From Actinospica robiniae DSM 44927 (GTDB taxonomy: Bacteria > Actinomycetota > Actinomycetes > Streptomycetales > Catenulisporaceae), in the NCBI RefSeq assembly GCF_000504285.1, contig NZ_KI632511.1, positions 2,105,372 through 2,169,371 of the forward strand: DNA of 64,000 bases, written 5' to 3'. Each line of letters begins with the position of its first letter. Position 1 is the first letter of the stretch. Both the position numbers and the translations under genes were made by a program. This document shows, one piece after another, positions 1-64,000 of the stretch. A model generated the notes under the pieces. It did not search any database. It saw nothing but the letters and a program-made list of their open reading frames with translations, and had not been told where the DNA came from.

Positions 1-1676
1 TCGGGCTTCGCCGAACCCGAACTCGCACCCGCAGACCCAGCCGCACCTGCGCGCGCCCGTGCGATGCGTTCGGGGAAGGCGAGCCCGACGATCAGACCGC
101 CCGCCGCGGCTTCGCTGACTGCCGAGCGAGTGTTGCCCGCGGACTCGACGTGGCCCACCAGTCGGCGGACCTCGTCGCGCCAGCGTGCAGCGTACGGGTC
201 GCGGCCGGCGGCGGCAGCGCGGTGGACAGCGGCCAGGTCGTCGCCCAGTGCACGCGGGGCCTCCTCGGACAACAGCGCCACCAGTTCGGCAGCCTGTCGG
301 GATCCGACCTGCGGGGCACCGTCCAGCAGGGCTCGGCCGAGCCGCGGGTGCAGGCCGGTGCGAGCGATACCCACACCCCGCCCCGTGGCGCGGCCCTCGG
401 CGTCGACCGCGCCCAAGGCGATCAGCACATCTCGGGCGGCGGCCATCGCGCCGTCCGGCGGGGCATCGGGAAGAGCGAGGCCGCGCGCGCCAGGCGCACC
501 CCAGCAGGCGACCTGGAGCGCGAAGGACGTGAGGTCGGCCTGCATGATCTCGGGCGTCGGCATGGCTCTGGCCCGGGCGTCCTCGAATTCCGCCCAACAG
601 CGGTAGACCACTCCGGGGGCCTCGCGTCCGGCGCGCCCCGCCCGCTGGCGTCCGGTGGCCAGTGACGCCCGGACGGTGACCAAGGTCGCCAGGCCGCGGG
701 AGTGGTCGGTGCGCGGTTCCCTCGCCAGACCGCAGTCCACGACGCTGCGCACCCCCGGCACGGTCAGCGAGGACTCGGCGACGGAGGTGGAGAGCACCAC
801 CCGCCGACGGGCACCGATGATCAGCGCCGCCTCCTGGACGGCGGAGGCGGCCCGCCCGTGCAACTGCAGCACATCCACCCTCTCACTCAGCCCGGCCAGC
901 ATCCCGGCCACCCGAGCGATCTCACCCGCGCCGGGCAGGAAGCACAGCACGTCCCCGTCGCGTTCGCGCAGCGCGCGCTGCACGGTCGCGGCCACATGCT
1001 CCAGCAGCACCGGGTCCACGCGCAGCCCTTGCGGCGCACACACCGGCCGGGACGGCGGCGACCAGACCACCTCCACCGGGTGCTGGATGCCCGTGGCTTC
1101 CACGACGGGCGCGGGGACCTGGCCGTCTCCGCCCAGGAGTTGGGCCCAGGCGGCGGTGTCGGAGGTCGCCGAAGCGCAGAGCACGTGCAGGTCGGGGCGC
1201 AGGGTGGCCCGGACGTCGAGGAGGAAGGCAAGCGCGGTGTCGGCATCCAGGTGCCGTTCATGGCACTCGTCCAAGATGACGGTGTCGACGCCCGCCAGTT
1301 CCTGGTCGCGCTGTAGCCGTTGCAGCAACACGCCGGTGGTGACCACCTCGACCACCGTGCGCGGCCCGGCCTTGCGCTCGCCGCGCACCGTGAAGCCGAC
1401 CCGCTCCCCCACCGGTTCACCCAGCAGCCAGGCCATCCGCCGCGCCGCGGCCCGCGCCGCGAGCCGACGCGGCTCGGCCACCAGCACCCGGCGGGGCCCG
1501 GCCGTTCCCGCATCTGGGTCGGCCTCGGACACCAGGCCGGCCAAGGCCAGCGGAACCAGCGTCGTCTTCCCAGTTCCTGGCGGCGCGGCCAGCACAGCAG
1601 TCCCGCGCTGAACCAAGGCACGCCGGAGTTCGGGAACAGCGTCGCGGACGGGAAGGTCGAGCCAGGCCGGGTTCAC
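1..1676 (-). CDS. hrpB: ATP-dependent RNA helicase HrpB, C-terminus off the window
   Basis: DEAH-box helicase of the HrpB family. Starting from GTG at 1676 the frame reads VNPAWLDLPVRDAVPELRRA and stays open to the left edge (558 codons; the family is usually about 800-850 residues, so the C-terminus is missing). Visible motifs are Walker A (PPGTGKTT, about residues 34-41), the DExH box as ILDECHER (about residue 134), motif III (CASAT) and the C-terminal helicase half with QRAGRAGR. An in-frame TAA lies just upstream of the GTG, so no earlier start is possible; the ribosome-binding site is weak. HrpB is thought to remodel RNA or RNP, but its physiological target is unclear in most bacteria. 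It is divergent from the methyltransferase gene. Identification is confident. Confidence 0.93.
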   Translation of the reverse strand, partial: MNPAWLDLPVRDAVPELRRALVQRGTAVLAAPPGTGKTTLVPLALAGLVSEADPDAGTAGPRRVLVAEPRRLAARAAARRMAWLLGEPVGERVGFTVRGERKAGPRTVVEVVTTGVLLQRLQRDQELAGVDTVILDECHERHLDADTALAFLLDVRATLRPDLHVLCASATSDTAAWAQLLGGDGQVPAPVVEATGIQHPVEVVWSPPSRPVCAPQGLRVDPVLLEHVAATVQRALRERDGDVLCFLPGAGEIARVAGMLAGLSERVDVLQLHGRAASAVQEAALIIGARRRVVLSTSVAESSLTVPGVRSVVDCGLAREPRTDHSRGLATLVTVRASLATGRQRAGRAGREAPGVVYRCWAEFEDARARAMPTPEIMQADLTSFALQVACWGAPGARGLALPDAPPDGAMAAARDVLIALGAVDAEGRATGRGVGIARTGLHPRLGRALLDGAPQVGSRQAAELVALLSEEAPRALGDDLAAVHRAAAAGRDPYAARWRDEVRRLVGHVESAGNTRSAVSEAAAGGLIVGLAFPERIARARAGAAGSAGASSGSAKP

Positions 1677-1818
1677 CCCGACAGTCTCGCTGATCTCGCG
1701 GCGCCGGCGTTACCGGACTCAGCGCTTTGAGGTCTCCGGCAGAGCGGGTTCCGGTCGTCGGTTCATCGCGGTCGGAAACCGCGTGGACATGGTCAGGGCA
1801 AGGCGGAACGATAGGCGC

Positions 1819-2589
1819 ATGACGCCCAGCAGCAAGCTGAACGGGAATCGGAGCGCGTGGGAGGCGGCGTCGGAGAAGCACGTCCGCGAATACCAGGAGC
1901 TGCTGGCCCGGGCCAGAAACGAGTGCTCCTTGTTCGCCCAGGAACTGGACCTGCTGCGCCCCATCCTGGCGCACTCACCAGAGGTCGTGCATCTGCAAAG
2001 CGGCCACGGCCTGGACGACATCGCGCTGGTCGACGCCGGCGCGCGCTCGGTCGTCGGAGTGGACTTCAGCCAGGTCGCCGCGACAGCGGCGCAACGGCGC
2101 GCGGACGAGTTGGGGGCGCCCTGCCGCTACGTGGTCGCCGAGCTGCCGGGCGCACCGCTGCACGATGCGTGCGCGGACCTCGTCTACACGGGCAAGGGGG
2201 CGCTGATCTGGCTGCCGGACCTGCGGGCGTGGGCTGCCGACGTCGCCCGCCTGCTGCGACCCGAAGGGCACCTGTTCGTCTACGAGTCCCATCCGGCGGT
2301 GCCGCTGTGGACCTGGGACGAGGACGAGCCCCGGATCCGAGCCGACCGCGGCTACTTCGAACGCTCACACGTCAACGACACGTTTCCCGCGCACGGAGCG
2401 GTGGAGTACCAGGCCACGCTGGCAGAGGTCATCAACGCGGTGCTCTCCGCCGACCTGGAGCTGCAGTACGTGGCGGAGTTCGCCGAGCCCTTCTGGCGGC
2501 CGGACGGTGTCGCGGCGGCGGCTTGGGGAGGACGGCTGCCGAACATGTTCGCGCTCGTCGCGCGGCGCAGACGAGCAGGGGCTATTTGA
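1819..2589 (+). CDS. class I SAM-dependent methyltransferase
   Basis: About 256 residues with a Rossmann-type methyltransferase domain: the glycine-rich SAM loop is HLQSGHGLDDIALVDAG, followed by the acidic end of beta-2 (VVGVDFS) and a post-II region VYTGKGALIWLPDL. This pattern (NLFQSGHG..D) is typical of a group of actinobacterial and fungal small-molecule methyltransferases; the substrate cannot be told. An earlier ATG at 1783 exists, but the ATG at 1819 starts the conserved-looking part (MTPSSKLNGNRSAWEAASEKH) and was preferred. Its stop overlaps by 8 bp the end of the convergent decayed gene on the other strand. Monocistronic as far as seen. Confidence 0.8.
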   Translation: MTPSSKLNGNRSAWEAASEKHVREYQELLARARNECSLFAQELDLLRPILAHSPEVVHLQSGHGLDDIALVDAGARSVVGVDFSQVAATAAQRRADELGAPCRYVVAELPGAPLHDACADLVYTGKGALIWLPDLRAWAADVARLLRPEGHLFVYESHPAVPLWTWDEDEPRIRADRGYFERSHVNDTFPAHGAVEYQATLAEVINAVLSADLELQYVAEFAEPFWRPDGVAAAAWGGRLPNMFALVARRRRAGAI

Positions 2590-3174
2590 AGCCGGCTGAC
2601 TGGTCGAGTAGGAAGGGTGAGCCGTGGCCGGCCGGGTCCCATCCGAGTTCCCTCGCCTGCCGGATCGTACGCGCCACATCCGCGGGGAGTACGGGCTGAG
2701 CCGGCCGTCCGAACCAGTTGCTCGAGTGGGGCTGATCGGTGGCGACGACCAGGGTTCTGCCAGGTTGATCGTAGTCTTCTACCGCATAGGTGCATGGCGA
2801 CTCGCAGATGGCCTGTCCAAGTCAGACCGGCTTGCCTCCCGCGCGCTCCCACTGCGCTTCGTTCCATTCGACGTATTCGATCTGCACGTCGCCGGGAAGC
2901 TTGGCGGTCAGATTCCGGCCGGTGGGGACCTCCTGCGGGCCACGCACGATCTGCGCTCCGGCCTGGTCGAGGCGCGTCAGGCACTTCAGCGCCTCAGACC
3001 CCTGGCGCGCTTCACTGCTTCGGTGAGTTCAGCGTGGCTCACTCCGCCGTTGAGCGCGTTCACCAGGTCGTCGGGACACAGCTCGTAGAGGTCGCCCCAC
3101 CATCGGTTTGCGCGGTTGTCCCAGATCCGGTAGCCGCCTGGCACGCCTCTGGCGACGTACCGCCGTCTACTCAT
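2582..3174 (-). pseudogene. decayed hypothetical gene (one frameshift and one nonsense codon)
   Basis: An ORF from ATG 3174 (strong AGGGGAGGG ribosome-binding site at 3181-3189) reads MSRRRYVARGVPGGYRIWDN and stops after 62 residues at 2986. The coding signal then continues in another minus frame without a usable start: SEALKCLTRLDQAGAQIVRG up to a TGA at about 2829, and beyond it in the same frame ICESPCTYAVEDYDQPGRTL to the TAG at 2582. A single base change in the GGGG run near 2999 and a TGG-to-TGA change would restore one protein of about 195 residues. I do not recognise the family. The alternative is three short genes, but the two downstream pieces lack ATG, GTG or TTG starts. Confidence 0.6.
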
Positions 3175-3342
3175 AGTCGACCCTCCCCTGAACTCCGTCA
3201 CGCCTGGCTGCAGTCGTCGAGTACATCCTGTAGTACTAACGGCCGAAGCTGGCAGGACACCAGCCAAGGCGCCGACAACGGACGAGAGTGAATCCCTAAC
3301 CTAAGACGGATCAGCACCGCAGGCACCTTGAACGGGAGAACA

Positions 3343-4074
3343 GTGACTCAGCCGAGTGGCAGGACATCCGAGAGCAAGGCCGAGGGCTTGGTCGGCGTGG
3401 ACGAGGCAAGAGCAGCGCTGCGACGCGGGCAGGCCGTGGTACTTCCCAATCCGGCACCGCTGACCTGCGTGGTCGCCGCCACTGACGCACAAGGCGTGAA
3501 CCGGGCCAAGGGTCGGCCCGAGGGCCAGGCCGTGGCACTGTGGGCGCACGACCCGGGCACCTTCGCAGCGCTCGAGGACGTGCTCGACCTCGATGAGGCC
3601 CTGCGCGCCGTCGCGCAGCGGCTGCTGACCGAGCAGCGCGTGACGCTCCTGGTTCCGCTGCGCAACGGTGCGAGCGGACCGGACTGGCTCGCGCCGGCGG
3701 CTCGCGAGTCGTGGGCCATGCTGTTCGGCACGCGCTGGCCGCCGCTGCTGCCTGTACTTGAGGATCACAGTCTCGAGGACCACAGCGTCCTGTACGTCTC
3801 CAGCGCCAACCGCACCGGCAGCGCACCGGCTGCGACTGCCGCGCAGGCCCGCGCCATGTTCCCGCACTCCGTCGCGGTGTTGCCGGCCGATCGGCTGCCG
3901 GGCGCCGAGCTGGAGACGGGTTCCGACCCGACTCCGCGCGCAGCGACCACCACACTCCGGCTCTACCCGGATGCCCGCGTCACCGTGCACCGCCGCGGCG
4001 CACAGGACGCCGCCTTCACCGACCCTGATGCCTATCTCGACCACATCCGCGCCAGCTTCCTTGAGTTAAAATGA
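3343..4074 (+). CDS. YrdC/Sua5-fold protein
   Basis: About 243 residues with a YrdC-like (telomere-recombination) fold: GQAVVLPNPAPLTCVVAATD corresponds to the substrate-binding N-terminal strand region and YVSSANRTGSAPAATAAQA to the SSAN motif of Sua5/YrdC/YciO proteins. True Sua5/YrdC makes L-threonylcarbamoyl-AMP for tRNA t6A; this sequence is divergent (the usual KxR/SxN signature is only partly present) and may be a paralogue with another role. GTG at 3343 is chosen over an in-frame TTG at 3328 because GGGAGA sits 4-9 bases upstream of it. It stands alone, 68 bp before the beta-lactamase-like gene on the same strand. Confidence 0.7.
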   Translation: MTQPSGRTSESKAEGLVGVDEARAALRRGQAVVLPNPAPLTCVVAATDAQGVNRAKGRPEGQAVALWAHDPGTFAALEDVLDLDEALRAVAQRLLTEQRVTLLVPLRNGASGPDWLAPAARESWAMLFGTRWPPLLPVLEDHSLEDHSVLYVSSANRTGSAPAATAAQARAMFPHSVAVLPADRLPGAELETGSDPTPRAATTTLRLYPDARVTVHRRGAQDAAFTDPDAYLDHIRASFLELK

Positions 4075-4141
4075 TCACATCGCATCATCTGCCCTATTTT
4101 CGCGAGGACGGGCGCCAGTTTTCTGCCGTCAGCGAACCGCA

Positions 4142-5098
4142 ATGCACGATCGCCTCACGGATGCGAGAGTCAGAGGTGTGATCGAGGACGAAGTGGAGGC
4201 GCTGTTCATCGAAGCCGGCTATCAGGGCACACTCAGCGTGGCGGAGATCGACGGCGCGGGCCGGGTCGATGTCCGGGCCGGTGAGGAGGCGTACGCCGCC
4301 TCGACCTTCAAGATCGCGGTCGGCCTGGAGTTGGCCTGCCAGGGTGCAGCCGGCGAGTTGGAACTGACCGAATCGATGCGGCTCTCGCCGGACGACTGCA
4401 CACCTGGCGGCCAGGGGCTGTGCCTTTTCGAGTATCCGGTGGAGATCTCGCTGCGCGACCTTGCCGTGCTGATGCTGACCATCAGCGACAACACCGCGAC
4501 CGACGCGGTGATCCGGCGATTAGGTCCGGAGCGCGTCGGTGCCCGCTTGGCGGCGCTCGGTCTGAAGCAGACTGACTTCACTTGCACGATCCACGAGCAC
4601 TTCGACGCCATCGGCCGCAGCCTCGGGTTCGCCGACTGGGCCGAGCACGCCCGTGCGTTGGCCGCCGCGCCACCCACCCGTGCTGAGGTGATGCGCCGCG
4701 CGTTTCGCGAGGCCTTCGCGCTGCCCCACCTGGTGCCCTACACCACCGCGGGCGACATGGCGCGGCTAACCGGCATGATCTGGCGTGACGAGGCGGGTCC
4801 GGCGGCGGCGTGCGCGCAGGTGCGGGTGATGATGGGAAAGCAATGGCTGACCCGGAAGATCGCAACCGGGTTCGGCGCCGGCACGTCGGTCGCTGCCAAG
4901 TCGGGAACCGCTCCCGCGATCAGCAACGACGTCGGCGTGGTGACCTACCCGGACGGGCAGCGATACGCCGTAGCCGCCTTCACCCGGGCACTCGATCCCG
5001 ATCCCGCCGCCGACACCGACCCTGACGCCGCCGCACGAGCGATCGGTGCCGCCGCCCGGCTGGCCGTCGAACACCTGCGGCGGGCGGCATCGGCTTGA
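4142..5098 (+). CDS. class A beta-lactamase-like serine hydrolase
   Basis: A 318-residue protein of the beta-lactamase/transpeptidase-like fold. The three signature motifs are present: SxxK as S54-T-F-K57, SDN at 115-117 and KSG at 253-255 followed by T. There is no signal peptide or lipobox, which is unusual for a penicillinase and suggests a cytoplasmic hydrolase or a misassigned start; a GTG at codon 13 is an alternative. Proteins of this kind are often annotated as serine hydrolase without proven lactamase activity, so resistance should not be assumed. An 8-bp stem (5164-5183) downstream may terminate it. The neighbouring gene is an aminoglycoside-nucleotidyltransferase-like protein on the same strand 150 bp away. 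Confidence 0.85.
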   Translation: MHDRLTDARVRGVIEDEVEALFIEAGYQGTLSVAEIDGAGRVDVRAGEEAYAASTFKIAVGLELACQGAAGELELTESMRLSPDDCTPGGQGLCLFEYPVEISLRDLAVLMLTISDNTATDAVIRRLGPERVGARLAALGLKQTDFTCTIHEHFDAIGRSLGFADWAEHARALAAAPPTRAEVMRRAFREAFALPHLVPYTTAGDMARLTGMIWRDEAGPAAACAQVRVMMGKQWLTRKIATGFGAGTSVAAKSGTAPAISNDVGVVTYPDGQRYAVAAFTRALDPDPAADTDPDAAARAIGAAARLAVEHLRRAASA

Positions 5099-5163
5099 GC
5101 CCGGCCGTCCCAGCCAGCTAACGTCCGCTCGTGACCTGCTGCTGCTTCGCCGCCACGCGGATG

Positions 5164-5183
5164 CGCCGCGCCTGAGCGCGGCG
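5164..5183 (+). terminator. GC hairpin after the beta-lactamase-like gene
   Basis: CGCCGCGC, loop CTGA, GCGCGGCG: an 8-bp perfect stem 65 bp past the stop codon, without a U-run, as is common in actinomycetes. It lies before the ribosome-binding region of the next gene on the same strand. Confidence 0.4.
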
Positions 5184-5248
5184 ACAATCCCTTCCCGTTC
5201 GCCGCGCCCGTGAGCCCCTAACTCATCCACGGGTACGGAGATATCAGC

Positions 5249-6022
5249 ATGTTCACTCCCTTCGAAGACCTCGACGCCCTCCTCGCCGACCTCATCGGGT
5301 CAGCGCGCGAAATCCTCGGCCGGACTTTCGTCGGCGCCTATCTCCAGGGCTCCTTCGCTCTGGGCGCCGCCGACCTGCTGAGCGACTGCGACTTCATCAT
5401 CGCGACCAACGTCCTGCCCTCCGGCACGGCCGAGGCGCAGTTGCGCCGGCTGCACGACGAGATTCCGACGCGTCCGGGCCACTGGCCGAAGGACCTGGAG
5501 GGTTCGTACGCAGATACCACGTCATTGCGCAGCGCCGCCGGGCTCGGCACGCCGTGGCTGTTCAGCAACCACGGTTCCCGCGACCTGGTCTGGGACACCC
5601 ACTGCAATACCCTGCACACCCGCTGGATCCTGCACCATCACGGCATCACCCTCGCCGGGCCGCCGATCACCGACCTCGTCGACGCGGTCGATCCCGAGGC
5701 CATGCGCGAGTCGATGCGTACGGCGCTGCCCAAGGTGATGGCGGGTCTGCGCACGTGGGCGCGCTTCGAGATGGCCTGGACCCAGCGCTACACCGTCACC
5801 GAGTACTGCCGGGTCCTCTACACCCTGCGCACCGGGCGGGTCGCCTCCAAACGCGGCGCGCTGGAGTGGGCCCGGGAACACCTCGACCAGACGTGGCGCC
5901 CGCTGCTCACGCAGGTCATCGAGGACCGGGCGCTCGGCTGGGTGCCGGCCGAGCCGCCGCGGCCCGGCAGCCTCGAGACCAGCTACGCGTTCGCGGCCTA
6001 CGCCGAGTCATTCGCCCGCTGA
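5249..6022 (+). CDS. aminoglycoside nucleotidyltransferase-like protein (DUF4111 type)
   Basis: A 257-residue protein with a pol-beta nucleotidyltransferase core: AYLQGSFALGAADLLSDCDF gives the GS and DxD elements (about residues 30-48). The rest (DLVWDTHCNTLHTRWILHHH, TVTEYCRVLYTLRTG, KRGALEWAREHL) fits the C-terminal helical domain of ANT(3'')/AadA-like and DUF4111 proteins. AadA-type enzymes transfer AMP to streptomycin or spectinomycin; activity here is unproven because many actinobacterial homologues are of unknown substrate. ATG at 5249 follows ACGGAGATATC, an acceptable ribosome-binding site. The last 15 bp overlap the convergent small gene at 6008-6232. Confidence 0.85.
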   Translation: MFTPFEDLDALLADLIGSAREILGRTFVGAYLQGSFALGAADLLSDCDFIIATNVLPSGTAEAQLRRLHDEIPTRPGHWPKDLEGSYADTTSLRSAAGLGTPWLFSNHGSRDLVWDTHCNTLHTRWILHHHGITLAGPPITDLVDAVDPEAMRESMRTALPKVMAGLRTWARFEMAWTQRYTVTEYCRVLYTLRTGRVASKRGALEWAREHLDQTWRPLLTQVIEDRALGWVPAEPPRPGSLETSYAFAAYAESFAR

Positions 6023-6232
6023 GCTGTGGAAGTAGACCGTGAGCGACGGCCACGTCCCGTCCTCGGTCACCTCGGTGTGCAGCACCAGGTCCATCACCTC
6101 GATCGCGCCGAGCCGATCCAGTGAGTCAGCGACCCGCCGGAGCAACGCCGCGACGTCCCCTTGGGCGGCGCCGCTCGGGTTGGCTTGGGAGAAATGCCGG
6201 ATCGTCCACGAGGTCTTGCCGACGTCATCCAT
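6008..6232 (-). CDS. small hypothetical protein
   Basis: A 74-residue soluble protein (MDDVGKTSWTIRHFSQANPS ... TEDGTWPSLTVYFHSSAGE). Codon use is coding-like. ATG at 6232 is preferred to the longer ATG at 6259 because GGGGTC precedes it. No domain is recognised; the end looks like two beta strands. It lies upstream-adjacent to nothing obvious: the same-strand YqaE-like gene is 40 bp before it and may be cotranscribed. Confidence 0.6.
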   Translation of the reverse strand: MDDVGKTSWTIRHFSQANPSGAAQGDVAALLRRVADSLDRLGAIEVMDLVLHTEVTEDGTWPSLTVYFHSSAGE

Positions 6233-6272
6233 GACCCCATGATGGCCCGCAGCCCGCACGGCGCCGCCGGAA

Positions 6273-6434
6273 TCAGTCCTTGACGACCCGATAAATGCCG
6301 TAGATCACGCCGGGAAGGTGGCCGCACAGCTGGAGCAGGAAGGTCCAGAGCACCTTCAGACTCGGCCCGTCCTTGATCAGAACAGCGAGCCACGGCAATA
6401 CGAGGCAGAGCAGAACAAGCAGCACCTTGACCAT
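6273..6434 (-). CDS. YqaE/Pmp3 family small membrane protein
   Basis: A 53-residue, two-helix membrane protein: MVKVLLVLLCLVLPWLAVLI, a short polar turn, then VLWTFLLQLCGHLPGVIYGIYRV. The PPLAV-like first helix and the LPGVIYGIY second helix are the marks of the UPF0057 (Pmp3/YqaE) family, small hydrophobic proteins linked to membrane potential and salt or cold stress. ATG at 6434 has GAGGGG ten bases upstream, which decides it over the longer ATG at 6485. Forty base pairs separate it from the next small gene on the same strand. Confidence 0.85.
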   Translation of the reverse strand: MVKVLLVLLCLVLPWLAVLIKDGPSLKVLWTFLLQLCGHLPGVIYGIYRVVKD

Positions 6435-6620
6435 GATTCGAATCCCCTCGTTCTCAGCCCGCCGTCGAGGCAAATCTACGGGCATGTAGGTCTTCCGTGG
6501 CGGGCACCGAGATCTGTACCGCTTTGAGCGCCCGGATCCCGCCCGATCCAGCGGACGGTTTAGCCGTACTCAACCCGGCAACCCGCCGAGCACCGGAACA
6601 CTTGCTCGTTCAGGAGGGCG

Positions 6621-6905
6621 GTGCGGACCCTGAAGGCCACCGAGGACCAGACGACGATCGGGCGACGGCCGGACCAGCGCGGCGCGCCCGAACGGGACAC
6701 GATCGGCGACAACTATCGGCATATCATCTGCTTCCTGTGTTACCCCGCGTTCGAGATCGAGCTGCTGGCGCCGCACGACGCCGAGTGCATCTGCGGAAAG
6801 CCAGTGAGATCGGGTGACGCTCCCGCGCCGCGGAGCGCGCCGCAGTGCGCCCTGTGCGACGCGATGGCCGAGGACCACTACCGTGTCCGCCACGGCGAGC
6901 GGTGA
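6621..6905 (+). CDS. small Cys-rich (zinc-ribbon-like) hypothetical protein
   Basis: A 94-residue protein with three cysteine pairs: CFLC, CIC and CALC. The first two could form one zinc knuckle and the last (APQCALCDAMAEDHYRVRHG) another. The family is not recognised. GTG at 6621 directly follows an AGGAGG (6612-6617), the strongest ribosome-binding site here although the spacing is short (3 bp). The overlapping frame at 6497-6817 has a basic Arg/Ala-rich translation typical of a shadow frame and was rejected. Confidence 0.6.
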   Translation: MRTLKATEDQTTIGRRPDQRGAPERDTIGDNYRHIICFLCYPAFEIELLAPHDAECICGKPVRSGDAPAPRSAPQCALCDAMAEDHYRVRHGER

Positions 6906-7007
6906 CCCGCACCGGCCTTGAGCGGTTACCGGCACTGCCGCAGCTATGCTGAGCTGGCCGAATCGGCCGCGTGACAGCGCCGCCGCAGCGATCCGAGGAG
7001 TTCCTTC

Positions 7008-7334
7008 ATGTCCGTCGTCAAGATCAACGTGCTGTCGGTGAGCCCGGAAGCCCGCGCGACCCTGGAGCAGCGCTTCGCCGGGCGGGCCGGAGCCGTGGAG
7101 GCGAGCGACGGCTTCGAGTGGTTCGAGCTGCTGCGCCCGGTCGAGGGCACCGACCAGTACCTGGTCTACACGCGCTGGCGCAGCGAGCAGGACTTCCAGA
7201 ACTGGCACGCTTCCCAGGACTTCGCCCGCGGCCACGCCGGCCGCGAGCAGGACGGCCAGCCGCCGCGCCCGGCCGCGCATGCCTCACAGATCTGGTCCTT
7301 CGAGGTCATCGAGCAGGCCGGGCCCAAAGCGTAA
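7008..7334 (+). CDS. antibiotic biosynthesis monooxygenase (ABM) domain protein
   Basis: A 108-residue dimeric ferredoxin-like ABM protein: VVKINVLSVSPEARATLEQR, a central FEWFELLRPVEGTDQYLVYT strand pair and FQNWHASQDFARGH with the conserved NW. The pattern resembles the MhuD/HmoB-like heme-degrading subgroup of actinobacteria as well as generic ABM proteins; no single residue seen here settles heme binding. ATG at 7008 has GAGGAG 9 bp upstream. It stands alone before the NiCoT regulatory region. Confidence 0.85.
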   Translation: MSVVKINVLSVSPEARATLEQRFAGRAGAVEASDGFEWFELLRPVEGTDQYLVYTRWRSEQDFQNWHASQDFARGHAGREQDGQPPRPAAHASQIWSFEVIEQAGPKA

Positions 7335-7584
7335 CCAGGTGTGAAAGACGTTGACATCCTCGGGGCTTGGCACCCGGGACCGGAGTCATGAGTCACGATC
7401 ACTGACGAACAGCCCGCACTGCGTCATGCCGCTCCGACTGCCTCGGCCACCCCTTGCCGCATGCAGTCGTTGCCACATGCAGTCGGCAGTCAGGGCAGGT
7501 ACCGGCGGGGCCACCAGGGCGCTCGGGAGGCTGCCGGGCGCCCTCGTCGCGTCCCCGGATCCCGTCATTGCACCCTTCCCGCTC
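7335..7584. other. intergenic region before the nickel/cobalt permease
   Basis: No convincing gene: the short frames here have mixed codon use. It holds the tandem 16-bp repeat at 7454-7485 and leads into the Nur-like box and promoter at 7585-7611. Confidence 0.5.
7454..7485. repeat. tandem 16-bp direct repeat
   Basis: TTGCCGCATGCAGTCG followed immediately by TTGCCACATGCAGTCG, one mismatch between copies. Located about 220 bp upstream of the NiCoT start; function unknown. Confidence 0.7.
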
Positions 7585-7611
7585 TTGCGAAGGACTTGCA
7601 ACTACTATGAT
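7585..7611 (+). promoter_or_regulatory. probable Nur (nickel uptake regulator) box overlapping a promoter
   Basis: TTGCGA-N5-TTGCAA at 7585-7601 matches the Streptomyces Nur-box form tTGCaa-N5-ttGCAA (from memory of the S. coelicolor Nur work) with one changed base. TATGAT at 7606-7611 can serve as a -10 element, with TTGCGA 15 bp upstream as a weak -35. The site precedes a nickel/cobalt permease by 100 bp, the expected target of nickel-dependent repression. Confidence 0.55.
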
Positions 7612-7700
7612 GATGCGGCTAGAAACGTCTGTGCACCACTCACGCACTGGGCACCCGAGCACGCCGCCCGCCGACCGGAAGCCTGCGAGGACTCCACGCC

Positions 7701-8864
7701 ATGGCCAGTACCGACACGCCCGCTCCGCCGCCGACCAGTACCAGTGGTGTCAGCGGCGGCGGTAGTCGGATCGCGCAGATCCGCCAGGCTCTCAGCCCGG
7801 CCGAGTGGCGGCGTCTGGCCGGGATGCTCGCCTTCATCCTCGCCCTGACCGTCGTCGGCTGGTTCATCGTCATCGCCGTCGTCGCCCCCAACCACTACTC
7901 GCTGGGGGCCTCGGGCACCTTCTCGATCGGCCTGGGCCTGACGGCCTACACACTCGGCATGCGGCACGCCTTCGACGCCGACCACATCGCCGCGATCGAC
8001 AACACCACCCGGAAGCTCATGTCCGAGGGCAAGCGGCCGCTGTCGGTCGGACTGTGGTTCTCGCTCGGGCACTCCACCATCGTCTTCACCCTCGCCCTGC
8101 TGCTCTCGCTCGGCCTCAAGACCCTCGTCGGGCCGGTCAAGGACGACAACTCGAGCCTGCACCACTACACCGGGGTCATCGGCACGTCGGTGTCGGGCGG
8201 GTTCCTCTACATCATCGCCGGTATCAATGTCGTGATCCTCTTCGGCATCCTCAAGATCTTCCGGCAGATGCGCAAGGGCGACTTCGACGAGGAAGCGCTC
8301 GAGGAGCAGCTCAACAACCGCGGGCTGATGAACCGGATCCTCGGCCGGCTGATGCGGGCCGTGACCAAGCCGTGGCAGATGTACCCGATCGGCGTGCTGT
8401 TCGGCCTCGGCTTCGACACCGCCACCGAGGTCGCGCTCCTCGTGATCGCCTCCACCACCGCGCTCGCCGGGCTGCCCTGGTACGCGATCCTCTCGCTGCC
8501 CATCCTGTTCGCCGCCGGCATGTCCCTGTTCGACACCCTCGACGGCTCGTTCATGAACTTCGCCTACGGCTGGGCCTTCTCCAAGCCGGTGCGCAAGGTC
8601 TACTACAACCTCACCATCACCGGCCTGTCCGTCGCCGTCGCCCTGCTGATCGGCACGGTCGAGCTGCTCGGGCTGCTCTCCCAGCAGCTCAACTTCACCG
8701 GCCGATTCTGGACCGACATGCAGAACGCCGACATCAACATGCTCGGCTTCATCATCGTCGGGCTCTTCTTCGCCACCTGGGCCATCGCCCTGCTGGTGTG
8801 GAAGTTCGGCCGCATCGAGGAGCGCTGGACCCGCGGACTCGCCAGCGCGGAGACAGCGGACTGA
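7701..8864 (+). CDS. NiCoT family nickel/cobalt permease
   Basis: A 387-residue membrane protein of the HoxN/NixA/NicT family. The signature in helix II, RHAFDADHIAAIDN (HX4DH, about residue 88), is intact, and the second conserved segment LGFDTATEVALL (about residue 236) is present. Eight hydrophobic segments can be counted, from MLAFILALTVVGWFIVIAVV to the last LGFIIVGLFFATWAIALLVW. The N-terminus is a soluble Pro/Ser-rich tail. The protein imports Ni2+ and/or Co2+; specificity is not readable. ATG at 7701 has GAGGA about 10 bp upstream. The Nur-like box upstream argues for nickel and for repression when nickel is plentiful. A bidirectional hairpin lies downstream at 8953-8988. Confidence 0.95.
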   Translation: MASTDTPAPPPTSTSGVSGGGSRIAQIRQALSPAEWRRLAGMLAFILALTVVGWFIVIAVVAPNHYSLGASGTFSIGLGLTAYTLGMRHAFDADHIAAIDNTTRKLMSEGKRPLSVGLWFSLGHSTIVFTLALLLSLGLKTLVGPVKDDNSSLHHYTGVIGTSVSGGFLYIIAGINVVILFGILKIFRQMRKGDFDEEALEEQLNNRGLMNRILGRLMRAVTKPWQMYPIGVLFGLGFDTATEVALLVIASTTALAGLPWYAILSLPILFAAGMSLFDTLDGSFMNFAYGWAFSKPVRKVYYNLTITGLSVAVALLIGTVELLGLLSQQLNFTGRFWTDMQNADINMLGFIIVGLFFATWAIALLVWKFGRIEERWTRGLASAETAD

Positions 8865-8952
8865 TACCGTCTGCGCCATGGCGAGTGACGACGCTCAGGG
8901 CGTCTTCCGATCACCCGAGACGGGCCAGATATGGGCGCGAAACGCGCGAGGC

Positions 8953-8988
8953 CGTCTGTGCCGCCTCGGACCCGAGGCGGCACAGACG
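8953..8988. terminator. bidirectional hairpin between convergent genes
   Basis: Sixteen base pairs of perfect stem (CGTCTGTGCCGCCTCG / CGAGGCGGCACAGACG) with a 4-nt loop, in the 304-bp gap between the NiCoT permease and the convergent oxidoreductase. No U-run on either side. The rest of this gap shows no gene. Confidence 0.75.
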
Positions 8989-9168
8989 TGGAGCGCTGAC
9001 GAGCCCACCATCGGCTGGCGAGGGAGCTTGCTCGATTCGGCCTGTGGGACCACCTGCCTGAGCAACAGCGCGCAGTTGCCATCGCCGAGACGGACACGGG
9101 GGGCTTTCCTCTGCCCTCGCTACCCGAGCAGCTCCCGGTCGCGCCTGAGTGACTGCGGCCAGTCGAGC

Positions 9169-10170
9169 TCAGTCAAGGTCGATGACGATCTTGCCGAAGA
9201 TCCCCGGCTGACCCTGCGCCTCGTAAGCCGCGGGCAGATCGGCGAAGGAGAAGCGGCGGTCGATCACCGGGTGCAGGTCGTGCTCGGCCGTGAACCGGGC
9301 GAGGTCCTGGTGCATGGCGACGCTGCCGACGGCGACGCCGCGCACGCTGGCCTGCTTGCCCACGAGGCTCCAGACGTCGAGGGCGGGCACGTCGTTGTCA
9401 CGCAGTCCGAGGACGGCGATCTCGCCGGAGCCTGCGGCCGCGGCAATGCACTCGTTCACCACGCCGATGCCGACCGTGTTGACGACCTTGTCCGCGCCAC
9501 CGGTCAGCTCGTACGCCCTGGCGCCCCAGTCGCCGTCCGTGGTCATGGTGCCGGCGACGCCGAGTTCCTGCCAGCGCGGGTCATCGGCCCGACTGCGCAC
9601 GGCTGCGTAAGGAATGGCGCCGAGCGCGCGGGCGAGCTGAGCGGCGAACAGTGCCACGCCGCCGCTGCCGAGGACGAGGACCTTGTCACCGGCTTCCACC
9701 GGCTTGCCTGCCATGACGGCGTTCCACGCGGTAACGCCCGCGACCTGCAGCGTCGAGGCTTCGGCGTCGGACAGGCCCGGCGGTGTGGCGATCACGCGAT
9801 CGGCGGCGACGACGATCTGTTCGGCGGCGACGCCGGGGTCGTCGAGGCTACCGGGCCCGATGCCGAAGGTCTGGGCCCGGCCGGTACGCCAGCCCGGTGC
9901 GTGCGCGGTCATCACGCGGTCGCCGACCGACCAGCCGCTCACGCCTTCGCCGACCGCGTCGATCACGCCGGCGACGTCCGACAACGGCACGATCTCCTCG
10001 CCCTCCGGGCGCCCGAACGGCCCGGCCAGGATCATCTGGTCGCGGGCATTGAGCGCGATCGCGCGTACGCGGATCCGGACCTGTCCCGGCCCGGGCTGAG
10101 GCGTGGCCGCCTCCTCGTTGACCAGGCCCTTCGCCTCGGTGACGCCGGCCTTGAGCTTCCACTGCCGCAT
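9169..10170 (-). CDS. zinc-type alcohol dehydrogenase-like / quinone oxidoreductase
   Basis: A 333-residue MDR-superfamily protein. The GroES-like N-terminus (GQVRIRVRAIALNARDQMIL, PLSDVAGVIDAVGEGVSGW) lacks the catalytic and structural zinc cysteines of true ADHs; the Rossmann part has VLVLGSGGVALFAAQLARAL (about residues 155-174). It therefore fits NADPH-dependent zinc-free quinone/enone reductases. ATG at 10170 with GGAGG 6-10 bp upstream is preferred over an in-frame ATG at 10218 that lies inside the operator region. It is divergent from a TetR gene and probably repressed by it. Confidence 0.88.
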   Translation of the reverse strand: MRQWKLKAGVTEAKGLVNEEAATPQPGPGQVRIRVRAIALNARDQMILAGPFGRPEGEEIVPLSDVAGVIDAVGEGVSGWSVGDRVMTAHAPGWRTGRAQTFGIGPGSLDDPGVAAEQIVVAADRVIATPPGLSDAEASTLQVAGVTAWNAVMAGKPVEAGDKVLVLGSGGVALFAAQLARALGAIPYAAVRSRADDPRWQELGVAGTMTTDGDWGARAYELTGGADKVVNTVGIGVVNECIAAAAGSGEIAVLGLRDNDVPALDVWSLVGKQASVRGVAVGSVAMHQDLARFTAEHDLHPVIDRRFSFADLPAAYEAQGQPGIFGKIVIDLD

Positions 10171-10186
10171 GACGACCTCCGATAGG

Positions 10187-10256
10187 TAACTAACTAGTGA
10201 CTTACCCGAGTAGATCATCGCCGCCCGGCGATGTCAACATCCGGTTAGTTAGTTAG
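10187..10256. promoter_or_regulatory. probable TetR operators in the divergent promoter
   Basis: TAACTAACTAGTGACTTA (10187-10204) is an imperfect palindrome of TAACTAACT|AGTTAGTTA, and a second copy of its half, TTAGTTAGTTAG, lies at 10245-10256 close to the TetR start. Both sites sit in the 95-bp gap between the oxidoreductase and the TetR gene, consistent with TetR control of both. Confidence 0.6.
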
Positions 10257-10265
10257 ACTGAGCGG

Positions 10266-10835
10266 GTGCAAGCTCGCGACGCAGCCGCCACCCGCGCCCG
10301 GATCCTGGGCGCGGCCATCGCCGAGTTCTCCGCCGTGGGCTTCTCGGGAGCGCGCATCGATCGCATCGCCGAGCAGTCCGGCACCAACAAGCGGATGATC
10401 TACGTGTACTACGGGGACAAAGAGGGCCTGTTCACCGCAACTCTGCACGAGGTCATCACCAAGCTCGTCACGGCGGTCGCACTCGACCCGGACGACCTCG
10501 CGGGCTACGCCGGCAGTATGTTCGACTACCTCGTCGATCACCCCGAAGCCCTGCGCATCGCGGCCTGGCGCCAGCTGGAACGCCCGACGGCGGGTCCGGA
10601 GACCACGGAGATCTACGCGGAGAAGGTCGCGGCCCTGCCCGCCGCCGGCGAGGCCCGACCACCGACGGCCCTGCCTCCCACCGATCTGCTCGTCCTGGTG
10701 CAGGGCATGGCCGGAGCATGGCTGAGCACTCCCGTCGAACTACTGAGCCACGACGGCTCCGATCCGCGGTCGCCGCAACGCCTCGCGACCCACCGCGCGG
10801 CCCTCGTCGAGGCAGTGCGCCGTATCGTCGCATAG
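10266..10835 (+). CDS. TetR family transcriptional regulator
   Basis: A 189-residue regulator. The N-terminal helix-turn-helix reads RARILGAAIAEFSAVGFSGA then IDRIAEQSGTNKRMIYVYYGDKEGLF, the standard TetR DNA-binding domain; the C-terminal part is a ligand-binding helical domain with no recognisable ligand signature. GTG at 10266 sits 9 bp after the second operator half-site, so autoregulation is likely. It should repress the divergent quinone oxidoreductase. Confidence 0.93.
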   Translation: MQARDAAATRARILGAAIAEFSAVGFSGARIDRIAEQSGTNKRMIYVYYGDKEGLFTATLHEVITKLVTAVALDPDDLAGYAGSMFDYLVDHPEALRIAAWRQLERPTAGPETTEIYAEKVAALPAAGEARPPTALPPTDLLVLVQGMAGAWLSTPVELLSHDGSDPRSPQRLATHRAALVEAVRRIVA

Positions 10836-11096
10836 GGGCGAATCCAGGTCCTGTCATCATAGGGCACTTGGAGAGAAAAACAGCCTGCGGAGATTCAAAG
10901 GCCATCATCAATCAATGAGTTTCGTTGAAAGCGGCCGTGAATGCGCCCTCGACGAGATCATGAGCATTCAGCCCGCTGAACGTGAAAGTTTTTTAAACAT
11001 GATCTTGCGCGGGCGATTGCGCACCGGGAGTGCGCGTGCTTCCATTCCGATAAGTCAACTTTACTAACCCAACTGACCGACGGAGGCTCCCACTCC

Positions 11097-12311
11097 ATGA
11101 CTCCGCCCCGCGCACGCTTCGCCGTGGTGGCTGCCGCAGCCATCGCGTTCGGCACCCAGGTCGCGGTCCTGCACCCGGCCGCCGCCTCGACCTCACTCAC
11201 CCACACCGCCGCGGCGCCCGCCGCGGAAGCGGCCGCCGCACCGGCCACCACCTACACGGCCGCGCAGGTGCTGGCCGGCATCCAGCAGCACTCCACGTCC
11301 GCGACCCAGGTCAACACCAAGCCCCACATCAACACCATGACCCGCGCCATGAACGTGAACGTGTACCAGCCGGCCAGCGGCGTCTTCGTCTACACCTCCA
11401 GCATGGCCATCGACGACGACGGCTCCGATCCCGATCCCGACCCGGACCACCAGGACGAGACGACCTTCCAGGACAGCAACGGCGCGCAGCTGGCCGCGCA
11501 CCACGTGCCGTTCTACGTGCTGGGAGACGACTGCTGGGACAAGACGTCCCCCTGCCCGCACTTCTTCTACAAGGAGCACAACATCTCCGGCCGGCAGTTC
11601 GCGCTGGTCTTCTACAACGGCAAGGTCATCGGCGCGATCTTCGGCGACACGCAGACCGGGAACGACCAGACCACCTCGGACAACGACTCCCGCGAGCTGG
11701 GCGAGGCGTCCGTGGAAGCGGCCAACCTGCTGGGCATCCCCGACAGCGGCACCACCGGCGGCGTGGACAACGGCGTGACCGTGGCGATCTTCTCGGGGCC
11801 GTCCTGGGTCGTGAACGGCACCAACTCCACCTTGAACGCCAACGCCCAGGGCATGGTCCAGAACGCCCTGAACACCCTCGGCGCCAGCCTGGCGGGCGGC
11901 GGCACCACTCCCCCGCCGACCGGTGGCGGCAGCACGATCGTGAACGACAACTCGGGCCTGTGCCTGAGCGACACCGGCGGGTCGACCACCTTGAAGACCA
12001 CCGGTGACATCGCTACCTGCAACGGCACCGCGGCCCAGACCTGGACCGCCGCGAACGGCACCCTGACCAACGGGAACGGCCTGTGCCTGAGCGTCACCGG
12101 CAGCTCCACCGCGCTCAAAGCCGTCACCGACATCTACACCTGCAACGGCAGCGCCAGCGAGGGCTGGACCGTCAAGAGCAACGGCACCATCGTGAACACC
12201 GCTTCCGGGCTCTGCCTGAGCGTCACCGGCAGCTCCACCACCAGCGGCGCCACCGCCGACATCTACACCTGCAACGGCAGTGTCAGCGAGAACTGGACCG
12301 TCGGGTCCTGA
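11097..12311 (+). CDS. secreted GH75 chitosanase with ricin-type lectin tail
   Basis: A 404-residue secreted enzyme. Residues 1-30 are a Sec signal peptide rich in Ala. Residues about 55-265 match the GH75 chitosanase pattern: VFVYTSSMAIDDDGSDPDPD, AAHHVPFYVLGDDCW, then IGAIFGDTQ with Asp184 and LGEASVEAANLLGIP with Glu203 as the likely catalytic pair. A Gly/Thr/Pro linker follows, then a CBM13 (ricin B) domain of three lobes (LCLSDTGG, LCLSVTGS, LCLSVTGS; QTWTA, EGWTV, ENWTV). It would cut chitosan outside the cell. The 261-bp upstream gap (10836-11096) is comparatively AT-rich and holds no clear gene. ATG at 11097 has GGAGG 12 bp upstream. Confidence 0.88.
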   Translation: MTPPRARFAVVAAAAIAFGTQVAVLHPAAASTSLTHTAAAPAAEAAAAPATTYTAAQVLAGIQQHSTSATQVNTKPHINTMTRAMNVNVYQPASGVFVYTSSMAIDDDGSDPDPDPDHQDETTFQDSNGAQLAAHHVPFYVLGDDCWDKTSPCPHFFYKEHNISGRQFALVFYNGKVIGAIFGDTQTGNDQTTSDNDSRELGEASVEAANLLGIPDSGTTGGVDNGVTVAIFSGPSWVVNGTNSTLNANAQGMVQNALNTLGASLAGGGTTPPPTGGGSTIVNDNSGLCLSDTGGSTTLKTTGDIATCNGTAAQTWTAANGTLTNGNGLCLSVTGSSTALKAVTDIYTCNGSASEGWTVKSNGTIVNTASGLCLSVTGSSTTSGATADIYTCNGSVSENWTVGS

Positions 12312-12367
12312 TAGCCCGACTCTGATCGCTCAACTCTGATGATCCGACTCTGATAGCCCCTGAAATC

Positions 12368-12403
12368 CTGCCGAGGGTGGCCGCTGAACGCCACCCTCGG
12401 CAG
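12368..12403. terminator. perfect 14-bp hairpin between chitosanase and ppgK
   Basis: CTGCCGAGGGTGGC / GCCACCCTCGGCAG around an 8-nt loop, in the gap between convergent genes; it can end transcription from both sides. Just before it, CTGATAGCCC occurs twice (12308-12317 and 12349-12358) with ACTCTGAT repeated three times between. Confidence 0.8.
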
Positions 12404-12443
12404 ACGCGCTCACGCCGGAGCCTGGATCCGAGTCCTGATTTCC

Positions 12444-13268
12444 TCAGGCGGTCGCCGACGGTACGGCTCCGGCCGCGGCGAACGCGGCGCCGATGATGCC
12501 CGCGTTGTTCGCCATCTGAGCCGGAACCATCCGGGCGTGCATGCGCAGCAGCGGCAGGAACTTGTCCGGGTGCTTGGACACGCCGCCACCGAAGACGACG
12601 AGGTCGGGGGTGAAGAGCATCTCGACCATCTCGAGGTACTCCTGCAGGCGCTTGGCCCACTTGGTCCAGCTGAGCTGCTTGTCTTCCTTCACCTTCGCCG
12701 AGGCCCGGCGCTCCGCGTCCTTGCCGCGCACCTGCAGGTGGCCGAGTTCCGTGTTGGGCACCAGATGCCCGTCGGTGAACAGGGCGGAGCCGATGCCGGT
12801 GCCGAGGGTCAGCATCAGCACCACGCCGTTCTGTCCCAGGGCCGCACCGTGGGTGATCTCGGCCAGGCCGGCGGCGTCCGCGTCGTTGATGACGAATGGT
12901 GCCTGCGCACCGGACCCGAGGGCCGGGCCGAAGACCTCGGCCGCCGACAGGCCGAGCCACGCCTTGCTCACGTTCGCCGCCGTGTGGATGACGCCGTCGG
13001 AGACCACGCCGGGGAAGGTCACGCCGATCGGCCCGGACCAGTCGAAGTGCCGGACGATCTGGCCGACCACCTCGGCCACGGCCTTGGGCCGCGCGGGCTG
13101 CGGGGTGGCGATCCGGTAGCGGTCGCCCTGCAAGGTGCCGGTCTTCAGGTCCACCGGCGCGCCCTTGATTCCGGTGCCGCCGATGTCGATGCCGAGCGCC
13201 ACGCCACCGGAGTGGGCCAATTGGCGTGCCGGCGATGTGTGGAGAGAGTGCACAGCCATGATGGCCAC
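12444..13268 (-). CDS. ppgK: polyphosphate glucokinase
   Basis: A 274-residue ROK-fold kinase. [21 protein letters not shown] is the phosphate-1 loop typical of PPGK (GxDIGGxGIKGA), [14 protein letters not shown] the phosphate-2/substrate region, and [20 protein letters not shown] the next glycine loop. The [20 protein letters not shown] stretch and [20 protein letters not shown] are characteristic of actinobacterial strictly polyphosphate/ATP glucokinases rather than ordinary ROK sugar kinases. It phosphorylates glucose with polyphosphate (and often ATP). GTG at 13268 and ATG at 13259 are both possible. Lying between a chitosanase and a beta-glucosidase, it could use the glucose they help release. 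Confidence 0.93.
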
Positions 13269-13352
13269 ATTGCCACCGGAGACGGAAACATGCGCGCTCG
13301 GCGGGCCACCCGCGTGATCGTCTCGGCCAGGCCGCTCGTAAGTAAGCGGCGC

Positions 13353-13379
13353 CCCGGACCGCGTGGGTCACGGTCCGGG
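13353..13379 (-). terminator. hairpin downstream of the GH3 gene
   Basis: CCCGGACCG / CGGTCCGGG with a 9-nt loop, 47 bp past the GH3 stop codon on the minus strand and before ppgK on the same strand. Confidence 0.6.
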
Positions 13380-13425
13380 ACGCCGGTCTTGCCGGGCCTG
13401 TGAGGCCCTCACCTACGGGTGGTGC

Positions 13426-16245
13426 CTACGGCAGGCTCCACAACTGGTTGGAAGTGGCTCCGCACGTCCAGATCTGCACCTGGGTGCCGGAGGCGCCGTA
13501 GCCGGTGTCGTCGAGGCACTTGCCCGAGTTCGTGTTGATGAGCTCGCCGTTGGACTGCGCCTGCCACTGCTGCGCGCCGGTGCCGTTGCAGGTGTAGAGC
13601 TGCACCTTCGTGCCGTTCGCAGTGCCCGCGCCGGACACGTCCAGGCACTTGCCGAGCGCTTGGATGGTGCCGTTCGTGCCCACCGTCCACTGCTGCGCGT
13701 TGGTGCCGTTGCAGGTGTAGACCTGCACGGCCGTGCCGTCGGCGCTGTTCGCCGAACGCACGTCCAGGCACAGGCCCTGATACCCGGTGACCGGTCCGGT
13801 CGCGCCGGTGCCGCCTCCGCCACCCGGGTTCGAGTTGCCCGGCGCGACGGTCCACACGAAGCTCACGCTCGCCTGGGCGCCGCTGCCGTCCTTGGCGGTG
13901 GCCGTCACGGTGCTGGTGCCGACGGTGGTCGGGGTGCCGGTGATCGCGCCGGTGCTCGCGTTGATCGACACGCCGGCCGGCAAGCCGGTCGCCGAGTAGC
14001 TCAGCGTCTGCCCGCTGGTCGTGTCGCTGCCGGCGAGCGAGAACGCGGCGGCGGTGTTCACCACGTTGTCCTGCGGCCCCGGGTTCGCCAGCGTGACCGG
14101 CTGGCCGAGCTGGTTGGCGGCGACGGCCAGGGTCGCGGTCAACGGCAGACTCGCGCTGGAGTCGCCGACCGAGACGGTGTAGTTGCCGGTGGAGGTGGCC
14201 CAGGCGTTCGAGCTCGCGTTCCAGTACTGCAGGTTCTGCTGGGTGACCGGGAAGGTGACCGTGGTGCTCGCTCCGGCCGTGAGGTTGACGCGCTGGAAGC
14301 CCTCGAGGGCGAGCGGCGGCTGGCCGGAGGCGGCCGGGTCGGTGATGTAGAGCTGTGCGACGTCGGCACCGGCGCGCGAGCCGGTGTTGGTGACGGTCGC
14401 GGTCACCGTGGCGGTGCCGCCCGCGGTCAGGGCGCCGACCTGCAGGTTGCTGTAGGAGAAGGTGGTGTAGGACAGGCCGTAGCCGAAGGGGAAGAGCGGT
14501 GTCAGACCCTTGGCGTTATACCAGCGGTAGCCGACGTCCACGCCCTCGGAGTACTGGACCGTGCCGCCGCTGCCGGGCCACTGGGCCGTCGTGGAGGCCG
14601 GCACCTGGGAGAGCGAGGTCGGGAAGGTCACCGGCAGGTGCCCGGACGGGTTGGAGTTGCCCAGCAGGACGCTGGCGATCGCGGTGCCGTCCTCCTGGCC
14701 CGGGTACCAGGCTTCGAGCACGCCCTTGACCGAGGAGAGCCACGGCATGGTGACCGCGGATCCGGTGTTGAGCACGACGACCGTGTTCGGGTTGGCGGCG
14801 GCGACGGCCGAGATCAGCGAGTTCTGGGCGCTGGACAGGTCGATGCTGCTCAGGTCGCTGCCCTCGGACTCGAAGTCGGAGACGAACACCACCGCGACGT
14901 TCGCCGCGGCGGCGGCCGAGGCGGCCGACGTGGTCGAGGACCCGGCGTTGTAGGTCACCGTGGTGCCGCTCGGCACGGCCGCCTGGATGCCCTGCAGCGG
15001 CGTGACGGTGCCGCTGGAGTTCACCCCGGCGCTGCCGCCGCCGTCGGTCTGCGGGCTCGTGGACGCGTCCGTGCCGATCACCGCGATCGACTTGTCGGCG
15101 CTGGTCAACGGCAGCACGCTGCCCGAGTTCTTCAGCAGCACCGTGCCCTCCTCGGCGAGCGAGGTCGCGGCCGACTGGTCGGTGGCGCTGGTCGCGGTCG
15201 CCGACGGGGAGCCGCTCGGGGCCTTGTCGAACAGGCCGAAGCCGAACATCTGGGTCAGGATCTCGGAGACCGCGGTGTTGATCGTGCTCTGACTCACCTG
15301 GCCGGAGCTCACGGCCGACTGCAGGGCGCTGCCGTAGTACCCGTCGTTGCCCGGCATGTCCTGGTCGAGTCCGGCGTTCGCGGAGGCGGCGGTGGAGTGC
15401 GTGGCGCCCCAGTCGGAGGTGACGAAGCCGGTGTAGCCGAACTGCTGGCGCAGCACGGTGTTCATCGTGTACGAGTTCTGGCACGCCGCGGTGCCGTTGA
15501 TCCAGCTGTAGGAGCACATGACCGAGGACGCGGCGCCCTGCTGGGTCGCGGCCTGGAACGCGGGCAGGTAGATCTCCTGCTCGGCCTGGGTCGAGATGAC
15601 CGCGTTGTCGTTGGCCGAGTTGCGGTTGGTCTCCTGGTTGTACACGGCGAAGTGCTTGACCTGCGCCATGACCCCGGTGGACTGCACGCCGCGGATGTCG
15701 GCGGCACCGAGCTGGCCGTTGAGGTACGGGTCTTCTCCGACCGACTCGAAGGCGCGGCCCCAGCGCGGGTCGCGCACGATGTTGATGGTGGGTCCGAGGT
15801 CGACGTTGGTGCCCTTGGCCGCCTGTTCGCGGCCGATGACCTGGCCGTAGGTCTGCTCGGCCGCGGTGTCCCAGGTGGCCGCGGCGTCCACGGGCGCGGG
15901 CAGCTGGGTGACGTTGCCCATCCCGTCGCCGACGCCGGCCGGGCCGTCCTCGAGGTTGAGCGCGGGGATGCACAGCGCTCCGATCGCCGGGATGTAGCCG
16001 ACGTAGCTCGAGCCGGACACGCCGGTCATCAGGGAGACTTCCTGGGAGAGCGACATGCTCGCCATCAGTTGGCTGACCCGCTGGGAGATCGGCGCGGTGG
16101 AACCGACCCAGGGACAGGACGCGGCCGCGGCGGACGCGGGCGAAGCCGCCCCGACCGATGCCGCCAGCGGTGCGACGGCGGTGGCGAGGGCGACCACCGC
16201 GAAGCGGATCCGGCCTGATGGAGACCGGTGGTGGGTAGTGTGCAC
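13426..16245 (-). CDS. secreted GH3 beta-glucosidase with Ig-like and ricin-lectin domains
   Basis: About 939 residues. GTG at 16245 is chosen because AAGGAGG precedes it by 5 bp; the frame is open further but without a site. A signal peptide (RIRFAVVALATAVAPLAASV) comes first. The GH3 TIM barrel follows with DLGPTINIVRDPRWGRAFES, VKHFAVYNQETNR and the nucleophile motif GFVTSDWGA (Asp278). Then come the alpha/beta sandwich (LLKNSGSVLPLTSADKSIAV), a fibronectin-III-like domain (RAGADVAQLYITDP), a putative Ig (LPAGVSINASTGAITGTPTT) and a CBM13 tail with three LCLDV/KCLD lobes. It hydrolyses beta-linked glucosides or related oligosaccharides outside the cell. The inverted repeats upstream (16284-16316) are candidate operators. 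Confidence 0.93.
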   Translation of the reverse strand: MHTTHHRSPSGRIRFAVVALATAVAPLAASVGAASPASAAAASCPWVGSTAPISQRVSQLMASMSLSQEVSLMTGVSGSSYVGYIPAIGALCIPALNLEDGPAGVGDGMGNVTQLPAPVDAAATWDTAAEQTYGQVIGREQAAKGTNVDLGPTINIVRDPRWGRAFESVGEDPYLNGQLGAADIRGVQSTGVMAQVKHFAVYNQETNRNSANDNAVISTQAEQEIYLPAFQAATQQGAASSVMCSYSWINGTAACQNSYTMNTVLRQQFGYTGFVTSDWGATHSTAASANAGLDQDMPGNDGYYGSALQSAVSSGQVSQSTINTAVSEILTQMFGFGLFDKAPSGSPSATATSATDQSAATSLAEEGTVLLKNSGSVLPLTSADKSIAVIGTDASTSPQTDGGGSAGVNSSGTVTPLQGIQAAVPSGTTVTYNAGSSTTSAASAAAAANVAVVFVSDFESEGSDLSSIDLSSAQNSLISAVAAANPNTVVVLNTGSAVTMPWLSSVKGVLEAWYPGQEDGTAIASVLLGNSNPSGHLPVTFPTSLSQVPASTTAQWPGSGGTVQYSEGVDVGYRWYNAKGLTPLFPFGYGLSYTTFSYSNLQVGALTAGGTATVTATVTNTGSRAGADVAQLYITDPAASGQPPLALEGFQRVNLTAGASTTVTFPVTQQNLQYWNASSNAWATSTGNYTVSVGDSSASLPLTATLAVAANQLGQPVTLANPGPQDNVVNTAAAFSLAGSDTTSGQTLSYSATGLPAGVSINASTGAITGTPTTVGTSTVTATAKDGSGAQASVSFVWTVAPGNSNPGGGGGTGATGPVTGYQGLCLDVRSANSADGTAVQVYTCNGTNAQQWTVGTNGTIQALGKCLDVSGAGTANGTKVQLYTCNGTGAQQWQAQSNGELINTNSGKCLDDTGYGASGTQVQIWTCGATSNQLWSLP

Positions 16246-16283
16246 GATGCCTCCTTGCATCTGCTTGCATCTGCGGACCCGTA

Positions 16284-16316
16284 GAACAACGTGGGTTATT
16301 GGTTGTTCGCAACAAC
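16284..16316. promoter_or_regulatory. inverted repeats upstream of the GH3 gene
   Basis: GTTGTT-CGC-AACAAC at 16302-16316 is a perfect inverted repeat, and GAACAAC at 16284-16290 pairs as a second inverted arm with GTTGTTC at 16302-16308. The sites lie 40-70 bp before the GH3 start, in the 331-bp divergent gap that otherwise contains no gene. A sugar-responsive repressor is plausible but none is encoded nearby. Confidence 0.45.
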
Positions 16317-16576
16317 AAAGAAGTGGGCACCCGGGATCAAACACACGTTCCAGAACCCTGTCAAGAGCTCACGGCCCACGAGGGATAGCGCTCTCCCGCG
16401 CCGGATCCACCGCTGATCATCGAACTCTCCTGAAGTCCCCACCTCAGCCTCATGATCGGCCGCAGGAGAAGGCGAGAAGCGGAGCGCGCAGCGCCCGGTT
16501 TTTGTTGTCCGCGACGACTTCGAGAGGCATCAGGGCCGTGAGTATGGACTCAGCCGCTCAGGGAAGGAGCCGCGTC

Positions 16577-17407
16577 ATGAACACACCGCCCTCCGACGAC
16601 GTGATGAGCGCGCGGGAACCGGCATCCGACACCGCTGAGCGCGTGCGGCGCGCCGTCTACCGCCACCTGGCCGAGACCGGATCAGCGCCGCAGCGCGAGG
16701 CGCTCGCCGCGCGACTCGCGCTCACCATCGGGCAGGTGGACGAGGCGTACGCGACGCTGGCAGAGGCGCACCACCTCGTGCTCGACGACAGCGGGCACAT
16801 CGTGCTGGCGCATCCGTTCGCCACCCGCAACTTCGGGTTCTCGGTGATGGGCGCGCGCACGCTCTGGTGGGGCGGATGCGCGTGGGACGCGTTCGCGATC
16901 CCGCACCTGGTGCCGGCCGAGCCGTCCGTGCTCGTCGCCACGACCTGCCCCGCCTGCGCCAAGCCGATGGCGTGGACCGTCGACGCCTCGTCGCCACCCG
17001 CAGGCCCCGGCGTCGCGCACTTCCTCGTGCCCGCCGCCGGCATCTGGGACGACGTCGTGCACGCGTGCGGCAACCAGCGGATCTTCTGCGACACCGATTG
17101 TGTCGAGGATTGGCTTGCCGCAACGGGCAACACGCGCGGCTCGGTCTTCGATCTCAGCGTGCTGTGGCACCTCGCCGCGCACTGGTACGAGGGCCGCCTC
17201 GATTCCCCCTACCGCCGCCGGGAACCGAGCCAGGCACGCGACTACTTCCACGGCGTCGGGCTGCGCGGCCCGTTCTGGGGGCTACCGAAGGCTGATCGCG
17301 CGGCTGTTCCTTGGCCGTGTCCTGAAGCCGGCGCCGGGCACACGTCAGACGCCGCGGCCGTATCCGACGTTTCTTTGAAGACACGGCCTGACTCACCAGC
17401 AGTCTGA
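16577..17407 (+). CDS. alkylmercury lyase (MerB)-like protein
   Basis: A 276-residue protein. The first 80 residues look like a winged helix (AERVRRAVYRHLAETGSAPQ ... QVDEAYATLAEAHHLV), as in MerB. WWGGCAWDAFAIPHL, VATTCPACAKPMAWTVD and VVHACGNQRIFCDTDCVEDW align with the MerB core, and both mercury-binding cysteine positions (TTC and HAC) are occupied. There is no mer operon here, and many such proteins are of unknown function. After the natural end (LRGPFWGLP) about 40 residues of low-complexity tail follow, possibly a changed C-terminus. ATG at 16577 has AAGGAG 8 bp upstream. Transcribed divergently from the GH3 gene. Confidence 0.75.
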   Translation: MNTPPSDDVMSAREPASDTAERVRRAVYRHLAETGSAPQREALAARLALTIGQVDEAYATLAEAHHLVLDDSGHIVLAHPFATRNFGFSVMGARTLWWGGCAWDAFAIPHLVPAEPSVLVATTCPACAKPMAWTVDASSPPAGPGVAHFLVPAAGIWDDVVHACGNQRIFCDTDCVEDWLAATGNTRGSVFDLSVLWHLAAHWYEGRLDSPYRRREPSQARDYFHGVGLRGPFWGLPKADRAAVPWPCPEAGAGHTSDAAAVSDVSLKTRPDSPAV

Positions 17408-17888
17408 AACTTTCAATACTCGGAAGCGCATTCCAGTCGTCCATCGCCACACCAGTCACACCGAGCCCCGAGTGCGGCTCCTTCGCCAGACGGAGACACG
17501 CGGGCCCCGATAGGCTCGGGCTCGGCCTGCACCGTTCCGTGCGCCCGGCCCCTCATTCCCATGGGCTTTCCATCCCCTGGTTGATCCAATACCGATGACC
17601 ATGCCGGTTCGCGCGGCATTGCCCCAGTCGGCGCGCGAGCCGACGGCACTCGGGTCCGCGTGGGGCCGCGACCATTCCCGACGCAGCCCCAGCCTCCGGC
17701 CCGTCCCCGCCCAGGCCGGCGGGCCCGAGCCCGTCCGCGCCGACCGCCGGCGGAAGAATCTTGTTGCCACAGAATCACTGCACTGATAGCGTGTGCACTA
17801 CACGAGCTGTAAGTGCTCTTACATATCGCTCTCAGAGATTCAGGCCTGGGTCTCCTGGTAGCGAGTCAGCTTCCTGTGAGGTGTTGAG
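17408..17888. other. 481-bp intergenic region
   Basis: No convincing gene on either strand; frames present are Arg/Pro-rich shadows. TGAAACTTTCA (17405-17415), a perfect 11-bp palindrome, overlaps the preceding stop codon. GTAAG-TGCT-CTTAC at 17809-17822 is a short inverted repeat about 70 bp before the next start. Confidence 0.5.
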
Positions 17889-18392
17889 ATGAAGTACTTG
17901 CGCACTGTTTCCGTGGCGGCGTGCGCCGCTGCCGTGGGTCTCGGGGTGGGCGGTACGGCGACCGCCGCCGTCTCCCCGTTGACCACCACCTGCACCACCG
18001 AGCCCCTGTGGACGAATTCCATCACCGTCACGGGCACCCCCGTCCAGAACCACGAGTACTCGGTGCCGGTCGCGGGGGGGACCTTCTACGCCGAATGGTC
18101 GAGCGCGTGGAACCTGGCCGTGAAGTACACGACCAGCGGCACGCTCACCGGGACCTTCAAATACTTTGACATCTACACGTCCGCCAGCCCCGGCGCCGGT
18201 ACCAATCAGAGCTGCAGCTACGGGCCCGGAAGCCACAACGTCGCCGGCAGCGGGTCGTATATCTTCTCGGGCTCCTCGCAGCCGCCGGAGCCGTACGACA
18301 ACATCAACAGCGGGGGCGGCACCGAGCAGGAAGTGATCGCGGTGCTGATCATTCCGAACTACGGCACCTACGCGATCGGCTTCCCCGGCTAG
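17889..18392 (+). CDS. small secreted protein of unknown function
   Basis: A 167-residue protein with a clear Sec signal peptide (MKYLRTVSVAACAAAVGLGV, cleavage after about TATAA at residue 27). The mature part is rich in Ser, Thr, Gly and Tyr with two cysteines (TTTCTTEP and NQSCSYGPG) that may form a disulfide, and ends EQEVIAVLIIPNYGTYAIGF; probably a beta-sandwich. No family recognised. ATG at 17889 follows GTGAGGTG. The long untranslated region upstream may hold its promoter. Confidence 0.75.
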   Translation: MKYLRTVSVAACAAAVGLGVGGTATAAVSPLTTTCTTEPLWTNSITVTGTPVQNHEYSVPVAGGTFYAEWSSAWNLAVKYTTSGTLTGTFKYFDIYTSASPGAGTNQSCSYGPGSHNVAGSGSYIFSGSSQPPEPYDNINSGGGTEQEVIAVLIIPNYGTYAIGFPG

Positions 18393-18434
18393 GCCTCGTC
18401 TCCAAAGGACGACATAGCCGGTCATTGACGGCGG

Positions 18435-19430
18435 CTATGCGCGCGGTGGCCTCGTAGCGTACGGCGAGCTTTTTCGCAGCGCGCGGCCACCGCGCGTCGC
18501 CGTTTGACCTTGTTGATCGCGCACTCGATCGGGCACGAGGAGCACGAGTTTGCCGCGCACAGTCCCGGCTTCGCCGACGCGGTGCGCCTGAGCCACGTCG
18601 GCCAGAGGGAATGTCTGGCCGACATGAACGGAGAATCGTCCCACCTCCGCCATTCGGGCCACCTGGGCCAATGCGTAGGTGGCGCGGCCGGTATCGCCTC
18701 GGCTGAATCGGACGCCTGTCTGCTGGGCGCCGTGGAAGTCGGCGACCGTGATCACGCGCTCGGGCAGGCCGACGAGCTCCACAAGCTCGGCGAGCACGCC
18801 GCTGCCGGCGACGTCCAGCGCGAAGTCAAGACCCTGAGGCGAGAGCGCCCGGACTCGTTCCGACATCCCTTCGCCGTATGCCACCGGCTCCGCCCCGAGC
18901 GAGTGCAGGGCAACGTGGGTGCCTGGGCTGCCCGTGCCGATGACGCGTGCGCCGCGTACGACGGCGAGCTGCACGGCGGCACTCCCCACGCTGCCGGATG
19001 CCCCGTTGATCAGCACGGTACTGCCGGCCGTTACACCGAGCTGGTCGAGCGAGCGAGCCGCGGTCTCCGCAGCCGCGGGGATGGCCGCGCAGCTCGCATA
19101 GTCGAGCGAGTCCGGGATCGGAGCCCAGTCCGACAGCACTGCCAGCGTCGCTTGAGCGGCTCCATAAGGTGAGGCTCCGAAAACCCGGTCGCCGACCGCG
19201 ACACCCGAGACACCGTCGCCGACCTCGTCGACGATGCCCGCGGCTTCGTAGCCCAGAGTCTGCGGCAGTTCCTGGTCCAGAAGGCCCTGACGCTTTTTCC
19301 AGTCGCTGGCGTTGATCCCCGCTGCACGGACCCTGATCCGGATCTCCCCGGCGGCCGGATGAGGATCGGGGAGCTCGACGATCTCGAGTACCTCCGGCCC
19401 GCCGAACCGGCTGAACTGTGCTGCCCGCAT
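18435..19430 (-). CDS. NADPH-dependent quinone/enone oxidoreductase (MDR family)
   Basis: About 331 residues. MRAAQFSRFGGPEVLEIVEL and GINASDWKKRQGLL form the GroES-like part without zinc ligands; TLGYEAAGIVDEVGDGVSGV and LINGASGSVGSAAVQLAVVRG (the nucleotide loop, about residues 147-167) are typical of quinone oxidoreductase/zeta-crystallin-like reductases. ATG at 19430 is fixed by GGGAGGAG 7 bp upstream; the 108 residues before it in the long frame are shadow. The last 30 residues (VRDQQGQTATRGGRALRKSS) are a basic extension beyond the usual end. The gene lies 113 bp downstream of a wHTH regulator on the same strand and may be cotranscribed. Confidence 0.88.
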   Translation of the reverse strand: MRAAQFSRFGGPEVLEIVELPDPHPAAGEIRIRVRAAGINASDWKKRQGLLDQELPQTLGYEAAGIVDEVGDGVSGVAVGDRVFGASPYGAAQATLAVLSDWAPIPDSLDYASCAAIPAAAETAARSLDQLGVTAGSTVLINGASGSVGSAAVQLAVVRGARVIGTGSPGTHVALHSLGAEPVAYGEGMSERVRALSPQGLDFALDVAGSGVLAELVELVGLPERVITVADFHGAQQTGVRFSRGDTGRATYALAQVARMAEVGRFSVHVGQTFPLADVAQAHRVGEAGTVRGKLVLLVPDRVRDQQGQTATRGGRALRKSSPYATRPPRA

Positions 19431-19543
19431 GACGCACTCCTCCCGCGGAAGAAGTGGCGGATCGTCCGATACCGCGTGTGCGCGCGCTCCCGGCCCGGCC
19501 ATCGGCTCGGTCCGGAGCACGTTTCCACTCCGATGCCCCGACC

Positions 19544-19864
19544 CTACCCCACCTTGTGATTTCCCACTTCGGCGCTGCCGTTGACCAGGGCGAGCAGTCC
19601 GGCGATCTGCTGCTCCGCCTCGGCCGGGTGGCGAAACCGGGTGCCCGGGATGACCTGGTAGCGGTTGCGCCGCCCTTCTCGGGCGTGGGTGAGGTACCCG
19701 GCCTCCTCCAGATCCGCGACGATGCCCTGCACGGTGCGCTCCGTCACGTCGCACACGGCGGCCACGTCGCGCAGCCGGATCCCCGGGTCGCGAGCGATCA
19801 GAATCAGCACCCGGGCGTGGTGCGTCAGAAACGTCCAGGTGGGGCGGGTGTCAGGACGATCCAT
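19544..19864 (-). CDS. winged-helix transcriptional regulator (MarR-like)
   Basis: A 106-residue protein with one winged helix-turn-helix: THHARVLILIARDPGIRLRD, VAAVCDVTERTVQGIVADLEEAGYLTHAREGRRNRYQV. This is the short MarR/ArsR-like type with a charged wing (REGRRNRY), frequently seen as a stand-alone regulator in actinomycetes. ATG at 19864 starts the conserved part; the longer frame to 19909 was rejected. It probably controls itself and the oxidoreductase that follows on the same strand. Confidence 0.85.
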   Translation of the reverse strand: MDRPDTRPTWTFLTHHARVLILIARDPGIRLRDVAAVCDVTERTVQGIVADLEEAGYLTHAREGRRNRYQVIPGTRFRHPAEAEQQIAGLLALVNGSAEVGNHKVG

Positions 19865-19995
19865 GAGGCCATCATGCGCCCAAGCGCTTGCGAAATGCAA
19901 TACGTGCAATTTTTTTCGTGTATTTCTTGACGCACGTCCGCTCAGGGTGCATGGTGAGATGAGTCAGCTCGGTCCGCGCCGACCCGGGAGTCCCG

Positions 19996-20364
19996 ATGAC
20001 TATTCTCGAGCCCGCCGCGTCCACGGCCGACCCAGGTTCCCGCCAGGCGCCGCGACCGCTGTCGCTGGGGCCGCACGCAGGGGTCGGATTGACTGCGGGA
20101 GACCAAGGCCCGGCGACCGTCGCCGTCACCGGGGAACTCGACCTGGTCTGTGCCGACGCCTTCCAGAGCCTCCTCTGCTCCACGCTCGACGCGTACCCGG
20201 CGGGCCTCCGGCTCGACTTGGGCGGAGTCGGGTTCTTCGACTGCTCCGCCCTGCACGCCCTCGAACACGCCCGGCGCCACGCCGAAGCGCGCGGACGCCC
20301 GCTCGTCCTCGCACGCTCGAGTGCGGCGGTGGACCTCGTGCTCCGTCTGGCCGGATCCGTCTGA
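19996..20364 (+). CDS. STAS-domain anti-sigma factor antagonist-like protein
   Basis: A 122-residue STAS protein: ATVAVTGELDLVCADAFQSL begins the domain, LRLDLGGVGFFDCSALHALE carries the serine (in DCSA) that anti-sigma kinases phosphorylate, and GRPLVLARSSAAVDLVLRLAG ends it. Such proteins release sigma factors by binding anti-sigma kinases; no kinase or sigma gene is in the window. The first 30 residues are a non-conserved leader, so an internal start is possible. A strong hairpin follows 7 bp after its stop codon. Confidence 0.88.
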   Translation: MTILEPAASTADPGSRQAPRPLSLGPHAGVGLTAGDQGPATVAVTGELDLVCADAFQSLLCSTLDAYPAGLRLDLGGVGFFDCSALHALEHARRHAEARGRPLVLARSSAAVDLVLRLAGSV

Positions 20365-20370
20365 GCGCAA

Positions 20371-20398
20371 CTCGGACGGCCGCATCCGGCCGTCCGAG
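20371..20398. terminator. perfect 12-bp hairpin between STAS gene and ABC operon
   Basis: CTCGGACGGCCG / CGGCCGTCCGAG with the loop CATC, in the 45-bp gap between convergent genes. It can end transcription from both directions. Confidence 0.8.
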
Positions 20399-20409
20399 CC
20401 GTCTTGTCC

Positions 20410-22236
20410 CTATCGAGCCGCCGCGGCTGGCTCCCCTGCCGCTTCAGGCGGGTCTTCGAGGCTGTAAGCCTGCTCCTGCATGCGATACAACCGGGCGTAG
20501 CGGCCGTCCAGCTCCATCAGCGCACTGTGATCGCCTTGCTCGACGATGCGCCCGTCCTCCATCACGAGGATGAGGTCGGCCATGCGGACGGTGGAGAAGC
20601 GGTGCGAGACGACGACGGTCACGGTGCCGTACGCCGCACCGAGCTCCCGGGCGAGAGCTGCGTGCCGTTGGAAAACCGCATGTTCGCTGGGCGGGTCGAG
20701 CGATGCCGTCGGTTCATCGAGCACCACGAGCAGCGGGTCGGTGCGCATGCACGCCCGGGCCAGCGCGACCTTCTGCCACTGCCCCTCGGACAGCTCGCGC
20801 CCGCCCTCGAAGAGCGTGCCCAGCTGCGTGTCGAGTCCCTTCGCGAGTGTGCGGTAGACGGCCGCCCCGTCGGCCTTCTCGATGGCCGCCAGCAGGCGGG
20901 CGTCGTCATCGCAGGCTTCGAGGTCGCCGAAGCCGACTGCGTGGCGCAGTGTGACCTGGTAGCGGTGGAAGTCCTGGAACGCGGCGGTGCTCCGCGCGTG
21001 CCACGCGGCATTGTCGAGGTCCGCGAGCCGAACGCCGTCGACGCGGATCTCGCCCGCGGTCGGCGGATAGAACCCGTGCAGGAGCTTGACCAGAGTCGTC
21101 TTGCCGCATCCGTGCGTGCCGACGAGGGCGACCATGGAGCCGGCCGGCAGGTGCACACTGATCGGGCCGAGCACGGTCGAGTCGTCGGTGTATCCGAACT
21201 CGACGTCAGTCAGGGCGACGCCGTCCACGAGTCGTTCGGGCAGTCGCCCGGCGGCGGTGCTCCGGTGGCTCGCGCGGTACTCGCGCAACCAGGCGAGCGG
21301 CTCGGCCAGGGCCAGCCCGCTCTGGGTCTGCCGGTAATCCCGGCCGGATTGCGCGACGCTCGCCTGCAGCTGCCCGGCGAGAGAGGCGACCAGGACGAAG
21401 TCTGCGACGGTACGCCGGCCGGTGGCCACCAGGTGCGCGGTGAAGACGAGGGCGGCGCCGAAGCCGATGAGGAAGATCAGGGAGCCGGGCGCGGAACGGG
21501 TGGCCGCGCTCCAGCGGGCACGCAGCTGCCCGGCGGTGGCGCGTTCCCACGCGTCGCTCGCCTTGCCCAGCAGGAACTCCTGGGCGCCGGTGACGCGGAT
21601 CTCCCGGCCGCTGGAGGCCCGGGTGGTCACCGCGTGCAGATGGCGCTCGAGCCGGTTGTCGCCGGCCGCGGCCATCGCGGCCCCGCTGATCACACCGGGG
21701 CTCCCGCGTCGCAGCGCGGGCAGCGCGAACAGGCCCAGAAGCAGCAGCAGCGGGTTGACCACGGCGAGCAGTGCGAGCGAGAGCACGGCCTGGCCGGTGA
21801 TCGCGATGGTGGCGTTCACGCCCCAGCAGGCGTCGGCCAGCACCTGCCCCTTGCCGACGACGAGGCTGAGCCGATCGAGGAAGTCGTGCCGTTCCAGATG
21901 GGCGATGCCGCCGAGTTCGACAGAGGCGGCTTGGACCTCCGGGTCGAACTGCTGGTAGCCGATCCGGTCGGCCAGGTCGCCGCGGAGCATCACCGTGGCG
22001 TACATGCCGATCCAGCGCATGGTTACGCCCGCGCCCACCACTGCGACCGCTATCAGCATCGTGCCTCGCGAGTGCGCGACGACGCTCGAGATCACCTGGC
22101 GTAGCGCGAGGCTGATGAGCGCGGCCGCGAGCATCTGGCCGATTATCAAGAGCAGGACACCGACCGTCATCCGCCGGTCCAGCCGCCAGGAACGGATCAT
22201 CACCTCGCGCCACAGGGCGCGTGCCGCAGTCGTCAC
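20410..22236 (-). CDS. ABC exporter, TMD-NBD fusion, second of a coupled pair
   Basis: 608 residues. Membrane helices fill about residues 25-300 (VGVLLLIIGQMLAAALISLA, MLIAVAVVGAGVTMRWIGMY, AVLSLALLAVVNPLLLLLGL, SLIFLIGFGAALVFTAHLVA). The ATPase domain has Walker A GTHGCGKTT, signature LSEGQ instead of LSGGQ, Walker B LLVVLDEPTASLD and the H-loop VVSHRFSTV. GTG at 22236 overlaps the TGA of the upstream ABC gene (GTGA), so the two are translationally coupled and likely form a heterodimeric exporter. Substrate unknown; related pairs export peptides, lipids or drugs. The ORF continues further upstream in shadow sequence, which was excluded. Confidence 0.88.
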   Translation of the reverse strand: MTTAARALWREVMIRSWRLDRRMTVGVLLLIIGQMLAAALISLALRQVISSVVAHSRGTMLIAVAVVGAGVTMRWIGMYATVMLRGDLADRIGYQQFDPEVQAASVELGGIAHLERHDFLDRLSLVVGKGQVLADACWGVNATIAITGQAVLSLALLAVVNPLLLLLGLFALPALRRGSPGVISGAAMAAAGDNRLERHLHAVTTRASSGREIRVTGAQEFLLGKASDAWERATAGQLRARWSAATRSAPGSLIFLIGFGAALVFTAHLVATGRRTVADFVLVASLAGQLQASVAQSGRDYRQTQSGLALAEPLAWLREYRASHRSTAAGRLPERLVDGVALTDVEFGYTDDSTVLGPISVHLPAGSMVALVGTHGCGKTTLVKLLHGFYPPTAGEIRVDGVRLADLDNAAWHARSTAAFQDFHRYQVTLRHAVGFGDLEACDDDARLLAAIEKADGAAVYRTLAKGLDTQLGTLFEGGRELSEGQWQKVALARACMRTDPLLVVLDEPTASLDPPSEHAVFQRHAALARELGAAYGTVTVVVSHRFSTVRMADLILVMEDGRIVEQGDHSALMELDGRYARLYRMQEQAYSLEDPPEAAGEPAAAAR

Positions 22237-24116
22237 CGCCGTGCTCCCGCCTGGTCCGCCACGTCTTCTCCCCTGGTCTCGGCCTCGTCCGGCGCGCCAT
22301 CCCCGAACTGCTCGGCCTGCAGCCGGAACAGTCGTGCGTACTCGCCGTCGGCCGCGATCAACTCGCGGTGCGAGCCCGACTCGATCACTTTGCCGCCCTC
22401 GATCAATACGATGCGATCGGCCTCCCGCACGGTGGAAAGCCGGTGCGAGATCAGCACGACCGACACGCCGCGCGCCGCCTCGATCAGCTGATGGAAGACC
22501 TCGAATTCGGTGTGCACGTCCAGGTGCGCGGTCGGCTCGTCGAGCACCAGGACGCGCGCGCCGGTGCGCACGGCCAGCAGAGCGCGGGCCAGCGCGATGC
22601 GCTGCCATTGGCCGCCGGACAGATCGACGCCGTCGCGCACTCCCGCGGACAGCGGCGTGTCCCAACCGGCCGGCAGTCTCTGGATGAGCTCGGACGCCCC
22701 GGCCTGTGTCGCAGCGACGGCGACGTCATCGGCGTTCGCGTGATCGGCGTCTCCGGCGGCGACGTTGTCGTACGCGGAGAGGTCGTAGCGAATGAAGTCC
22801 TGGAACACCACGGACAGCTGCCTGCGCCATCGACGCACGCCCAGTTCGTAGACGTCGGTACCGTCGACGGTGACCCGGCCGGCGTCCGGCGGATACATCG
22901 CCGACAACAGCTTGATCAGGGTGCTCTTTCCCGCGCCGTTGAGCCCGACGACGGCCAGCACCTCGCCCGGCCTGATCTCCAGGTCGATGCCGTCGAGCAC
23001 CTGCCTGTCGCTGCCCGGATAAGCGAAGGACACGCCCTCGAACCGCACCACCGGCGGGGTCGGGCTCACGGACTCGCCGCCGGATGCCACGACGAGCGGC
23101 TTGGGCGCGGGGACGGCGCGGCGCAGTCGGTCCAGAGCCAGCAGCCGGGGCAGGCCGCCTTCCACCGCGACCATCATGTCGCTGACCGCGAACAGCGGGA
23201 ACAGCAACACCACTGCGGTCAGATCGCCGCTGAGGCGCCCGAGCGGCACGCTCCCGTCCAACGCGCGCGCCGCGACCGCGTAGCCGGCCGCCGTCAAGAC
23301 GGCGGTGCCGACTGCCCACCAGACCACCTGGAGGCGCATGTCAGCCATCTTCGCCCGACGGGATGGAGCCAGATGCGCCTCAGCTTCCTCGGCGTGCCGC
23401 TCGCCGATCCACTCCCCCAGCCCGAATATCCGGACCTCCTTCGCCGGCTGAGGCGTCGTCAGCAGCGACGTCCAGTAGTCAGCGCGCCGCCGATGCACCA
23501 TCTGCGCGGCCCAGACCCGTAGCACCCCGAGGAAGCCACGCCGCTGGCCCGTCCGGAAGACCACCAGGCCCACCAGCAGCAGCACGCAGACCAGCGGATC
23601 GTCGCGCCCGACCACTGCCAGACCCGACACGCCGCCGACCCATCGGGTCAGCAGGACCGCCTGCGCCCACGTCGCCTGGCCCACAGTGCCCTCGGTCCAG
23701 TTGTCCGGATCGGAAGCCGCGAGCAGCAGATCGTCCTGACGCGCCGAATCCTCGAGATGCGCCACACCGTCCGGTGCCCCGGCCCAGCGCGACACAGCAC
23801 GCCGATGCGCGCCGTCGACCGCCCGCACCACGAGGTACCGCAAGGGTTCGTCGGCCAGGTTCAGCACCTGACCGAGGATCAGCACGCCCACGTATAAGCA
23901 CACTGCGCCCGTCACATGGGCCGGACGGTTCTGTGCCGCCTGCACGACCTGCCCGACCAAGGTGCCGGTGACCAGCGCCGTCGCCGCCGTCATCGCGCTG
24001 CGCAGAACCAGTACCGCGGCGCAGACCCACCGGGCCCACAGCGGTGCGGCCCGCCAGCAGGCGGCCAACAGCACCTGTCGCCGCCACTTCTCCCTCAACC
24101 CCGTCCCCCTCAGCAT
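22233..24116 (-). CDS. ABC exporter, TMD-NBD fusion, first of a coupled pair
   Basis: 627 residues. The N-terminal membrane domain (VCAAVLVLRSAMTAATALVT, VTGAVCLYVGVLILGQVLNL, DPLVCVLLLVGLVVF and further helices) leads to an ATPase domain with Walker [13 protein letters not shown], signature VDLSGGQWQRIAL, Walker B RVLVLDEPTAHLD and H-loop LISHRLST. Both NBDs of the pair look complete apart from the LSEGQ in its partner, so asymmetric catalysis is not evident. The start at 24116 is uncertain. A repeated CGAAA-N-TTTCG motif lies 94-119 bp upstream. No peptide precursor or modification enzyme was found beside the pair. Confidence 0.88.
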   Translation of the reverse strand: MLRGTGLREKWRRQVLLAACWRAAPLWARWVCAAVLVLRSAMTAATALVTGTLVGQVVQAAQNRPAHVTGAVCLYVGVLILGQVLNLADEPLRYLVVRAVDGAHRRAVSRWAGAPDGVAHLEDSARQDDLLLAASDPDNWTEGTVGQATWAQAVLLTRWVGGVSGLAVVGRDDPLVCVLLLVGLVVFRTGQRRGFLGVLRVWAAQMVHRRRADYWTSLLTTPQPAKEVRIFGLGEWIGERHAEEAEAHLAPSRRAKMADMRLQVVWWAVGTAVLTAAGYAVAARALDGSVPLGRLSGDLTAVVLLFPLFAVSDMMVAVEGGLPRLLALDRLRRAVPAPKPLVVASGGESVSPTPPVVRFEGVSFAYPGSDRQVLDGIDLEIRPGEVLAVVGLNGAGKSTLIKLLSAMYPPDAGRVTVDGTDVYELGVRRWRRQLSVVFQDFIRYDLSAYDNVAAGDADHANADDVAVAATQAGASELIQRLPAGWDTPLSAGVRDGVDLSGGQWQRIALARALLAVRTGARVLVLDEPTAHLDVHTEFEVFHQLIEAARGVSVVLISHRLSTVREADRIVLIEGGKVIESGSHRELIAADGEYARLFRLQAEQFGDGAPDEAETRGEDVADQAGARR

Positions 24117-24209
24117 TCTGCTTTTCCCCTACTCGGCCTCCGGCCGGTAAGGCAGCCGACGGATATCGGTCGTGGCGCTCGCGGCACCGGCAAGGACATG
24201 GGGCAGCTC

Positions 24210-24235
24210 CGAAACTTTCGAGAGATCTTTCGAAA
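24210..24235 (-). promoter_or_regulatory. putative operator with GAAANTTTC motif
   Basis: CGAAA-C-TTTCG (24210-24220) is a perfect palindrome; TTTCGAAA (24228-24235) a second one 7 bp away. Both are upstream of the ABC pair on the minus strand and about 85-105 bp before the divergent hypothetical gene. GAAANTTTC-type palindromes are known LacI-family sites in actinomycetes; the regulator here is unknown. Confidence 0.5.
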
Positions 24236-24316
24236 TCAGCCCTTGCAAGGTACTGTCATCCCCGAGCGCTCGTCAACGGACTAAGTTCGGCAGCTGCGTT
24301 GCGGTAGCTTTCCCGC

Positions 24317-24901
24317 ATGGGCGTGTACATGGTCAGCATTGATGCGCTGGAGTGGTCCGGGATGGATGAGGATTCGTTCGGCGAGCTCGCCGCCGCGCTG
24401 AATCGGGAGCTCGCCGGCCAAGGGCTTCCTGCCTACGAACCAGTGCCGAGCGAGGTGCCGTTCGCGCGGGGCTCTGGACTGGCGTTCGAAGAGAAGCTGG
24501 CGCGTTCGGGCGACGGCTTCGGAGCATTATGCGAGCAGCATCTGACCGCTGAGGAGATCGAGACGTTGACGGGCTGGTCGGTGATGGTGCCGGTCGCGCT
24601 CGAGGAGGTCTGGCTGCAGCTGCGTCCGTGGGATGTTCAGGAGTCGCTCGTCGTCGGCGCCGCGCAGGTGCTTGAGTTGGCGGAGCGTCTGGCCTCTGCC
24701 ATCGAGTTGCCGGCGGAGGTTCCCGAGACACGCGAGAACCTGGATCTCACGGTGTGGTTCCTTGAGCAGGCGGCGGACGTGGCCAAGACCGTACCCGGGC
24801 CGTGGAGCGCGGACCTTGACGCCGCGTTCTATGTCGCGCTTTACCTGCGGGCAGCCCAGCACTCGCTGCGGCGAGGCTGTCCGATGCGGGTCACGTGGTG
24901 A
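24317..24901 (+). CDS. hypothetical soluble protein
   Basis: 194 residues, acidic and mostly helical (ESLVVGAAQVLELAERLASA, DLDAAFYVALYLRAAQHSLR). Codon use is strongly coding. No family or motif recognised. It is divergent from the ABC exporter pair across a 200-bp gap with the GAAANTTTC palindromes and could share their control. ATG at 24317 is used; an in-frame ATG at codon 5 is possible. Its stop is 22 bp from the end of the convergent SARP gene. Confidence 0.7.
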   Translation: MGVYMVSIDALEWSGMDEDSFGELAAALNRELAGQGLPAYEPVPSEVPFARGSGLAFEEKLARSGDGFGALCEQHLTAEEIETLTGWSVMVPVALEEVWLQLRPWDVQESLVVGAAQVLELAERLASAIELPAEVPETRENLDLTVWFLEQAADVAKTVPGPWSADLDAAFYVALYLRAAQHSLRRGCPMRVTW

Positions 24902-24923
24902 CGGCCCGGGCTCTCAGCTGAAT

Positions 24924-27900
24924 TCAGGGCGCGAGCGTGACGGCGACCAACTCAGACCACGTAGTCCCCGCGCCCTCCCGCGCCGCGTCGGCGAACCCTG
25001 GTTCGCCGAGGCGGCTCAGCGCTTCCGACGCGATGCGGGCCGCGTCCGGGGTCGCGAGGTCCGGGAGTCCGCGCACCGCGTCGCCGGAGGCGAGCAGCCG
25101 GGCGGCCTGGGCGGGATCGCCCCGGCGCAGCGCCAGATCTGCGGCGCCCACGAGGACGCCCGCGATCAGCGGCGCGTGCCCGGCCTCTGCCGCGGCCTCG
25201 ACGGCCGCGGCCCGGTGCCCGCGGGACTCTTCGAGATCCTCCGCGAGGTAGCCGAGCAGGTCGTGAGTCAGGGCCCGCATGGTGGCCTCCTGCGCTCCCT
25301 CGCCCAGCAGCGACAGTGCGAGGCCGACCTGCCTTTTCGCCTCCTGCGGGTCCTCGTCCGCCCGAGCCAGCTCCGCTCGCGCCAAGGCCAGCTCGGCCAG
25401 CGCGTCCGGCCAGGCGACCCGCTCGGCGCACCGCTGCGCCTCGGCGAGCGACGCGGCGCCGGCCTCCGCGTCGCCCAGTCGCCGGTAGAACACGGCCTGC
25501 CGCGACCGGACCCGGATGACGTCCTCGACCGCGCCGACCTCGGCGAGAACCACGGCGGACTGCTCGAGATGATCGCAGGCCGCTGCGAAGTCGCCGCGCA
25601 CCGCGGCCCGTTCAGCCAGCTCGCTCAAGGCGAACGAGATCCCGTAACGCTCGCCGATCGCGCGGAACTCGGCCAGCGCCGCCTCCAGATGGGCGTCCGC
25701 CTCGTATCCCTCCTGGCCGAGGGTGATCCGCATCTTGCCCAGCTGCAGCCGGGCCAGCGCGCGGGCCCAGGTGTCCTCGTCGTCGAGCAGCGCTTCGAAC
25801 GCGGGCAGGAACTCCTCAGGCGCCGTGAGCATCCGTTCCAGCGGCACGACAAAGCCGAGCAGCGGGTGTGCCTTCGGCGCGCGCAGACTGTACGCGTACG
25901 CCTTGTGGATCCATTCGGCTGCCCGGTGCTCGTCGCCGCGGCCGGAGGTCACGAACATCACGAGCAGCGCGCACACGGTGGCGCGGATCCCGTCACTCAC
26001 CTCGCCAGGCGCCTCGTCGGCCGCGGTGATCAGCCTCATCCCCTCGGCCCGATGCCCGGCGAGCCACCAGTACCAGGCCGAGGCCGCCGCGAGCCGCATC
26101 GCCGCCTGGGCATCACCGGCCGCGAGGGCGCCACGCAGCGCCGAACCAATGTCATCGTGCTCTGCTTCGAGCGCGGCGAGCCAGGTGAGCTGGTCCGCAC
26201 CGCGAAGCTGCGGTTCCGCCGTCTCGGCGAGCCGGGTGAGGTAGTCCAGGTGCGCGCGGCGGGCTTGGTCCGCTTCGCCCGCCTCGGCAAGACGCTGTTC
26301 GGCGTACTGTCTGATCGTGCCGCTCATCCGGTAACGCGGGGCGTCCTCGCCTTCGGTGACCAGCAACGATTTCTCCGCCAGCGCCGTCAGCAGGTCCAGC
26401 ACCTCGTACGGTTCGACCCCGTCGCCGCTGCACACCTGTTCGGCGCCCTCCAGCCCCGCGCTGCCGGCGAACACCGACAACCGTCGCAATACACTGCGTT
26501 CCGCGTCGCCGAGCAGCTCCCAGCTCCAGTCGACCACCGCCCGCAGAGTCTTGTGCCGGGGCAGGGCGGTCCGGCTACCGCCGGTGAGCAAACGGAAGCG
26601 GTCGTCGAGGCGGGCGGCCAACTGGTCCACGGACATGGTGCGCAGACGCGCCGCCGCCAACTCTACGGCCAGCGGCATCCCGTCGAGCGCACGGCAGATG
26701 TGCGCCATCGTGGCCAGCATCGCACCATCGATATTCAGATCCTGACGCACAGCCCGAGCCCGGTCGCACAGCAGCTTGACGGCGGGGGCGGCCTCGATCT
26801 CGTGCAGGGCCGCGTCTTGCGCCGGCGTCTCCAGCGGCGTGGCCGGCCACAGCGCCTCGCCGGTGATGCCGAGTGGTTCGCGGCTCGTCGCCAGGATGCG
26901 CAGCCGCCGGCACTCGCCGAGCAGGTGGTGCGCGAATTCGGCGGCAGGCCCGATCAGGTGCTCGCAGTTGTCCAGGATCAGCAGGGCCTCACGCTCGCGC
27001 AGGGCGGCGATGAGGCGGTCCATCGGCTCGGCGTTCGAGGAGGTGCCGAGCAGGGCATCGCGCAGGCGCAGCGCGCCGAGGGCGGCCTGCGCGACGTCGC
27101 CGTCAGCGCCGAGGGCGGCCAACTCCACCAGCCAGGCGCCGTCCGGGAAAGAGTCGAGCAGCACGCGTGCGCTCTCCACGGCCAGCCGGGTCTTTCCGGC
27201 GCCACCCGGCCCGATCACGGTGGTGAGCCGGTGGCCGGCGATCAGCTCCCGGACCGCGGCGACGTCGGCGTCGCGGCCGACGAAGCTGGTCAGCTCGGCG
27301 CGCAGGTTGGTCTCGCGGCTCTCCTCGCGCCGTCCCGCCTCGCCGCGCAGAATCGCGACGTGCAGGGAGGAGAGATCGGCGGAGGGGTCGGCGCCGAGCT
27401 CGTCGGCCAGGGCTTCCCTCGTGCTCTGATACAGCTGCAGCGCATCGCTTTCGCGACCGGCCGCGGCCAGCGCGCGCATGAGGGCGGCGACCAGCCGCTC
27501 CCGCAGCGGGTGCGCGGCCACCCAGTCCGTCAGCTCGGTGACCAGGTCCGCGCCGCGCCCCAGGGTGAGTTCGGCCTCGAAACACGCTTCGGCAGCGGTC
27601 AGCCGCATTCCCTCGAGCCGGGCCGCCGCCGCGTCCAGAGCCTCGCTCTCCGGCAGACCGACATCCTGCATCGCCGCGCCGCGCCACAGTCCCAGCGCCT
27701 CCCGCAGCAGCTCCGCCCGCCGGGCGGCATCCCCGGCCGCAGCCTGACCGGCTCCGACAAGGCGCTCGAACCGCACGGCGTCGACCGCGTCCGGCGAGAC
27801 GTTGAGCCGGTATCCGTCGGTCAGCCCTTCGACGACCGCGTCCGGCAAGGCCTTGCGCAGCCGGGAGACGAGGCGCTGCAAGGCGTTCGTCGCGTCGGCC

Positions 27901-28067
27901 GGCGGCTCGTCGCCCCAGATCCGGTCGACCAACGCCGCCTTGGACACCTGGTGGCCGGGCCGGAGGGCCAGGGTCACCAGCAGAGCGCGCAGCCGCGCGC
28001 CCGGCACGTCGGCGACGGCTCCGTCGGTCCGGCGAACCTCCAGCGGGCCCAGCACACATATCTGCAC
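24924..28067 (-). CDS. SARP/AfsR-type regulator with ATPase and TPR domains (1)
   Basis: 1,047 residues. Order: winged-helix Trans_reg_C domain (1-90, MQICVLGPLEVRRTDGAVAD ... TNALQRLVSRLRKALPD), bacterial transcriptional activation domain BTAD (about 95-245), NB-ARC-type ATPase with Walker A VIGPGGAGKTRLAV (about 285-298) and Walker B LLILDNCEHL, then a large helical TPR-like sensor region to the end. AfsR-like proteins activate secondary-metabolite or developmental genes after nucleotide-dependent oligomerisation; target genes are unknown. Start codon GTG at 28067 lies inside the 3' arm of a perfect 14-bp inverted repeat (28063-28097). No biosynthetic cluster is visible in this window. Confidence 0.93.
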   Translation of the reverse strand: MQICVLGPLEVRRTDGAVADVPGARLRALLVTLALRPGHQVSKAALVDRIWGDEPPADATNALQRLVSRLRKALPDAVVEGLTDGYRLNVSPDAVDAVRFERLVGAGQAAAGDAARRAELLREALGLWRGAAMQDVGLPESEALDAAAARLEGMRLTAAEACFEAELTLGRGADLVTELTDWVAAHPLRERLVAALMRALAAAGRESDALQLYQSTREALADELGADPSADLSSLHVAILRGEAGRREESRETNLRAELTSFVGRDADVAAVRELIAGHRLTTVIGPGGAGKTRLAVESARVLLDSFPDGAWLVELAALGADGDVAQAALGALRLRDALLGTSSNAEPMDRLIAALREREALLILDNCEHLIGPAAEFAHHLLGECRRLRILATSREPLGITGEALWPATPLETPAQDAALHEIEAAPAVKLLCDRARAVRQDLNIDGAMLATMAHICRALDGMPLAVELAAARLRTMSVDQLAARLDDRFRLLTGGSRTALPRHKTLRAVVDWSWELLGDAERSVLRRLSVFAGSAGLEGAEQVCSGDGVEPYEVLDLLTALAEKSLLVTEGEDAPRYRMSGTIRQYAEQRLAEAGEADQARRAHLDYLTRLAETAEPQLRGADQLTWLAALEAEHDDIGSALRGALAAGDAQAAMRLAAASAWYWWLAGHRAEGMRLITAADEAPGEVSDGIRATVCALLVMFVTSGRGDEHRAAEWIHKAYAYSLRAPKAHPLLGFVVPLERMLTAPEEFLPAFEALLDDEDTWARALARLQLGKMRITLGQEGYEADAHLEAALAEFRAIGERYGISFALSELAERAAVRGDFAAACDHLEQSAVVLAEVGAVEDVIRVRSRQAVFYRRLGDAEAGAASLAEAQRCAERVAWPDALAELALARAELARADEDPQEAKRQVGLALSLLGEGAQEATMRALTHDLLGYLAEDLEESRGHRAAAVEAAAEAGHAPLIAGVLVGAADLALRRGDPAQAARLLASGDAVRGLPDLATPDAARIASEALSRLGEPGFADAAREGAGTTWSELVAVTLAP

Positions 28068-28097
28068 CCGCCGATCTTGTCATGATCGGCGGGTGCA
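28063..28097 (-). promoter_or_regulatory. 14-bp perfect inverted repeat covering the SARP-1 start codon
   Basis: TGCACCCGCCGATC and GATCGGCGGGTGCA flank a 7-nt loop (28077-28083). In the SARP mRNA the 3' arm contains the GGCGG just before the start and the GTG start codon itself, so the hairpin could hide the initiation site; as DNA it could be an operator. CAGTAT, a possible -10 element, lies just upstream. Confidence 0.75.
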
Positions 28098-28147
28098 CGA
28101 TACTGCGCGCGTCTTTCTTCAGTCAGGGCCATGATTCGGCCGCGAGA

Positions 28148-28816
28148 TCAGCGGCTGTGGCCGGAGATGTCGCCGTGGTCGGTCGTCGCCTTGATCTTCA
28201 GGGCGGCGCCCGCTCCGTCAGTGTTCTTCAGGGCGTTGCTGATCCGGCCGCGGGAGGTGGCGGCGTCCAGGGTGGCGCTGACGCCGGGCGCGGCACCGAC
28301 CGAGAGGTTTCCGGATCCGGTGCGCAGCACGACCTCGCCGGCCACGGCCTCGGCGACGGTGACGTCTCCCATGCCGTTGCTGATCTGCGCCGAACCGGTC
28401 AGGCGGGCGACCGAGACCGTGCCGGTGTGCACGCTCAGTCGGACGCCGGCGGCTTCGTCGAGCTCGACGGTGCGGTAGCCGCCGTCGAAGGCGACCTCGC
28501 CGAGCCGGCCGGTGCTGCGCAGCTCGGCGGCGCCCGCCTTGCCCTCGAAGCGCGAACCGGCCGGCAGTCCGATCGTCACGTTCAGCGAGCCGGAACCGCC
28601 CAGAACGCGGTGCGGGTCGGCGGTCGCGATCCGCAGGGCGCCGTCGCGGTACTCGACCGCGGTCTGGCTCACGGCCTTGACGTCGCGCTTCTTGCCGGCG
28701 TCGGCGGGCTCGATCTCGACGGTGGCGTCGGTGCGGTCGGTGGCGATCAGCCGGATCGTCCCCGCGGGGATCTCCAGGACGACGGAGACCGGGCCGGCGG
28801 TGTCGAACTCCTGCAT
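28148..28816 (-). CDS. DUF4097 beta-helix domain protein
   Basis: 222 residues. A run of short beta strands rich in Gly and charged turns (IRLIATDRTDATVEIEPADA, SLNVTIGLPAGSRFEGKAGA, ISNGMGDVTVAEAVAGEVVL, LDAATSRGRISNAL) is the hallmark of DUF4097, a right-handed beta-helix-like family often linked to DUF2154/LiaF proteins and toast-rack folds. Function unknown; some are membrane-stress or regulator partners. ATG at 28816 has AAGGAG 9 bp upstream. It lies upstream of the SARP gene on the same strand with 80 bp between. Confidence 0.85.
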   Translation of the reverse strand: MQEFDTAGPVSVVLEIPAGTIRLIATDRTDATVEIEPADAGKKRDVKAVSQTAVEYRDGALRIATADPHRVLGGSGSLNVTIGLPAGSRFEGKAGAAELRSTGRLGEVAFDGGYRTVELDEAAGVRLSVHTGTVSVARLTGSAQISNGMGDVTVAEAVAGEVVLRTGSGNLSVGAAPGVSATLDAATSRGRISNALKNTDGAGAALKIKATTDHGDISGHSR

Positions 28817-29103
28817 GATGTGCTCCTTGGGTTGTCCCCGGCGGACCCGGTGGCCCGCGCTGTTGGTTCAACTATCTGGGTCCGCCCTGACACCACTCAG
28901 CCGTCGTCCTGACATGAGCGATGACACCGCTGACACCGCGAGCCGCCGAGCGGCCCGAGCGTGTCAGCCCTCGTCGGAGTGCCGAAACGCCGCACGTCAC
29001 CAGCAGACGGCACCGTACGAACTCGCCGGGCCGCGCTCCCGAATCCGGCCGCGCCACGGGCCTAAACTGACCAGGGCGAACACGGCAGTTCCGGAGGACT
29101 CAG

Positions 29104-30045
29104 ATGGCCTGGACCGTGGCGGACATCCCCGACCAGCGCGGCAGGACCGCCGTCGTCACCGGTGCGAACGGCGGGCTCGGGCTCGTCACGGCCCGCGAAC
29201 TCGCGGCCAAGGGCGCACACGTCGTGATGGCGGTGCGCAACCGCGCGAAGGCCGACGACGCGATCGAGCAGATCCGCGCGCGCGTGCCGGACGCGTCGCT
29301 CGAACTGGTCTCGCTGGATCTGTCCGCGCAGGCATCCGTGCACGAGGCCGCCGAGCAGATCGTCGCCGCGCACCCGCGTCTGGACCTTCTGATCAACAAC
29401 GCCGGAGTGATGGCCATCGCCGAGGCGAAGACCGTCGACGGCTTCGAGATGCAGTTCGGCGTCGACCATCTGGGCCACTGGACCCTCACCGCCCTGCTCC
29501 TGCCGATGCTGTTGCGCACACCCGGATCCCGGGTCGTCACGGTGACCAGCACGGCGCACCACATGGGCCGCGCCATCGACCCGGCCAACCCGCATCTCGA
29601 GGGACGCTACGGGCCCTGGCGCGCGTACGGCCAGGCGAAACTCGCGAACTTCCACTTCGGCTTGGGCCTGGACCGCATGCTCAGAAGGACGCGCGCGAAC
29701 ACGGCCAGCCTGATCGCGCACCCCGGCTTCTCCAACACGGACCTGCAAGCCATGAGCGTGCAGGGATCCGGCGGCGGAGCCTCGCAGCGCTTGTTCCACG
29801 CCCTGGCCGAGCGCAGCGGGATGTCCGCCGACGACGGGGCACTGTCCCAGTTGCGCGCCGCCACCAGCCCCACCGCCAAGGGCGGAGAGTTCTACGGCCC
29901 GTTCCTGGTCAACAGCGGAGCTCCCGTACGCAAGCCGGTGCTGCGCCGCGTCGGCATGGACCGCGCCATCGCAAGGCTCTGGGAAGTCTCCGAGCACGAG
30001 ACCGGCGTCGCCATCTCCGTCGACGCGGCTGCGGGAGGCGCTTGA
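29104..30045 (+). CDS. short-chain dehydrogenase/reductase
   Basis: 313 residues, SDR family of the retinol-dehydrogenase-like type: VVTGANGGLGLVTARELAAK (TGxxxGxG cofactor loop, about 18-37), LLINNAGVMAI (NNAG), YGQAKLANFHFG (catalytic YxxxK, about residue 176). Substrate unknown. ATG at 29104 has GGAGG 9 bp upstream. The 216-bp gap before it contains no gene. It runs convergent to the MFS gene with 24 bp between the stops. Confidence 0.93.
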   Translation: MAWTVADIPDQRGRTAVVTGANGGLGLVTARELAAKGAHVVMAVRNRAKADDAIEQIRARVPDASLELVSLDLSAQASVHEAAEQIVAAHPRLDLLINNAGVMAIAEAKTVDGFEMQFGVDHLGHWTLTALLLPMLLRTPGSRVVTVTSTAHHMGRAIDPANPHLEGRYGPWRAYGQAKLANFHFGLGLDRMLRRTRANTASLIAHPGFSNTDLQAMSVQGSGGGASQRLFHALAERSGMSADDGALSQLRAATSPTAKGGEFYGPFLVNSGAPVRKPVLRRVGMDRAIARLWEVSEHETGVAISVDAAAGGA

Positions 30046-30069
30046 GTCGCGCGCGATCCGGACTACGAC

Positions 30070-31323
30070 CTACGACGACAACGGCTGAGGACGTAAGCCT
30101 TCTGCCGGCTCGGCGCGTCGCCAGCTCACGATCCACGCCGCGGTGAGCAGCGGGCCGACGCCCGACAGCGCCATCGAGCCGCCGGTGCCCAACACCCCGG
30201 CGAGCGCGCCGACGCAGACGGGGCCGAGGCCCTGCAGCGTCATGTTGCCGGAGCCGAGCAGGCCGAAGGCCTGGCCCTGGTCCTGCGCGGGGAGGGCGGC
30301 GAGGAACTCGCGCTGCAGGCCGAGGCCGTTGGCGAAGCCGCAGCCGGCGAGCAGGAGCAGCCCGGCCGCGAGCGGGCGGCCCGGATCACCGGCGAAGGCG
30401 AGCAGCGGCAGGCCCATCAGCGCGATGAGCGGAACGACCAGGCGTTCGCGCAGGGCCGGCCGCAGCAGCCTTCCCACCACGAGGTCACCGAGCAGCATGC
30501 CCACCGGCGGGCAGGCCATCAACACCGCGTAGGAACCGGGCGGAAAGCCGCGGCCGTCGGCGTAGGCGATGATCAGGCCTTCCGCACCCGCGACGAACGC
30601 GCTTGGGAGCCACTGCGCGAACAGCAGGCGTCGGATCACGCGGTCCCGCATCAGCGTGCCCATGCCCTGCAGGCTGCCGCGGACCGCCCCGCCGCTCCGC
30701 CCTGATTCCGCGGTGAGGCGCGGCAGGCGCAGGCGCACCGCCGCCGCACAGAGAAAATAAATCACGGCCCCCAACGCCAGCGCCGCGCGCGGGCCCATCG
30801 CTGCGACGACGGTACCGCCGAGGGCCAGGCCGAACAGTTGCGCACCGCTGGAGGCCAGGTTGTTGAGCGAGCGGCCGAGTACGTATGCGTCACCGGTGAG
30901 CCAGCGCGCAACCAGCCGACTGGCGGCACCGCTGAAAGCCGGCGTCGCCAGTGCCACCACGGAAACCAGCGCGAGGCTCGCTCCGATCGGCATCCGCACC
31001 AGCGCGAGCAGGGCCGCGGCCACGCCCTCCAGCACGTACCCGCCGACGATCAGCACCCGGGGCGGAAGCCGGTCGGCGAGCGAACCGAACAGCAGCGAGC
31101 CGAGGATCTGCGGCAGGAAGCCCGCGCCGAAGGCCAGCGCGCTGAGCAGCGGAGATCCGGTTCCGGCGAAGACCAGCGCCGAGAACGTGACGATCCGGAG
31201 CGAGTCCGCGGTCACACCGAGCACCCGGGTCAGGAAGAGCAGGCGGAACCGGGGCTCGGCGAACACCTGCCGGTAGGCCGTGCGTGCCGCCGGGGCAGCG
31301 CGGGTGAAGGAGTCGGTGGTCAT
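30070..31323 (-). CDS. MFS transporter
   Basis: 417 residues with about 12 membrane helices, for example LSALAFGAGFLPQILGSLLF, LLALVRMPIGASLALVSVVA and LAAGLLLLAGCGFANGLGLQ; the loop LADRLPPRVLIVGGY between helices 2 and 3 is the MFS motif A equivalent. Drug or metabolite efflux is likely. ATG at 31323 is used; an ATG at 31386 would add 21 residues but reaches into the divergent promoter. An ArsR-type regulator starts 86 bp away on the other strand and probably controls it. Confidence 0.9.
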   Translation of the reverse strand: MTTDSFTRAAPAARTAYRQVFAEPRFRLLFLTRVLGVTADSLRIVTFSALVFAGTGSPLLSALAFGAGFLPQILGSLLFGSLADRLPPRVLIVGGYVLEGVAAALLALVRMPIGASLALVSVVALATPAFSGAASRLVARWLTGDAYVLGRSLNNLASSGAQLFGLALGGTVVAAMGPRAALALGAVIYFLCAAAVRLRLPRLTAESGRSGGAVRGSLQGMGTLMRDRVIRRLLFAQWLPSAFVAGAEGLIIAYADGRGFPPGSYAVLMACPPVGMLLGDLVVGRLLRPALRERLVVPLIALMGLPLLAFAGDPGRPLAAGLLLLAGCGFANGLGLQREFLAALPAQDQGQAFGLLGSGNMTLQGLGPVCVGALAGVLGTGGSMALSGVGPLLTAAWIVSWRRAEPAEGLRPQPLSS

Positions 31324-31409
31324 GGAAAACAGCCTCGGGGATCGGCCCGCCGACCGCGAATGATTCGCCGCAGGACGTAAGGTCATGCACCGGCAGGTAG
31401 GGTGGACGT

Positions 31410-32429
31410 GTGCTCCGACTCACCGCGTCCGCCGCAGACCTGCTGCGCAGCCGGTTCGCGCTCTCGCCCGCCTTCGAACTCTGCGGACTGCTGCGCCGCC
31501 TGAGCGGATGCGACGCGCCGTTGCCCGCAGGCTGGACGGCCCGCCTGGCCCCCGGCTTCGCGCGGCTTCGCCGGGAGACCGCGCTGGATGCGGTGCTCGC
31601 CCTGCAGACCGCGAGGGCGGGTGCCGACTTCGTCGCACCGCCGCCCCGCGGACTCACGCAGACCTGGGCCGAGGACCTCGCGACGATCCGGGCGACGCCG
31701 CCGGCGGTGGCGCAGGCCGAGATCGAAGCGGCGCTGCGCCGGCAGCCGGCCCGCGATGCGCGGATCCACGCCCTGCTGACATCCGACCAGGTCGTGCAGA
31801 CGCTCGCCGACGCACTGGACCGGGCCTGGCACGAGCTCCTCGCCCCCGACTGGTCGCACCTGCGGGCCGTCTGCGAGCGCGACGTCGTCCATCGGGTGGG
31901 CGTGATCGGCGAGCGCGGCTGGAAAGAGGCGGTCGAGGGCCTGGACGACGGCCTGGCCTGGCATGGACGGACACTGGCGGTGGCCCTACGCGACGAATAC
32001 GGGGACGTGAGCCTTGCCGGCGAGGGCCTGTTGCTGGTGCCCTCGGTGTTCGTCTGGCCCGGGCTCGCAGTCTTCCACGAGGACCCGTGGCCCAAGACCC
32101 TGATCTACCGAGCGCGCGGCACGTCCGTACTGTGGGAGCGGGCTGCCCCCGGCCCCGATACCGCGGCCGCCCTGGCGGACCTGCTCGGCCGCTCCCGAGC
32201 CCGCCTGCTGCTGGAGTTGGACACCCCGGCGAGCACCAGCCACCTCGCCCGGGCACTCACGATGGCCCCAGGCGCGGTGAGCGACCACCTCTCCGTCCTC
32301 CGCACGGCCGGCCTGCTGACCCGAGCCCGGTCCGGCCGGTCGGTGCTGTACTGGCGCACTTCGCTCGGAGACGCACTCGTCGCCGGGACTGCGGGAGATT
32401 CGGATGCCGCGCCGGGCGACGGGGGCTGA
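31410..32429 (+). CDS. ArsR family regulator with DUF5937-like N-terminus
   Basis: 339 residues. The first ~230 residues are a DUF5937-like region (MLRLTASAADLLRSRFALSP, VVHRVGVIGERGWKEAVEGL, LLLVPSVFVWPGLAVFHEDP), followed by a C-terminal ArsR helix-turn-helix: RARLLLELDTPASTSHLARA, LTMAPGAVSDHLSVLRTAGL and the wing TRARSGRSVLYWRT. No metal-binding cysteines are visible, so a small-molecule signal is likely. GTG at 31410. Divergent from the MFS gene and probably its regulator. Confidence 0.88.
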   Translation: MLRLTASAADLLRSRFALSPAFELCGLLRRLSGCDAPLPAGWTARLAPGFARLRRETALDAVLALQTARAGADFVAPPPRGLTQTWAEDLATIRATPPAVAQAEIEAALRRQPARDARIHALLTSDQVVQTLADALDRAWHELLAPDWSHLRAVCERDVVHRVGVIGERGWKEAVEGLDDGLAWHGRTLAVALRDEYGDVSLAGEGLLLVPSVFVWPGLAVFHEDPWPKTLIYRARGTSVLWERAAPGPDTAAALADLLGRSRARLLLELDTPASTSHLARALTMAPGAVSDHLSVLRTAGLLTRARSGRSVLYWRTSLGDALVAGTAGDSDAAPGDGG

Positions 32430-32483
32430 GCATGTTCGCACGCTGAATCTTCTCGGCGGGCCCGTCTGCTTGATAATGAGCCG

Positions 32484-33164
32484 GTGGATGAGGAACGACG
32501 CGGCAGTTCGATGCCCAGGTGGCACCGCGACTCCGGGGTGCCTATGGGCGGATTCGGGTACAAGACCACGTGGATCGCGGTCAAGGGCCGCCACGATCCC
32601 GAGGAGATCGCCGAGGCGCTCGGACTCATCGAGCCGCGCCCGCTGGACTGGATTACCGGGACTGATCTGGCATACAAGCACGGCGTCTATGTGGCGCCCC
32701 GGATCGGAGGCTGGACACTAGCCCACGGTAGTGACGGCCTCTACCACACGTTCGAGGCCGCCGACGCCTACGGCGAGGCACGCGCTTGCTGGCTCGGTAT
32801 GTTGAGCGCACGACTGGGCGAGGTCCAGTACTTCCACACGCATCGCGTCTCGGAAGACCACCAATGGGCGATCGCGATCGACGGCGATGTGCTGCGCGAG
32901 TTCGACTGCTGCGGCATGACGGGCGAGTTCCACGGACGTGGCGAACCCACTGCGGCCGAGCGCGCGATCGGCAAAGGCACCCACAAGCTCCCTGAGGACA
33001 GCTCGGACTGGACCGAGGAGGAGTGGGAGGCGTTGTTCAAGACGGTGCCGAGCGAGCGGGATGTCATGCGAATCGCCGGAATCTGGAGCATCGACCCGTC
33101 GACTCTGAGGAACGAGGACATCGCCGGCGACGGGATCTTCGGCGAGGTCAGGGGCAGGGCGTGA
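32484..33164 (+). CDS. hypothetical protein
   Basis: 226 residues, soluble. The core starts at MGGFGYKTTWIAVKGRHDPE (ATG at 32544), and ATG at 32511 and GTG at 32484 are alternative starts without a deciding ribosome-binding site. Patterns such as PLDWITGTDLAYKHGVYVAP and EEWEALFKTVPSERDVMRIA recur in actinobacterial proteins of unknown function, possibly immunity-type proteins; this is a loose impression. No toxin partner gene is seen beside it. Codon use is normal. Confidence 0.7.
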   Translation: MDEERRGSSMPRWHRDSGVPMGGFGYKTTWIAVKGRHDPEEIAEALGLIEPRPLDWITGTDLAYKHGVYVAPRIGGWTLAHGSDGLYHTFEAADAYGEARACWLGMLSARLGEVQYFHTHRVSEDHQWAIAIDGDVLREFDCCGMTGEFHGRGEPTAAERAIGKGTHKLPEDSSDWTEEEWEALFKTVPSERDVMRIAGIWSIDPSTLRNEDIAGDGIFGEVRGRA

Positions 33165-33336
33165 AGATTCCGAGCGGTGTATCGCCGAGGTCGCACACAG
33201 CCTCGCGGCCGAGGGCGACCTGACCGACGCCGCGCATGGTCACGCACGCGATCCGCTCGGCGCGGCCCGGATCTTCGAGCCCACCACGATAGCCGGCCAC
33301 TACGCGACGCTCGCTCGCCAGCTGCGCGAAACTCAG
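33163..33336 (+). pseudogene. coding-like remnant without start (plus strand)
   Basis: A frame with high GC at third positions reads CIAEVAHSLAAEGDLTDAAH, then IFEPTTIAGHYATLARQLRE, directly after the previous stop codon but without ATG, GTG or TTG. It then loses coding character. It looks like the 5'-truncated end of a gene of unknown family. Confidence 0.35.
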
Positions 33337-33476
33337 AGTCCGTCGATGATCACCGTCAGAAACGTCTTCGTGCCGGCCACGGTTCGACGCCACCATGGGG
33401 TCGCGGTCCGCCATGCCTTGAACTCCCGAAGGCTCTCAGCCGTGATGTACTCGCGACGCGGGTGATCATGGAGGCC
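33333..33476 (-). pseudogene. coding-like remnant (minus strand)
   Basis: The last 40-odd codons of an 86-codon frame read EYITAESLREFKAWRTATPW and TKTFLTVIIDGL and look like a protein C-terminus; the part before (to ATG 33593) has an odd composition and probably is not coding. It is convergent with the plus-strand remnant. The rest of the 558-bp gap up to the lipoprotein gene shows nothing else. Confidence 0.35.
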
Positions 33477-33687
33477 CTGCGGGCAACGCCGCAAGTGCTC
33501 CGAAAAAATTACGGCTGCAACGACACGGAACACCCCGACGTTGAGCTCGTGCGCAGCCTCACGTTGATCAAGACATCCCTCGTGCGAAGGCATGCCTCGA
33601 TTATGGACAACACATTGCCCCGCCCGCTAGACGGAACATGGGCGCTCGCGGATCCCCGCACGGGAGCTGGACGCGGGAATTCGCGCG

Positions 33688-33714
33688 CAAGGTGCCACCT
33701 TGAGCAACTATGGT
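33688..33714 (+). promoter_or_regulatory. 15-bp palindrome and possible leaderless promoter
   Basis: CAAGGTG-C-CACCTTG (33688-33702) is a perfect palindrome. TATGGT (33709-33714) sits 8 bp before the ATG of the lipoprotein gene, the distance expected for the -10 element of a leaderless transcript; no Shine-Dalgarno is present. The palindrome covers where a -35 and regulator would sit. Confidence 0.5.
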
Positions 33715-33722
33715 TTGCGTCC

Positions 33723-34478
33723 ATGACTCGCCGTAGGATCGCATGTACGGGCGCTGCATTGGTGGCGGCCTTCGCGCTGGCTGGGTGCTCCAGTCCAAAG
33801 TCGAGCTCCGGGGGATCCACCGCCACGCCGGCCGGCTCCCCCAGCGCGGCGCCGGCCGCCCCGGCCGTCCCCGCGGCTCAGCTGACCGGTACCCAACTGA
33901 CCGCCGCACGCCTGACCAGCAGTGATGTGCCGGTGGCCGGGTTCACCGTCGAGGCTGGAAGCTCAGACTCCGGCGGTTCGCTGACCACCGTCCATGCCAG
34001 TCTGGCGCCCGGCACCATGTCTTGCGCCGACCTGCAGAACAGCATCGGCGGAGGCGGCTTCGGCGAGACGGCGTGGTCCACGAACGGGCTGATCGACTCG
34101 GTGAGCAAGGAGATCCTGACCGAGAGCGTCTACCAGTTCGCCGACGCCGATGCGGCTGAGGCCTTTTACACCACCATCAAGGCACGGACGAACTCGGATG
34201 CCTGCCGCACCGTCACCATCAAGACCCAAGGCTTCAGCACCACCCTCACTGTGACGGTAACGCCTGCGAGATCCGGCGTAGGCCAGCAGGACTTCGCGAA
34301 CACCCAGATCGGCGTCGCGAACAGCAAACCGACCGCACTGGCCACGACTGTCGCGCTGGACGGGCCGGACGTGCTGATGGTCGGCGCCGACAAACAAGGC
34401 CAAAGCACGGTGCCGACCGACGTCGACACCGGCAGTCTGCTGGCCAAGCTCATCACGAAGGTCGCGGCGGCCGGCTGA
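33723..34478 (+). CDS. predicted lipoprotein of unknown function
   Basis: 251 residues. Signal peptide with lipobox: MTRRRIACTGAALVAAFALA followed by Gly-Cys (Cys22, lipidated), then a Ser/Pro/Ala-rich tether to about residue 55 and a globular part (LTSSDVPVAGFTVEAGSSDS, FADADAAEAFYTTIKARTNS). This resembles PknH-like extracellular or LpqN-like sensor domains of actinobacteria in style, but no family is certain. The ATG at 33723 is selected because the lipobox starts there; the long frame upstream is shadow. A palindrome lies 20 bp upstream. Confidence 0.83.
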   Translation: MTRRRIACTGAALVAAFALAGCSSPKSSSGGSTATPAGSPSAAPAAPAVPAAQLTGTQLTAARLTSSDVPVAGFTVEAGSSDSGGSLTTVHASLAPGTMSCADLQNSIGGGGFGETAWSTNGLIDSVSKEILTESVYQFADADAAEAFYTTIKARTNSDACRTVTIKTQGFSTTLTVTVTPARSGVGQQDFANTQIGVANSKPTALATTVALDGPDVLMVGADKQGQSTVPTDVDTGSLLAKLITKVAAAG

Positions 34479-34664
34479 GCGCGTCGCGGCGGACGACATC
34501 AGTGTCGTACGGCTTCGGCGGGTGGGCGGAGCCCGAGGGCCCGTAGCCGCAGAGCACGTGGGAGTTGTTGTTGGCGACGTATCGTCCGCGCGTGTGCGGC
34601 GCGCGGCTGCTGGAGCGGGTAATTCGTTCCCTGTCTTGAATGACGCCCCACTAGAGTCCAGCGT

Positions 34665-35351
34665 ATGAGCTTCCACCTTGACGGTCCCGTTCTCGAAGGC
34701 CGGTTTGTTCGACTCGAGCCGCTCGATCACCGGCACGCGGCGGGCTTGGCTGAGGCCGCGTCGCAGTCACGCGATTCCTATGGCTTTACGTGGGTGCCCG
34801 CGACCCTGCCGGAGGCGGACGACTATGTCGAGCAACAGCATGCGCGGGCCGCTGCCGGCCGTCTTGCCCCTTATGCGCAGGTTGATATGGCCTCGGGCCG
34901 GGTGGTGGGCGCTACCGCGTTCTGGGATCCGCGTTGCCGCGAGGACGGGTCGCTGTATGCGGTCGAGGTGGGTTTCACCTGGCTCGCCGCGAGCGCGCAG
35001 GGCACGGGTATCAACACGGAGGCCAAGTATCTGCTGTTCAGGCACGCGTTCGAAGTCTTCGGCGTCGTGCGCGTGGATTTGAAGACCGATGCGCGCAACG
35101 CGCGTTCGCGGGCGGCGATCGAGAGCGTGGGGGCCCACTTCGAAGGGGTGCTGCGCAACTGGTCGCGTTCCTGGGCTCCCGGTGAAGACGGCCTGCTGCG
35201 CGACGCCGCGATCTTCTCGATCACCGGAGCGGAGTGGGCCGACTGCCGTCGTCATTTGGAGTCGAAGCTCGCTGCTCGCTCGGCAGACGGCAACTCGGCC
35301 GCGGGCGTTGCGTCGCCCGGTCGCACCGCGTCTCCTCGGCGCGAGACGTGA
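34665..35351 (+). CDS. GNAT family acetyltransferase (RimJ/RimL type)
   Basis: 228 residues. [20 protein letters not shown] opens a GNAT_3 domain; [20 protein letters not shown] gives the acetyl-CoA loop (Q-G-T-G) and [20 protein letters not shown] the next conserved helix. RimJ/L-like proteins acetylate protein N-termini or small molecules. The last 40 residues are a Ser/Ala-rich tail. Its TGA overlaps the GTG of the next gene (GTGA at 35348-35351), so the two are translationally coupled. Confidence 0.9.
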
Positions 35352-35836
35352 CCTCGCGCGGCGGTTGCGGCGCAAGCGGAGTTCCAGCTGAGCATGCCCG
35401 GTTCCACGGGTATATCCGTGCCCTGTCCCAGGTCGGCGACGGGGTCGTCGACGCGGACGAGTGCGACCTTATACGCACCGTCCTTCAGGACCCGGACCGC
35501 GCCGTGGCCGAGTCCGCGGTCATGCAACACATCGACGGCATGGCCGAGCGCGTTGAATCGGCTGAGCAGTACGCGGGATGGCGTTCAAGCATCGCGCCGG
35601 TTGTCGAGGACCGCGAACTCCTCCGCCGCCGGTTAGCCGAGTGGGCGCTTTTCAAGGCCATTGCCGGCGACAGCGCGTGGAGCACCGCCGAGTTGGCCGA
35701 CGCTTCGGACTGGCTTCAGCGGAAAGTGGCGGAACACGCCCACTCACGCCGCGCTCTGGCCGCCCTCGCGGAAGGTGGCCGTACGAACCGAGTCCGGGCA
35801 ACGGCGCGATCCCGGTTGAACCGACTGCCGGGCTAG
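35348..35836 (+). CDS. hypothetical helical protein coupled to the GNAT gene
   Basis: 162 residues, starting at the GTG that overlaps the GNAT stop; the longer frame back to 35234 is inside the GNAT gene. It is charged and helical ([60 protein letters not shown]), resembling HEAT-like or helical-repeat proteins. No family named. The overlap suggests it works with the acetyltransferase, perhaps as its substrate or partner (inference). Confidence 0.65.
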
Positions 35837-35935
35837 GGAGGGAGCATGCGTAGATCTGTGCCGAACGCGTACTGTAACTCCAGTAAGGGGCGCCGAAGCT
35901 GATCGCCTGATCGTGCCTGAAGTAAGGCGTAAGAC

Positions 35936-36826
35936 ATGGACGACAGGTCTCGGGCGACGCGAGATCAGGACATTGTCTCGGGCATCAACCGACGCACCGG
36001 CGCCGGGCTGAGAGCCGTCGGCCGGGCTGAGCATGGGCGGCTGGGTGGCGCGATCTACGCCTCGTGGCCGGACGGGCGGCCGGCTGTGGTGACCCGTTTT
36101 CTCGGCCCGCCGGCCGAGGCGGAGCGGACCGCCGAGGTGCTCGGCTACGTCCGTGATCGCGGGCTGCCGGTGCCTAGGTACGACCTTGTGGTCGACTTGG
36201 GCGACAGCGTAGTGCTCGTGCAAGAGCGGCTGCCCAGTGCGCCGCCGCGGCGTCTCAGCCCCGCGCGGGTCGATGCGCTGGTGGAGATCAATGACCGTTT
36301 CGCCGACGCCCTTGCCGCGCGGCCTGATGTGCCGGCGCCGCAGTTGTGCCTGTACTGCAGTGGTGATCCGTGCCGGCGATACGAGGTTCTGGAGGCGCAC
36401 AGCCCGCGCAGCCGCGGCGTGCTCGACGAGATCCTTCGCATCGTCGGCCGACGTGAGCCGGCCTCGATGGCGGGCAGTGACCTGGTGCACGTCGATCTCA
36501 CGGCGGCGAATGTCCTGTTCGACGAGGACGACCGAGCCACCGGGGTCGTCGACTGGAATCTCGGCGCGTTCCGCGGCGATCGGCTCTTCGCCCTCGTCAA
36601 GACCCGCATCGATCGGGAATGGTTCGTACGGGCGCCGGACGCCGACCCCGTGGAGAACGCGGCCGCGGCCCACCTTGACGAGATTCTCCGCGACCGGCTC
36701 GCCCCCGACACTCTGCGCTCGTACTGGGCGCATTGGATGCTCTACCAACTGTGCTGGGCGATCCAGTCCGCTTCGGCCGAGGCCGTCGGCTGGCAGTTGG
36801 ACCTGGCCGAGTCCCGGCTGGCGTGA
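35936..36826 (+). CDS. aminoglycoside phosphotransferase-like kinase (APH fold)
   Basis: 296 residues of the APH/choline-kinase fold. SDLVHVDLTAANVLFDED is the catalytic HxDxxxxN loop (about residues 183-200) and ATGVVDWNLG the metal-binding D motif. The N-terminal lobe (GAIYASWPDGRPAVVTRFLG) is short. Real aminoglycoside resistance is not shown; many homologues phosphorylate other small molecules. ATG at 35936 has AAGGCG about 8 bp upstream. It ends 9 bp before the convergent gene's stop. Confidence 0.85.
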   Translation: MDDRSRATRDQDIVSGINRRTGAGLRAVGRAEHGRLGGAIYASWPDGRPAVVTRFLGPPAEAERTAEVLGYVRDRGLPVPRYDLVVDLGDSVVLVQERLPSAPPRRLSPARVDALVEINDRFADALAARPDVPAPQLCLYCSGDPCRRYEVLEAHSPRSRGVLDEILRIVGRREPASMAGSDLVHVDLTAANVLFDEDDRATGVVDWNLGAFRGDRLFALVKTRIDREWFVRAPDADPVENAAAAHLDEILRDRLAPDTLRSYWAHWMLYQLCWAIQSASAEAVGWQLDLAESRLA

Positions 36827-36834
36827 GCCGGCCG

Positions 36835-37452
36835 TCACGGGGACTGTGGCGCTAGGGCGCCGGGAGGCCAATCGCCACGCGAGATCAGGACATGATGTTC
36901 CCCGAGGTCACGACGCACGCGGCCGACCTCGATCGCCGGGATCCTCGCGTCGCCCTTAGGCAGCACGATCGCGTCGGGCATGACCTCGAGAGCGACGGAC
37001 TCGTCTCCGATGAACCGGTCCCAGTCTGACTCGGCCGACGAGCCGGACCTGTCGAGCACCACCGCGAGAGTCTCCTCGGGATGCGCCGCGACCCGACCTA
37101 GCATCAGGTCCTCCACAAGGTGCATCTGCTCCCACGTCAGGCCGCCCAGATCATAGTCCTGCGACTCCCAGCCGAGCGGCTCGTAGTTGAAGTAGCAGAT
37201 CACGTCCGTGTGCTCGGCCACCCACCACTGGACGTTCAGCGGTGTGAGCGCGGCCCCGACCCACCGGGCGATTTCGTCGATCGACACCGGCACTTGGTCG
37301 CCGTCCACGTTCAGCACCAAGGCGGCGCCGTCCGACGGGCGGGTCAGGGTCATGTCACGCTCGGCGTAGGCCTGCACCTGTTCGGCGAAACGCTCAGAAT
37401 CCGAACGACCGCGGCGCCGGCCACGCATGCCTGCGTACAGACAGGCAAGCAC
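36835..37452 (-). CDS. hypothetical protein with basic N-terminus
   Basis: Up to 205 residues: LACLYAGMRGRRRGRSDSER, then an acidic soluble part (WWVAEHTDVICYFNYEPLGW, WDRFIGDESVALEVMPDAIV). GTG at 37452 and ATG at 37428 are both possible. Upstream of the GTG the frame continues open and coding-like (TVAATAAAAPA) back to the TAG of the NlpC/P60 gene, which is in the same frame. With that part it would have one N-terminal membrane helix followed by an Arg-rich stop-transfer. Family unknown. Confidence 0.65.
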   Translation of the reverse strand: MLACLYAGMRGRRRGRSDSERFAEQVQAYAERDMTLTRPSDGAALVLNVDGDQVPVSIDEIARWVGAALTPLNVQWWVAEHTDVICYFNYEPLGWESQDYDLGGLTWEQMHLVEDLMLGRVAAHPEETLAVVLDRSGSSAESDWDRFIGDESVALEVMPDAIVLPKGDARIPAIEVGRVRRDLGEHHVLISRGDWPPGALAPQSP

Positions 37453-37515
37453 AGCCGGCGCCGCGGCGGCCGTCGCCGCTACCGTTCCCGGTGGCGGCTT
37501 CTCAGGTCCGTCCGG

Positions 37516-39165
37516 CTAGGAGAAGATCCGGATGGCGTAGGCGTGCTCCCCGTACACGTTGGTGACGTGCACGCTGTCGGTGCCGCGCGGCGGGGCCGCT
37601 TCGATCATCTGCCCGTTGCCGATGTAGAGCGCTACGTGGTCCGACGCCCCGGTCGGGCCCGAACTGTTCTGCGGGCCCCAGAAGATCAGGTCGCCGGGCT
37701 GGATGCTGCTGTAGGGGACCGTGGTGCCCCGGCCGTCCTGCACGTTCGTGTTGTCGCCGATGTCGACGCCGCCGGCGGCCCAGAACAGGTACTCGGTGAA
37801 GCCCGAGCAGTCGAACCCGTAGATGTTGTAGTCGACGTAGCCGCCCGGGCTCTTGGAGGCGATGCCGCACGACGGGCCGCCCGGGCCGCCCGCGCCCCAG
37901 GCGTAGCTCAGGCCGAGGGTGGTCTCGTGCTGGGCGAGCGCGATGACCCGCTGGATCTTCTGGGCCGCGGTGCCCGCGGTCGAGCCCTGCGGGCCGCTGA
38001 TGCGGCCGTGGCCCGCGCTGTCGCAGGTGCCGCCGCCCGGGGTGCCGCCGCCGGTGGGTCCGCCGCTGGGCGCGTCGTTGTCGCAGCGCGGCATGTCGGA
38101 GATGAAGCCGCTGGAGCCGGTCTTGACGTAGTAGTCGGTGACCCACAGCCCGTCGGTGGTCTTGTCCCAGATGTAGCTGCCGTACGCGTACTGGCCGTAG
38201 GCCTGGCAGGTGATGTCGATCGTGCTGCCGGACGGGTAGGTCTTGACCGCGGCGGCGGACAGGGACTTCGTCGAGCGGCCGTCCAGGTCGGTCTCGGCGA
38301 CGTACCCGCCGCCGCTGCCGGAGGAGTTGCCGGCGCACTGGGCCATGCCCGGAATGAAGCTGGAGTAGCCGGTCTTGACGTAGTAGTCGGCGACCCACAG
38401 CCCGTCGGTGGTCTTGTCCCAGATGTTCGAGCCGTAGGCGTTCTCGCCGATCGCCTGGCAGGTGACGTAGATCGTGCTGCCGGACGGGTAGACCTTGACC
38501 GCCGGGGCGGAGACCGAGGTGGTGGCGCGGCCGTTGAGGTCGGTCTCGGCGAGGTAGCCGGACTCGCTCGGCGCGCTCGTGGTCGTGCACCGGGGCACGC
38601 CCGGGGCGAAGCCGCTCGCGCCGGTCTTGACGTAGACGTCCGTGACCCAAACTCCGTCGGACGTCTCGTCCCAGATGGTGCTGCCGTACGCGGAGCCGCC
38701 GGTGGCCTGGCACACGACCGGCACTTCGCTGCCGCTGAGGTACTCGTTCACCTGCACCACGACGCCGGACAGGCTCGGGGTCTGCCGGCCGTCGAGGTCT
38801 GAGGTGGCGGGGAACTCGTGCACGTCGCCGGAGGTGTCGTTGCAACGGGGCACGCCGGGGGCGTAGCCGCTCGCGCCGGTCTTGACGTAGAAGTCGGGGA
38901 CCCAGACGTTGTCGGTGGTCTTGTCCCAGATCGTCGAGCCGTACGCCTCTTCGCCGTAGGCCTGGCAGACCACGTTGACGGTCTGGCCCTGCGCGTACAT
39001 GTCGACCTTCACGACGTTGGCGTTGAGCGAAGGCCCGTCGCGCCCGTCCAGGGCGGTCTCCGCCGGGAAGCCGGTCGCCGCGGCGGCCGGCACCGCTGCG
39101 TAGAGCGGAGCCGATATCAGGACGCCGACTGCGGCGGCGCCGGCGAGCGCACGTCGTAACTGCAT
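37516..39165 (-). CDS. secreted NlpC/P60 endopeptidase with four SH3-like repeats
   Basis: 549 residues. Signal peptide (RRALAGAAAVGVLISAPLYA) then four repeats of about 80 residues (near 32-110, 115-195, 200-280 and 285-365). Each starts with L-D/N-G-R and contains V-x-C-Q-A, G-S-x-I-W-D and a TxDxVWVxDxYVKTG core. A Gly/Pro linker follows and then an NlpC/P60 domain with Cys453 (FDCSGF) and His510 (DHVALYIGNG) as catalytic residues. It would cut peptidoglycan stem peptides outside the cell. The strong promoter at 39209-39236 lies just upstream. The same family arrangement is common in actinomycete cell-wall hydrolases. Confidence 0.92.
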   Translation of the reverse strand: MQLRRALAGAAAVGVLISAPLYAAVPAAAATGFPAETALDGRDGPSLNANVVKVDMYAQGQTVNVVCQAYGEEAYGSTIWDKTTDNVWVPDFYVKTGASGYAPGVPRCNDTSGDVHEFPATSDLDGRQTPSLSGVVVQVNEYLSGSEVPVVCQATGGSAYGSTIWDETSDGVWVTDVYVKTGASGFAPGVPRCTTTSAPSESGYLAETDLNGRATTSVSAPAVKVYPSGSTIYVTCQAIGENAYGSNIWDKTTDGLWVADYYVKTGYSSFIPGMAQCAGNSSGSGGGYVAETDLDGRSTKSLSAAAVKTYPSGSTIDITCQAYGQYAYGSYIWDKTTDGLWVTDYYVKTGSSGFISDMPRCDNDAPSGGPTGGGTPGGGTCDSAGHGRISGPQGSTAGTAAQKIQRVIALAQHETTLGLSYAWGAGGPGGPSCGIASKSPGGYVDYNIYGFDCSGFTEYLFWAAGGVDIGDNTNVQDGRGTTVPYSSIQPGDLIFWGPQNSSGPTGASDHVALYIGNGQMIEAAPPRGTDSVHVTNVYGEHAYAIRIFS

Positions 39166-39208
39166 GCGAGTGATGATTCCCCCAAGAGGTGTGGTACCGA
39201 GCTACCTT

Positions 39209-39236
39209 GATATAGCCAAACGATCTTCGTTGTCAA
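39209..39236 (-). promoter_or_regulatory. sigma-70-like promoter of the NlpC/P60 gene
   Basis: TTGACA (39231-39236, minus strand) and TATATC (39209-39214) separated by 16 bp, 44 bp before the NlpC/P60 ATG. One of the best consensus promoters in the window. Confidence 0.65.
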
Positions 39237-39264
39237 CCAACGTTTCCCGTACACATCAGGGTAT

Positions 39265-40143
39265 TTACGCAAGCAGATCGGCTGGTACGGCAGCGCGGAG
39301 CGCAAAGGCGACCGCGGAGATCGCCGGGTGGTCGTCGGCCCCGGTACGGAAGGCGATCCGGGTGCGTCGGAACGCGGGCAGGCGGGTGAGGGCCAGCCCT
39401 TCCGGCGGGTTGACGGCTCCCAGGTGCGGGACGATCGCCACGCCCTGACCGAGGGCGACCAGGGCGAGCACGGTGGCGAAGTCGTCGACTTCGTGGCGGA
39501 CTTGCGGGCTGAAGCCGGCCGCCTCGCACGCTCGTTCGGCCATGGTGCGGCATAGCGTGCCGGGCGGCGAGACGATCCACGGGCTCCGGCGGTGGTCGGT
39601 GATCGCGCCGGGTGCGGGCGCGGCGAGATAGAGCGGTTCGGTGAACAGCTCTTCGCTGCTCAGACCCGGCTCGGCAGGGGCGGGGACGAAGTCGTACTCG
39701 TGGACCAGGGCTACGTCCAACTCGGCGGCGCGCAGCGCGGACGGCACGTCGGCCGGATCGAGCTCCGTGATGCGCGGTTCGAGGAGCGGGTGGGCGAGGA
39801 AGAGGGCTGCCAGGGCGGCGGGGATGAGGATGCGAGCGGCTGTCGGGTAGCTGCCGATGCGTACCGGCCCGGCCGGCCCGGTACGCGCGCGGGCGAGCTC
39901 GGCCTCGGCCCTGGCGAGATGCTCGAGTACTGACTCCGCGTGCTCGACCAGGTTCCGGCCGGCGGCGGTGAGGGTCACGCGTCGGCCGGTGCGGGCCAGC
40001 AGCGGCACTCCGGCCTCGCGTTCAAGGGTGGAGAGCTGTTGGGAGACGGCCGAAGGGGTGAACGACAGGGCTTGGGCGACGGCTGCGATGGTGCCGCGGT
40101 GGGACAGTTCGCGCAGCAGGCGCAGGCGATGCACGTCGAGCAT
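39265..40143 (-). CDS. LysR family transcriptional regulator
   Basis: 292 residues. N-terminal HTH: LRLLRELSHRGTIAAVAQAL, SFTPSAVSQQLSTLEREAGVPLLARTGRRV; C-terminal substrate-binding domain (VRIGSYPTAARILIPAALAA, VLALVALGQGVAIVPHLGAV). ATG at 40143. It is divergent, by 70 bp, from a DapA-like aldolase gene, the usual LysR arrangement, so regulation of that gene is likely. No ligand is deducible. Confidence 0.95.
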   Translation of the reverse strand: MLDVHRLRLLRELSHRGTIAAVAQALSFTPSAVSQQLSTLEREAGVPLLARTGRRVTLTAAGRNLVEHAESVLEHLARAEAELARARTGPAGPVRIGSYPTAARILIPAALAALFLAHPLLEPRITELDPADVPSALRAAELDVALVHEYDFVPAPAEPGLSSEELFTEPLYLAAPAPGAITDHRRSPWIVSPPGTLCRTMAERACEAAGFSPQVRHEVDDFATVLALVALGQGVAIVPHLGAVNPPEGLALTRLPAFRRTRIAFRTGADDHPAISAVAFALRAAVPADLLA

Positions 40144-40213
40144 CAGCTCAGCTTACGCTCACCGCGGGAAATACGAGATAGACCTGATGCTGGTGGCTCG
40201 TCATCCTCGAGGC

Positions 40214-41092
40214 ATGGAGATGCATGGGATCTATGTGCCGATCGTGACGCCTTTCGAGGCGGACGGCTCGGTCGCGTTGGCCGCGTTGGACGAGTTGGCC
40301 CGTTCGGTTCTGGCCGAGGGCGCGACGGGATTGGTCGCGCTCAGCACGACCGGGGAATCCGCGCTGCTGACGGCGCGGGAGAAGAGTGACGTGCTCGCGG
40401 TCTGCGGCCGGGTATGCCGTGAATCGGGCGCGCCGCTGATCGTCGGGGCGGGAGGCAGCGCCATCGAATCCAGCGCGCACGAGCTGCAACGGCTGTCAGG
40501 GCTCGCCGACGCCGCATTGGTTCCGACACCGCCGTTGGTGCGGCCCTCCCTCGACGGAGTGCTCGCGCATTTCACCTATCTGGCCGAACGCAGCCCTGTG
40601 CCAGTAATCGTTTACGACGTCCCGCATCGCACAGGGTGCGCGCTCGATGCCCAGACCTTGGGCGCTAACGGCAGTCTGCCCGGCGTCATCGGCGTGAAGT
40701 TCGCGCACGGGGTGGTGGACGCGGAGGCCGTCGAAGTGCTCGGCAACCCGCCGCCCGGATTCGCCGTGCTGGCCGGAGATGACGCGTTCCTGTCGCCGCT
40801 GCTCGCAATGGGGGCCGCCGGCGGCATCCTGGCCTCGGCACATCTGGCTACGGCACGCTTCGTCGAGTTCGTCGAAGCCTGGGACAAGGGCGACCTGGAG
40901 CGGGTGCGCACCCTCGGCCACGCCCTGGCGGAGGTGTCGCTGGCTGCGTTCGCGGAGCCGAACCCGGCGGTCATCAAAGCCGTCCTGGCCGACCACGGGC
41001 GTATCCCGTCCGCGTCAGTGCGTCGCCCGCTGCTGCCCGCATCTGGCGACGCGCTCGCACGGACGCTCGCGGCTTTGCGCGCTCTGATTTAA
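40214..41092 (+). CDS. dihydrodipicolinate synthase/N-acetylneuraminate lyase family protein
   Basis: 292 residues, TIM-barrel class I aldolase. STTGES (44-49) is the substrate loop, Tyr134 in IVYDVPHRTG and Lys162 in VIGVKFAHG are the active-site tyrosine and Schiff-base lysine. It could be a second DapA, or a catabolic aldolase for a sugar acid; the divergent LysR gene suggests the latter. ATG at 40214 with GAGG upstream; ATG at 40220 is an alternative. Convergent with the small membrane gene across 2 bp. Confidence 0.88.
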   Translation: MEMHGIYVPIVTPFEADGSVALAALDELARSVLAEGATGLVALSTTGESALLTAREKSDVLAVCGRVCRESGAPLIVGAGGSAIESSAHELQRLSGLADAALVPTPPLVRPSLDGVLAHFTYLAERSPVPVIVYDVPHRTGCALDAQTLGANGSLPGVIGVKFAHGVVDAEAVEVLGNPPPGFAVLAGDDAFLSPLLAMGAAGGILASAHLATARFVEFVEAWDKGDLERVRTLGHALAEVSLAAFAEPNPAVIKAVLADHGRIPSASVRRPLLPASGDALARTLAALRALI

Positions 41093-41094
41093 CA

Positions 41095-41328
41095 TCACGC
41101 ATTTTTGCGGCAGGTGAGGTAAAGCGGAGCGAAGAGGATCCACAAGCATAAGCAGCCGACGGCCCACGCCACGGGAGTACTGATTTCGGCTGTGCCGATG
41201 GAAAAGTAAACCGATCGGCCTCGCTTGGCGAATGCCTGCGCGTCGCGGTAGACCCACAATGACGTCGCGACGAGGAATGCCACCGTGAAGACAGGGATTA
41301 GCACGCTGCTCTCAGATCTCCCGCGCAC
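41095..41328 (-). CDS. small two-helix membrane protein
   Basis: Up to 77 residues: VLIPVFTVAFLVATSLWVYRDAQ (helix 1), a short charged loop QAFAKRGRSVYFSIGT, and TPVAWAVGCLCLWILFAPLYL (helix 2) with a basic end CRKNA. The start is GTG at 41328 (overlapping the permease gene by 17 bp) or GTG at 41304. It is the last gene of the 41-44 kb operon. No family recognised; it may be a small partner of the ABC-type permease. Confidence 0.65.
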   Translation of the reverse strand: MRGRSESSVLIPVFTVAFLVATSLWVYRDAQAFAKRGRSVYFSIGTAEISTPVAWAVGCLCLWILFAPLYLTCRKNA

Positions 41329-42114
41329 GCAATCGGGCGACCGCGAGGGCGAGAGCGCCGACGCTGGCCGCGACGGTGACGCCGAGGACGGGCACGAAGT
41401 GGGTCAGGGACCACGTCCCGTCGACGAGCTGGACAGGGGCGTTGACGAGCGCGCTGGGCATGTAAAGGTCGATGGGGTGGACCATGCCGAGAACCGGCAG
41501 GGCGAGCAGGATCACCAACGCAGTGCCGGTGATCGCGACCGTGCTGCGGACGAGAGACGCGGCCAGGGCGGTGGTCGCGATGGCGAAGGCCAGATAGACC
41601 GTGCCGCAAAGCATTCCGGCGAGCATGCCGCCGATCGGAAGCGGGCCGAGCAGCAGGTTGGTTTCGTACCAGGTGGCGAGGCTGCCGAGGAGGTAGGCGA
41701 CCGCGGCCGCGCCTGCGGTGACGGTGTAGCGCGGTGCTATCAGGCTCCAGATACTGGTCGAGCGTGTGCGAAGGAAGATCGCCATACCCTTGGGCGAGTC
41801 GAATCCGAGAGCGCCGGCGGCCAGCGCCACGACGAGGACCAGGCCGATGAGCGTGGCCTCGCTGATGTATCCGTTGACCCCGTCGGCCGGGGTGGGCGGG
41901 GGCAGGTAGATGCGGATGCCGTTGCCGACGTGGCTGCCGATGAGCTGGTTCTCGTACTTGGTGATGACCGGCTCGACCAGGCCGATCAGCACATAGACGA
42001 CGGCGAGGGCGATGGCGCGCGGGGTACGGGTCAGCCGCAGCCATTCCAGTCGCCACAGGTTCATCTGCGTCCGACGACCGGCACTCTCGACGGCGGTGGT
42101 GGCGGCGACGGTCG

Positions 42115-42118
<4 letters not shown>
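41312..42118 (-). CDS. ABC-2 type transporter permease
   Basis: 268 residues: MTTVAATTAVESAGRRTQMN, then six hydrophobic segments (AIALAVVYVLIGLVEPVI, LIGLVLVVALAAGALGF, AGAAAVAYLLGSLATW, MLAGMLCGTVYLAFAIATTA, AITGTALVILLALPVLGM, TVAASVGALALAVARLR). This is the membrane half of an ABC-2 exporter encoded with the ATPase in the next overlapping gene. ATG at 42118 overlaps the ATPase stop (ATGA). Substrate unknown. Confidence 0.85.
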
Positions 42119-43115
<997 letters not shown>

Positions 43116-43119
<4 letters not shown>

Positions 43120-43364
43120 CGCTGCCGACCTTGTCCGTCGTGGTCGCGGCCGACGAACAGATAGACCACGCCGCTGATCGGCGACCCGACGAACAGGATG
43201 AGCAGGGCCCACACGATCTTGGGCAGGTGAAGCACCGACCGGGAGCGGACCACGTCTATCAGGCAGTAGATGTCGAAGGCCGCGATGATGACGAGTACCG
43301 GTATGAGGGCGGCGAGAAGTGTGGACGAGGACTGGGATGCCGCGAGAACGCTGTCGTTCGTCAT
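43116..43364 (-). CDS. PLDc_N (cardiolipin-synthase N-terminal) domain membrane protein
   Basis: 82 residues: LLAALIPVLVIIAAFDIYCL (helix 1), DVVRSRSVLHLPKIVWALLI and LFVGSPISGVVYLFVGRD (helix 2), the two-helix PLDc_N fold with the P-K-x-x-W-A motif. In other proteins it precedes phospholipase D domains; here it stands alone. It overlaps the regulator before it and the ABC ATPase after it, each by 4 bp, so it is coupled to the export system and may help anchor it. Confidence 0.85.
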
Positions 43365-43951
43365 TTCGGTTCGGGGCCCTTCGAATCGTCTTGCGCGTCA
43401 GGGTTCTCATTGCTGCCCGGCGCGTCGTCGCCGAGCAGCAGCACCGTCGCCAGGATCCGGCGCCGGCGCCCGGGTTTCGGCCCGTTGGCCGCCCGCGGGG
43501 CCAGCACCCGTGCCAGGTCCTGCAGCAGCTCGTCGTACTCGGCGTCATCGAGCCACATCCCGCCGAGCCGGTAGGCGACCTTGTCCCGGATCGGGTCCAC
43601 GTCGGGGCGGCGCAGGTAGCGGTCGGCGTCGGCCAGCAGGCCCGCGACGAACGCCATGAAGGCCTCCCGGTGCTGGGCCGGGCTCATCGCGGTGATCGCA
43701 TCAGGGCTGAGGGAGGCGGCCGCCAGGCGCAGGATGTAGGTGCGCTCGACCGTCCCGCGGATCTTCCGCTCGGCGACCACCTGCAGCACTTGCGCTTCGA
43801 CGAGGGTCGCGACGTGCCGGTACAGGCTCGCGGGCGGGACGTCGGAGAGCTCTTCGCGCAGCTGGGACGTGGTGAGCGCGCGGTCGCCCAGGAACGCCTG
43901 CACGATGCGCAGGCGCACCGGGTGCAGCAGCAGGTCGGCGGAGTCGGTCAT
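43361..43951 (-). CDS. helix-turn-helix transcriptional regulator (ArsR/PadR-like)
   Basis: 196 residues. LHPVRLRIVQAFLGDRALTT, SQLREELSDVPPASLYRHVATLVEAQVLQVV and the wing RKIRGTVERTYIL form an ArsR-type HTH; a helical domain and a charged tail (RRRRILATVLLLGDDAPGSN ...) follow. It is the first gene of the overlapping operon. TTATC-N12-GATAA, 40 bp upstream, is a candidate autoregulation site. Confidence 0.88.
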   Translation of the reverse strand: MTDSADLLLHPVRLRIVQAFLGDRALTTSQLREELSDVPPASLYRHVATLVEAQVLQVVAERKIRGTVERTYILRLAAASLSPDAITAMSPAQHREAFMAFVAGLLADADRYLRRPDVDPIRDKVAYRLGGMWLDDAEYDELLQDLARVLAPRAANGPKPGRRRRILATVLLLGDDAPGSNENPDAQDDSKGPEPK

Positions 43952-43990
43952 ACAGACGAGGCTACACCATTGTTACCAGACTTGAGAACA

Positions 43991-44012
43991 TTATCGGTAT
44001 CGATAGAGATAA
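43991..44012. promoter_or_regulatory. candidate operator/-10 region of the membrane operon
   Basis: TTATC-N12-GATAA (43991-44012) containing TATCG-GTAT-CGATA (43992-44005), an imperfect palindrome about 40 bp upstream of the regulator ATG. GATAAT on the minus strand (43990-43995) can act as a -10 element. Confidence 0.45.
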
Positions 44013-44070
44013 CGTTCGAGCCGCAGGTCGAGTGCGGACGGGCCCCACGCATCCGTCGGCTGTCGACGCC

Positions 44071-44529
44071 TCAGTCGGTGGTCAGAGTCACCATCGGCAG
44101 GTCGTCGACAGGGCGCCCTACGGCGTGCTCGATAGTGGCGCGCAGCTTCTCCCAGGCCTTCGGGTGGGCGGCGGCGTAGCGGGCGAGGGCGGCGGCCGAC
44201 TCGGGCGGGCTCATCGCGGTCGCGGTCGCGGGCACCGAGCGGCGTAGCCCGACCGAGACTCTCACCCGCGGGTCGGCCTGGATGTTGCGGTACCACTGTG
44301 CTCCGATGCCGAACCCCGAGACGATCACGTACTGGCTCGGGGATGGGCGGTCGACGACCTCGAGGACGACGTAGCGACGCGCGCCGGTGGTGCGGCCCTT
44401 GTGCTGCAGCATGAGCAGCCGGGACCCGAAGACGAAGCCGAGGCCGGCCCGGTAGAGCCCGATCGGGGCGCGCACGAACCAGCGCGTGCGCAGGGCCTTT
44501 GCGGCGACTTGAATTCCGATCCCGCTCAT
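44071..44529 (-). CDS. F420-dependent nitroreductase (DDN-like) family protein
   Basis: 152 residues of the deazaflavin-dependent nitroreductase fold: FVFGSRLLMLQHKGRTTGAR (the G-R-x-S/T-G motif of the family), RRYVVLEVVDRPSPSQYVIV, GFGIGAQWYRNIQADPRVRV. Homologues use F420H2 to reduce quinones or nitro compounds. ATG at 44529 overlaps the stop of the upstream TetR gene (ATGA), so it is coupled to its likely regulator. Confidence 0.88.
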   Translation of the reverse strand: MSGIGIQVAAKALRTRWFVRAPIGLYRAGLGFVFGSRLLMLQHKGRTTGARRYVVLEVVDRPSPSQYVIVSGFGIGAQWYRNIQADPRVRVSVGLRRSVPATATAMSPPESAAALARYAAAHPKAWEKLRATIEHAVGRPVDDLPMVTLTTD

Positions 44530-45128
44530 CTCAGTTTCCTCTCTGCCGAGCTCGGCGAAATTCCGGGCGGTGCCGCGAGACGTCGCAGGGGGCTGTCGAT
44601 CGGCATTGCGCGCGCCTGCTCGTCGATGATCCGGTGGAGCACGAGACCGTCGAAGGCCGCCAGGAGCACCGCGGCGCTGGCCACCGCGTCGTCGTCCGCG
44701 GCACCCTGGCCGCGCAACCATTGTGCGAGGGCTTCGCGGCACTCGCGCAGCACGACGGCGAGTTCGCTGCGAAGCCGTTCGTGGCGGGTGGCCGCGAGCA
44801 TCGTCTCCGCGAAGACGAGCGTGGCCGCGTCTTCGGGTTCGTAGGAGCCGGCTGCTTCGAGAAGCAGGTCGAGCACCTGCTCGCCGGGCATGGCAGTCAC
44901 GGCGGCCGTCAGTCTGCCCGCCTCCTCCCGCACCACGCGCAGCGCGGCGTCGATCAGCAGGTCGGTGACCGAGCGGAAGTGATAGTGCACCAGGCCGGGC
45001 CGCACGCCGGCTCGGTCGGCTGCCAGCCGCGTCGTCACCGAGCCCCACCCTCGTTCGGCGATCAGCTCCGCTGCGGCCCGCAGGAGCCGCGTGCGCGTCT
45101 GATCGCCTTGCTCTACCGCTGTGGCCAC
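44526..45128 (-). CDS. TetR family transcriptional regulator
   Basis: 200 residues. HTH: RTRLLRAAAELIAERGWGSV, TTRLAADRAGVRPGLVHYHFRSVTDLL; C-terminal dimerisation/ligand domain of helices. GTG at 45128. It is translationally coupled to the DDN-like gene and probably represses both. The GPP34 gene starts on the other strand about 140 bp away. Confidence 0.92.
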   Translation of the reverse strand: MATAVEQGDQTRTRLLRAAAELIAERGWGSVTTRLAADRAGVRPGLVHYHFRSVTDLLIDAALRVVREEAGRLTAAVTAMPGEQVLDLLLEAAGSYEPEDAATLVFAETMLAATRHERLRSELAVVLRECREALAQWLRGQGAADDDAVASAAVLLAAFDGLVLHRIIDEQARAMPIDSPLRRLAAPPGISPSSAERKLR

Positions 45129-45264
45129 GGCTGATACCGGAGGTGGCGGATTTGGTCGATCGCCTTGGGCATACGTCCAAATTACTCGGCGGTGTGCACG
45201 CGGGCAACCCGGGCCTGATGCGCTTTCAGATCGCCACGGGAGTCGCGGAAACCGGGTACGGGCT

Positions 45265-46041
45265 ATGTTCGGGAGTCATGGTCGAGAACATGGGAACTCT
45301 GGGCGAGGAATCGTCCTGCTGGCGCTCGCGCCGAACGGCCGGCTCATCGTCTGGGACCGGCTGCGCTTCGCTTTGGCCGGTTCGGAGTTGGTCCGGCTCG
45401 CCGCCGCGGGCCGAATCGATCTCGTCGACGGGCGGATCGAGGTCTTAGCCGCGGCGGAATCCGATCCGGGTGACGAGATGCTGAGGGTCGCCCTCGACTC
45501 CATCCGGCGGGCCGAGGCCGCGCCGCGGGTGGAGGCGTGGGTTTCCGGGCGTGGGCAGGGCATCGTGGACGCGTACCTGGCGTCGCTCGACGCCGCGGGG
45601 GTCATCCGCACCGAGCGTCGCAGGATGCTCGGGCTGACCTTGGCCACCCGGTGGTACGTGTCAGACTCGGAACGGCAGCGTCTGGCCCGGGCTCGGCTGG
45701 ACGAGATCGCGCAGGACGGCGGGATCGACGAGAACGGCGAGGCGCTCTGCACCCCCGAGCAGGCCGCGCTCGGCGGGCTGGTCGGCGCGATCGGCCTCGG
45801 CGCGGAGCTCTACCCCGGGCCCGAGGGCGCGGCGGCGCGCGAGCGGCTGGTCGCGGTGGGCCGCTTCGACGGGATGCCGGGAGTCGCCGCGCAGGTCGCC
45901 GGTGCCGCCGCGTTGCAGGCGATCAGGGAGGCCGTCGACGCCGCGATGCACATCACGATCGACGCCGCGATCCACGCGGCCGAAGCGGCGACGGCACATC
46001 ACGCCGCGCACAGCGTCACCGTGTCCGGCGGCCACCACTGA
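45265..46041 (+). CDS. GPP34 (Golgi phosphoprotein 3)-like protein, probably frameshifted near its start
   Basis: The open frame reads IVLLALAPNGRLIVWDRLRFALAGSELVRLAAAGRI and AELYPGPEGAAARERL, both typical of the GPP34 family, whose fold binds phosphoinositides in eukaryotes; its bacterial role is unknown. The frame's own start (ATG 45265, MFGSHGREHGNSGRG) is unlike the family. In the other frame MVENMGTLGEE (ATG 45278, or 45290) fits the usual GPP34 start, and one extra A in GAGGAATC (near 45309) would join it to IVLLAL. So the gene is either a recent pseudogene, a sequencing error, or translated from a poor start. Length is about 250 residues, normal. Confidence 0.75.
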   Translation: MFGSHGREHGNSGRGIVLLALAPNGRLIVWDRLRFALAGSELVRLAAAGRIDLVDGRIEVLAAAESDPGDEMLRVALDSIRRAEAAPRVEAWVSGRGQGIVDAYLASLDAAGVIRTERRRMLGLTLATRWYVSDSERQRLARARLDEIAQDGGIDENGEALCTPEQAALGGLVGAIGLGAELYPGPEGAAARERLVAVGRFDGMPGVAAQVAGAAALQAIREAVDAAMHITIDAAIHAAEAATAHHAAHSVTVSGGHH

Positions 46042-46055
46042 CTCGCCTGCGCCGG

Positions 46056-46490
46056 CTACTCGTAGCGTTCCCAGACTGCTGATTCCGCCTCGTCCGTCAG
46101 CGTCAGGTCGAGCAGCGGTGCCCGGGCCTGGGCGATCAGGGCGCTCAGTTGCCGCGCGCCGTCGGCAGCGGCGCGCAGGGTGACGACGGCTTGGGCGGCG
46201 CTCTGCGACTGCTCGCTCTCGTCGGTCACGCTGATCAGGATATTGCGTTGGGCCATGTCGGCGACCTGGCCGGCCAGACTCTCGAAGGCGCGGGCGAGGT
46301 CCTCGCCGGCCGCGCGGAGGGTGACGACGTGCTCCGAGATCGAGCCGGGCGTCTCGGCGCCGCCGGCGTCGCGGGCCACGGAGTCGGCCAGCGTGTGGGC
46401 GGCGGCCGCGAGGGCGGCGCTCAGCTGCTGGGAGCGGTCGACCGCGCCGTTGCCGCCGGTCCACTCTGTCTCGAACGTCATCTCAGCCAC
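46056..46490 (-). CDS. hypothetical helical protein
   Basis: 144 residues, acidic and Ala-rich: SQQLSAALAAAAHTLADSVA, HVVTLRAAGEDLARAFESLA, ISVTDESEQSQSAAQAVVTL. It is all-helical in character and could be a small oligomeric protein; no family recognised. GTG at 46490. Its end is 14 bp from the stop of the convergent GPP34 gene. Codon use is normal. Confidence 0.65.
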   Translation of the reverse strand: MAEMTFETEWTGGNGAVDRSQQLSAALAAAAHTLADSVARDAGGAETPGSISEHVVTLRAAGEDLARAFESLAGQVADMAQRNILISVTDESEQSQSAAQAVVTLRAAADGARQLSALIAQARAPLLDLTLTDEAESAVWERYE

Positions 46491-46651
46491 GGGGAGACCT
46501 CGTCCTCGTCGATCGCGCCTTCGCTATGAAAGCAGGTTGCCATGTCCCGGCGGCGCAGGCCGGGGCCGGGCCGAGACGCTCACGCGCCGGCCCTGTCGGT
46601 TCACGCGGATGGGCTAACGGCAGCACGCCGGGCGGCCCCGCCGTGGCGATG

Positions 46652-48100
46652 TCAGCCCCGGTACGTCTCCAGCAGGCGGAGCCAGATCTCGCTGATCGTC
46701 GGGTAGGACGGCACGGCGTGCCAGAGCCGTGCGATCGGGACTTCGCCGACCACGGCGACGGTCGCCGAGTGCAGCAGTTCGGCCACGCCCGGGCCGACGA
46801 AGGTGACCCCGAGCAGGACCTCGCGGTCGAGGTCCACCACCATCCGGGCCCGGCCGGTGTAGCCGTCGGCGTAGAGGGAGGCGCCGGCCACGCCGCCCAT
46901 GTCGTAGTCCACCGCGCGGACCCGGTGCCCGGCCGCTTCGGCCTGAGCCGCCGTCAGGCCGACCGAGGCGGCCTCCGGGTCGGTGAAGACCACCTGCGGG
47001 ACCGCAAGCTCGTCGGCGGTGGCCGCGAACGGGCTCCACGCGGTCGGCTCCGCCCGCTCGCCGTGGGCGCGGGCGCCGATCACGGCTCCGGCGATCCGGG
47101 CCTGGTACTTGCCCTGGTGGGTGAGCAGCGAGCGCTGGTTCACGTCGCCGACGGCATAGAGCCAGTCGCCGTCGACGTCTCGCACCAGGCAGGAGTCGTC
47201 GACCTCGAGCCACGAGCCGGGCTTCAGGCCGACGGTCTCCAGCCCGAGGTCCGCTGTGGCCGGGACCCGCCCGACGGCGAAGAGGATCTCGTCGGACTCG
47301 AGCCGTTGCCCGTCGCCGAGCACGGCGGTGACCGGCGCGCCTTCCTGCTCGCCGCGTTCGAGGGCGGTGACCGAGACGCCGAAGCGGACCTGCACGCCGG
47401 CCTCCCGCAGGCCGTCGGCCACCAGTTCCCCGGCGAACGACTCCATCCGGCCCAGCAGCGCGTCGCCGCGCACCAGCAGGGTGACCTGCGAGCCGAGCGC
47501 CTGCCAGGCGGCGGCCATCTCCACGGCCACCACCCCGCCGCCGACCACCGTCAGGCGGCCGGGCACCTGCTGCGCGCTGGTCGCCTCCCGGCTGGTCCAC
47601 ACCCGCGCACCGGCCAGGCCCGGCAGGTCGCCCGGCACCTGCGCCTGCGTGCCGGTGCACACGGCGACCACGTGCCGGGCGGTGAGCTCCCGCTCCTCGC
47701 CCGACGGCGTGCTGACGACGACGCGTCGAGGCCCCTGCAGCCGGGCGTGCCCACGCACCAGCGGCACGCCGACCGAGTCGAGCCAGCCGACCTGGCCGTC
47801 GTCCTTCCAGTCCGAGGTGAAGCTGTTGCGCCGGGCCAGCACGGCCGCCGCGTCGAGCGCACCACTCACCGCCTCGCGCGCCCCGGCGACCCGCCGCGCA
47901 TCCGCCAGCGCCGCGGCCGGCCGCAGCAGCGCCTTGCTCGGCATACACGCCCAGTACGAGCACTCGCCGCCGACGAGTTCGGCTTCGACGATCACGGTGC
48001 TGAGTCCGGCGGCCTGGGTCCGGTCGGCCACGTTCTCGCCGACCGGACCGGCGCCGATCACGATCACGTCGTAGACGTCGCCTTCGGAATCCATGGCCAC
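46652..48100 (-). CDS. pyridine nucleotide-disulfide oxidoreductase (dihydrolipoyl dehydrogenase-like)
   Basis: 482 residues, class I FAD disulfide reductase. VYDVIVIGAGPVGENVADRT is the FAD-binding loop; GGECSYWACMPSKALLRP holds the redox-active cysteine pair (C-x4-C); RLTVVGGGVVAVEMAAAWQA is the NAD(P) loop, LYAVGDVNQRSLLTHQGKYQ the second FAD loop. The C-terminal acid-base motif, usually HPT-x-SE, reads SYPTISEIWLRLLE, so the catalytic His is Tyr. Similar SYPT proteins are widespread in actinomycetes and their substrate is unknown. GTG at 48100 has AAGGA 6 bp upstream. Confidence 0.9.
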   Translation of the reverse strand: MAMDSEGDVYDVIVIGAGPVGENVADRTQAAGLSTVIVEAELVGGECSYWACMPSKALLRPAAALADARRVAGAREAVSGALDAAAVLARRNSFTSDWKDDGQVGWLDSVGVPLVRGHARLQGPRRVVVSTPSGEERELTARHVVAVCTGTQAQVPGDLPGLAGARVWTSREATSAQQVPGRLTVVGGGVVAVEMAAAWQALGSQVTLLVRGDALLGRMESFAGELVADGLREAGVQVRFGVSVTALERGEQEGAPVTAVLGDGQRLESDEILFAVGRVPATADLGLETVGLKPGSWLEVDDSCLVRDVDGDWLYAVGDVNQRSLLTHQGKYQARIAGAVIGARAHGERAEPTAWSPFAATADELAVPQVVFTDPEAASVGLTAAQAEAAGHRVRAVDYDMGGVAGASLYADGYTGRARMVVDLDREVLLGVTFVGPGVAELLHSATVAVVGEVPIARLWHAVPSYPTISEIWLRLLETYRG

Positions 48101-48242
48101 GAGGTGTCCTTCCAGTGCGCAGGGCGGGTTCCACGCGCGGGCGCGCGCTCCCATCCTGCCGTGTTCACCGGCCGCGTGCGCGGGTTGCCGAGCTTCGAGG
48201 CGTGTTGCGGTGGCGGGAAGGCGGGAGGAGCGCTGCCGTCGC

Positions 48243-51200
48243 TCAGAGCGCGGCGAGCCGCTCGGCCGCCGGGACCGCCTGGCGCACGCCAAGCCGCTGA
48301 TACAGTCCTACCGCCGCGGCCAGTTCCTCTTTCGCGGCTTCGAGCTCGCCGAGTGTTTCGAGACAGCGGGCGACGCCGTCGAGCGCGCGTGCCTCATCCA
48401 GCGGGCTCGAGGCCTCCCGGGCCAATTCGAGTGCCTGGCGGTGATGGCCGAGCGCAGCCTTCGCCTGTCCGGTCTCATGGGCGAGTGCGCCGATGCTGTT
48501 GAGCACGGCCGCCTGGTTCTGCACGTCCTCGCTGTCGCGGAACATCGCCAGCGAGCGGTCGAGAAGTCCGGCAGCGGCCTCGTTTTCGCCGCTCGCCGCG
48601 CGGGTCAGTGCGAGACCGTGCAGCGCGTCGGCTTGTCCCAGAGCGTATCCGCCCTCTTCGAAGATGGCGTATGAGCGCTCGAACAGAACGGTCGCCTCGG
48701 CGAGCTCCCCGGCCGCGAGGCCGACGTGGCCGAGGCCCCACCGCGAGATGGCCTCGCCCGCTCGGAAGCCGATCTTGATGTCGATCTCCAGCTTGCGCCG
48801 GTAGAGCGAGCCGGCGGCCTCGAAGTCGCCGAGCCACGTCAGGATCTGGCCGCGCAGTCCGAGCGCGTTCGACTCGCCGTGCGCGCTCTCCTCACCCTGA
48901 TACAGCGCTTGGGCCTGGCGGGCATACTCCTCGGCCTGGCCGAACCCGCCCGTGACCATCAGCGCGTAGGACAAGTCGATCAGCGTGTTCGCCTCCCCGA
49001 GCCGGTATCCGGTCCGCCGCCACAGCTGCAATGCGCGCTCCAGCAGGCCCACCGACGCCTCGGCCTGCCCGACGACTTGACGCACCCGTCCGAGTTCGAT
49101 CAGCGCGGCGGCCTCGCCGTGCAGGTTCTCCGTGTCGCGGAAGACGGCCACCGCCGTCTCGATCAGCTCGGCCGCGGCGGAGAGCTCGCCGCCCACGTGC
49201 TTGATCCGGCCGAGTTCGCACAACACGTTGGCCTGTCCCTCGAGCGCGCCGACTTCGCGGTAGCCGTCCAGGGCCTGCTCGCAGAGTTCTGTCGCGACGG
49301 GAAGCTGTCCGCTGACGTTCATGATCCGCGCCAGGCGGAACAGCGCCCCGGCCTCTTCCTCCCGCTCGCCGAGGCCGGAGGCCAGATCGGCGGCCTTGCG
49401 GTGCAGGGCCGCCGCCTGCGTCCACGGGCCGTGCAGCAGAAGGAACTGGCCCATGCGCTTCGTCAGCGCGATCGCCCGGCGCGGGTCGGTGGCCGCGGCG
49501 ATGCCCAAGGCGGCGACGAGGTTCGCCTGCTCGGTCTGCATCCAGGCCCGCGCGTCTGCGCGGTCGGACATGACAGGGATCTGACCCGCGGCCGGGCCGG
49601 ACGAGTCCCTCTCGGCGCGAGCTTGGTCGAAATGGCGGTCGGCCGCCTCGGCTGCGCACAGGTAGTAGTCCAACAGCCGCTCGCGTGCCGCCTCGCGCTG
49701 GGCGGTGAGTTCGGATCCTTCGAGCCCGTTGGCGTAGCTGCGCAGTAGATCGTGCATGCGATAGCGGTCCGTGGCGTGCTGGGTCAGCAGATTCTGGTCG
49801 AGCAGAGATGCGAGGACGCGCCGGGCCGCAGGGAGGTCCGTCTCGGCGAGGTTCGCCGCGGCGTACACGTCCACGTCCGGGCCGGGCACGAGAGCGAGGC
49901 TGCGGAACATGTGCTGCTCGCCGGCTTCGAGGCTCGTGTATGAGGCATCGAACAACGCAGACAGGTTGCGCTCGTCGTCGCGCAGCCGCTCGAGCCGGCC
50001 GGCACCGTCGCGCAGCTGCGCGACCAGCTCGGCGATCTTCGGGGCACGCGGATGACGCAGGCTCGCGGCGGCGATGCGGATGGCCAGCGGCATGTTGCCG
50101 CACAGCGCGATCAACTCGGCGATCGCCGGGTCACCCTCCGGCAGCCGCCCGGGCCCGGCGACCTTGTGCAGCAACGCGATCGCATCCTGATCCGGCAAGG
50201 CATCGAGTGAGAGCAGATAGGCGTCGTCCAGGCCGGAGAGCACGGCACGGCTAGTGATCAGCACCAGGCAGCCCGGCGCTCCCGGCAGCAGCGGGCGGAC
50301 CTGGGCGGAGTTGGCGGCGTTGTCCAGCAGGATGAGCGTCTTCGTGCCGGCGAGACGCGAGCGGTAGTAGGCCGCGCGTTCGCCGAGATCGCGCGGGATC
50401 TGCCGGGGCGCGACGTCGAGCGAGCGCAGCAGATACCCCAGCGCCTCCTCCGCCGTCATCGGGTCCTGATCCGGCGTGAATCCGCGCAGGTCGACGAAGA
50501 GCTGGCCGTCGGGGAACCATTCGCCCAGCCGGTGTGCGGCGTGGATCGCCAGGGCAGTCTTGCCGATGCCGGCCATCCCGTCGATCGCGGAGATGACCAC
50601 CATCCCGGCCTCAGTGCCCTGTCGTGCCTCATCCGCCTCGGCCAGCAGGCGGTCGATCTCGAGGCCCCGGCCCGTGAACGTCCGCACATCCGCGGGAAGT
50701 TGGTTCGGTGCTTTGTCGCTCGATGCGCTTGTCGTGCTCGCCGCGCTTGCCGCAGGCGCGGGTGAGGCGACGACCGCCACGTCTCCGCTGAGAATCCGTT
50801 GGTGGAGCTGTTGGAGCGAGGCACCCGGCTCGAGGCCCAACTCCGAGACGAGCACCCGACGAGCGTCCTGATACGCGGCGAGCGCCTCGGCCTGCCGGCT
50901 GCTACGCGCCAGCGCCAGCATGAGCGATTCGTGCAGCGACTCGCGCAGGGGGAACTCGCGGACGAGGTTGCTCAGCTCCGGAACGAGCTCCTCGTGCAGG
51001 CCTCGGTTGAGATCGGCAGTGATCCGCCATTCCCTTGCCTGCAACCGCAATTGGCCGAGACGCAGCAACCACGGCTCGTAGAGCGCGGCGTTGGGCACGT
51101 CGGCCAGCGGCTCGCCGCGCCACAGCGCCAGCGCCGCCGCGCACTGGGACGCGGCCGCGTCCCAGTCGCTCTCTGTCAGTGCCTTTCGACCGGCCGAGCA

Positions 51201-51515
51201 CAGCCGCTCGAACTCCTGCGCGTCGAGTTCGCCAGGCCCGAGCTGGATCAGATAGCCCGGTGGCACGGCTTTGATACGCTCCCCCGCGGCGCCGAGACTC
51301 TGCCGCAGCCGCGTGACCTGGTTGTAGAGCGGTGTCGCGCTCGACCCGACGAGCCGGTCGCCCCACAGACAGTCCGAGAGCCGGTCGGCCGAGACGACGC
51401 TGCCGGCGTTCAGCAGCAGCGCCGCGAGCAGTGCGCGGCGCATCGCGCCGCGCACCTCCACGATCGAACCGTCGTCGGCATGGACCTGGAGGGGCCCCAA
51501 CACATCGAAGCGCAT
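48243..51515 (-). CDS. SARP/AfsR-type regulator with NB-ARC and TPR domains (2)
   Basis: 1,090 residues. Trans_reg_C winged helix (1-90: MRFDVLGPLQVHADDGSIVE ... YNQVTRLRQSLGAAG), BTAD domain (about 95-245), an Ala/Ser linker, NB-ARC ATPase with Walker A IDGMAGIGKTALAI (about 327-340) and Walker B TLILLDNAAN, then about a dozen TPR units to the end (EALAAYQDARRVL-type and AGALFRLARIMNVSGQLPVA-type). ATG at 51515 has GAGGGG 7 bp upstream. Like regulator 1, it should sense a nucleotide-linked or protein signal and switch on unknown metabolic genes. It lies just upstream of the MITE. Confidence 0.93.
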   Translation of the reverse strand: MRFDVLGPLQVHADDGSIVEVRGAMRRALLAALLLNAGSVVSADRLSDCLWGDRLVGSSATPLYNQVTRLRQSLGAAGERIKAVPPGYLIQLGPGELDAQEFERLCSAGRKALTESDWDAAASQCAAALALWRGEPLADVPNAALYEPWLLRLGQLRLQAREWRITADLNRGLHEELVPELSNLVREFPLRESLHESLMLALARSSRQAEALAAYQDARRVLVSELGLEPGASLQQLHQRILSGDVAVVASPAPAASAASTTSASSDKAPNQLPADVRTFTGRGLEIDRLLAEADEARQGTEAGMVVISAIDGMAGIGKTALAIHAAHRLGEWFPDGQLFVDLRGFTPDQDPMTAEEALGYLLRSLDVAPRQIPRDLGERAAYYRSRLAGTKTLILLDNAANSAQVRPLLPGAPGCLVLITSRAVLSGLDDAYLLSLDALPDQDAIALLHKVAGPGRLPEGDPAIAELIALCGNMPLAIRIAAASLRHPRAPKIAELVAQLRDGAGRLERLRDDERNLSALFDASYTSLEAGEQHMFRSLALVPGPDVDVYAAANLAETDLPAARRVLASLLDQNLLTQHATDRYRMHDLLRSYANGLEGSELTAQREAARERLLDYYLCAAEAADRHFDQARAERDSSGPAAGQIPVMSDRADARAWMQTEQANLVAALGIAAATDPRRAIALTKRMGQFLLLHGPWTQAAALHRKAADLASGLGEREEEAGALFRLARIMNVSGQLPVATELCEQALDGYREVGALEGQANVLCELGRIKHVGGELSAAAELIETAVAVFRDTENLHGEAAALIELGRVRQVVGQAEASVGLLERALQLWRRTGYRLGEANTLIDLSYALMVTGGFGQAEEYARQAQALYQGEESAHGESNALGLRGQILTWLGDFEAAGSLYRRKLEIDIKIGFRAGEAISRWGLGHVGLAAGELAEATVLFERSYAIFEEGGYALGQADALHGLALTRAASGENEAAAGLLDRSLAMFRDSEDVQNQAAVLNSIGALAHETGQAKAALGHHRQALELAREASSPLDEARALDGVARCLETLGELEAAKEELAAAVGLYQRLGVRQAVPAAERLAAL

Positions 51516-51640
51516 GCGCGCACCCCTCACCGGTCCGTGGAATCGCGACGGCCAGATGATAATAGCCCTGCCCGCGCGTATGGAAGCCGGAGATCCACGG
51601 CATCCGACCAAATCAGAGCCCTGTTACTGCGCCGCGGCTA

Positions 51641-51803
51641 GGGCGCGTTTGAGGAGTAGCGTCGGATCAGGCCGCGGCGTCTGACGCGTGCGCTCGCAAG
51701 GCGCCGGGTCGGGCGCATACTCGGCCGTCTGTAACCGAGCCGGCAACGCAGCGAGCGTGCGTGGCAGGCGTCGCGGCCCCGGCGATACTTCTCAAACGCG
51801 CCC
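51641..51803. mobile_element. MITE-like element: 163-bp imperfect palindrome with 13-bp terminal repeats
   Basis: GGGCGCGTTTGAG at 51641-51653 and CTCAAACGCGCCC at 51791-51803 are perfect terminal inverted repeats. The two arms stay similar inward for about 50 bp (GAGTAGCG versus AAGTATCG, then GGCCGCG, CTG and CGCTCGC blocks), so the whole element can fold on itself. It encodes nothing. Its right end supplies the last three codons and stop of the SDR gene. A copy of its left end with flank (GGCTAGGGCGCGTTTGAGG) occurs again at 55684-55702. The flanks do not show a clear target duplication. Confidence 0.7.
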
Positions 51804-52496
51804 GAGGTTTCGGTAGAGGGCTGCGACGCCGCCGGCGAGTCCGGCGCGGACCTGGCGGCTGACGTCGTCGGCGAGGATCTCCGGGTCGCCGGCGGCCAGG
51901 CCGTCGAGGGCGATGCGCGCGACGTCGGACGGCTCCATCTTCTCCGCCTCCACGTGCCGGGCCAAGTCAGTGTTCATGTAGCCGACGTGCAGGGCGCTGA
52001 CCTGCGTGCCCTGCGGGGCGAGCTGCTGGCGGAGCGCGTTCGTCAGCGACCATTCGGCGGACTTCGCGGCGCAGTAGGCGCCGGCTTCGGGCAGGGCGAG
52101 CCAGGAGAGGACCGACAGGACGTTGAGTATCGCTCCCCCGCCGTTGGCGGCCAGGTGCGGGGCGAAGGCCCGGCTCATGGCGAGGGTGCCGAAGTAGTGC
52201 GTGCGCATCTCCAGGTCGATGTCGGCCAGGTCGCCGTGCAGGAGCGAGGCGCCGGTGGAGCTGCCCGCGTTGTTGATCAGGAGGCTGACGTCGCCGAGTT
52301 CGGCGGCCACGCGGGCGACTTGAGCGTGGTCGGTGATGTCGAGCTGGACCGGCGTGGCACCGGGCAGGTCGACGGTCCGCGGGTCGCGGGCCGCGGCGTA
52401 GACCCGGGCTCCGCGCTCGAGGAGCTGCCGGGCCAGGTGAGAGCCGAGGCCGCGGTTGGCTCCGGTGACCAGGGCGGTGGATCCTTCGATCTTCAT
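51792..52496 (-). CDS. short-chain dehydrogenase/reductase
   Basis: 234 residues: STALVTGANRGLGSHLARQL (cofactor loop), LLINNAGSSTGAS, AYCAAKSAEWSLTN (YxxxK). Typical classical SDR of unknown substrate. The last codons Gly-Arg-Val-stop are made by the terminal repeat of the MITE, so the natural C-terminus is probably slightly changed. ATG at 52496 has AAGGAAA upstream. It is followed upstream, on the same strand by 28 bp, by a DHA2 exporter and likely cotranscribed with it. Confidence 0.93.
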   Translation of the reverse strand: MKIEGSTALVTGANRGLGSHLARQLLERGARVYAAARDPRTVDLPGATPVQLDITDHAQVARVAAELGDVSLLINNAGSSTGASLLHGDLADIDLEMRTHYFGTLAMSRAFAPHLAANGGGAILNVLSVLSWLALPEAGAYCAAKSAEWSLTNALRQQLAPQGTQVSALHVGYMNTDLARHVEAEKMEPSDVARIALDGLAAGDPEILADDVSRQVRAGLAGGVAALYRNLGRV

Positions 52497-52524
52497 GGCG
52501 TTTTCCTTTGCGGGTGAGGGCGGG

Positions 52525-53997
52525 TCAGCGGGCCGGGGCGGCTTCGGCGGCGGGCGCCGATGCGTCCGAGGTGGTGACGGCCGGGAGGTGCGGTTCGGAG
52601 GCCCGGCGCAGGACGGTGAGGGCCGGGATGACGCCGGCCAGGGAGATCGCCGCGGTGGTCCACCAGACCCGGTGGAACGCGGTGGTCGCGACGGCCGCGT
52701 CGTGGGTCGCGTCGCCGAGGATGGCCACGGTGATCGCGACGCCGAGGGCGAGGCCGGTCTGGCGGATCATGTTGACGACGCCGGAGCCGGTGGCGAACGA
52801 GTGGGCCGGCAGGGACACGGTGGCGCTGGACATCACCGTGGGCAGGGTCAGCCCGACTCCGACGCCGGTCAGCAGCATCCCGCCGAGCACGCCGGCGGCG
52901 TAGTCCGGGTGCGCGTGGGCGCCGACGGCCCACCAGACGATGCCGGCGGTGAAGGCGACGCTGCCCGCGGCCGAGGTGAGGCCCGGGCCGAATCTGCGGA
53001 TCACCCGCCCGGCCACCAGGAAGGACATGGGCGGGACCATCAGCGGGCCGGGGGCTATCGCCAGGCCTGCGCGCAGGGCCGTCCAGCCCCACACCTGCTG
53101 CTCGAAAAGCACGATCGAGAGCAGCATCGCGCCCATGCCGACGGAGAAGAACACGGCGATCACCGAAGCTCCGGTGAAGGCGGGCGAGGCGAACAGGCTG
53201 GGGTGGATGAGCGGTGTACGGCTGCGGGCCGTGTGCGCGGCCAGGCCGGCCAGCAGGAGCGCGGCGGCCGCGAGGACGGCCAGGATCCGGGGCGAGGACC
53301 ATCCCCATGCCCCGCCCTGGACCAGGCCGAGGGTGAGGGCGGCCACACCGGCGGTGACCAGGACCGCGCCGAGCGGGTCGGGGCGTTCGATGGCCTGGCC
53401 GGGCAGGCGCGGCAGCCAGCGCGCACCGAGGACGAGCACGGCGAGCCCGATCGGCACGTTGACCAGGAAGACCAGCCGCCAGTCGACCGCGACGAGCAGT
53501 CCGCCCACGACCGGACCGAGCGAGGCTGCGACGCCGCCGAACGCGGTCCAGGCCCGGACCGCGCCGGCGCGCTTCTCGCGGGGGTAGGCGGCCAGCAGCA
53601 GGCTGAGCGAGGTCGGGGTGAGCAGCGCGGCGCCGGCGGCCTGAAGCACCCGGAAGCCGATGAGCATGCCCACGCCCGCCGAGACCGCACAGCCGGCCGA
53701 GGCCAGGGTGAACAGGGCGACGCCGAGCAGGAAGGCCCGGTCGCGCCGGTAGCGGTCGGCGAGCCGCCCGAAGAAGACCAGTAGTGCGGCGTAGACGATC
53801 GCGTAGGCGTTGAGCACCCAGGACAGTTCGCCGATGTCGCCGGCATGCAGGTCGGTCGCGATGCGCGGCAGGGCCACGTTGACGATGAACAGGTCGAGCG
53901 AGGAGAGCGCGACCCCGACCGAGACGATCAGCAGCACCTGGCCGGGGGTGGCCACGCGCCCCCGGGCTCCCGCCCCGGGCTGACTATTGATAACCAT
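52525..53997 (-). CDS. MFS drug exporter, DHA2 (14-helix) family
   Basis: 490 residues with about 14 membrane helices. LIVSVGVALSSLDLFIVNVALPRIATDLHA is the typical first helix and motif D1 of DHA2 proteins; FGRLADRYRRDRAFLLGVAL is motif A; FRVLQAAGAALLTPTSLSLL is motif C. Likely exports a drug or metabolite. The start at 53997 is 54 bp from the divergent HxlR gene, which may repress it. It shares an operon with the SDR downstream. Confidence 0.93.
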   Translation of the reverse strand: MVINSQPGAGARGRVATPGQVLLIVSVGVALSSLDLFIVNVALPRIATDLHAGDIGELSWVLNAYAIVYAALLVFFGRLADRYRRDRAFLLGVALFTLASAGCAVSAGVGMLIGFRVLQAAGAALLTPTSLSLLLAAYPREKRAGAVRAWTAFGGVAASLGPVVGGLLVAVDWRLVFLVNVPIGLAVLVLGARWLPRLPGQAIERPDPLGAVLVTAGVAALTLGLVQGGAWGWSSPRILAVLAAAALLLAGLAAHTARSRTPLIHPSLFASPAFTGASVIAVFFSVGMGAMLLSIVLFEQQVWGWTALRAGLAIAPGPLMVPPMSFLVAGRVIRRFGPGLTSAAGSVAFTAGIVWWAVGAHAHPDYAAGVLGGMLLTGVGVGLTLPTVMSSATVSLPAHSFATGSGVVNMIRQTGLALGVAITVAILGDATHDAAVATTAFHRVWWTTAAISLAGVIPALTVLRRASEPHLPAVTTSDASAPAAEAAPAR

Positions 53998-54013
53998 AGC
54001 TAGAACCTAGGCG

Positions 54014-54039
54014 GCTGGCTATGACTTCGTCAAGCCAGC
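54014..54039. promoter_or_regulatory. inverted repeat in the HxlR/MFS divergent promoter
   Basis: GCTGGCT-N12-AGCCAGC (54014-54039) lies between the MFS and HxlR starts and is a candidate HxlR operator. Confidence 0.5.
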
Positions 54040-54051
54040 TAAGATGGGGGC

Positions 54052-54570
54052 ATGGCAGTCGACGAGAAGGCAGGCGGGAACGGGGCGGACCCGACGGTGC
54101 GGATGACCGGCGCGCTCGATCCGCGCGGCGGCTGGACCGCCTCGGGGTGCACGGTGGCCAAGGCGGTGGACGTGGTCGGCAACCGCTCCGCGTTCCTGAT
54201 GCTGCGCGAAGCGTTCTACGGCACGACCCGGTTCGACGACTTCGCCGAGCGGGTCGGAGTGACGGAGTCGGTGGCCGCGGCGCGGCTCAAGAGCCTGGTC
54301 GAGGACGGTCTGCTGGAGAAGCGCCCGTACCGCGAGCCCGGCGAGCGCACCCGGTACGACTACCACCTGACCGAGAAGGGCGCGGACTTCTTCCCGGTGA
54401 TCACGGCACTGATGCAGTGGGGCGAGCGCTGGCTCGAGCCCTCCGGCGTGGAGATGCGCCACCGCGGGTGCGGGGCACTCGTGCACGCCGAACTGCGCTG
54501 CACGCACGGACACGCCGTGGACGTGCGGGAGACCGACCTCGTCCCCAAGGCGAAGGCTGAGGTTCGCTGA
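54052..54570 (+). CDS. HxlR family transcriptional regulator
   Basis: 172 residues. TASGCTVAKAVDVVGNRSAFL with the conserved Cys, MLREAFYGTTRFDDFAERVG, VTESVAAARLKSLVEDGLLEKRPY and the wing EPGERTRYDYHLTEKG make a HxlR winged helix; the conserved YHLTEKG is exact. These often sense oxidants or electrophiles through the cysteine. ATG at 54052 has GGGGG upstream. Divergent from the DHA2 exporter. Confidence 0.93.
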   Translation: MAVDEKAGGNGADPTVRMTGALDPRGGWTASGCTVAKAVDVVGNRSAFLMLREAFYGTTRFDDFAERVGVTESVAAARLKSLVEDGLLEKRPYREPGERTRYDYHLTEKGADFFPVITALMQWGERWLEPSGVEMRHRGCGALVHAELRCTHGHAVDVRETDLVPKAKAEVR

Positions 54571-54598
54571 CGCCGCAGCGGCGGCGCCTGACTGCGGG

Positions 54599-55609
54599 TC
54601 AGGGACGCCCGACGAGCGTGGAGCGGCGCACGACCAGCTCCGGCTGGAGCACGACCTGGCGGTGCTGGTGCTCGCCGGCGCCGTCGGTCTCCTCCAGCAG
54701 CATCTCGGCGGCGAGGCGGCCCATGGCGGCGGCCGGCTGGCGGACCGAGGTGAGCGGCACGGCCGCGGCGGAGGCGAACTCGATGTCGTCGTAGCCGACG
54801 ATGGCGATGTCGCGCGGCACGTTGAGCCCGGCGGCGAAAAGGGCCTGCAGCATGCCGAGCGCGAGCAGATCGTTGGCGCAGAACACTGCGGTCGGGCGAT
54901 GGGGCAGGCCGAGCAGCCGGGCGCCGGCGTCGCGGCCGGCGGCGACGTCGAGGGTCTCGGTGGGAAGCTCGGTGAGGGCTTCGGAGCCGAGGCCCGACTC
55001 GGCCAACACCGCCAGCGCGCCGGCCCGGCGGTCCCGGATCTGATGCAGGTGGGAGGGCCCGCTGACGTAGGCGATGTTGCGGTGGCCGGCGTCGAGCAGG
55101 TGACGCACCGCCAACGTGCCGCCGACGACGTCGTCGACCGACACCGAGCAGCCGCCGCCTCCCGCGCCGACCCGGTCCACCAGCACGAACGGTATGGCGT
55201 TGCGGCGCAGGCTCTGCACGGTCTGGCCGCTGTCGTCGGCGGGCGTGAGCAGGACGCCGCGCACCCGCTGCTCGGCGAACAGCGCCAGGTACTCGGCCTC
55301 CTCGCGTGCGCTCTGGTTGCTGTTGCAGACCATCACGCCCAGGCCGGCGCGGCGCGCGGTGCGCTCGGCGCCGCGGGCGATGTCGACGAAGAACGGGTTG
55401 CCCATGTCGAGCACGAGCAGCCCCATGATGCGGCTGTGCCCGGCCCGCAGCTGCCGGGCGTGCTCGCTGCGCACGTAGCCGAGTTCGGCGATGACGGCCT
55501 GGACCCGCTGGCGGGTGTCCGCGGCGACCGAGTCGGGACGGTTGATGACGTTCGAGACCGTGCCGACCGACACACCCGCGTGCCGCGCGACGTCCTTGAT
55601 GCCGACCAT
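54599..55609 (-). CDS. LacI family regulator, probably of the rhamnose genes
   Basis: 336 residues. HTH MVGIKDVARHAGVSVGTVSN, hinge YVRSEHARQLRAGHSRIMGL, then a sugar-binding periplasmic-binding fold (GNPFFVDIARGAERTARRAG, FVLVDRVGAGGGGC, FCANDLLALGMLQ, IAIVGYDDIEFASAAAVPLTSVRQP). ATG at 55609 is chosen over 55678 because the HTH starts there. It lies next to the rhamnose transport genes and is the natural candidate to bind the TGAAAC/GTTTCA palindromes between rhaT and rhaI. Confidence 0.9.
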   Translation of the reverse strand: MVGIKDVARHAGVSVGTVSNVINRPDSVAADTRQRVQAVIAELGYVRSEHARQLRAGHSRIMGLLVLDMGNPFFVDIARGAERTARRAGLGVMVCNSNQSAREEAEYLALFAEQRVRGVLLTPADDSGQTVQSLRRNAIPFVLVDRVGAGGGGCSVSVDDVVGGTLAVRHLLDAGHRNIAYVSGPSHLHQIRDRRAGALAVLAESGLGSEALTELPTETLDVAAGRDAGARLLGLPHRPTAVFCANDLLALGMLQALFAAGLNVPRDIAIVGYDDIEFASAAAVPLTSVRQPAAAMGRLAAEMLLEETDGAGEHQHRQVVLQPELVVRRSTLVGRP

Positions 55610-55683
55610 GGATACCTTCAGTCCGTCCTGCGTGCTCGATGCGGCGTAACGGCCCCCGCCTGGCCGTTTCGCTGCCATGTTAG

Positions 55684-55702
55684 GGCTAGGGCGCGTTTGA
55701 GG
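55684..55702. repeat. fragment of MITE terminus
   Basis: GGCTAGGGCGCGTTTGAGG, identical to 51636-51654 (left end of the MITE plus 5 bp of flank). No further element sequence follows. It overlaps the end of the collapsed rhaM and gives its TAG stop. Confidence 0.75.
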
Positions 55703-55835
55703 CCGCGCCGGGCGGGGCGGCGAGACGGAAGATCTCGGGCAGCGGGGCCATGGCGGCGTCGGGCGCGGTGCGCCTGCGCCGGTACTCGGCCAGACGCTCC
55801 GGCCGGATCTGCAGAGTGAAGCAGACTCGCTGCAC
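55686..55835 (-). pseudogene. rhaM: L-rhamnose mutarotase with a large internal deletion
   Basis: From GTG 55835 (GAGAGGG ribosome-binding site): VQRVCFTLQIRPERLAEYRR is the start of an L-rhamnose mutarotase, and APDAAMAPLPEIFRL its usual end, but the roughly 55 residues between them are missing, leaving about 49 residues instead of about 105. The tail (AAPPGAASNAP-stop) uses the MITE terminal repeat for its stop codon. The active site is lost, so it should not work. It sits after rhaS on the same strand behind a strong hairpin. Confidence 0.8.
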
Positions 55836-55860
55836 GATGATCGCCCTCTCAGATGTGGAT

Positions 55861-55894
55861 GCGCCGTCCCGGTGTGTCGCCACCGGGACGGCGC
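55861..55894 (-). terminator. perfect 14-bp hairpin after rhaS
   Basis: GCGCCGTCCCGGTG / CACCGGGACGGCGC with a 6-nt loop, 14 bp past the rhaS stop. It likely ends the transport operon or attenuates read-through into rhaM. Confidence 0.75.
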
Positions 55895-55907
55895 ACGGTC
55901 GGTGGAA

Positions 55908-57020
55908 TCAGAAGTTGAACTGGCCGATGTTGGATTTGTCGAACACGGTCGGCTGGCCGAGCGTCACCACGCCCTGCGCGCCGACGGTGAAGGAACCGAG
56001 GTCCCCGGCCGTGAAGGTCTGGCCCTGGGCGCCGGTGATCTGGCCGGAGGCGAGCGCCACGCAGGCGTACGCGGCGAGCTCGCCGAGCTTGGCCGGGTCC
56101 CACAGCTCGAAGGCCTGCACGGTGCCGTCGGTGACGTAGGCGCGCATGTCGTTGGGCGTGCCGAGGCCGGTCAGCAGGACCTTGCCCTTGTACTTCGAGC
56201 CGTCCAGGTACTGCGCGGCGGCCTTGATGCCCACCGTCGTCGGCGAGATGATGCCCTTGAGGTTCGGGTACTGCTGCAGCAGGCCCTGGGTTTGCTGGAA
56301 CGAGGTCTGCGCGTCGTCGTTGCCGTAAGCGATCTTGACTAGCTTCATCTTCGAGTACTGCGGCTTCTTCAGCTCGTCCTGCATGTACCCGATCCAGGTG
56401 TTCTGGTTCGTCGCGGTCTGCGCGGCGGAGAGAATGGCGATGTCACCGGTGTAGTCGAGTTCCTTGCCCAGCAGGTCCACCTCGGATCGGCCGATGTCCT
56501 CGGCGCTGGCCTGGGAGATGAAGATCTGCCGGCAGTCGGCGTTGGTGTCGGAGTCGTAGGTGACGACCTTGATGCCGTTGGCCATGGCCTGCTTGAGCGA
56601 GGTGCACAGGGCGCCCGGATCCTGGGCGGAGACGGCGATCGCGGAGACCTTCTGCTGGGTCAGTGTATTGACGTAGGAGACCTGGCCGGCGGTGTCCGTG
56701 GCCGAGGTGGTGCCGACTTCCTTGTAGGTCTCGCCCAGTGTCGTGAGCGCGGATTTGCCGCCGCCGTCCGAGATGGTGAAGTACGGATTGTTGACCTGCT
56801 TGGGCAGGAACGCCACGGTCAGCCCGGTCTTGGTGGCGGCGTTCGCGTTCGCCGAGGAGCTCGAACCGGCCACGGCCGCGGTGGACGCGGCGGCATCGGT
56901 CGAGCTCTTCGTCGCCCCGCTGCACGCAGACAGGCCCACAGCGAGCAGACCGCTTGCGGCCGCGGCCGCGAGCACGCGTGCCTTGACGGGGTGACCGCGG
57001 AACGGGTGAGCGTTGATCAT
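55908..57020 (-). CDS. rhaS: rhamnose ABC transporter substrate-binding lipoprotein
   Basis: 370 residues. Signal and lipobox: RVLAAAAASGLLAVGLSACSG (lipidated Cys); mature domain of the sugar-binding type I: LTVAFLPKQVNNPYFTISDG, AIAVSAQDPGALCTSLKQAM, VVTYDSDTNADCRQIFISQA, KGIISPTTVGIKAAAQYLDG. The context (two permeases, RhaT and rhaI) and the RhaS-like pattern VAFLPKQVNNPYF point to L-rhamnose. ATG at 57020 starts the lipoprotein signal; the longer frame is shadow. Last gene of the transport operon. Confidence 0.9.
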   Translation of the reverse strand: MINAHPFRGHPVKARVLAAAAASGLLAVGLSACSGATKSSTDAAASTAAVAGSSSSANANAATKTGLTVAFLPKQVNNPYFTISDGGGKSALTTLGETYKEVGTTSATDTAGQVSYVNTLTQQKVSAIAVSAQDPGALCTSLKQAMANGIKVVTYDSDTNADCRQIFISQASAEDIGRSEVDLLGKELDYTGDIAILSAAQTATNQNTWIGYMQDELKKPQYSKMKLVKIAYGNDDAQTSFQQTQGLLQQYPNLKGIISPTTVGIKAAAQYLDGSKYKGKVLLTGLGTPNDMRAYVTDGTVQAFELWDPAKLGELAAYACVALASGQITGAQGQTFTAGDLGSFTVGAQGVVTLGQPTVFDKSNIGQFNF

Positions 57021-57094
57021 GACTCTTCCTCTCGTGAAGGGCGACGCCGGTGTCGTTCCAGTCGTGGGGAACAGAAGGTGGTCCGACCGGTGGC

Positions 57095-58141
57095 TCAGGC
57101 TGTGGTCGCCGCGCCGGCCGGTAGGGCGGTGTGTGCTCGGCGGGCGCGGGCCGTGGCGATCTGCCGGGCGACGCGCGGGCCGAGGACGGAGATGACGAGC
57201 AGGACCCCGGTCACGACGATCTGTGATTGCGCCGAGACGTTGAGCAGGCTCATCACGTTCTGCAGGGTGCCGAGCAGGAACACCCCGGCGAGCGCGCCGC
57301 CGAGGGTGCCGCGTCCGCCGTCGAAGTCGACGCCGCCGAGTAGCACCGCGGCCACGACGGACAGTTCGAGGCCTGTGGCGTTGTCGTAGGTGGCGCTGGC
57401 GTAGTGCAGCACCCAGAACACGCCGGTGAGCGAGGAGACGAGGCCGGTGGCGACGAACAGCGACGCCTTGACCCGCTTGACGCGCAGCCCCGCGAACCAA
57501 GCGGCCTCGGGTGAGGCGCCGATGGCGAACACCGAGCGGCCGAAGCCGGTGGCGTGCAGGACGACGACGGCGATCACGGCCAGGACCAGCCAGGGGATCG
57601 CGGCCGTCGGGATGAAGCTGCCGCCGATCCGGCCGGAGCCGAAGTTCAGATAGGACTGCGGGAAATCGGTCACGGAGTTCGCGCCGAGCACGATCTGCGC
57701 GATTCCCCGGTAGGCGGCCATCGTGCCGATCGTCACGGCCAGGGAGGGCAGGCCGAGCCGAGTGACCAACAGAGCGTTGACGAGCCCGCACACGACGCCG
57801 AGTACCGCGCAGATCAGGATGATCATGTTGATGTTCATGCCGTCGTTCCACAGCGCGCCCATGACCGAGCCGGACAGTCCGACCGTCGAGCCGACGGACA
57901 GGTCGATCTCGCCCGAGGCCACCAGCATCGTCATCGGCAGCGCGATCGCCGCGATGGGCAAAGCGTTGCCGATCAGAAAGCTGATGTTCAGTGCATTGCT
58001 GAAGTCCCCGACGAACGCGTACGACGCGAGGATCAGCACGATCAGCAGAGCACTGACGACGGTGTCCCAGCGCACCGCGCCGCCCCATCGCCGCGCCGAG
58101 GCTGCCGGGCGGGTCACGGATGTCAGGGTCTTCTCGGTCAT
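57095..58141 (-). CDS. rhaQ: rhamnose ABC transporter permease (second)
   Basis: 348 residues, BPD_transp_2 family: WDTVVSALLIVLILASYAFV, ALPMTMLVASGEIDLSVGSTVGLSG (family signature), GLPSLAVTIGTMAAYRGIAQ, GGVDFDGGRGTLGGALAGVF. About ten membrane helices. ATG at 58141 overlaps the TGA of the preceding permease gene (ATGA), so they are translationally coupled. Assignment to P or Q is arbitrary. With the other permease it forms the membrane channel. Confidence 0.9.
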   Translation of the reverse strand: MTEKTLTSVTRPAASARRWGGAVRWDTVVSALLIVLILASYAFVGDFSNALNISFLIGNALPIAAIALPMTMLVASGEIDLSVGSTVGLSGSVMGALWNDGMNINMIILICAVLGVVCGLVNALLVTRLGLPSLAVTIGTMAAYRGIAQIVLGANSVTDFPQSYLNFGSGRIGGSFIPTAAIPWLVLAVIAVVVLHATGFGRSVFAIGASPEAAWFAGLRVKRVKASLFVATGLVSSLTGVFWVLHYASATYDNATGLELSVVAAVLLGGVDFDGGRGTLGGALAGVFLLGTLQNVMSLLNVSAQSQIVVTGVLLVISVLGPRVARQIATARARRAHTALPAGAATTA

Positions 58142-59175
58142 CGGGCGCTCCTCGCCGCTCGGGCCCGCTTGCGCAGCAGGTCGGCGATCCGCAGGGCCAC
58201 GACCCGGTCCACCGAGATGGCCAACAGCAGCAGGACTCCGTCGATCGCCTCGACCCACACCGAGCTGACGCCGATGGCGGGCAGGACGCTGTTGATGGAG
58301 GTCAGCAGCAGGGCACCGAGTGCGGCGCCGTAGACGCTGCCGGAACCCCCGGTGAAGCCGACGCCGCCGACCACGACCGCGCTGACCACGGTCAGCTCGT
58401 ATCCGGTGCCGGTGGCGGCGTCGGAGTAGCCGAACCGCGCCAGATAGAGCGCGCCGGCCAGACCCGCCAAAGCGCCGCACAGGATGAAGGCCCCGAAGAC
58501 ACGCTTGCGCGTTGCCACGCCGGCCAAGGCTGCTGCCTGCGGATTCGAGCCGAGCGCGTAGCACTCGCGGCCGCTGCGGTAGTTGCGCAGATAGTAGGCC
58601 ACTGCGATCAGCACGACGGCGGCGAGGATCGCCAGATACGGGATCGCCCAGATGCCGTCGTGCCCGAAGGTGGTGAACCCGGAGGGCAGCTGCGCCGCGG
58701 TGACCTCTCGCGAGCCGACCCACACCGAGTCGAGGCCGCGGATGATGTAGAGCGTGCCGAGCGTCACCACCAGCGAGGGAACCCTGCCGAGGCCGACCAG
58801 TAGCCCGTTGAGCACGCCGAACACCGCGCCTACGACGATCGCGATGAGCGCGGCGACGACGGGGCTGCCGCCGCCCTGCATATAGTCGCCGGCTGCGAAC
58901 GCTGAGACGCCGAGCACGGAGCCGACCGAGAGATCGACATTGCGAGTGATGACGACGACGGCCTCGCCGACCGCGACGAGCACGAGGACGGTCGCGTTGA
59001 GCAGCAGATCCTTGATGCCCTGCTCGGACAGGAAGGAGCTGTTGTCGATCTGCGTCGCCAGCAACATGAGTACGAGCACGGCGAGGATCGCCAGTTCGCG
59101 CATCTTCAGGACCCGATCGAGCAGGCTCGCGGGCGCTTGCGCCGCGACGTGCACGGGTTCGAGGGTGGCGGTCAC
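58138..59175 (-). CDS. rhaP: rhamnose ABC transporter permease (first)
   Basis: 345 residues, BPD_transp_2 family: [45 protein letters not shown] (signature), [43 protein letters not shown] at 59175 overlaps the RhaT stop (GTGA) and its own stop overlaps the next permease. Together with the second permease it makes the heterodimeric membrane part of the rhamnose importer. Confidence 0.9.
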
Positions 59176-60701
59176 GCGCCGCTCCTGTTCGTCGTTCCGG
59201 TGGCCGCGGCCATCACCGACTGCTCGGTGGCCTCGCTCCGGGGTATCTCGGCGCTGATCCGGCCCTCGTGCATGACCAGCACGCGGTCGGCCATGCCGAG
59301 GATCTCCGGCAGGTCGGAGGAGATCATCAGGACCGCGACACCGTCGGCGGCCAGTTGCGAGAGCAGCCGGTGTACTTCGGCCTTGGTCCCGACGTCGATG
59401 CCGCGGGTCGGCTCGTCCACGATCAGCACGGCCGGCTTGGTGGCCAGCCACTTGGCCAGCACCACCTTCTGCTGGTTGCCGCCCGAGAGGGTCCCGACCA
59501 GGTCGCCCAGCCGTGCGTACTTGACCTGCAGCTTCGTCGCCCAGTCGAACGCCCGGTCGCGCTCGCCGGTGCGGCTCATCAGCCCGGCTGTGGAGGTCTC
59601 CTTCAGCCCGCTCAGGCCGATGTTGCGCTCGATCGACATCTCCATCACCAGGCCCTGCGCCCGCCGATCCTCCGGCACGAGCGCCAGCCCGGCGGCCATC
59701 GCAAGGCTCGGTGACCCGGGTCGCAGGATCCTGCCGTCGACCGTCACGCTGCCGGCGTCCCACTTGTCGACGCCGAACACCGCCCGGGCGACCTCGCTGC
59801 GCCCAGCACCTACCAGCCCTGCCAGCCCGACGATCTCGCCACGCCTGACCTGGAAGGAGACGTCAGTGAACACGCCCTCCCGCGTCAGCCTGCCGACCTC
59901 CAACGCCACCGCGCCGACCGTCGGGTCGTGCTGCTTGGGATACAGCTCCTCGAGCGTGCGCCCGACCATCCGCTGCACCAGATCCGACTCGGTCAGCCCG
60001 GCAACCGGCTCGCTCGCGACGAACGAGCCGTCCCGCAGAGTCGTCACCCGCTGGCAGAGTTCGAAGATCTCCTCGAGCCGATGCGAGATGAACAGCACCG
60101 CCGCGCCTTGCTCGCGCAGCGTGCGCACCACCGCGAACAGCCGAGCCACCTCGCTGCCGGTCAACGCTGCGGTCGGCTCGTCCATGATCAGCACCCCGGC
60201 ATCGAAAGACAGGGCCTTGGCGATCTCCACGAGCTGCTGGTCCGCGATCGACAGGCCGCGAGCGGGCCGGTCCGGATCCATGTCCACGCCCAGGCGGACG
60301 AAGAGCGACGCAGCTGCCTTATATACCGCGCGATGGTCGACCCGGCCGAACGAGCGCTTCGGCTGGCGGCCCATGAAGATGTTCTCGGCGACGGAGAGGT
60401 CGGGGAAGAGCGTCGGCTCCTGGTAGATCACGGCCACGCCGGCGTCGCGGGCGTCCGCGGGCCCGGCGAAGTCGACCGGCGAACCGTCCAGCAGCACGGT
60501 GCCCTCGTCCGGACGGTGCACGCCCGCCAGCACCTTGATCAAGGTGGACTTGCCGGCGCCGTTCTCGCCGGCCAGCGCGTGCGCCTCGCCGGCGTGGAGC
60601 TGGAGGGAGACCGCGCGCAGAGCGCGCACCGCACCGAAGGACTTGCTCACCCCCTCGAGCGCGAGGACCGGAACCCGCGGTTCCTGGTCGGCTGTCGTCA
60701 T
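59172..60701 (-). CDS. rhaT: rhamnose ABC transporter ATPase (two NBDs)
   Basis: 509 residues, sugar-importer ATPase with two nucleotide-binding halves. N-half: Walker [14 protein letters not shown], signature [16 protein letters not shown], Walker [13 protein letters not shown]-half: degenerate Walker [15 protein letters not shown], signature [16 protein letters not shown], Walker [15 protein letters not shown]. This RbsA/AraG-like pattern with the rhamnose context gives RhaT. First gene of the operon; an operator-like TGAAAT/GTTTCA palindrome is 42 bp upstream of its start. Confidence 0.92.
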
Positions 60702-60742
60702 AAGGCGGGACTCCTGATCGTTTCGGCAGCTGAGGCAGGCTG

Positions 60743-60967
60743 TGAAATGTTTCAGAGGAATTGCCCGGGAGGCTAGCCTCGGCGCCGAGGGTCGTCAAGG
60801 GACTTGCCATCGTCCATGCTGCAGTCGGTGGAGGAGTGTTTGCTCAGCAAGATCGAGAAACTGAAACGGTTTCAGCTAGGCGGGTTCAGCGCGGTAGAAC
60901 CTCGACTCGGAGGCCTTGACGGGCCTCAGGTTGCTGACTACCTTTGCGCAATACTTGAAACGATTCA
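60743..60967. promoter_or_regulatory. LacI-type operators and promoter in the rhaT-rhaI divergent region
   Basis: Three palindromes of one type: TGAAAT-GTTTCA (60743-60754), CTGAAAC-G-GTTTCAG (60861-60875, perfect) and TGAAAC-GATTCA (60956-60967). A promoter toward rhaI has TTGACG (60916-60921) and TACCTT (60939-60944), 17 bp apart; the third operator lies just after its -10 element and would block the start site. The 321-bp gap contains no gene. Confidence 0.7.
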
Positions 60968-61022
60968 TGACTCAGCGGGCGGAGTTCCCGCTGCCGCGGC
61001 CGCGTGACCGAGAAGAGTGAGC

Positions 61023-62189
61023 ATGTCTGACATACCGGCCGTGAAGGCGGCGCTGGCGGCGCAGGTGATCGAGACTCCGTCGTGGGGCTACGGGAACTCG
61101 GGCACGCGCTTCCGGGTCTTTCCACAGGCCGGTGTGCCGCGCGATCCGTTCGAGAAGCTGGCGGACGCGGCGGCGGTGCACGCGGTGACGGGAGTTGCGG
61201 CGCCGGTGTCGCTGCACATCCCCTGGGACAGGGTCGCGGACTACGGCAAGCTGGCTGAGCATGCGGCGGGTCTGGGTGTCCGGATCGGGATGATCAACTC
61301 GAACACCTTCCAGGACGAGGACTACAAGCTCGGCAGCGTCTGCCACCCAGACCCGCGTGTGCGCCGCAAAGCGATCGATCATCTCCTCGAGTGCGTCGAC
61401 ATCATGGACGCGACCGGGTCGGACTCGCTCAAGCTCTGGTTCGCGGATGGCACCAATTACCCGGGCCAGGACGACATCGTGGCACGGCAGGACCGGCTGT
61501 TCGAGGCGTTGACCGCGGTCTACGCGCGGCTGGGTGACGGTCAGCGGCTGGTGCTGGAGTACAAGCTCTTCGAGCCGGCGTTCTACTCGACGGACGTCCC
61601 GGACTGGGGCACCAGCTACGCACACTGCCTCAAGCTCGGACCGAAGGCGCAGGTCGTGGTCGACACCGGTCACCACGCGCCAGGGGTGAACATCGAGTTC
61701 ATCGTGGCGTTCCTGCTGCGGGAGGGCAAGCTCGGCGCGTTCGACTTCAACTCCCGCTTCTACGCGGACGACGATCTGATGGTGGGATCGGCGGACCCGT
61801 TCCAGCTGTTCCGGATCCTGCACGAGGTCGCGAAGAACGGCGGCTTCGACCCCGCCAAGGGCGTCGCGTTCATGCTGGACCAGTGCCACAACATCGAGGC
61901 GAAGATCCCTGCGATCATCCGCTCGGTGATGAACGTCCAGGAGGCGACGGCCAAGGCGCTGCTCGTCGACCTCGACACCCTGCGCGCCGCACAATCCGCC
62001 GGCGACGTGCTCGGCGCGAACGCCGTGCTGATGGACGCGTACAACACTGACGTGCGCCCACTGCTGGCGGAGGTCCGTCAGGAGATGGGACTGCATCCGA
62101 ACCCCTTGGCCGCTTACCAGGCCAACGGGTACGCGGCGAAGATCGTCGCCGAGCGGGTCGGCGGCAACCAGGCCGGATGGGGAGCATAA
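61023..62189 (+). CDS. rhaI: L-rhamnose isomerase
   Basis: 388 residues, TIM-barrel sugar isomerase of the L-rhamnose isomerase type found in actinomycetes and Pseudomonas: IGMINSNTFQDEDYKLGSVC, LKLWFADGTNYPGQDD, LVLEYKLFEPAFYSTDVPDW, VVVDTGHHAPGVNIEFIVAF, AFDFNSRFYADDDLMVGSAD. The metal-binding E/D/H pattern of these segments looks complete. It converts L-rhamnose to L-rhamnulose. ATG at 61023 with GAAGAG upstream. No aldolase gene follows, which is unusual. Confidence 0.95.
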   Translation: MSDIPAVKAALAAQVIETPSWGYGNSGTRFRVFPQAGVPRDPFEKLADAAAVHAVTGVAAPVSLHIPWDRVADYGKLAEHAAGLGVRIGMINSNTFQDEDYKLGSVCHPDPRVRRKAIDHLLECVDIMDATGSDSLKLWFADGTNYPGQDDIVARQDRLFEALTAVYARLGDGQRLVLEYKLFEPAFYSTDVPDWGTSYAHCLKLGPKAQVVVDTGHHAPGVNIEFIVAFLLREGKLGAFDFNSRFYADDDLMVGSADPFQLFRILHEVAKNGGFDPAKGVAFMLDQCHNIEAKIPAIIRSVMNVQEATAKALLVDLDTLRAAQSAGDVLGANAVLMDAYNTDVRPLLAEVRQEMGLHPNPLAAYQANGYAAKIVAERVGGNQAGWGA

Positions 62190-62193
62190 GGCC

Positions 62194-62355
62194 ATGCACG
62201 AGACGGCGGCGACCTCCCTGCTCCGCTCCGCGCCGCGCCGGGGCCACCGACCTGACCAAGGCATACCATCCCGTACAGTCTCGGCTCGGGGGATGAGCCG
62301 AGGAGAGACCAGATGCACCGCCGCAGCAGGATCCTGTTCGTGACCGACCTCGCCT
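62194..62355 (+). pseudogene. possible stub of a rhaD-like gene after rhaI
   Basis: ATG at 62194 (GGGAG ten bases upstream) starts a 53-codon frame, MHETAATSLLRSAPRRGHRP, that ends inside the next gene. The first residues recall the start of rhamnulose aldolase/dehydrogenase proteins (…A.ELL.RSNRLG…), but the match is short and could be chance. Confidence 0.25.
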
Positions 62356-63134
62356 ACCCGGCTCGAGGACGGCGCTACTGCGACGAGGACATCTTCCTGA
62401 CCTCCCGGCTGCGCGAGACCTTCGACATCGCGCTGTGTCACCCGCTGGATGCAGAAAGCCTGATGGACGCCTTCGACGGCGTCGTCGTCCGCAACAGCGG
62501 GCCGGTGCTGCACTACCAAGACGCGTACGACGCGTTTCGGGAGCAGGCCGCCGCCCGCCGCACCCGCGTCTACAACCCGCTGACCGGCCGTGGTGACATG
62601 GCCGGCAAACAGTACCTACTCGACCTCTCCGCCGCCGGGCACCCGGTCATTCCCACCATCGACCGGCCCGAAGACCTGCACCTGCTTCCAGAAGCCGAGC
62701 AGTACGCGGTAAAGCCGAAGGTGGGAGCGGACTCGATAGGCCTGGCCTTCGTGCCGCGGGAGCAGCTGGCCGACCTCACGTACGGCGACATCCTGATCCA
62801 GCCGCGCGTCGACTTCCGCTACGAAGTGTCCTTCTACTTCGTCGACGACGACTTCCAGTACGCCCTTCACGCCCCCGACCCCGAGCAGCGCTGGGTCCTC
62901 GAGCCCTACCAGCCCACCGACGCCGACCTGGCCTTCGCCCGCCAGTTCATCGCATGGAACACCCTCGACCACGGCATCCAACGCGTCGACGCCTGCCGCA
63001 CCCACGACGGGGAGCTGCTGCTCGTCGAACTCGAAGACCTCAACCCCTACCTGTCGCTGGACCTGCTCAGCGACGGGACCCGCGACGGGTTCGTGGCGAG
63101 CATGACCGCATCCCTGCACCGGTTCCTGGGTTAG
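62313..63134 (+). CDS. ATP-grasp superfamily protein
   Basis: 273 residues. RILFVTDLAYPARGRRYCDE begins a RimK/ATP-grasp-like N-terminal domain; MAGKQYLLDLSAAGHPVIPT, EQYAVKPKVGADSIGLAFVP (the nucleotide-binding lysine region) and GELLLVELEDLNPYLSLDLL (metal-binding E/N site) form the ATP-grasp core. Such enzymes join a carboxylate to an amine through an acyl-phosphate; the substrates are unknown. ATG at 62313 has GAGGAGA upstream. It stands alone, and its stop overlaps the end of the convergent small gene. Confidence 0.8.
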   Translation: MHRRSRILFVTDLAYPARGRRYCDEDIFLTSRLRETFDIALCHPLDAESLMDAFDGVVVRNSGPVLHYQDAYDAFREQAAARRTRVYNPLTGRGDMAGKQYLLDLSAAGHPVIPTIDRPEDLHLLPEAEQYAVKPKVGADSIGLAFVPREQLADLTYGDILIQPRVDFRYEVSFYFVDDDFQYALHAPDPEQRWVLEPYQPTDADLAFARQFIAWNTLDHGIQRVDACRTHDGELLLVELEDLNPYLSLDLLSDGTRDGFVASMTASLHRFLG

Positions 63135-63358
63135 CCGCGGAGCTCAGCGCCATCCTTCGAGTCCGAGTCCGGCTCAGTTCCGTCCTCAACGACTTTCTTC
63201 GCGTCCTCGAGCGTGTCCTGGGTCTGGTCGCTCTTGTCCTCGGCGGCGTCGGTGCGCTCGGCTTCGCCCTTGACAGTGGCGGGCGGGACGTCGTGCTTGT
63301 GCGCTTCGTGATCGATGTCTATCTGCCCGCTGTACCCGGTCCGCCCATCTTCGAACAG
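63131..63358 (-). CDS. small acidic protein with no canonical start
   Basis: A coding-like minus frame reads TGYSGQIDIDHEAHKHDVPP ... DAAEDKSDQTQDTLEDAKKV ... PDSDSKDGAELRG, with an extended, very acidic C-terminus. It is bounded upstream by a TAG in the same frame as the PfkB stop, and contains no ATG, GTG or TTG; CTG at 63358 is the only likely start. It is either initiated at CTG or a remnant that lost its 5' end. Family unknown. Confidence 0.4.
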   Translation of the reverse strand: MFEDGRTGYSGQIDIDHEAHKHDVPPATVKGEAERTDAAEDKSDQTQDTLEDAKKVVEDGTEPDSDSKDGAELRG

Positions 63359-63385
63359 CTCGGGCCGGTCCTAACGCTGCCGGCG

Positions 63386-64000
63386 TCAGCCGACCGGCCG
63401 TCCGCGCTGGCGGTCGGCGCGGGTTCGCACGCTCTCGTACGTCAGCCGGGGCCGGCCGCCCTCGTGCTCGACGGCGAGGGATGCCGCCGCGACCGCCCAG
63501 CGACCTGCCTCCGCCGCGTCGAGCCCTTCGTCCAGCGCCGTGACCAGGGCGGCGACCAGTGCGTCACCGGCGCCGGTGGTGTCGCGGGCTTCGGCGCCGT
63601 CGAGCGGGTAGAAGACGTGCCCTTCCGACCACGCGAAGAGGTTCCCGACCCCTTCGACGGCCAGCGCGACCAGTCTGGGACCCTGGCCCAGCAGGTTCCC
63701 CGCCGCATGCAACGCGTCGGTCTCCCCTCTGATGCTCGTGCCGGTCAGCAGCTCGGCCTCGTGGCCGTCTGCGCGCAGCACGTGGGCGAGCTCGAGTAGG
63801 TCCCGGCGGTGCTCCGCCTCCGGGGCTCCGTCCAGAACGACTCGGCAGCCGACCTCCCGCGCCAGGCGCGCTGCGGTCAGCGCGCTTTCCGCCGGCTGCT
63901 GAAGCTGCACGACGACCGAGGCGGCACGTTCGACCACGTCGCGCGCGCCCAGCACGTCGGCGCCATCCAGCTGCACCGATGCCGGAGTGTCCTGCAGATA
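63386..64000 (-). CDS. PfkB family sugar kinase, N-terminus off the window
   Basis: The frame is open to the right edge (205 codons). EARDTTGAGDALVAALVTAL holds the anion hole and catalytic base of PfkB kinases (GAGD), and VVVQLQQPAESALTAARLAR, VLDGAPEAEHRRDLL fit the family. Probably a ribokinase-like carbohydrate kinase; it could serve sugar breakdown from neighbours, but is not a rhamnulokinase type (those are FGGY). The C-terminus and stop (63386) are complete. Confidence 0.85.
   Translation of the reverse strand, partial: YLQDTPASVQLDGADVLGARDVVERAASVVVQLQQPAESALTAARLAREVGCRVVLDGAPEAEHRRDLLELAHVLRADGHEAELLTGTSIRGETDALHAAGNLLGQGPRLVALAVEGVGNLFAWSEGHVFYPLDGAEARDTTGAGDALVAALVTALDEGLDAAEAGRWAVAAASLAVEHEGGRPRLTYESVRTRADRQRGRPVG

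Follow-up and report, generated by a model that had tools for sequence, protein, structure and literature searches.

Pseudogenes formed by internal deletion occur in operons where a redundant copy of the gene exists elsewhere. The closest described proteins to the short reading frame analysed here are those of the RhaM/YiiL/RhaU family (PF05336, TIGR02625; PDB 1x8d, 2qlx and 2qlw), and the available part of PMC3870299 gives the role of RhaM as the exchange between anomers of L-rhamnose. The frame shares with these proteins its first 22 and last 17 residues, its start position and its place in a rhamnose transport operon. It differs from them in lacking 66-67 core residues, among which are His22 and aromatic residues in between, all conserved, and in ending on ten foreign residues. 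We propose that the frame is very probably a dead rhaM: the operon gene, being redundant, would be in decay following the in-frame loss of its middle and damage by a mobile element. The portions of the literature available on rhaM pseudogenes, on MITEs in Catenulispora and on YiiL catalysis hold nothing on the present case.

The frame lies in a window of 64,000 nucleotides, by which we mean the whole stretch of DNA that was analysed. It has 49 codons, runs from 55835 to 55689 on the minus strand with its stop codon TAG at 55688-55686, and encodes the peptide VQRVCFTLQIRPERLAEYRRRRTAPDAAMAPLPEIFRLAAPPGAASNAP. The remnant and its neighbours are as follows.

54599-55609, minus strand: LacI-family regulator, counted from the first Met that gives the usual length; the open frame extends to 55678.
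55689-55835, minus strand: rhaM remnant with a GTG start; codons 1-22 are the start of RhaM, 23-39 its end and 40-49 an extension.
55767-55775, minus strand: deletion junction, codons 21-23 (AGG CGC ACC), where alignments place the loss of 66-67 codons relative to intact RhaM.
55860-55895, minus strand: hairpin with a perfect 15-bp stem, located between rhaS and the remnant.
55908-57020, minus strand: rhaS, rhamnose ABC transporter substrate-binding protein (TIGR02637, 441 bits, cut-off 342).
57095-58102, minus strand: sugar ABC transporter permease; no curated cut-off reached.
58138-59085, minus strand: sugar ABC transporter permease; no curated cut-off reached.
59172-60701, minus strand: sugar ABC transporter ATPase.
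61017-62189, plus strand: rhaI, L-rhamnose isomerase (TIGR02635, 619 bits, cut-off 531), beyond the transporter genes and on the opposite strand to them.

General-purpose protein models see little of this remnant. Its residues 3-21 match positions 1-19 of the Pfam rhaM model PF05336 (E 0.012), which covers 19 of 105 positions rather than a full-length domain and gives 16.3 bits against a curated cut-off of 23.4; the score in a whole-genome search is 12.9 bits, and NCBIfam, searched with the frame, yields nothing at E up to 1. A model of our own, made from 66 intact relatives (65 of the 67 rhaM-bearing loci described below, leaving out L171 and L198, plus the protein of the genus-mate G001) matches the remnant at positions 1-23 and 90-106, in order and in one frame. 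The full-sequence score is 31.8 bits (E 9.6e-9), with 21.4 and 10.9 bits for the two stretches; the runner-up in the same search of 1313 window stretches has an E of 1.9, and among 300 base shuffles of the 229-nucleotide spacer the top full-sequence score was 2.7 bits.

The first-pass annotation had described the frame as a rhamnose mutarotase reduced to its two ends, and this two-part match bears out the presence of the start and end of RhaM in one piece. Both ends of the remnant align to the 105-residue G001 protein and to the 106-residue copy of its own genome. The annotation had also put about 55 residues as lost in frame; the loss is indeed in frame, but as 39 codons of the remnant align to RhaM, 66 residues are missing relative to the G001 protein and 67 relative to the genome's own copy. 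The size of the gap is the one point on which that otherwise supported reading was misjudged, apart from the strand, which we correct to minus. A ribosome-binding site was said to be kept, which is plausible given the GAGAGGG located 8 nucleotides upstream of the GTG start.

What the deletion removed is the core of the protein. Model positions 23-89, absent from the remnant, hold most of the conserved core. His22, which we take to be the catalytic residue, is shared by 95% or more of the 66 relatives, with a histidine in line in E. coli YiiL, and is replaced by Arg in the remnant. No mutarotase activity would be expected of the remnant, because it lacks the conserved core.

The position of the remnant points to its origin. 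In the genus-mate G001 an intact 105-residue RhaM separates rhaS from a lacI-type gene; the window has this order too, with the remnant at the place of RhaM, and the flanking genes are similar (88% identity for the C-terminal part of rhaS and 86% for LacI). From this order we conclude that the window holds the operon's own rhaM, cut down to its ends. The G001 contig with the intact rhaM stops inside rhaS. The C-terminal third of rhaS is found at the ends of two G001 contigs (C3 and C30), which may reflect a duplication of rhaS together with a break in the assembly. In G002, the second genus-mate, rhaS finds no match at E 1e-60.

The slot is commonly occupied in related loci. Among the related rhaS loci examined, the best 80 of 477, a rhaM starts on the same strand within 1.5 kb downstream of rhaS in 67; 65 of these genes encode 106 residues, one encodes 122 and the last enters a masked region. 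The other 13 loci include those of Catenulispora pinisilvae, C. rubra and C. pinistramenti, and rhaM is absent from all seven loci of the genus Catenulispora (L093-L099) within the stretches fetched. In two of the 13 a different scrap of rhaM is found in the spacer between rhaS and the lacI-type gene: Streptacidiphilus anmyonensis (L130) retains model positions 61-88 (18.6 bits; top of 300 shuffles 5.8) and S. melanogenes (L133) positions 62-88 (18.5 bits; top of 300 shuffles 3.8). No piece of rhaM was detected with the 66-relative model in the remaining 11. The two Streptacidiphilus scraps may stem from a single event. As they differ from the piece in the window, loss in this slot recurs, and it is probable, in view of the window, these scraps and the loci with nothing in the slot, that rhaM has gone from it more than once.

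The 3' end of the remnant belongs to a different kind of sequence, which was earlier read as the terminus of a MITE. Two features of the window are relevant here.

51638-51806, strand not assigned: complete copy of a MITE-like element, 169 bp, with inverted ends; the same element as the terminus at the remnant.
55686-55701, plus strand: lone terminus (16 bp) of the MITE-like element; from it the remnant takes the final base of codon 45, then codons 46-49 and its stop TAG.

The genome hosts a family of such elements of about 169-170 bp, with inverted ends starting CTAGGGCGCGTTTGAG. The end of the remnant is an exact terminus of this multicopy short element, but comprises just 16 bp of one end. 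Nine of 23 distinct other ends agree with it over at least 16 bp (eight over exactly 16 and one over 17) and none beyond, while the others diverge sooner; the earlier claim of closure by a MITE terminus holds. The exact 16-bp sequence has 12 matches in the genome, including that of the remnant, against 0.006 expected from base composition. With two mismatches allowed, the 16-bp pattern loses specificity, as it matches 30 times and its reversed control 21 times, and the identity of the terminus rests on the exact 16-bp matches and on a 21-bp pattern whose control was zero. This 21-bp end, at up to two mismatches, is found in three of the 14 genomes of the family, one of them the window's own; both genus-mates lack it. 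No clear origin is apparent for codons 40-44 and the first two bases of codon 45.

A second terminus near the remnant was not found in 55401-56000 at up to five mismatches, so that a two-ended element is not present there. Among the matches listed, paired ends are about 170, 60 or 55 bp apart, and none of the pairs has a spacing of about 1 kb that would point to a parent transposon. Much shorter members of the family, 55-60 bp long, have these ends too, starting CTAG, and occur in the genome (G000, contig C1, 7873287-7873346, 7574411-7574470 and 5827919-5827973).

The hairpin between rhaS and the remnant is strong (-36.8 kcal/mol, z -5.4), and silencing of the remnant by this structure was considered. 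We reject the idea, since a strong hairpin also precedes the intact rhaM of G001 (-51 kcal/mol, z -6.5).

Loss of the operon gene need not have cost the cell its mutarotase. The genome has three PF05336 genes above the cut-off besides the remnant, and the best of them (G000:C1:4492429-4492737, at 4.49 Mb) reads as a complete 106-residue RhaM. It belongs to a second rhamnose set of about 11 kb (G000:C1:4492429-4503735), with a further LacI (73%), another rhaI (79%) and a RhaD-type aldolase-dehydrogenase (1073 bits) at 7-11 kb from the intact rhaM. The TIGR02625 scores of this copy and of the G001 protein, 67.5 and 70.9 bits, are both below the NCBI cut-off of 99.6, and we name the two RhaM by the Pfam cut-off and their context. 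The remaining two PF05336 genes seem to be of different sub-types and were left out as sources of rescue. At least one PF05336 gene above the cut-off is found in each of the 14 family genomes. In the available part of PMC4491342, whose species is unconfirmed as that of the window, rhamnose is mentioned only among whole-cell sugars.

With an intact copy elsewhere in the genome, the remnant resembles ordinary gene decay. Its internal deletion, the mobile-element scar at its end and the intact second gene are all features of pseudogenes by internal deletion; nothing notable sets it apart, and its deletion happens to keep the frame. The first-pass annotation had held that its reading would fail if a complete rhaM were present elsewhere and the piece were a different small protein: a complete rhaM is present, at 4.49 Mb, but the piece is rhaM reduced to its ends and no other small protein.

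The pN/pS between the remnant and G001 is 0.25 over 38 surviving codons, start codon excluded, and the medians for 65 intact relatives are 0.42 when G001 is the reference and 0.55 when the remnant is, in comparisons that involve few codons and shared references. The value for the remnant and G001 is no higher than between intact genes and so does not demonstrate relaxed selection. Most of the divergence would thus have built up under constraint, which suggests that the break of rhaM is probably recent.

The same low pN/pS could be taken to favour a different explanation, in which the 49-residue frame is expressed and has been retained as a micropeptide with a new role, e.g. binding intact RhaM or regulation in rhamnose use. 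The in-frame deletion, the start, the ribosome-binding-like sequence and the in-frame stop fit this idea, and they also speak against a dead gene, which need not have kept its frame over the deletion or retained such signals. Further points against a dead gene are the pN/pS, which does not demonstrate relaxed selection, and the fact that the remnant is seen in one genome only. However, one deletion in three would keep the frame by chance, a recent deletion would give a low pN/pS as well, and the last ten codons are foreign to rhaM and partly derived from a mobile element. Furthermore, all 49 residues are matched only in the window's own genome, and no other of the 14 family genomes has a full-length match to the peptide. 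We consider a functional micropeptide very improbable.

We give just as little credence to an error of sequencing or assembly, with an intact rhaM really present at the locus. What is missing is 66-67 whole codons, with no flanking repeats found, and the element end at the 3' end of the remnant is not something that a collapsed assembly would make. A search of 55000-56500 for repeats gave no pair closely bracketing the junction. The earlier suggestion of direct repeats flanking the deletion in an intact relative came down to a CGGC common to both breakpoint regions in G001, which is unremarkable in G+C-rich DNA, and the ancestral sequence may differ. Finally, a chance resemblance to RhaM, as might be read into the Pfam score below the cut-off and the lack of an NCBIfam match, is effectively refuted by the E-value of the two-part match, by the far lower scores of the shuffles and by a location in the very slot that rhaM occupies in relatives.

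The dead-rhaM reading suggests the following course of events. The ancestral operon would have had the order transporter genes, rhaS, rhaM and lacI-type gene. A deletion within rhaM, in frame and about 200 bp long, would have taken out the core of the enzyme. In what we infer to be a separate event, earlier or later, a MITE-like element would have inserted at the 3' end of rhaM and later been lost, save for the 16 bp that now provide the last codons and the stop. The remaining product would be at most a 49-residue peptide without the conserved core, its mutarotase activity presumably lost, judging by the sequence, and the RhaM on which the cell presumably relies is the intact one encoded at 4.49 Mb.

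For the purposes of annotation, the 49-residue frame is better labelled a pseudogene. In terms of biology, the locus is a clean, small example of gene loss that is tolerable through redundancy, in an operon slot that is empty in 11 and holds a scrap in two of the best 80 of 477 related loci.
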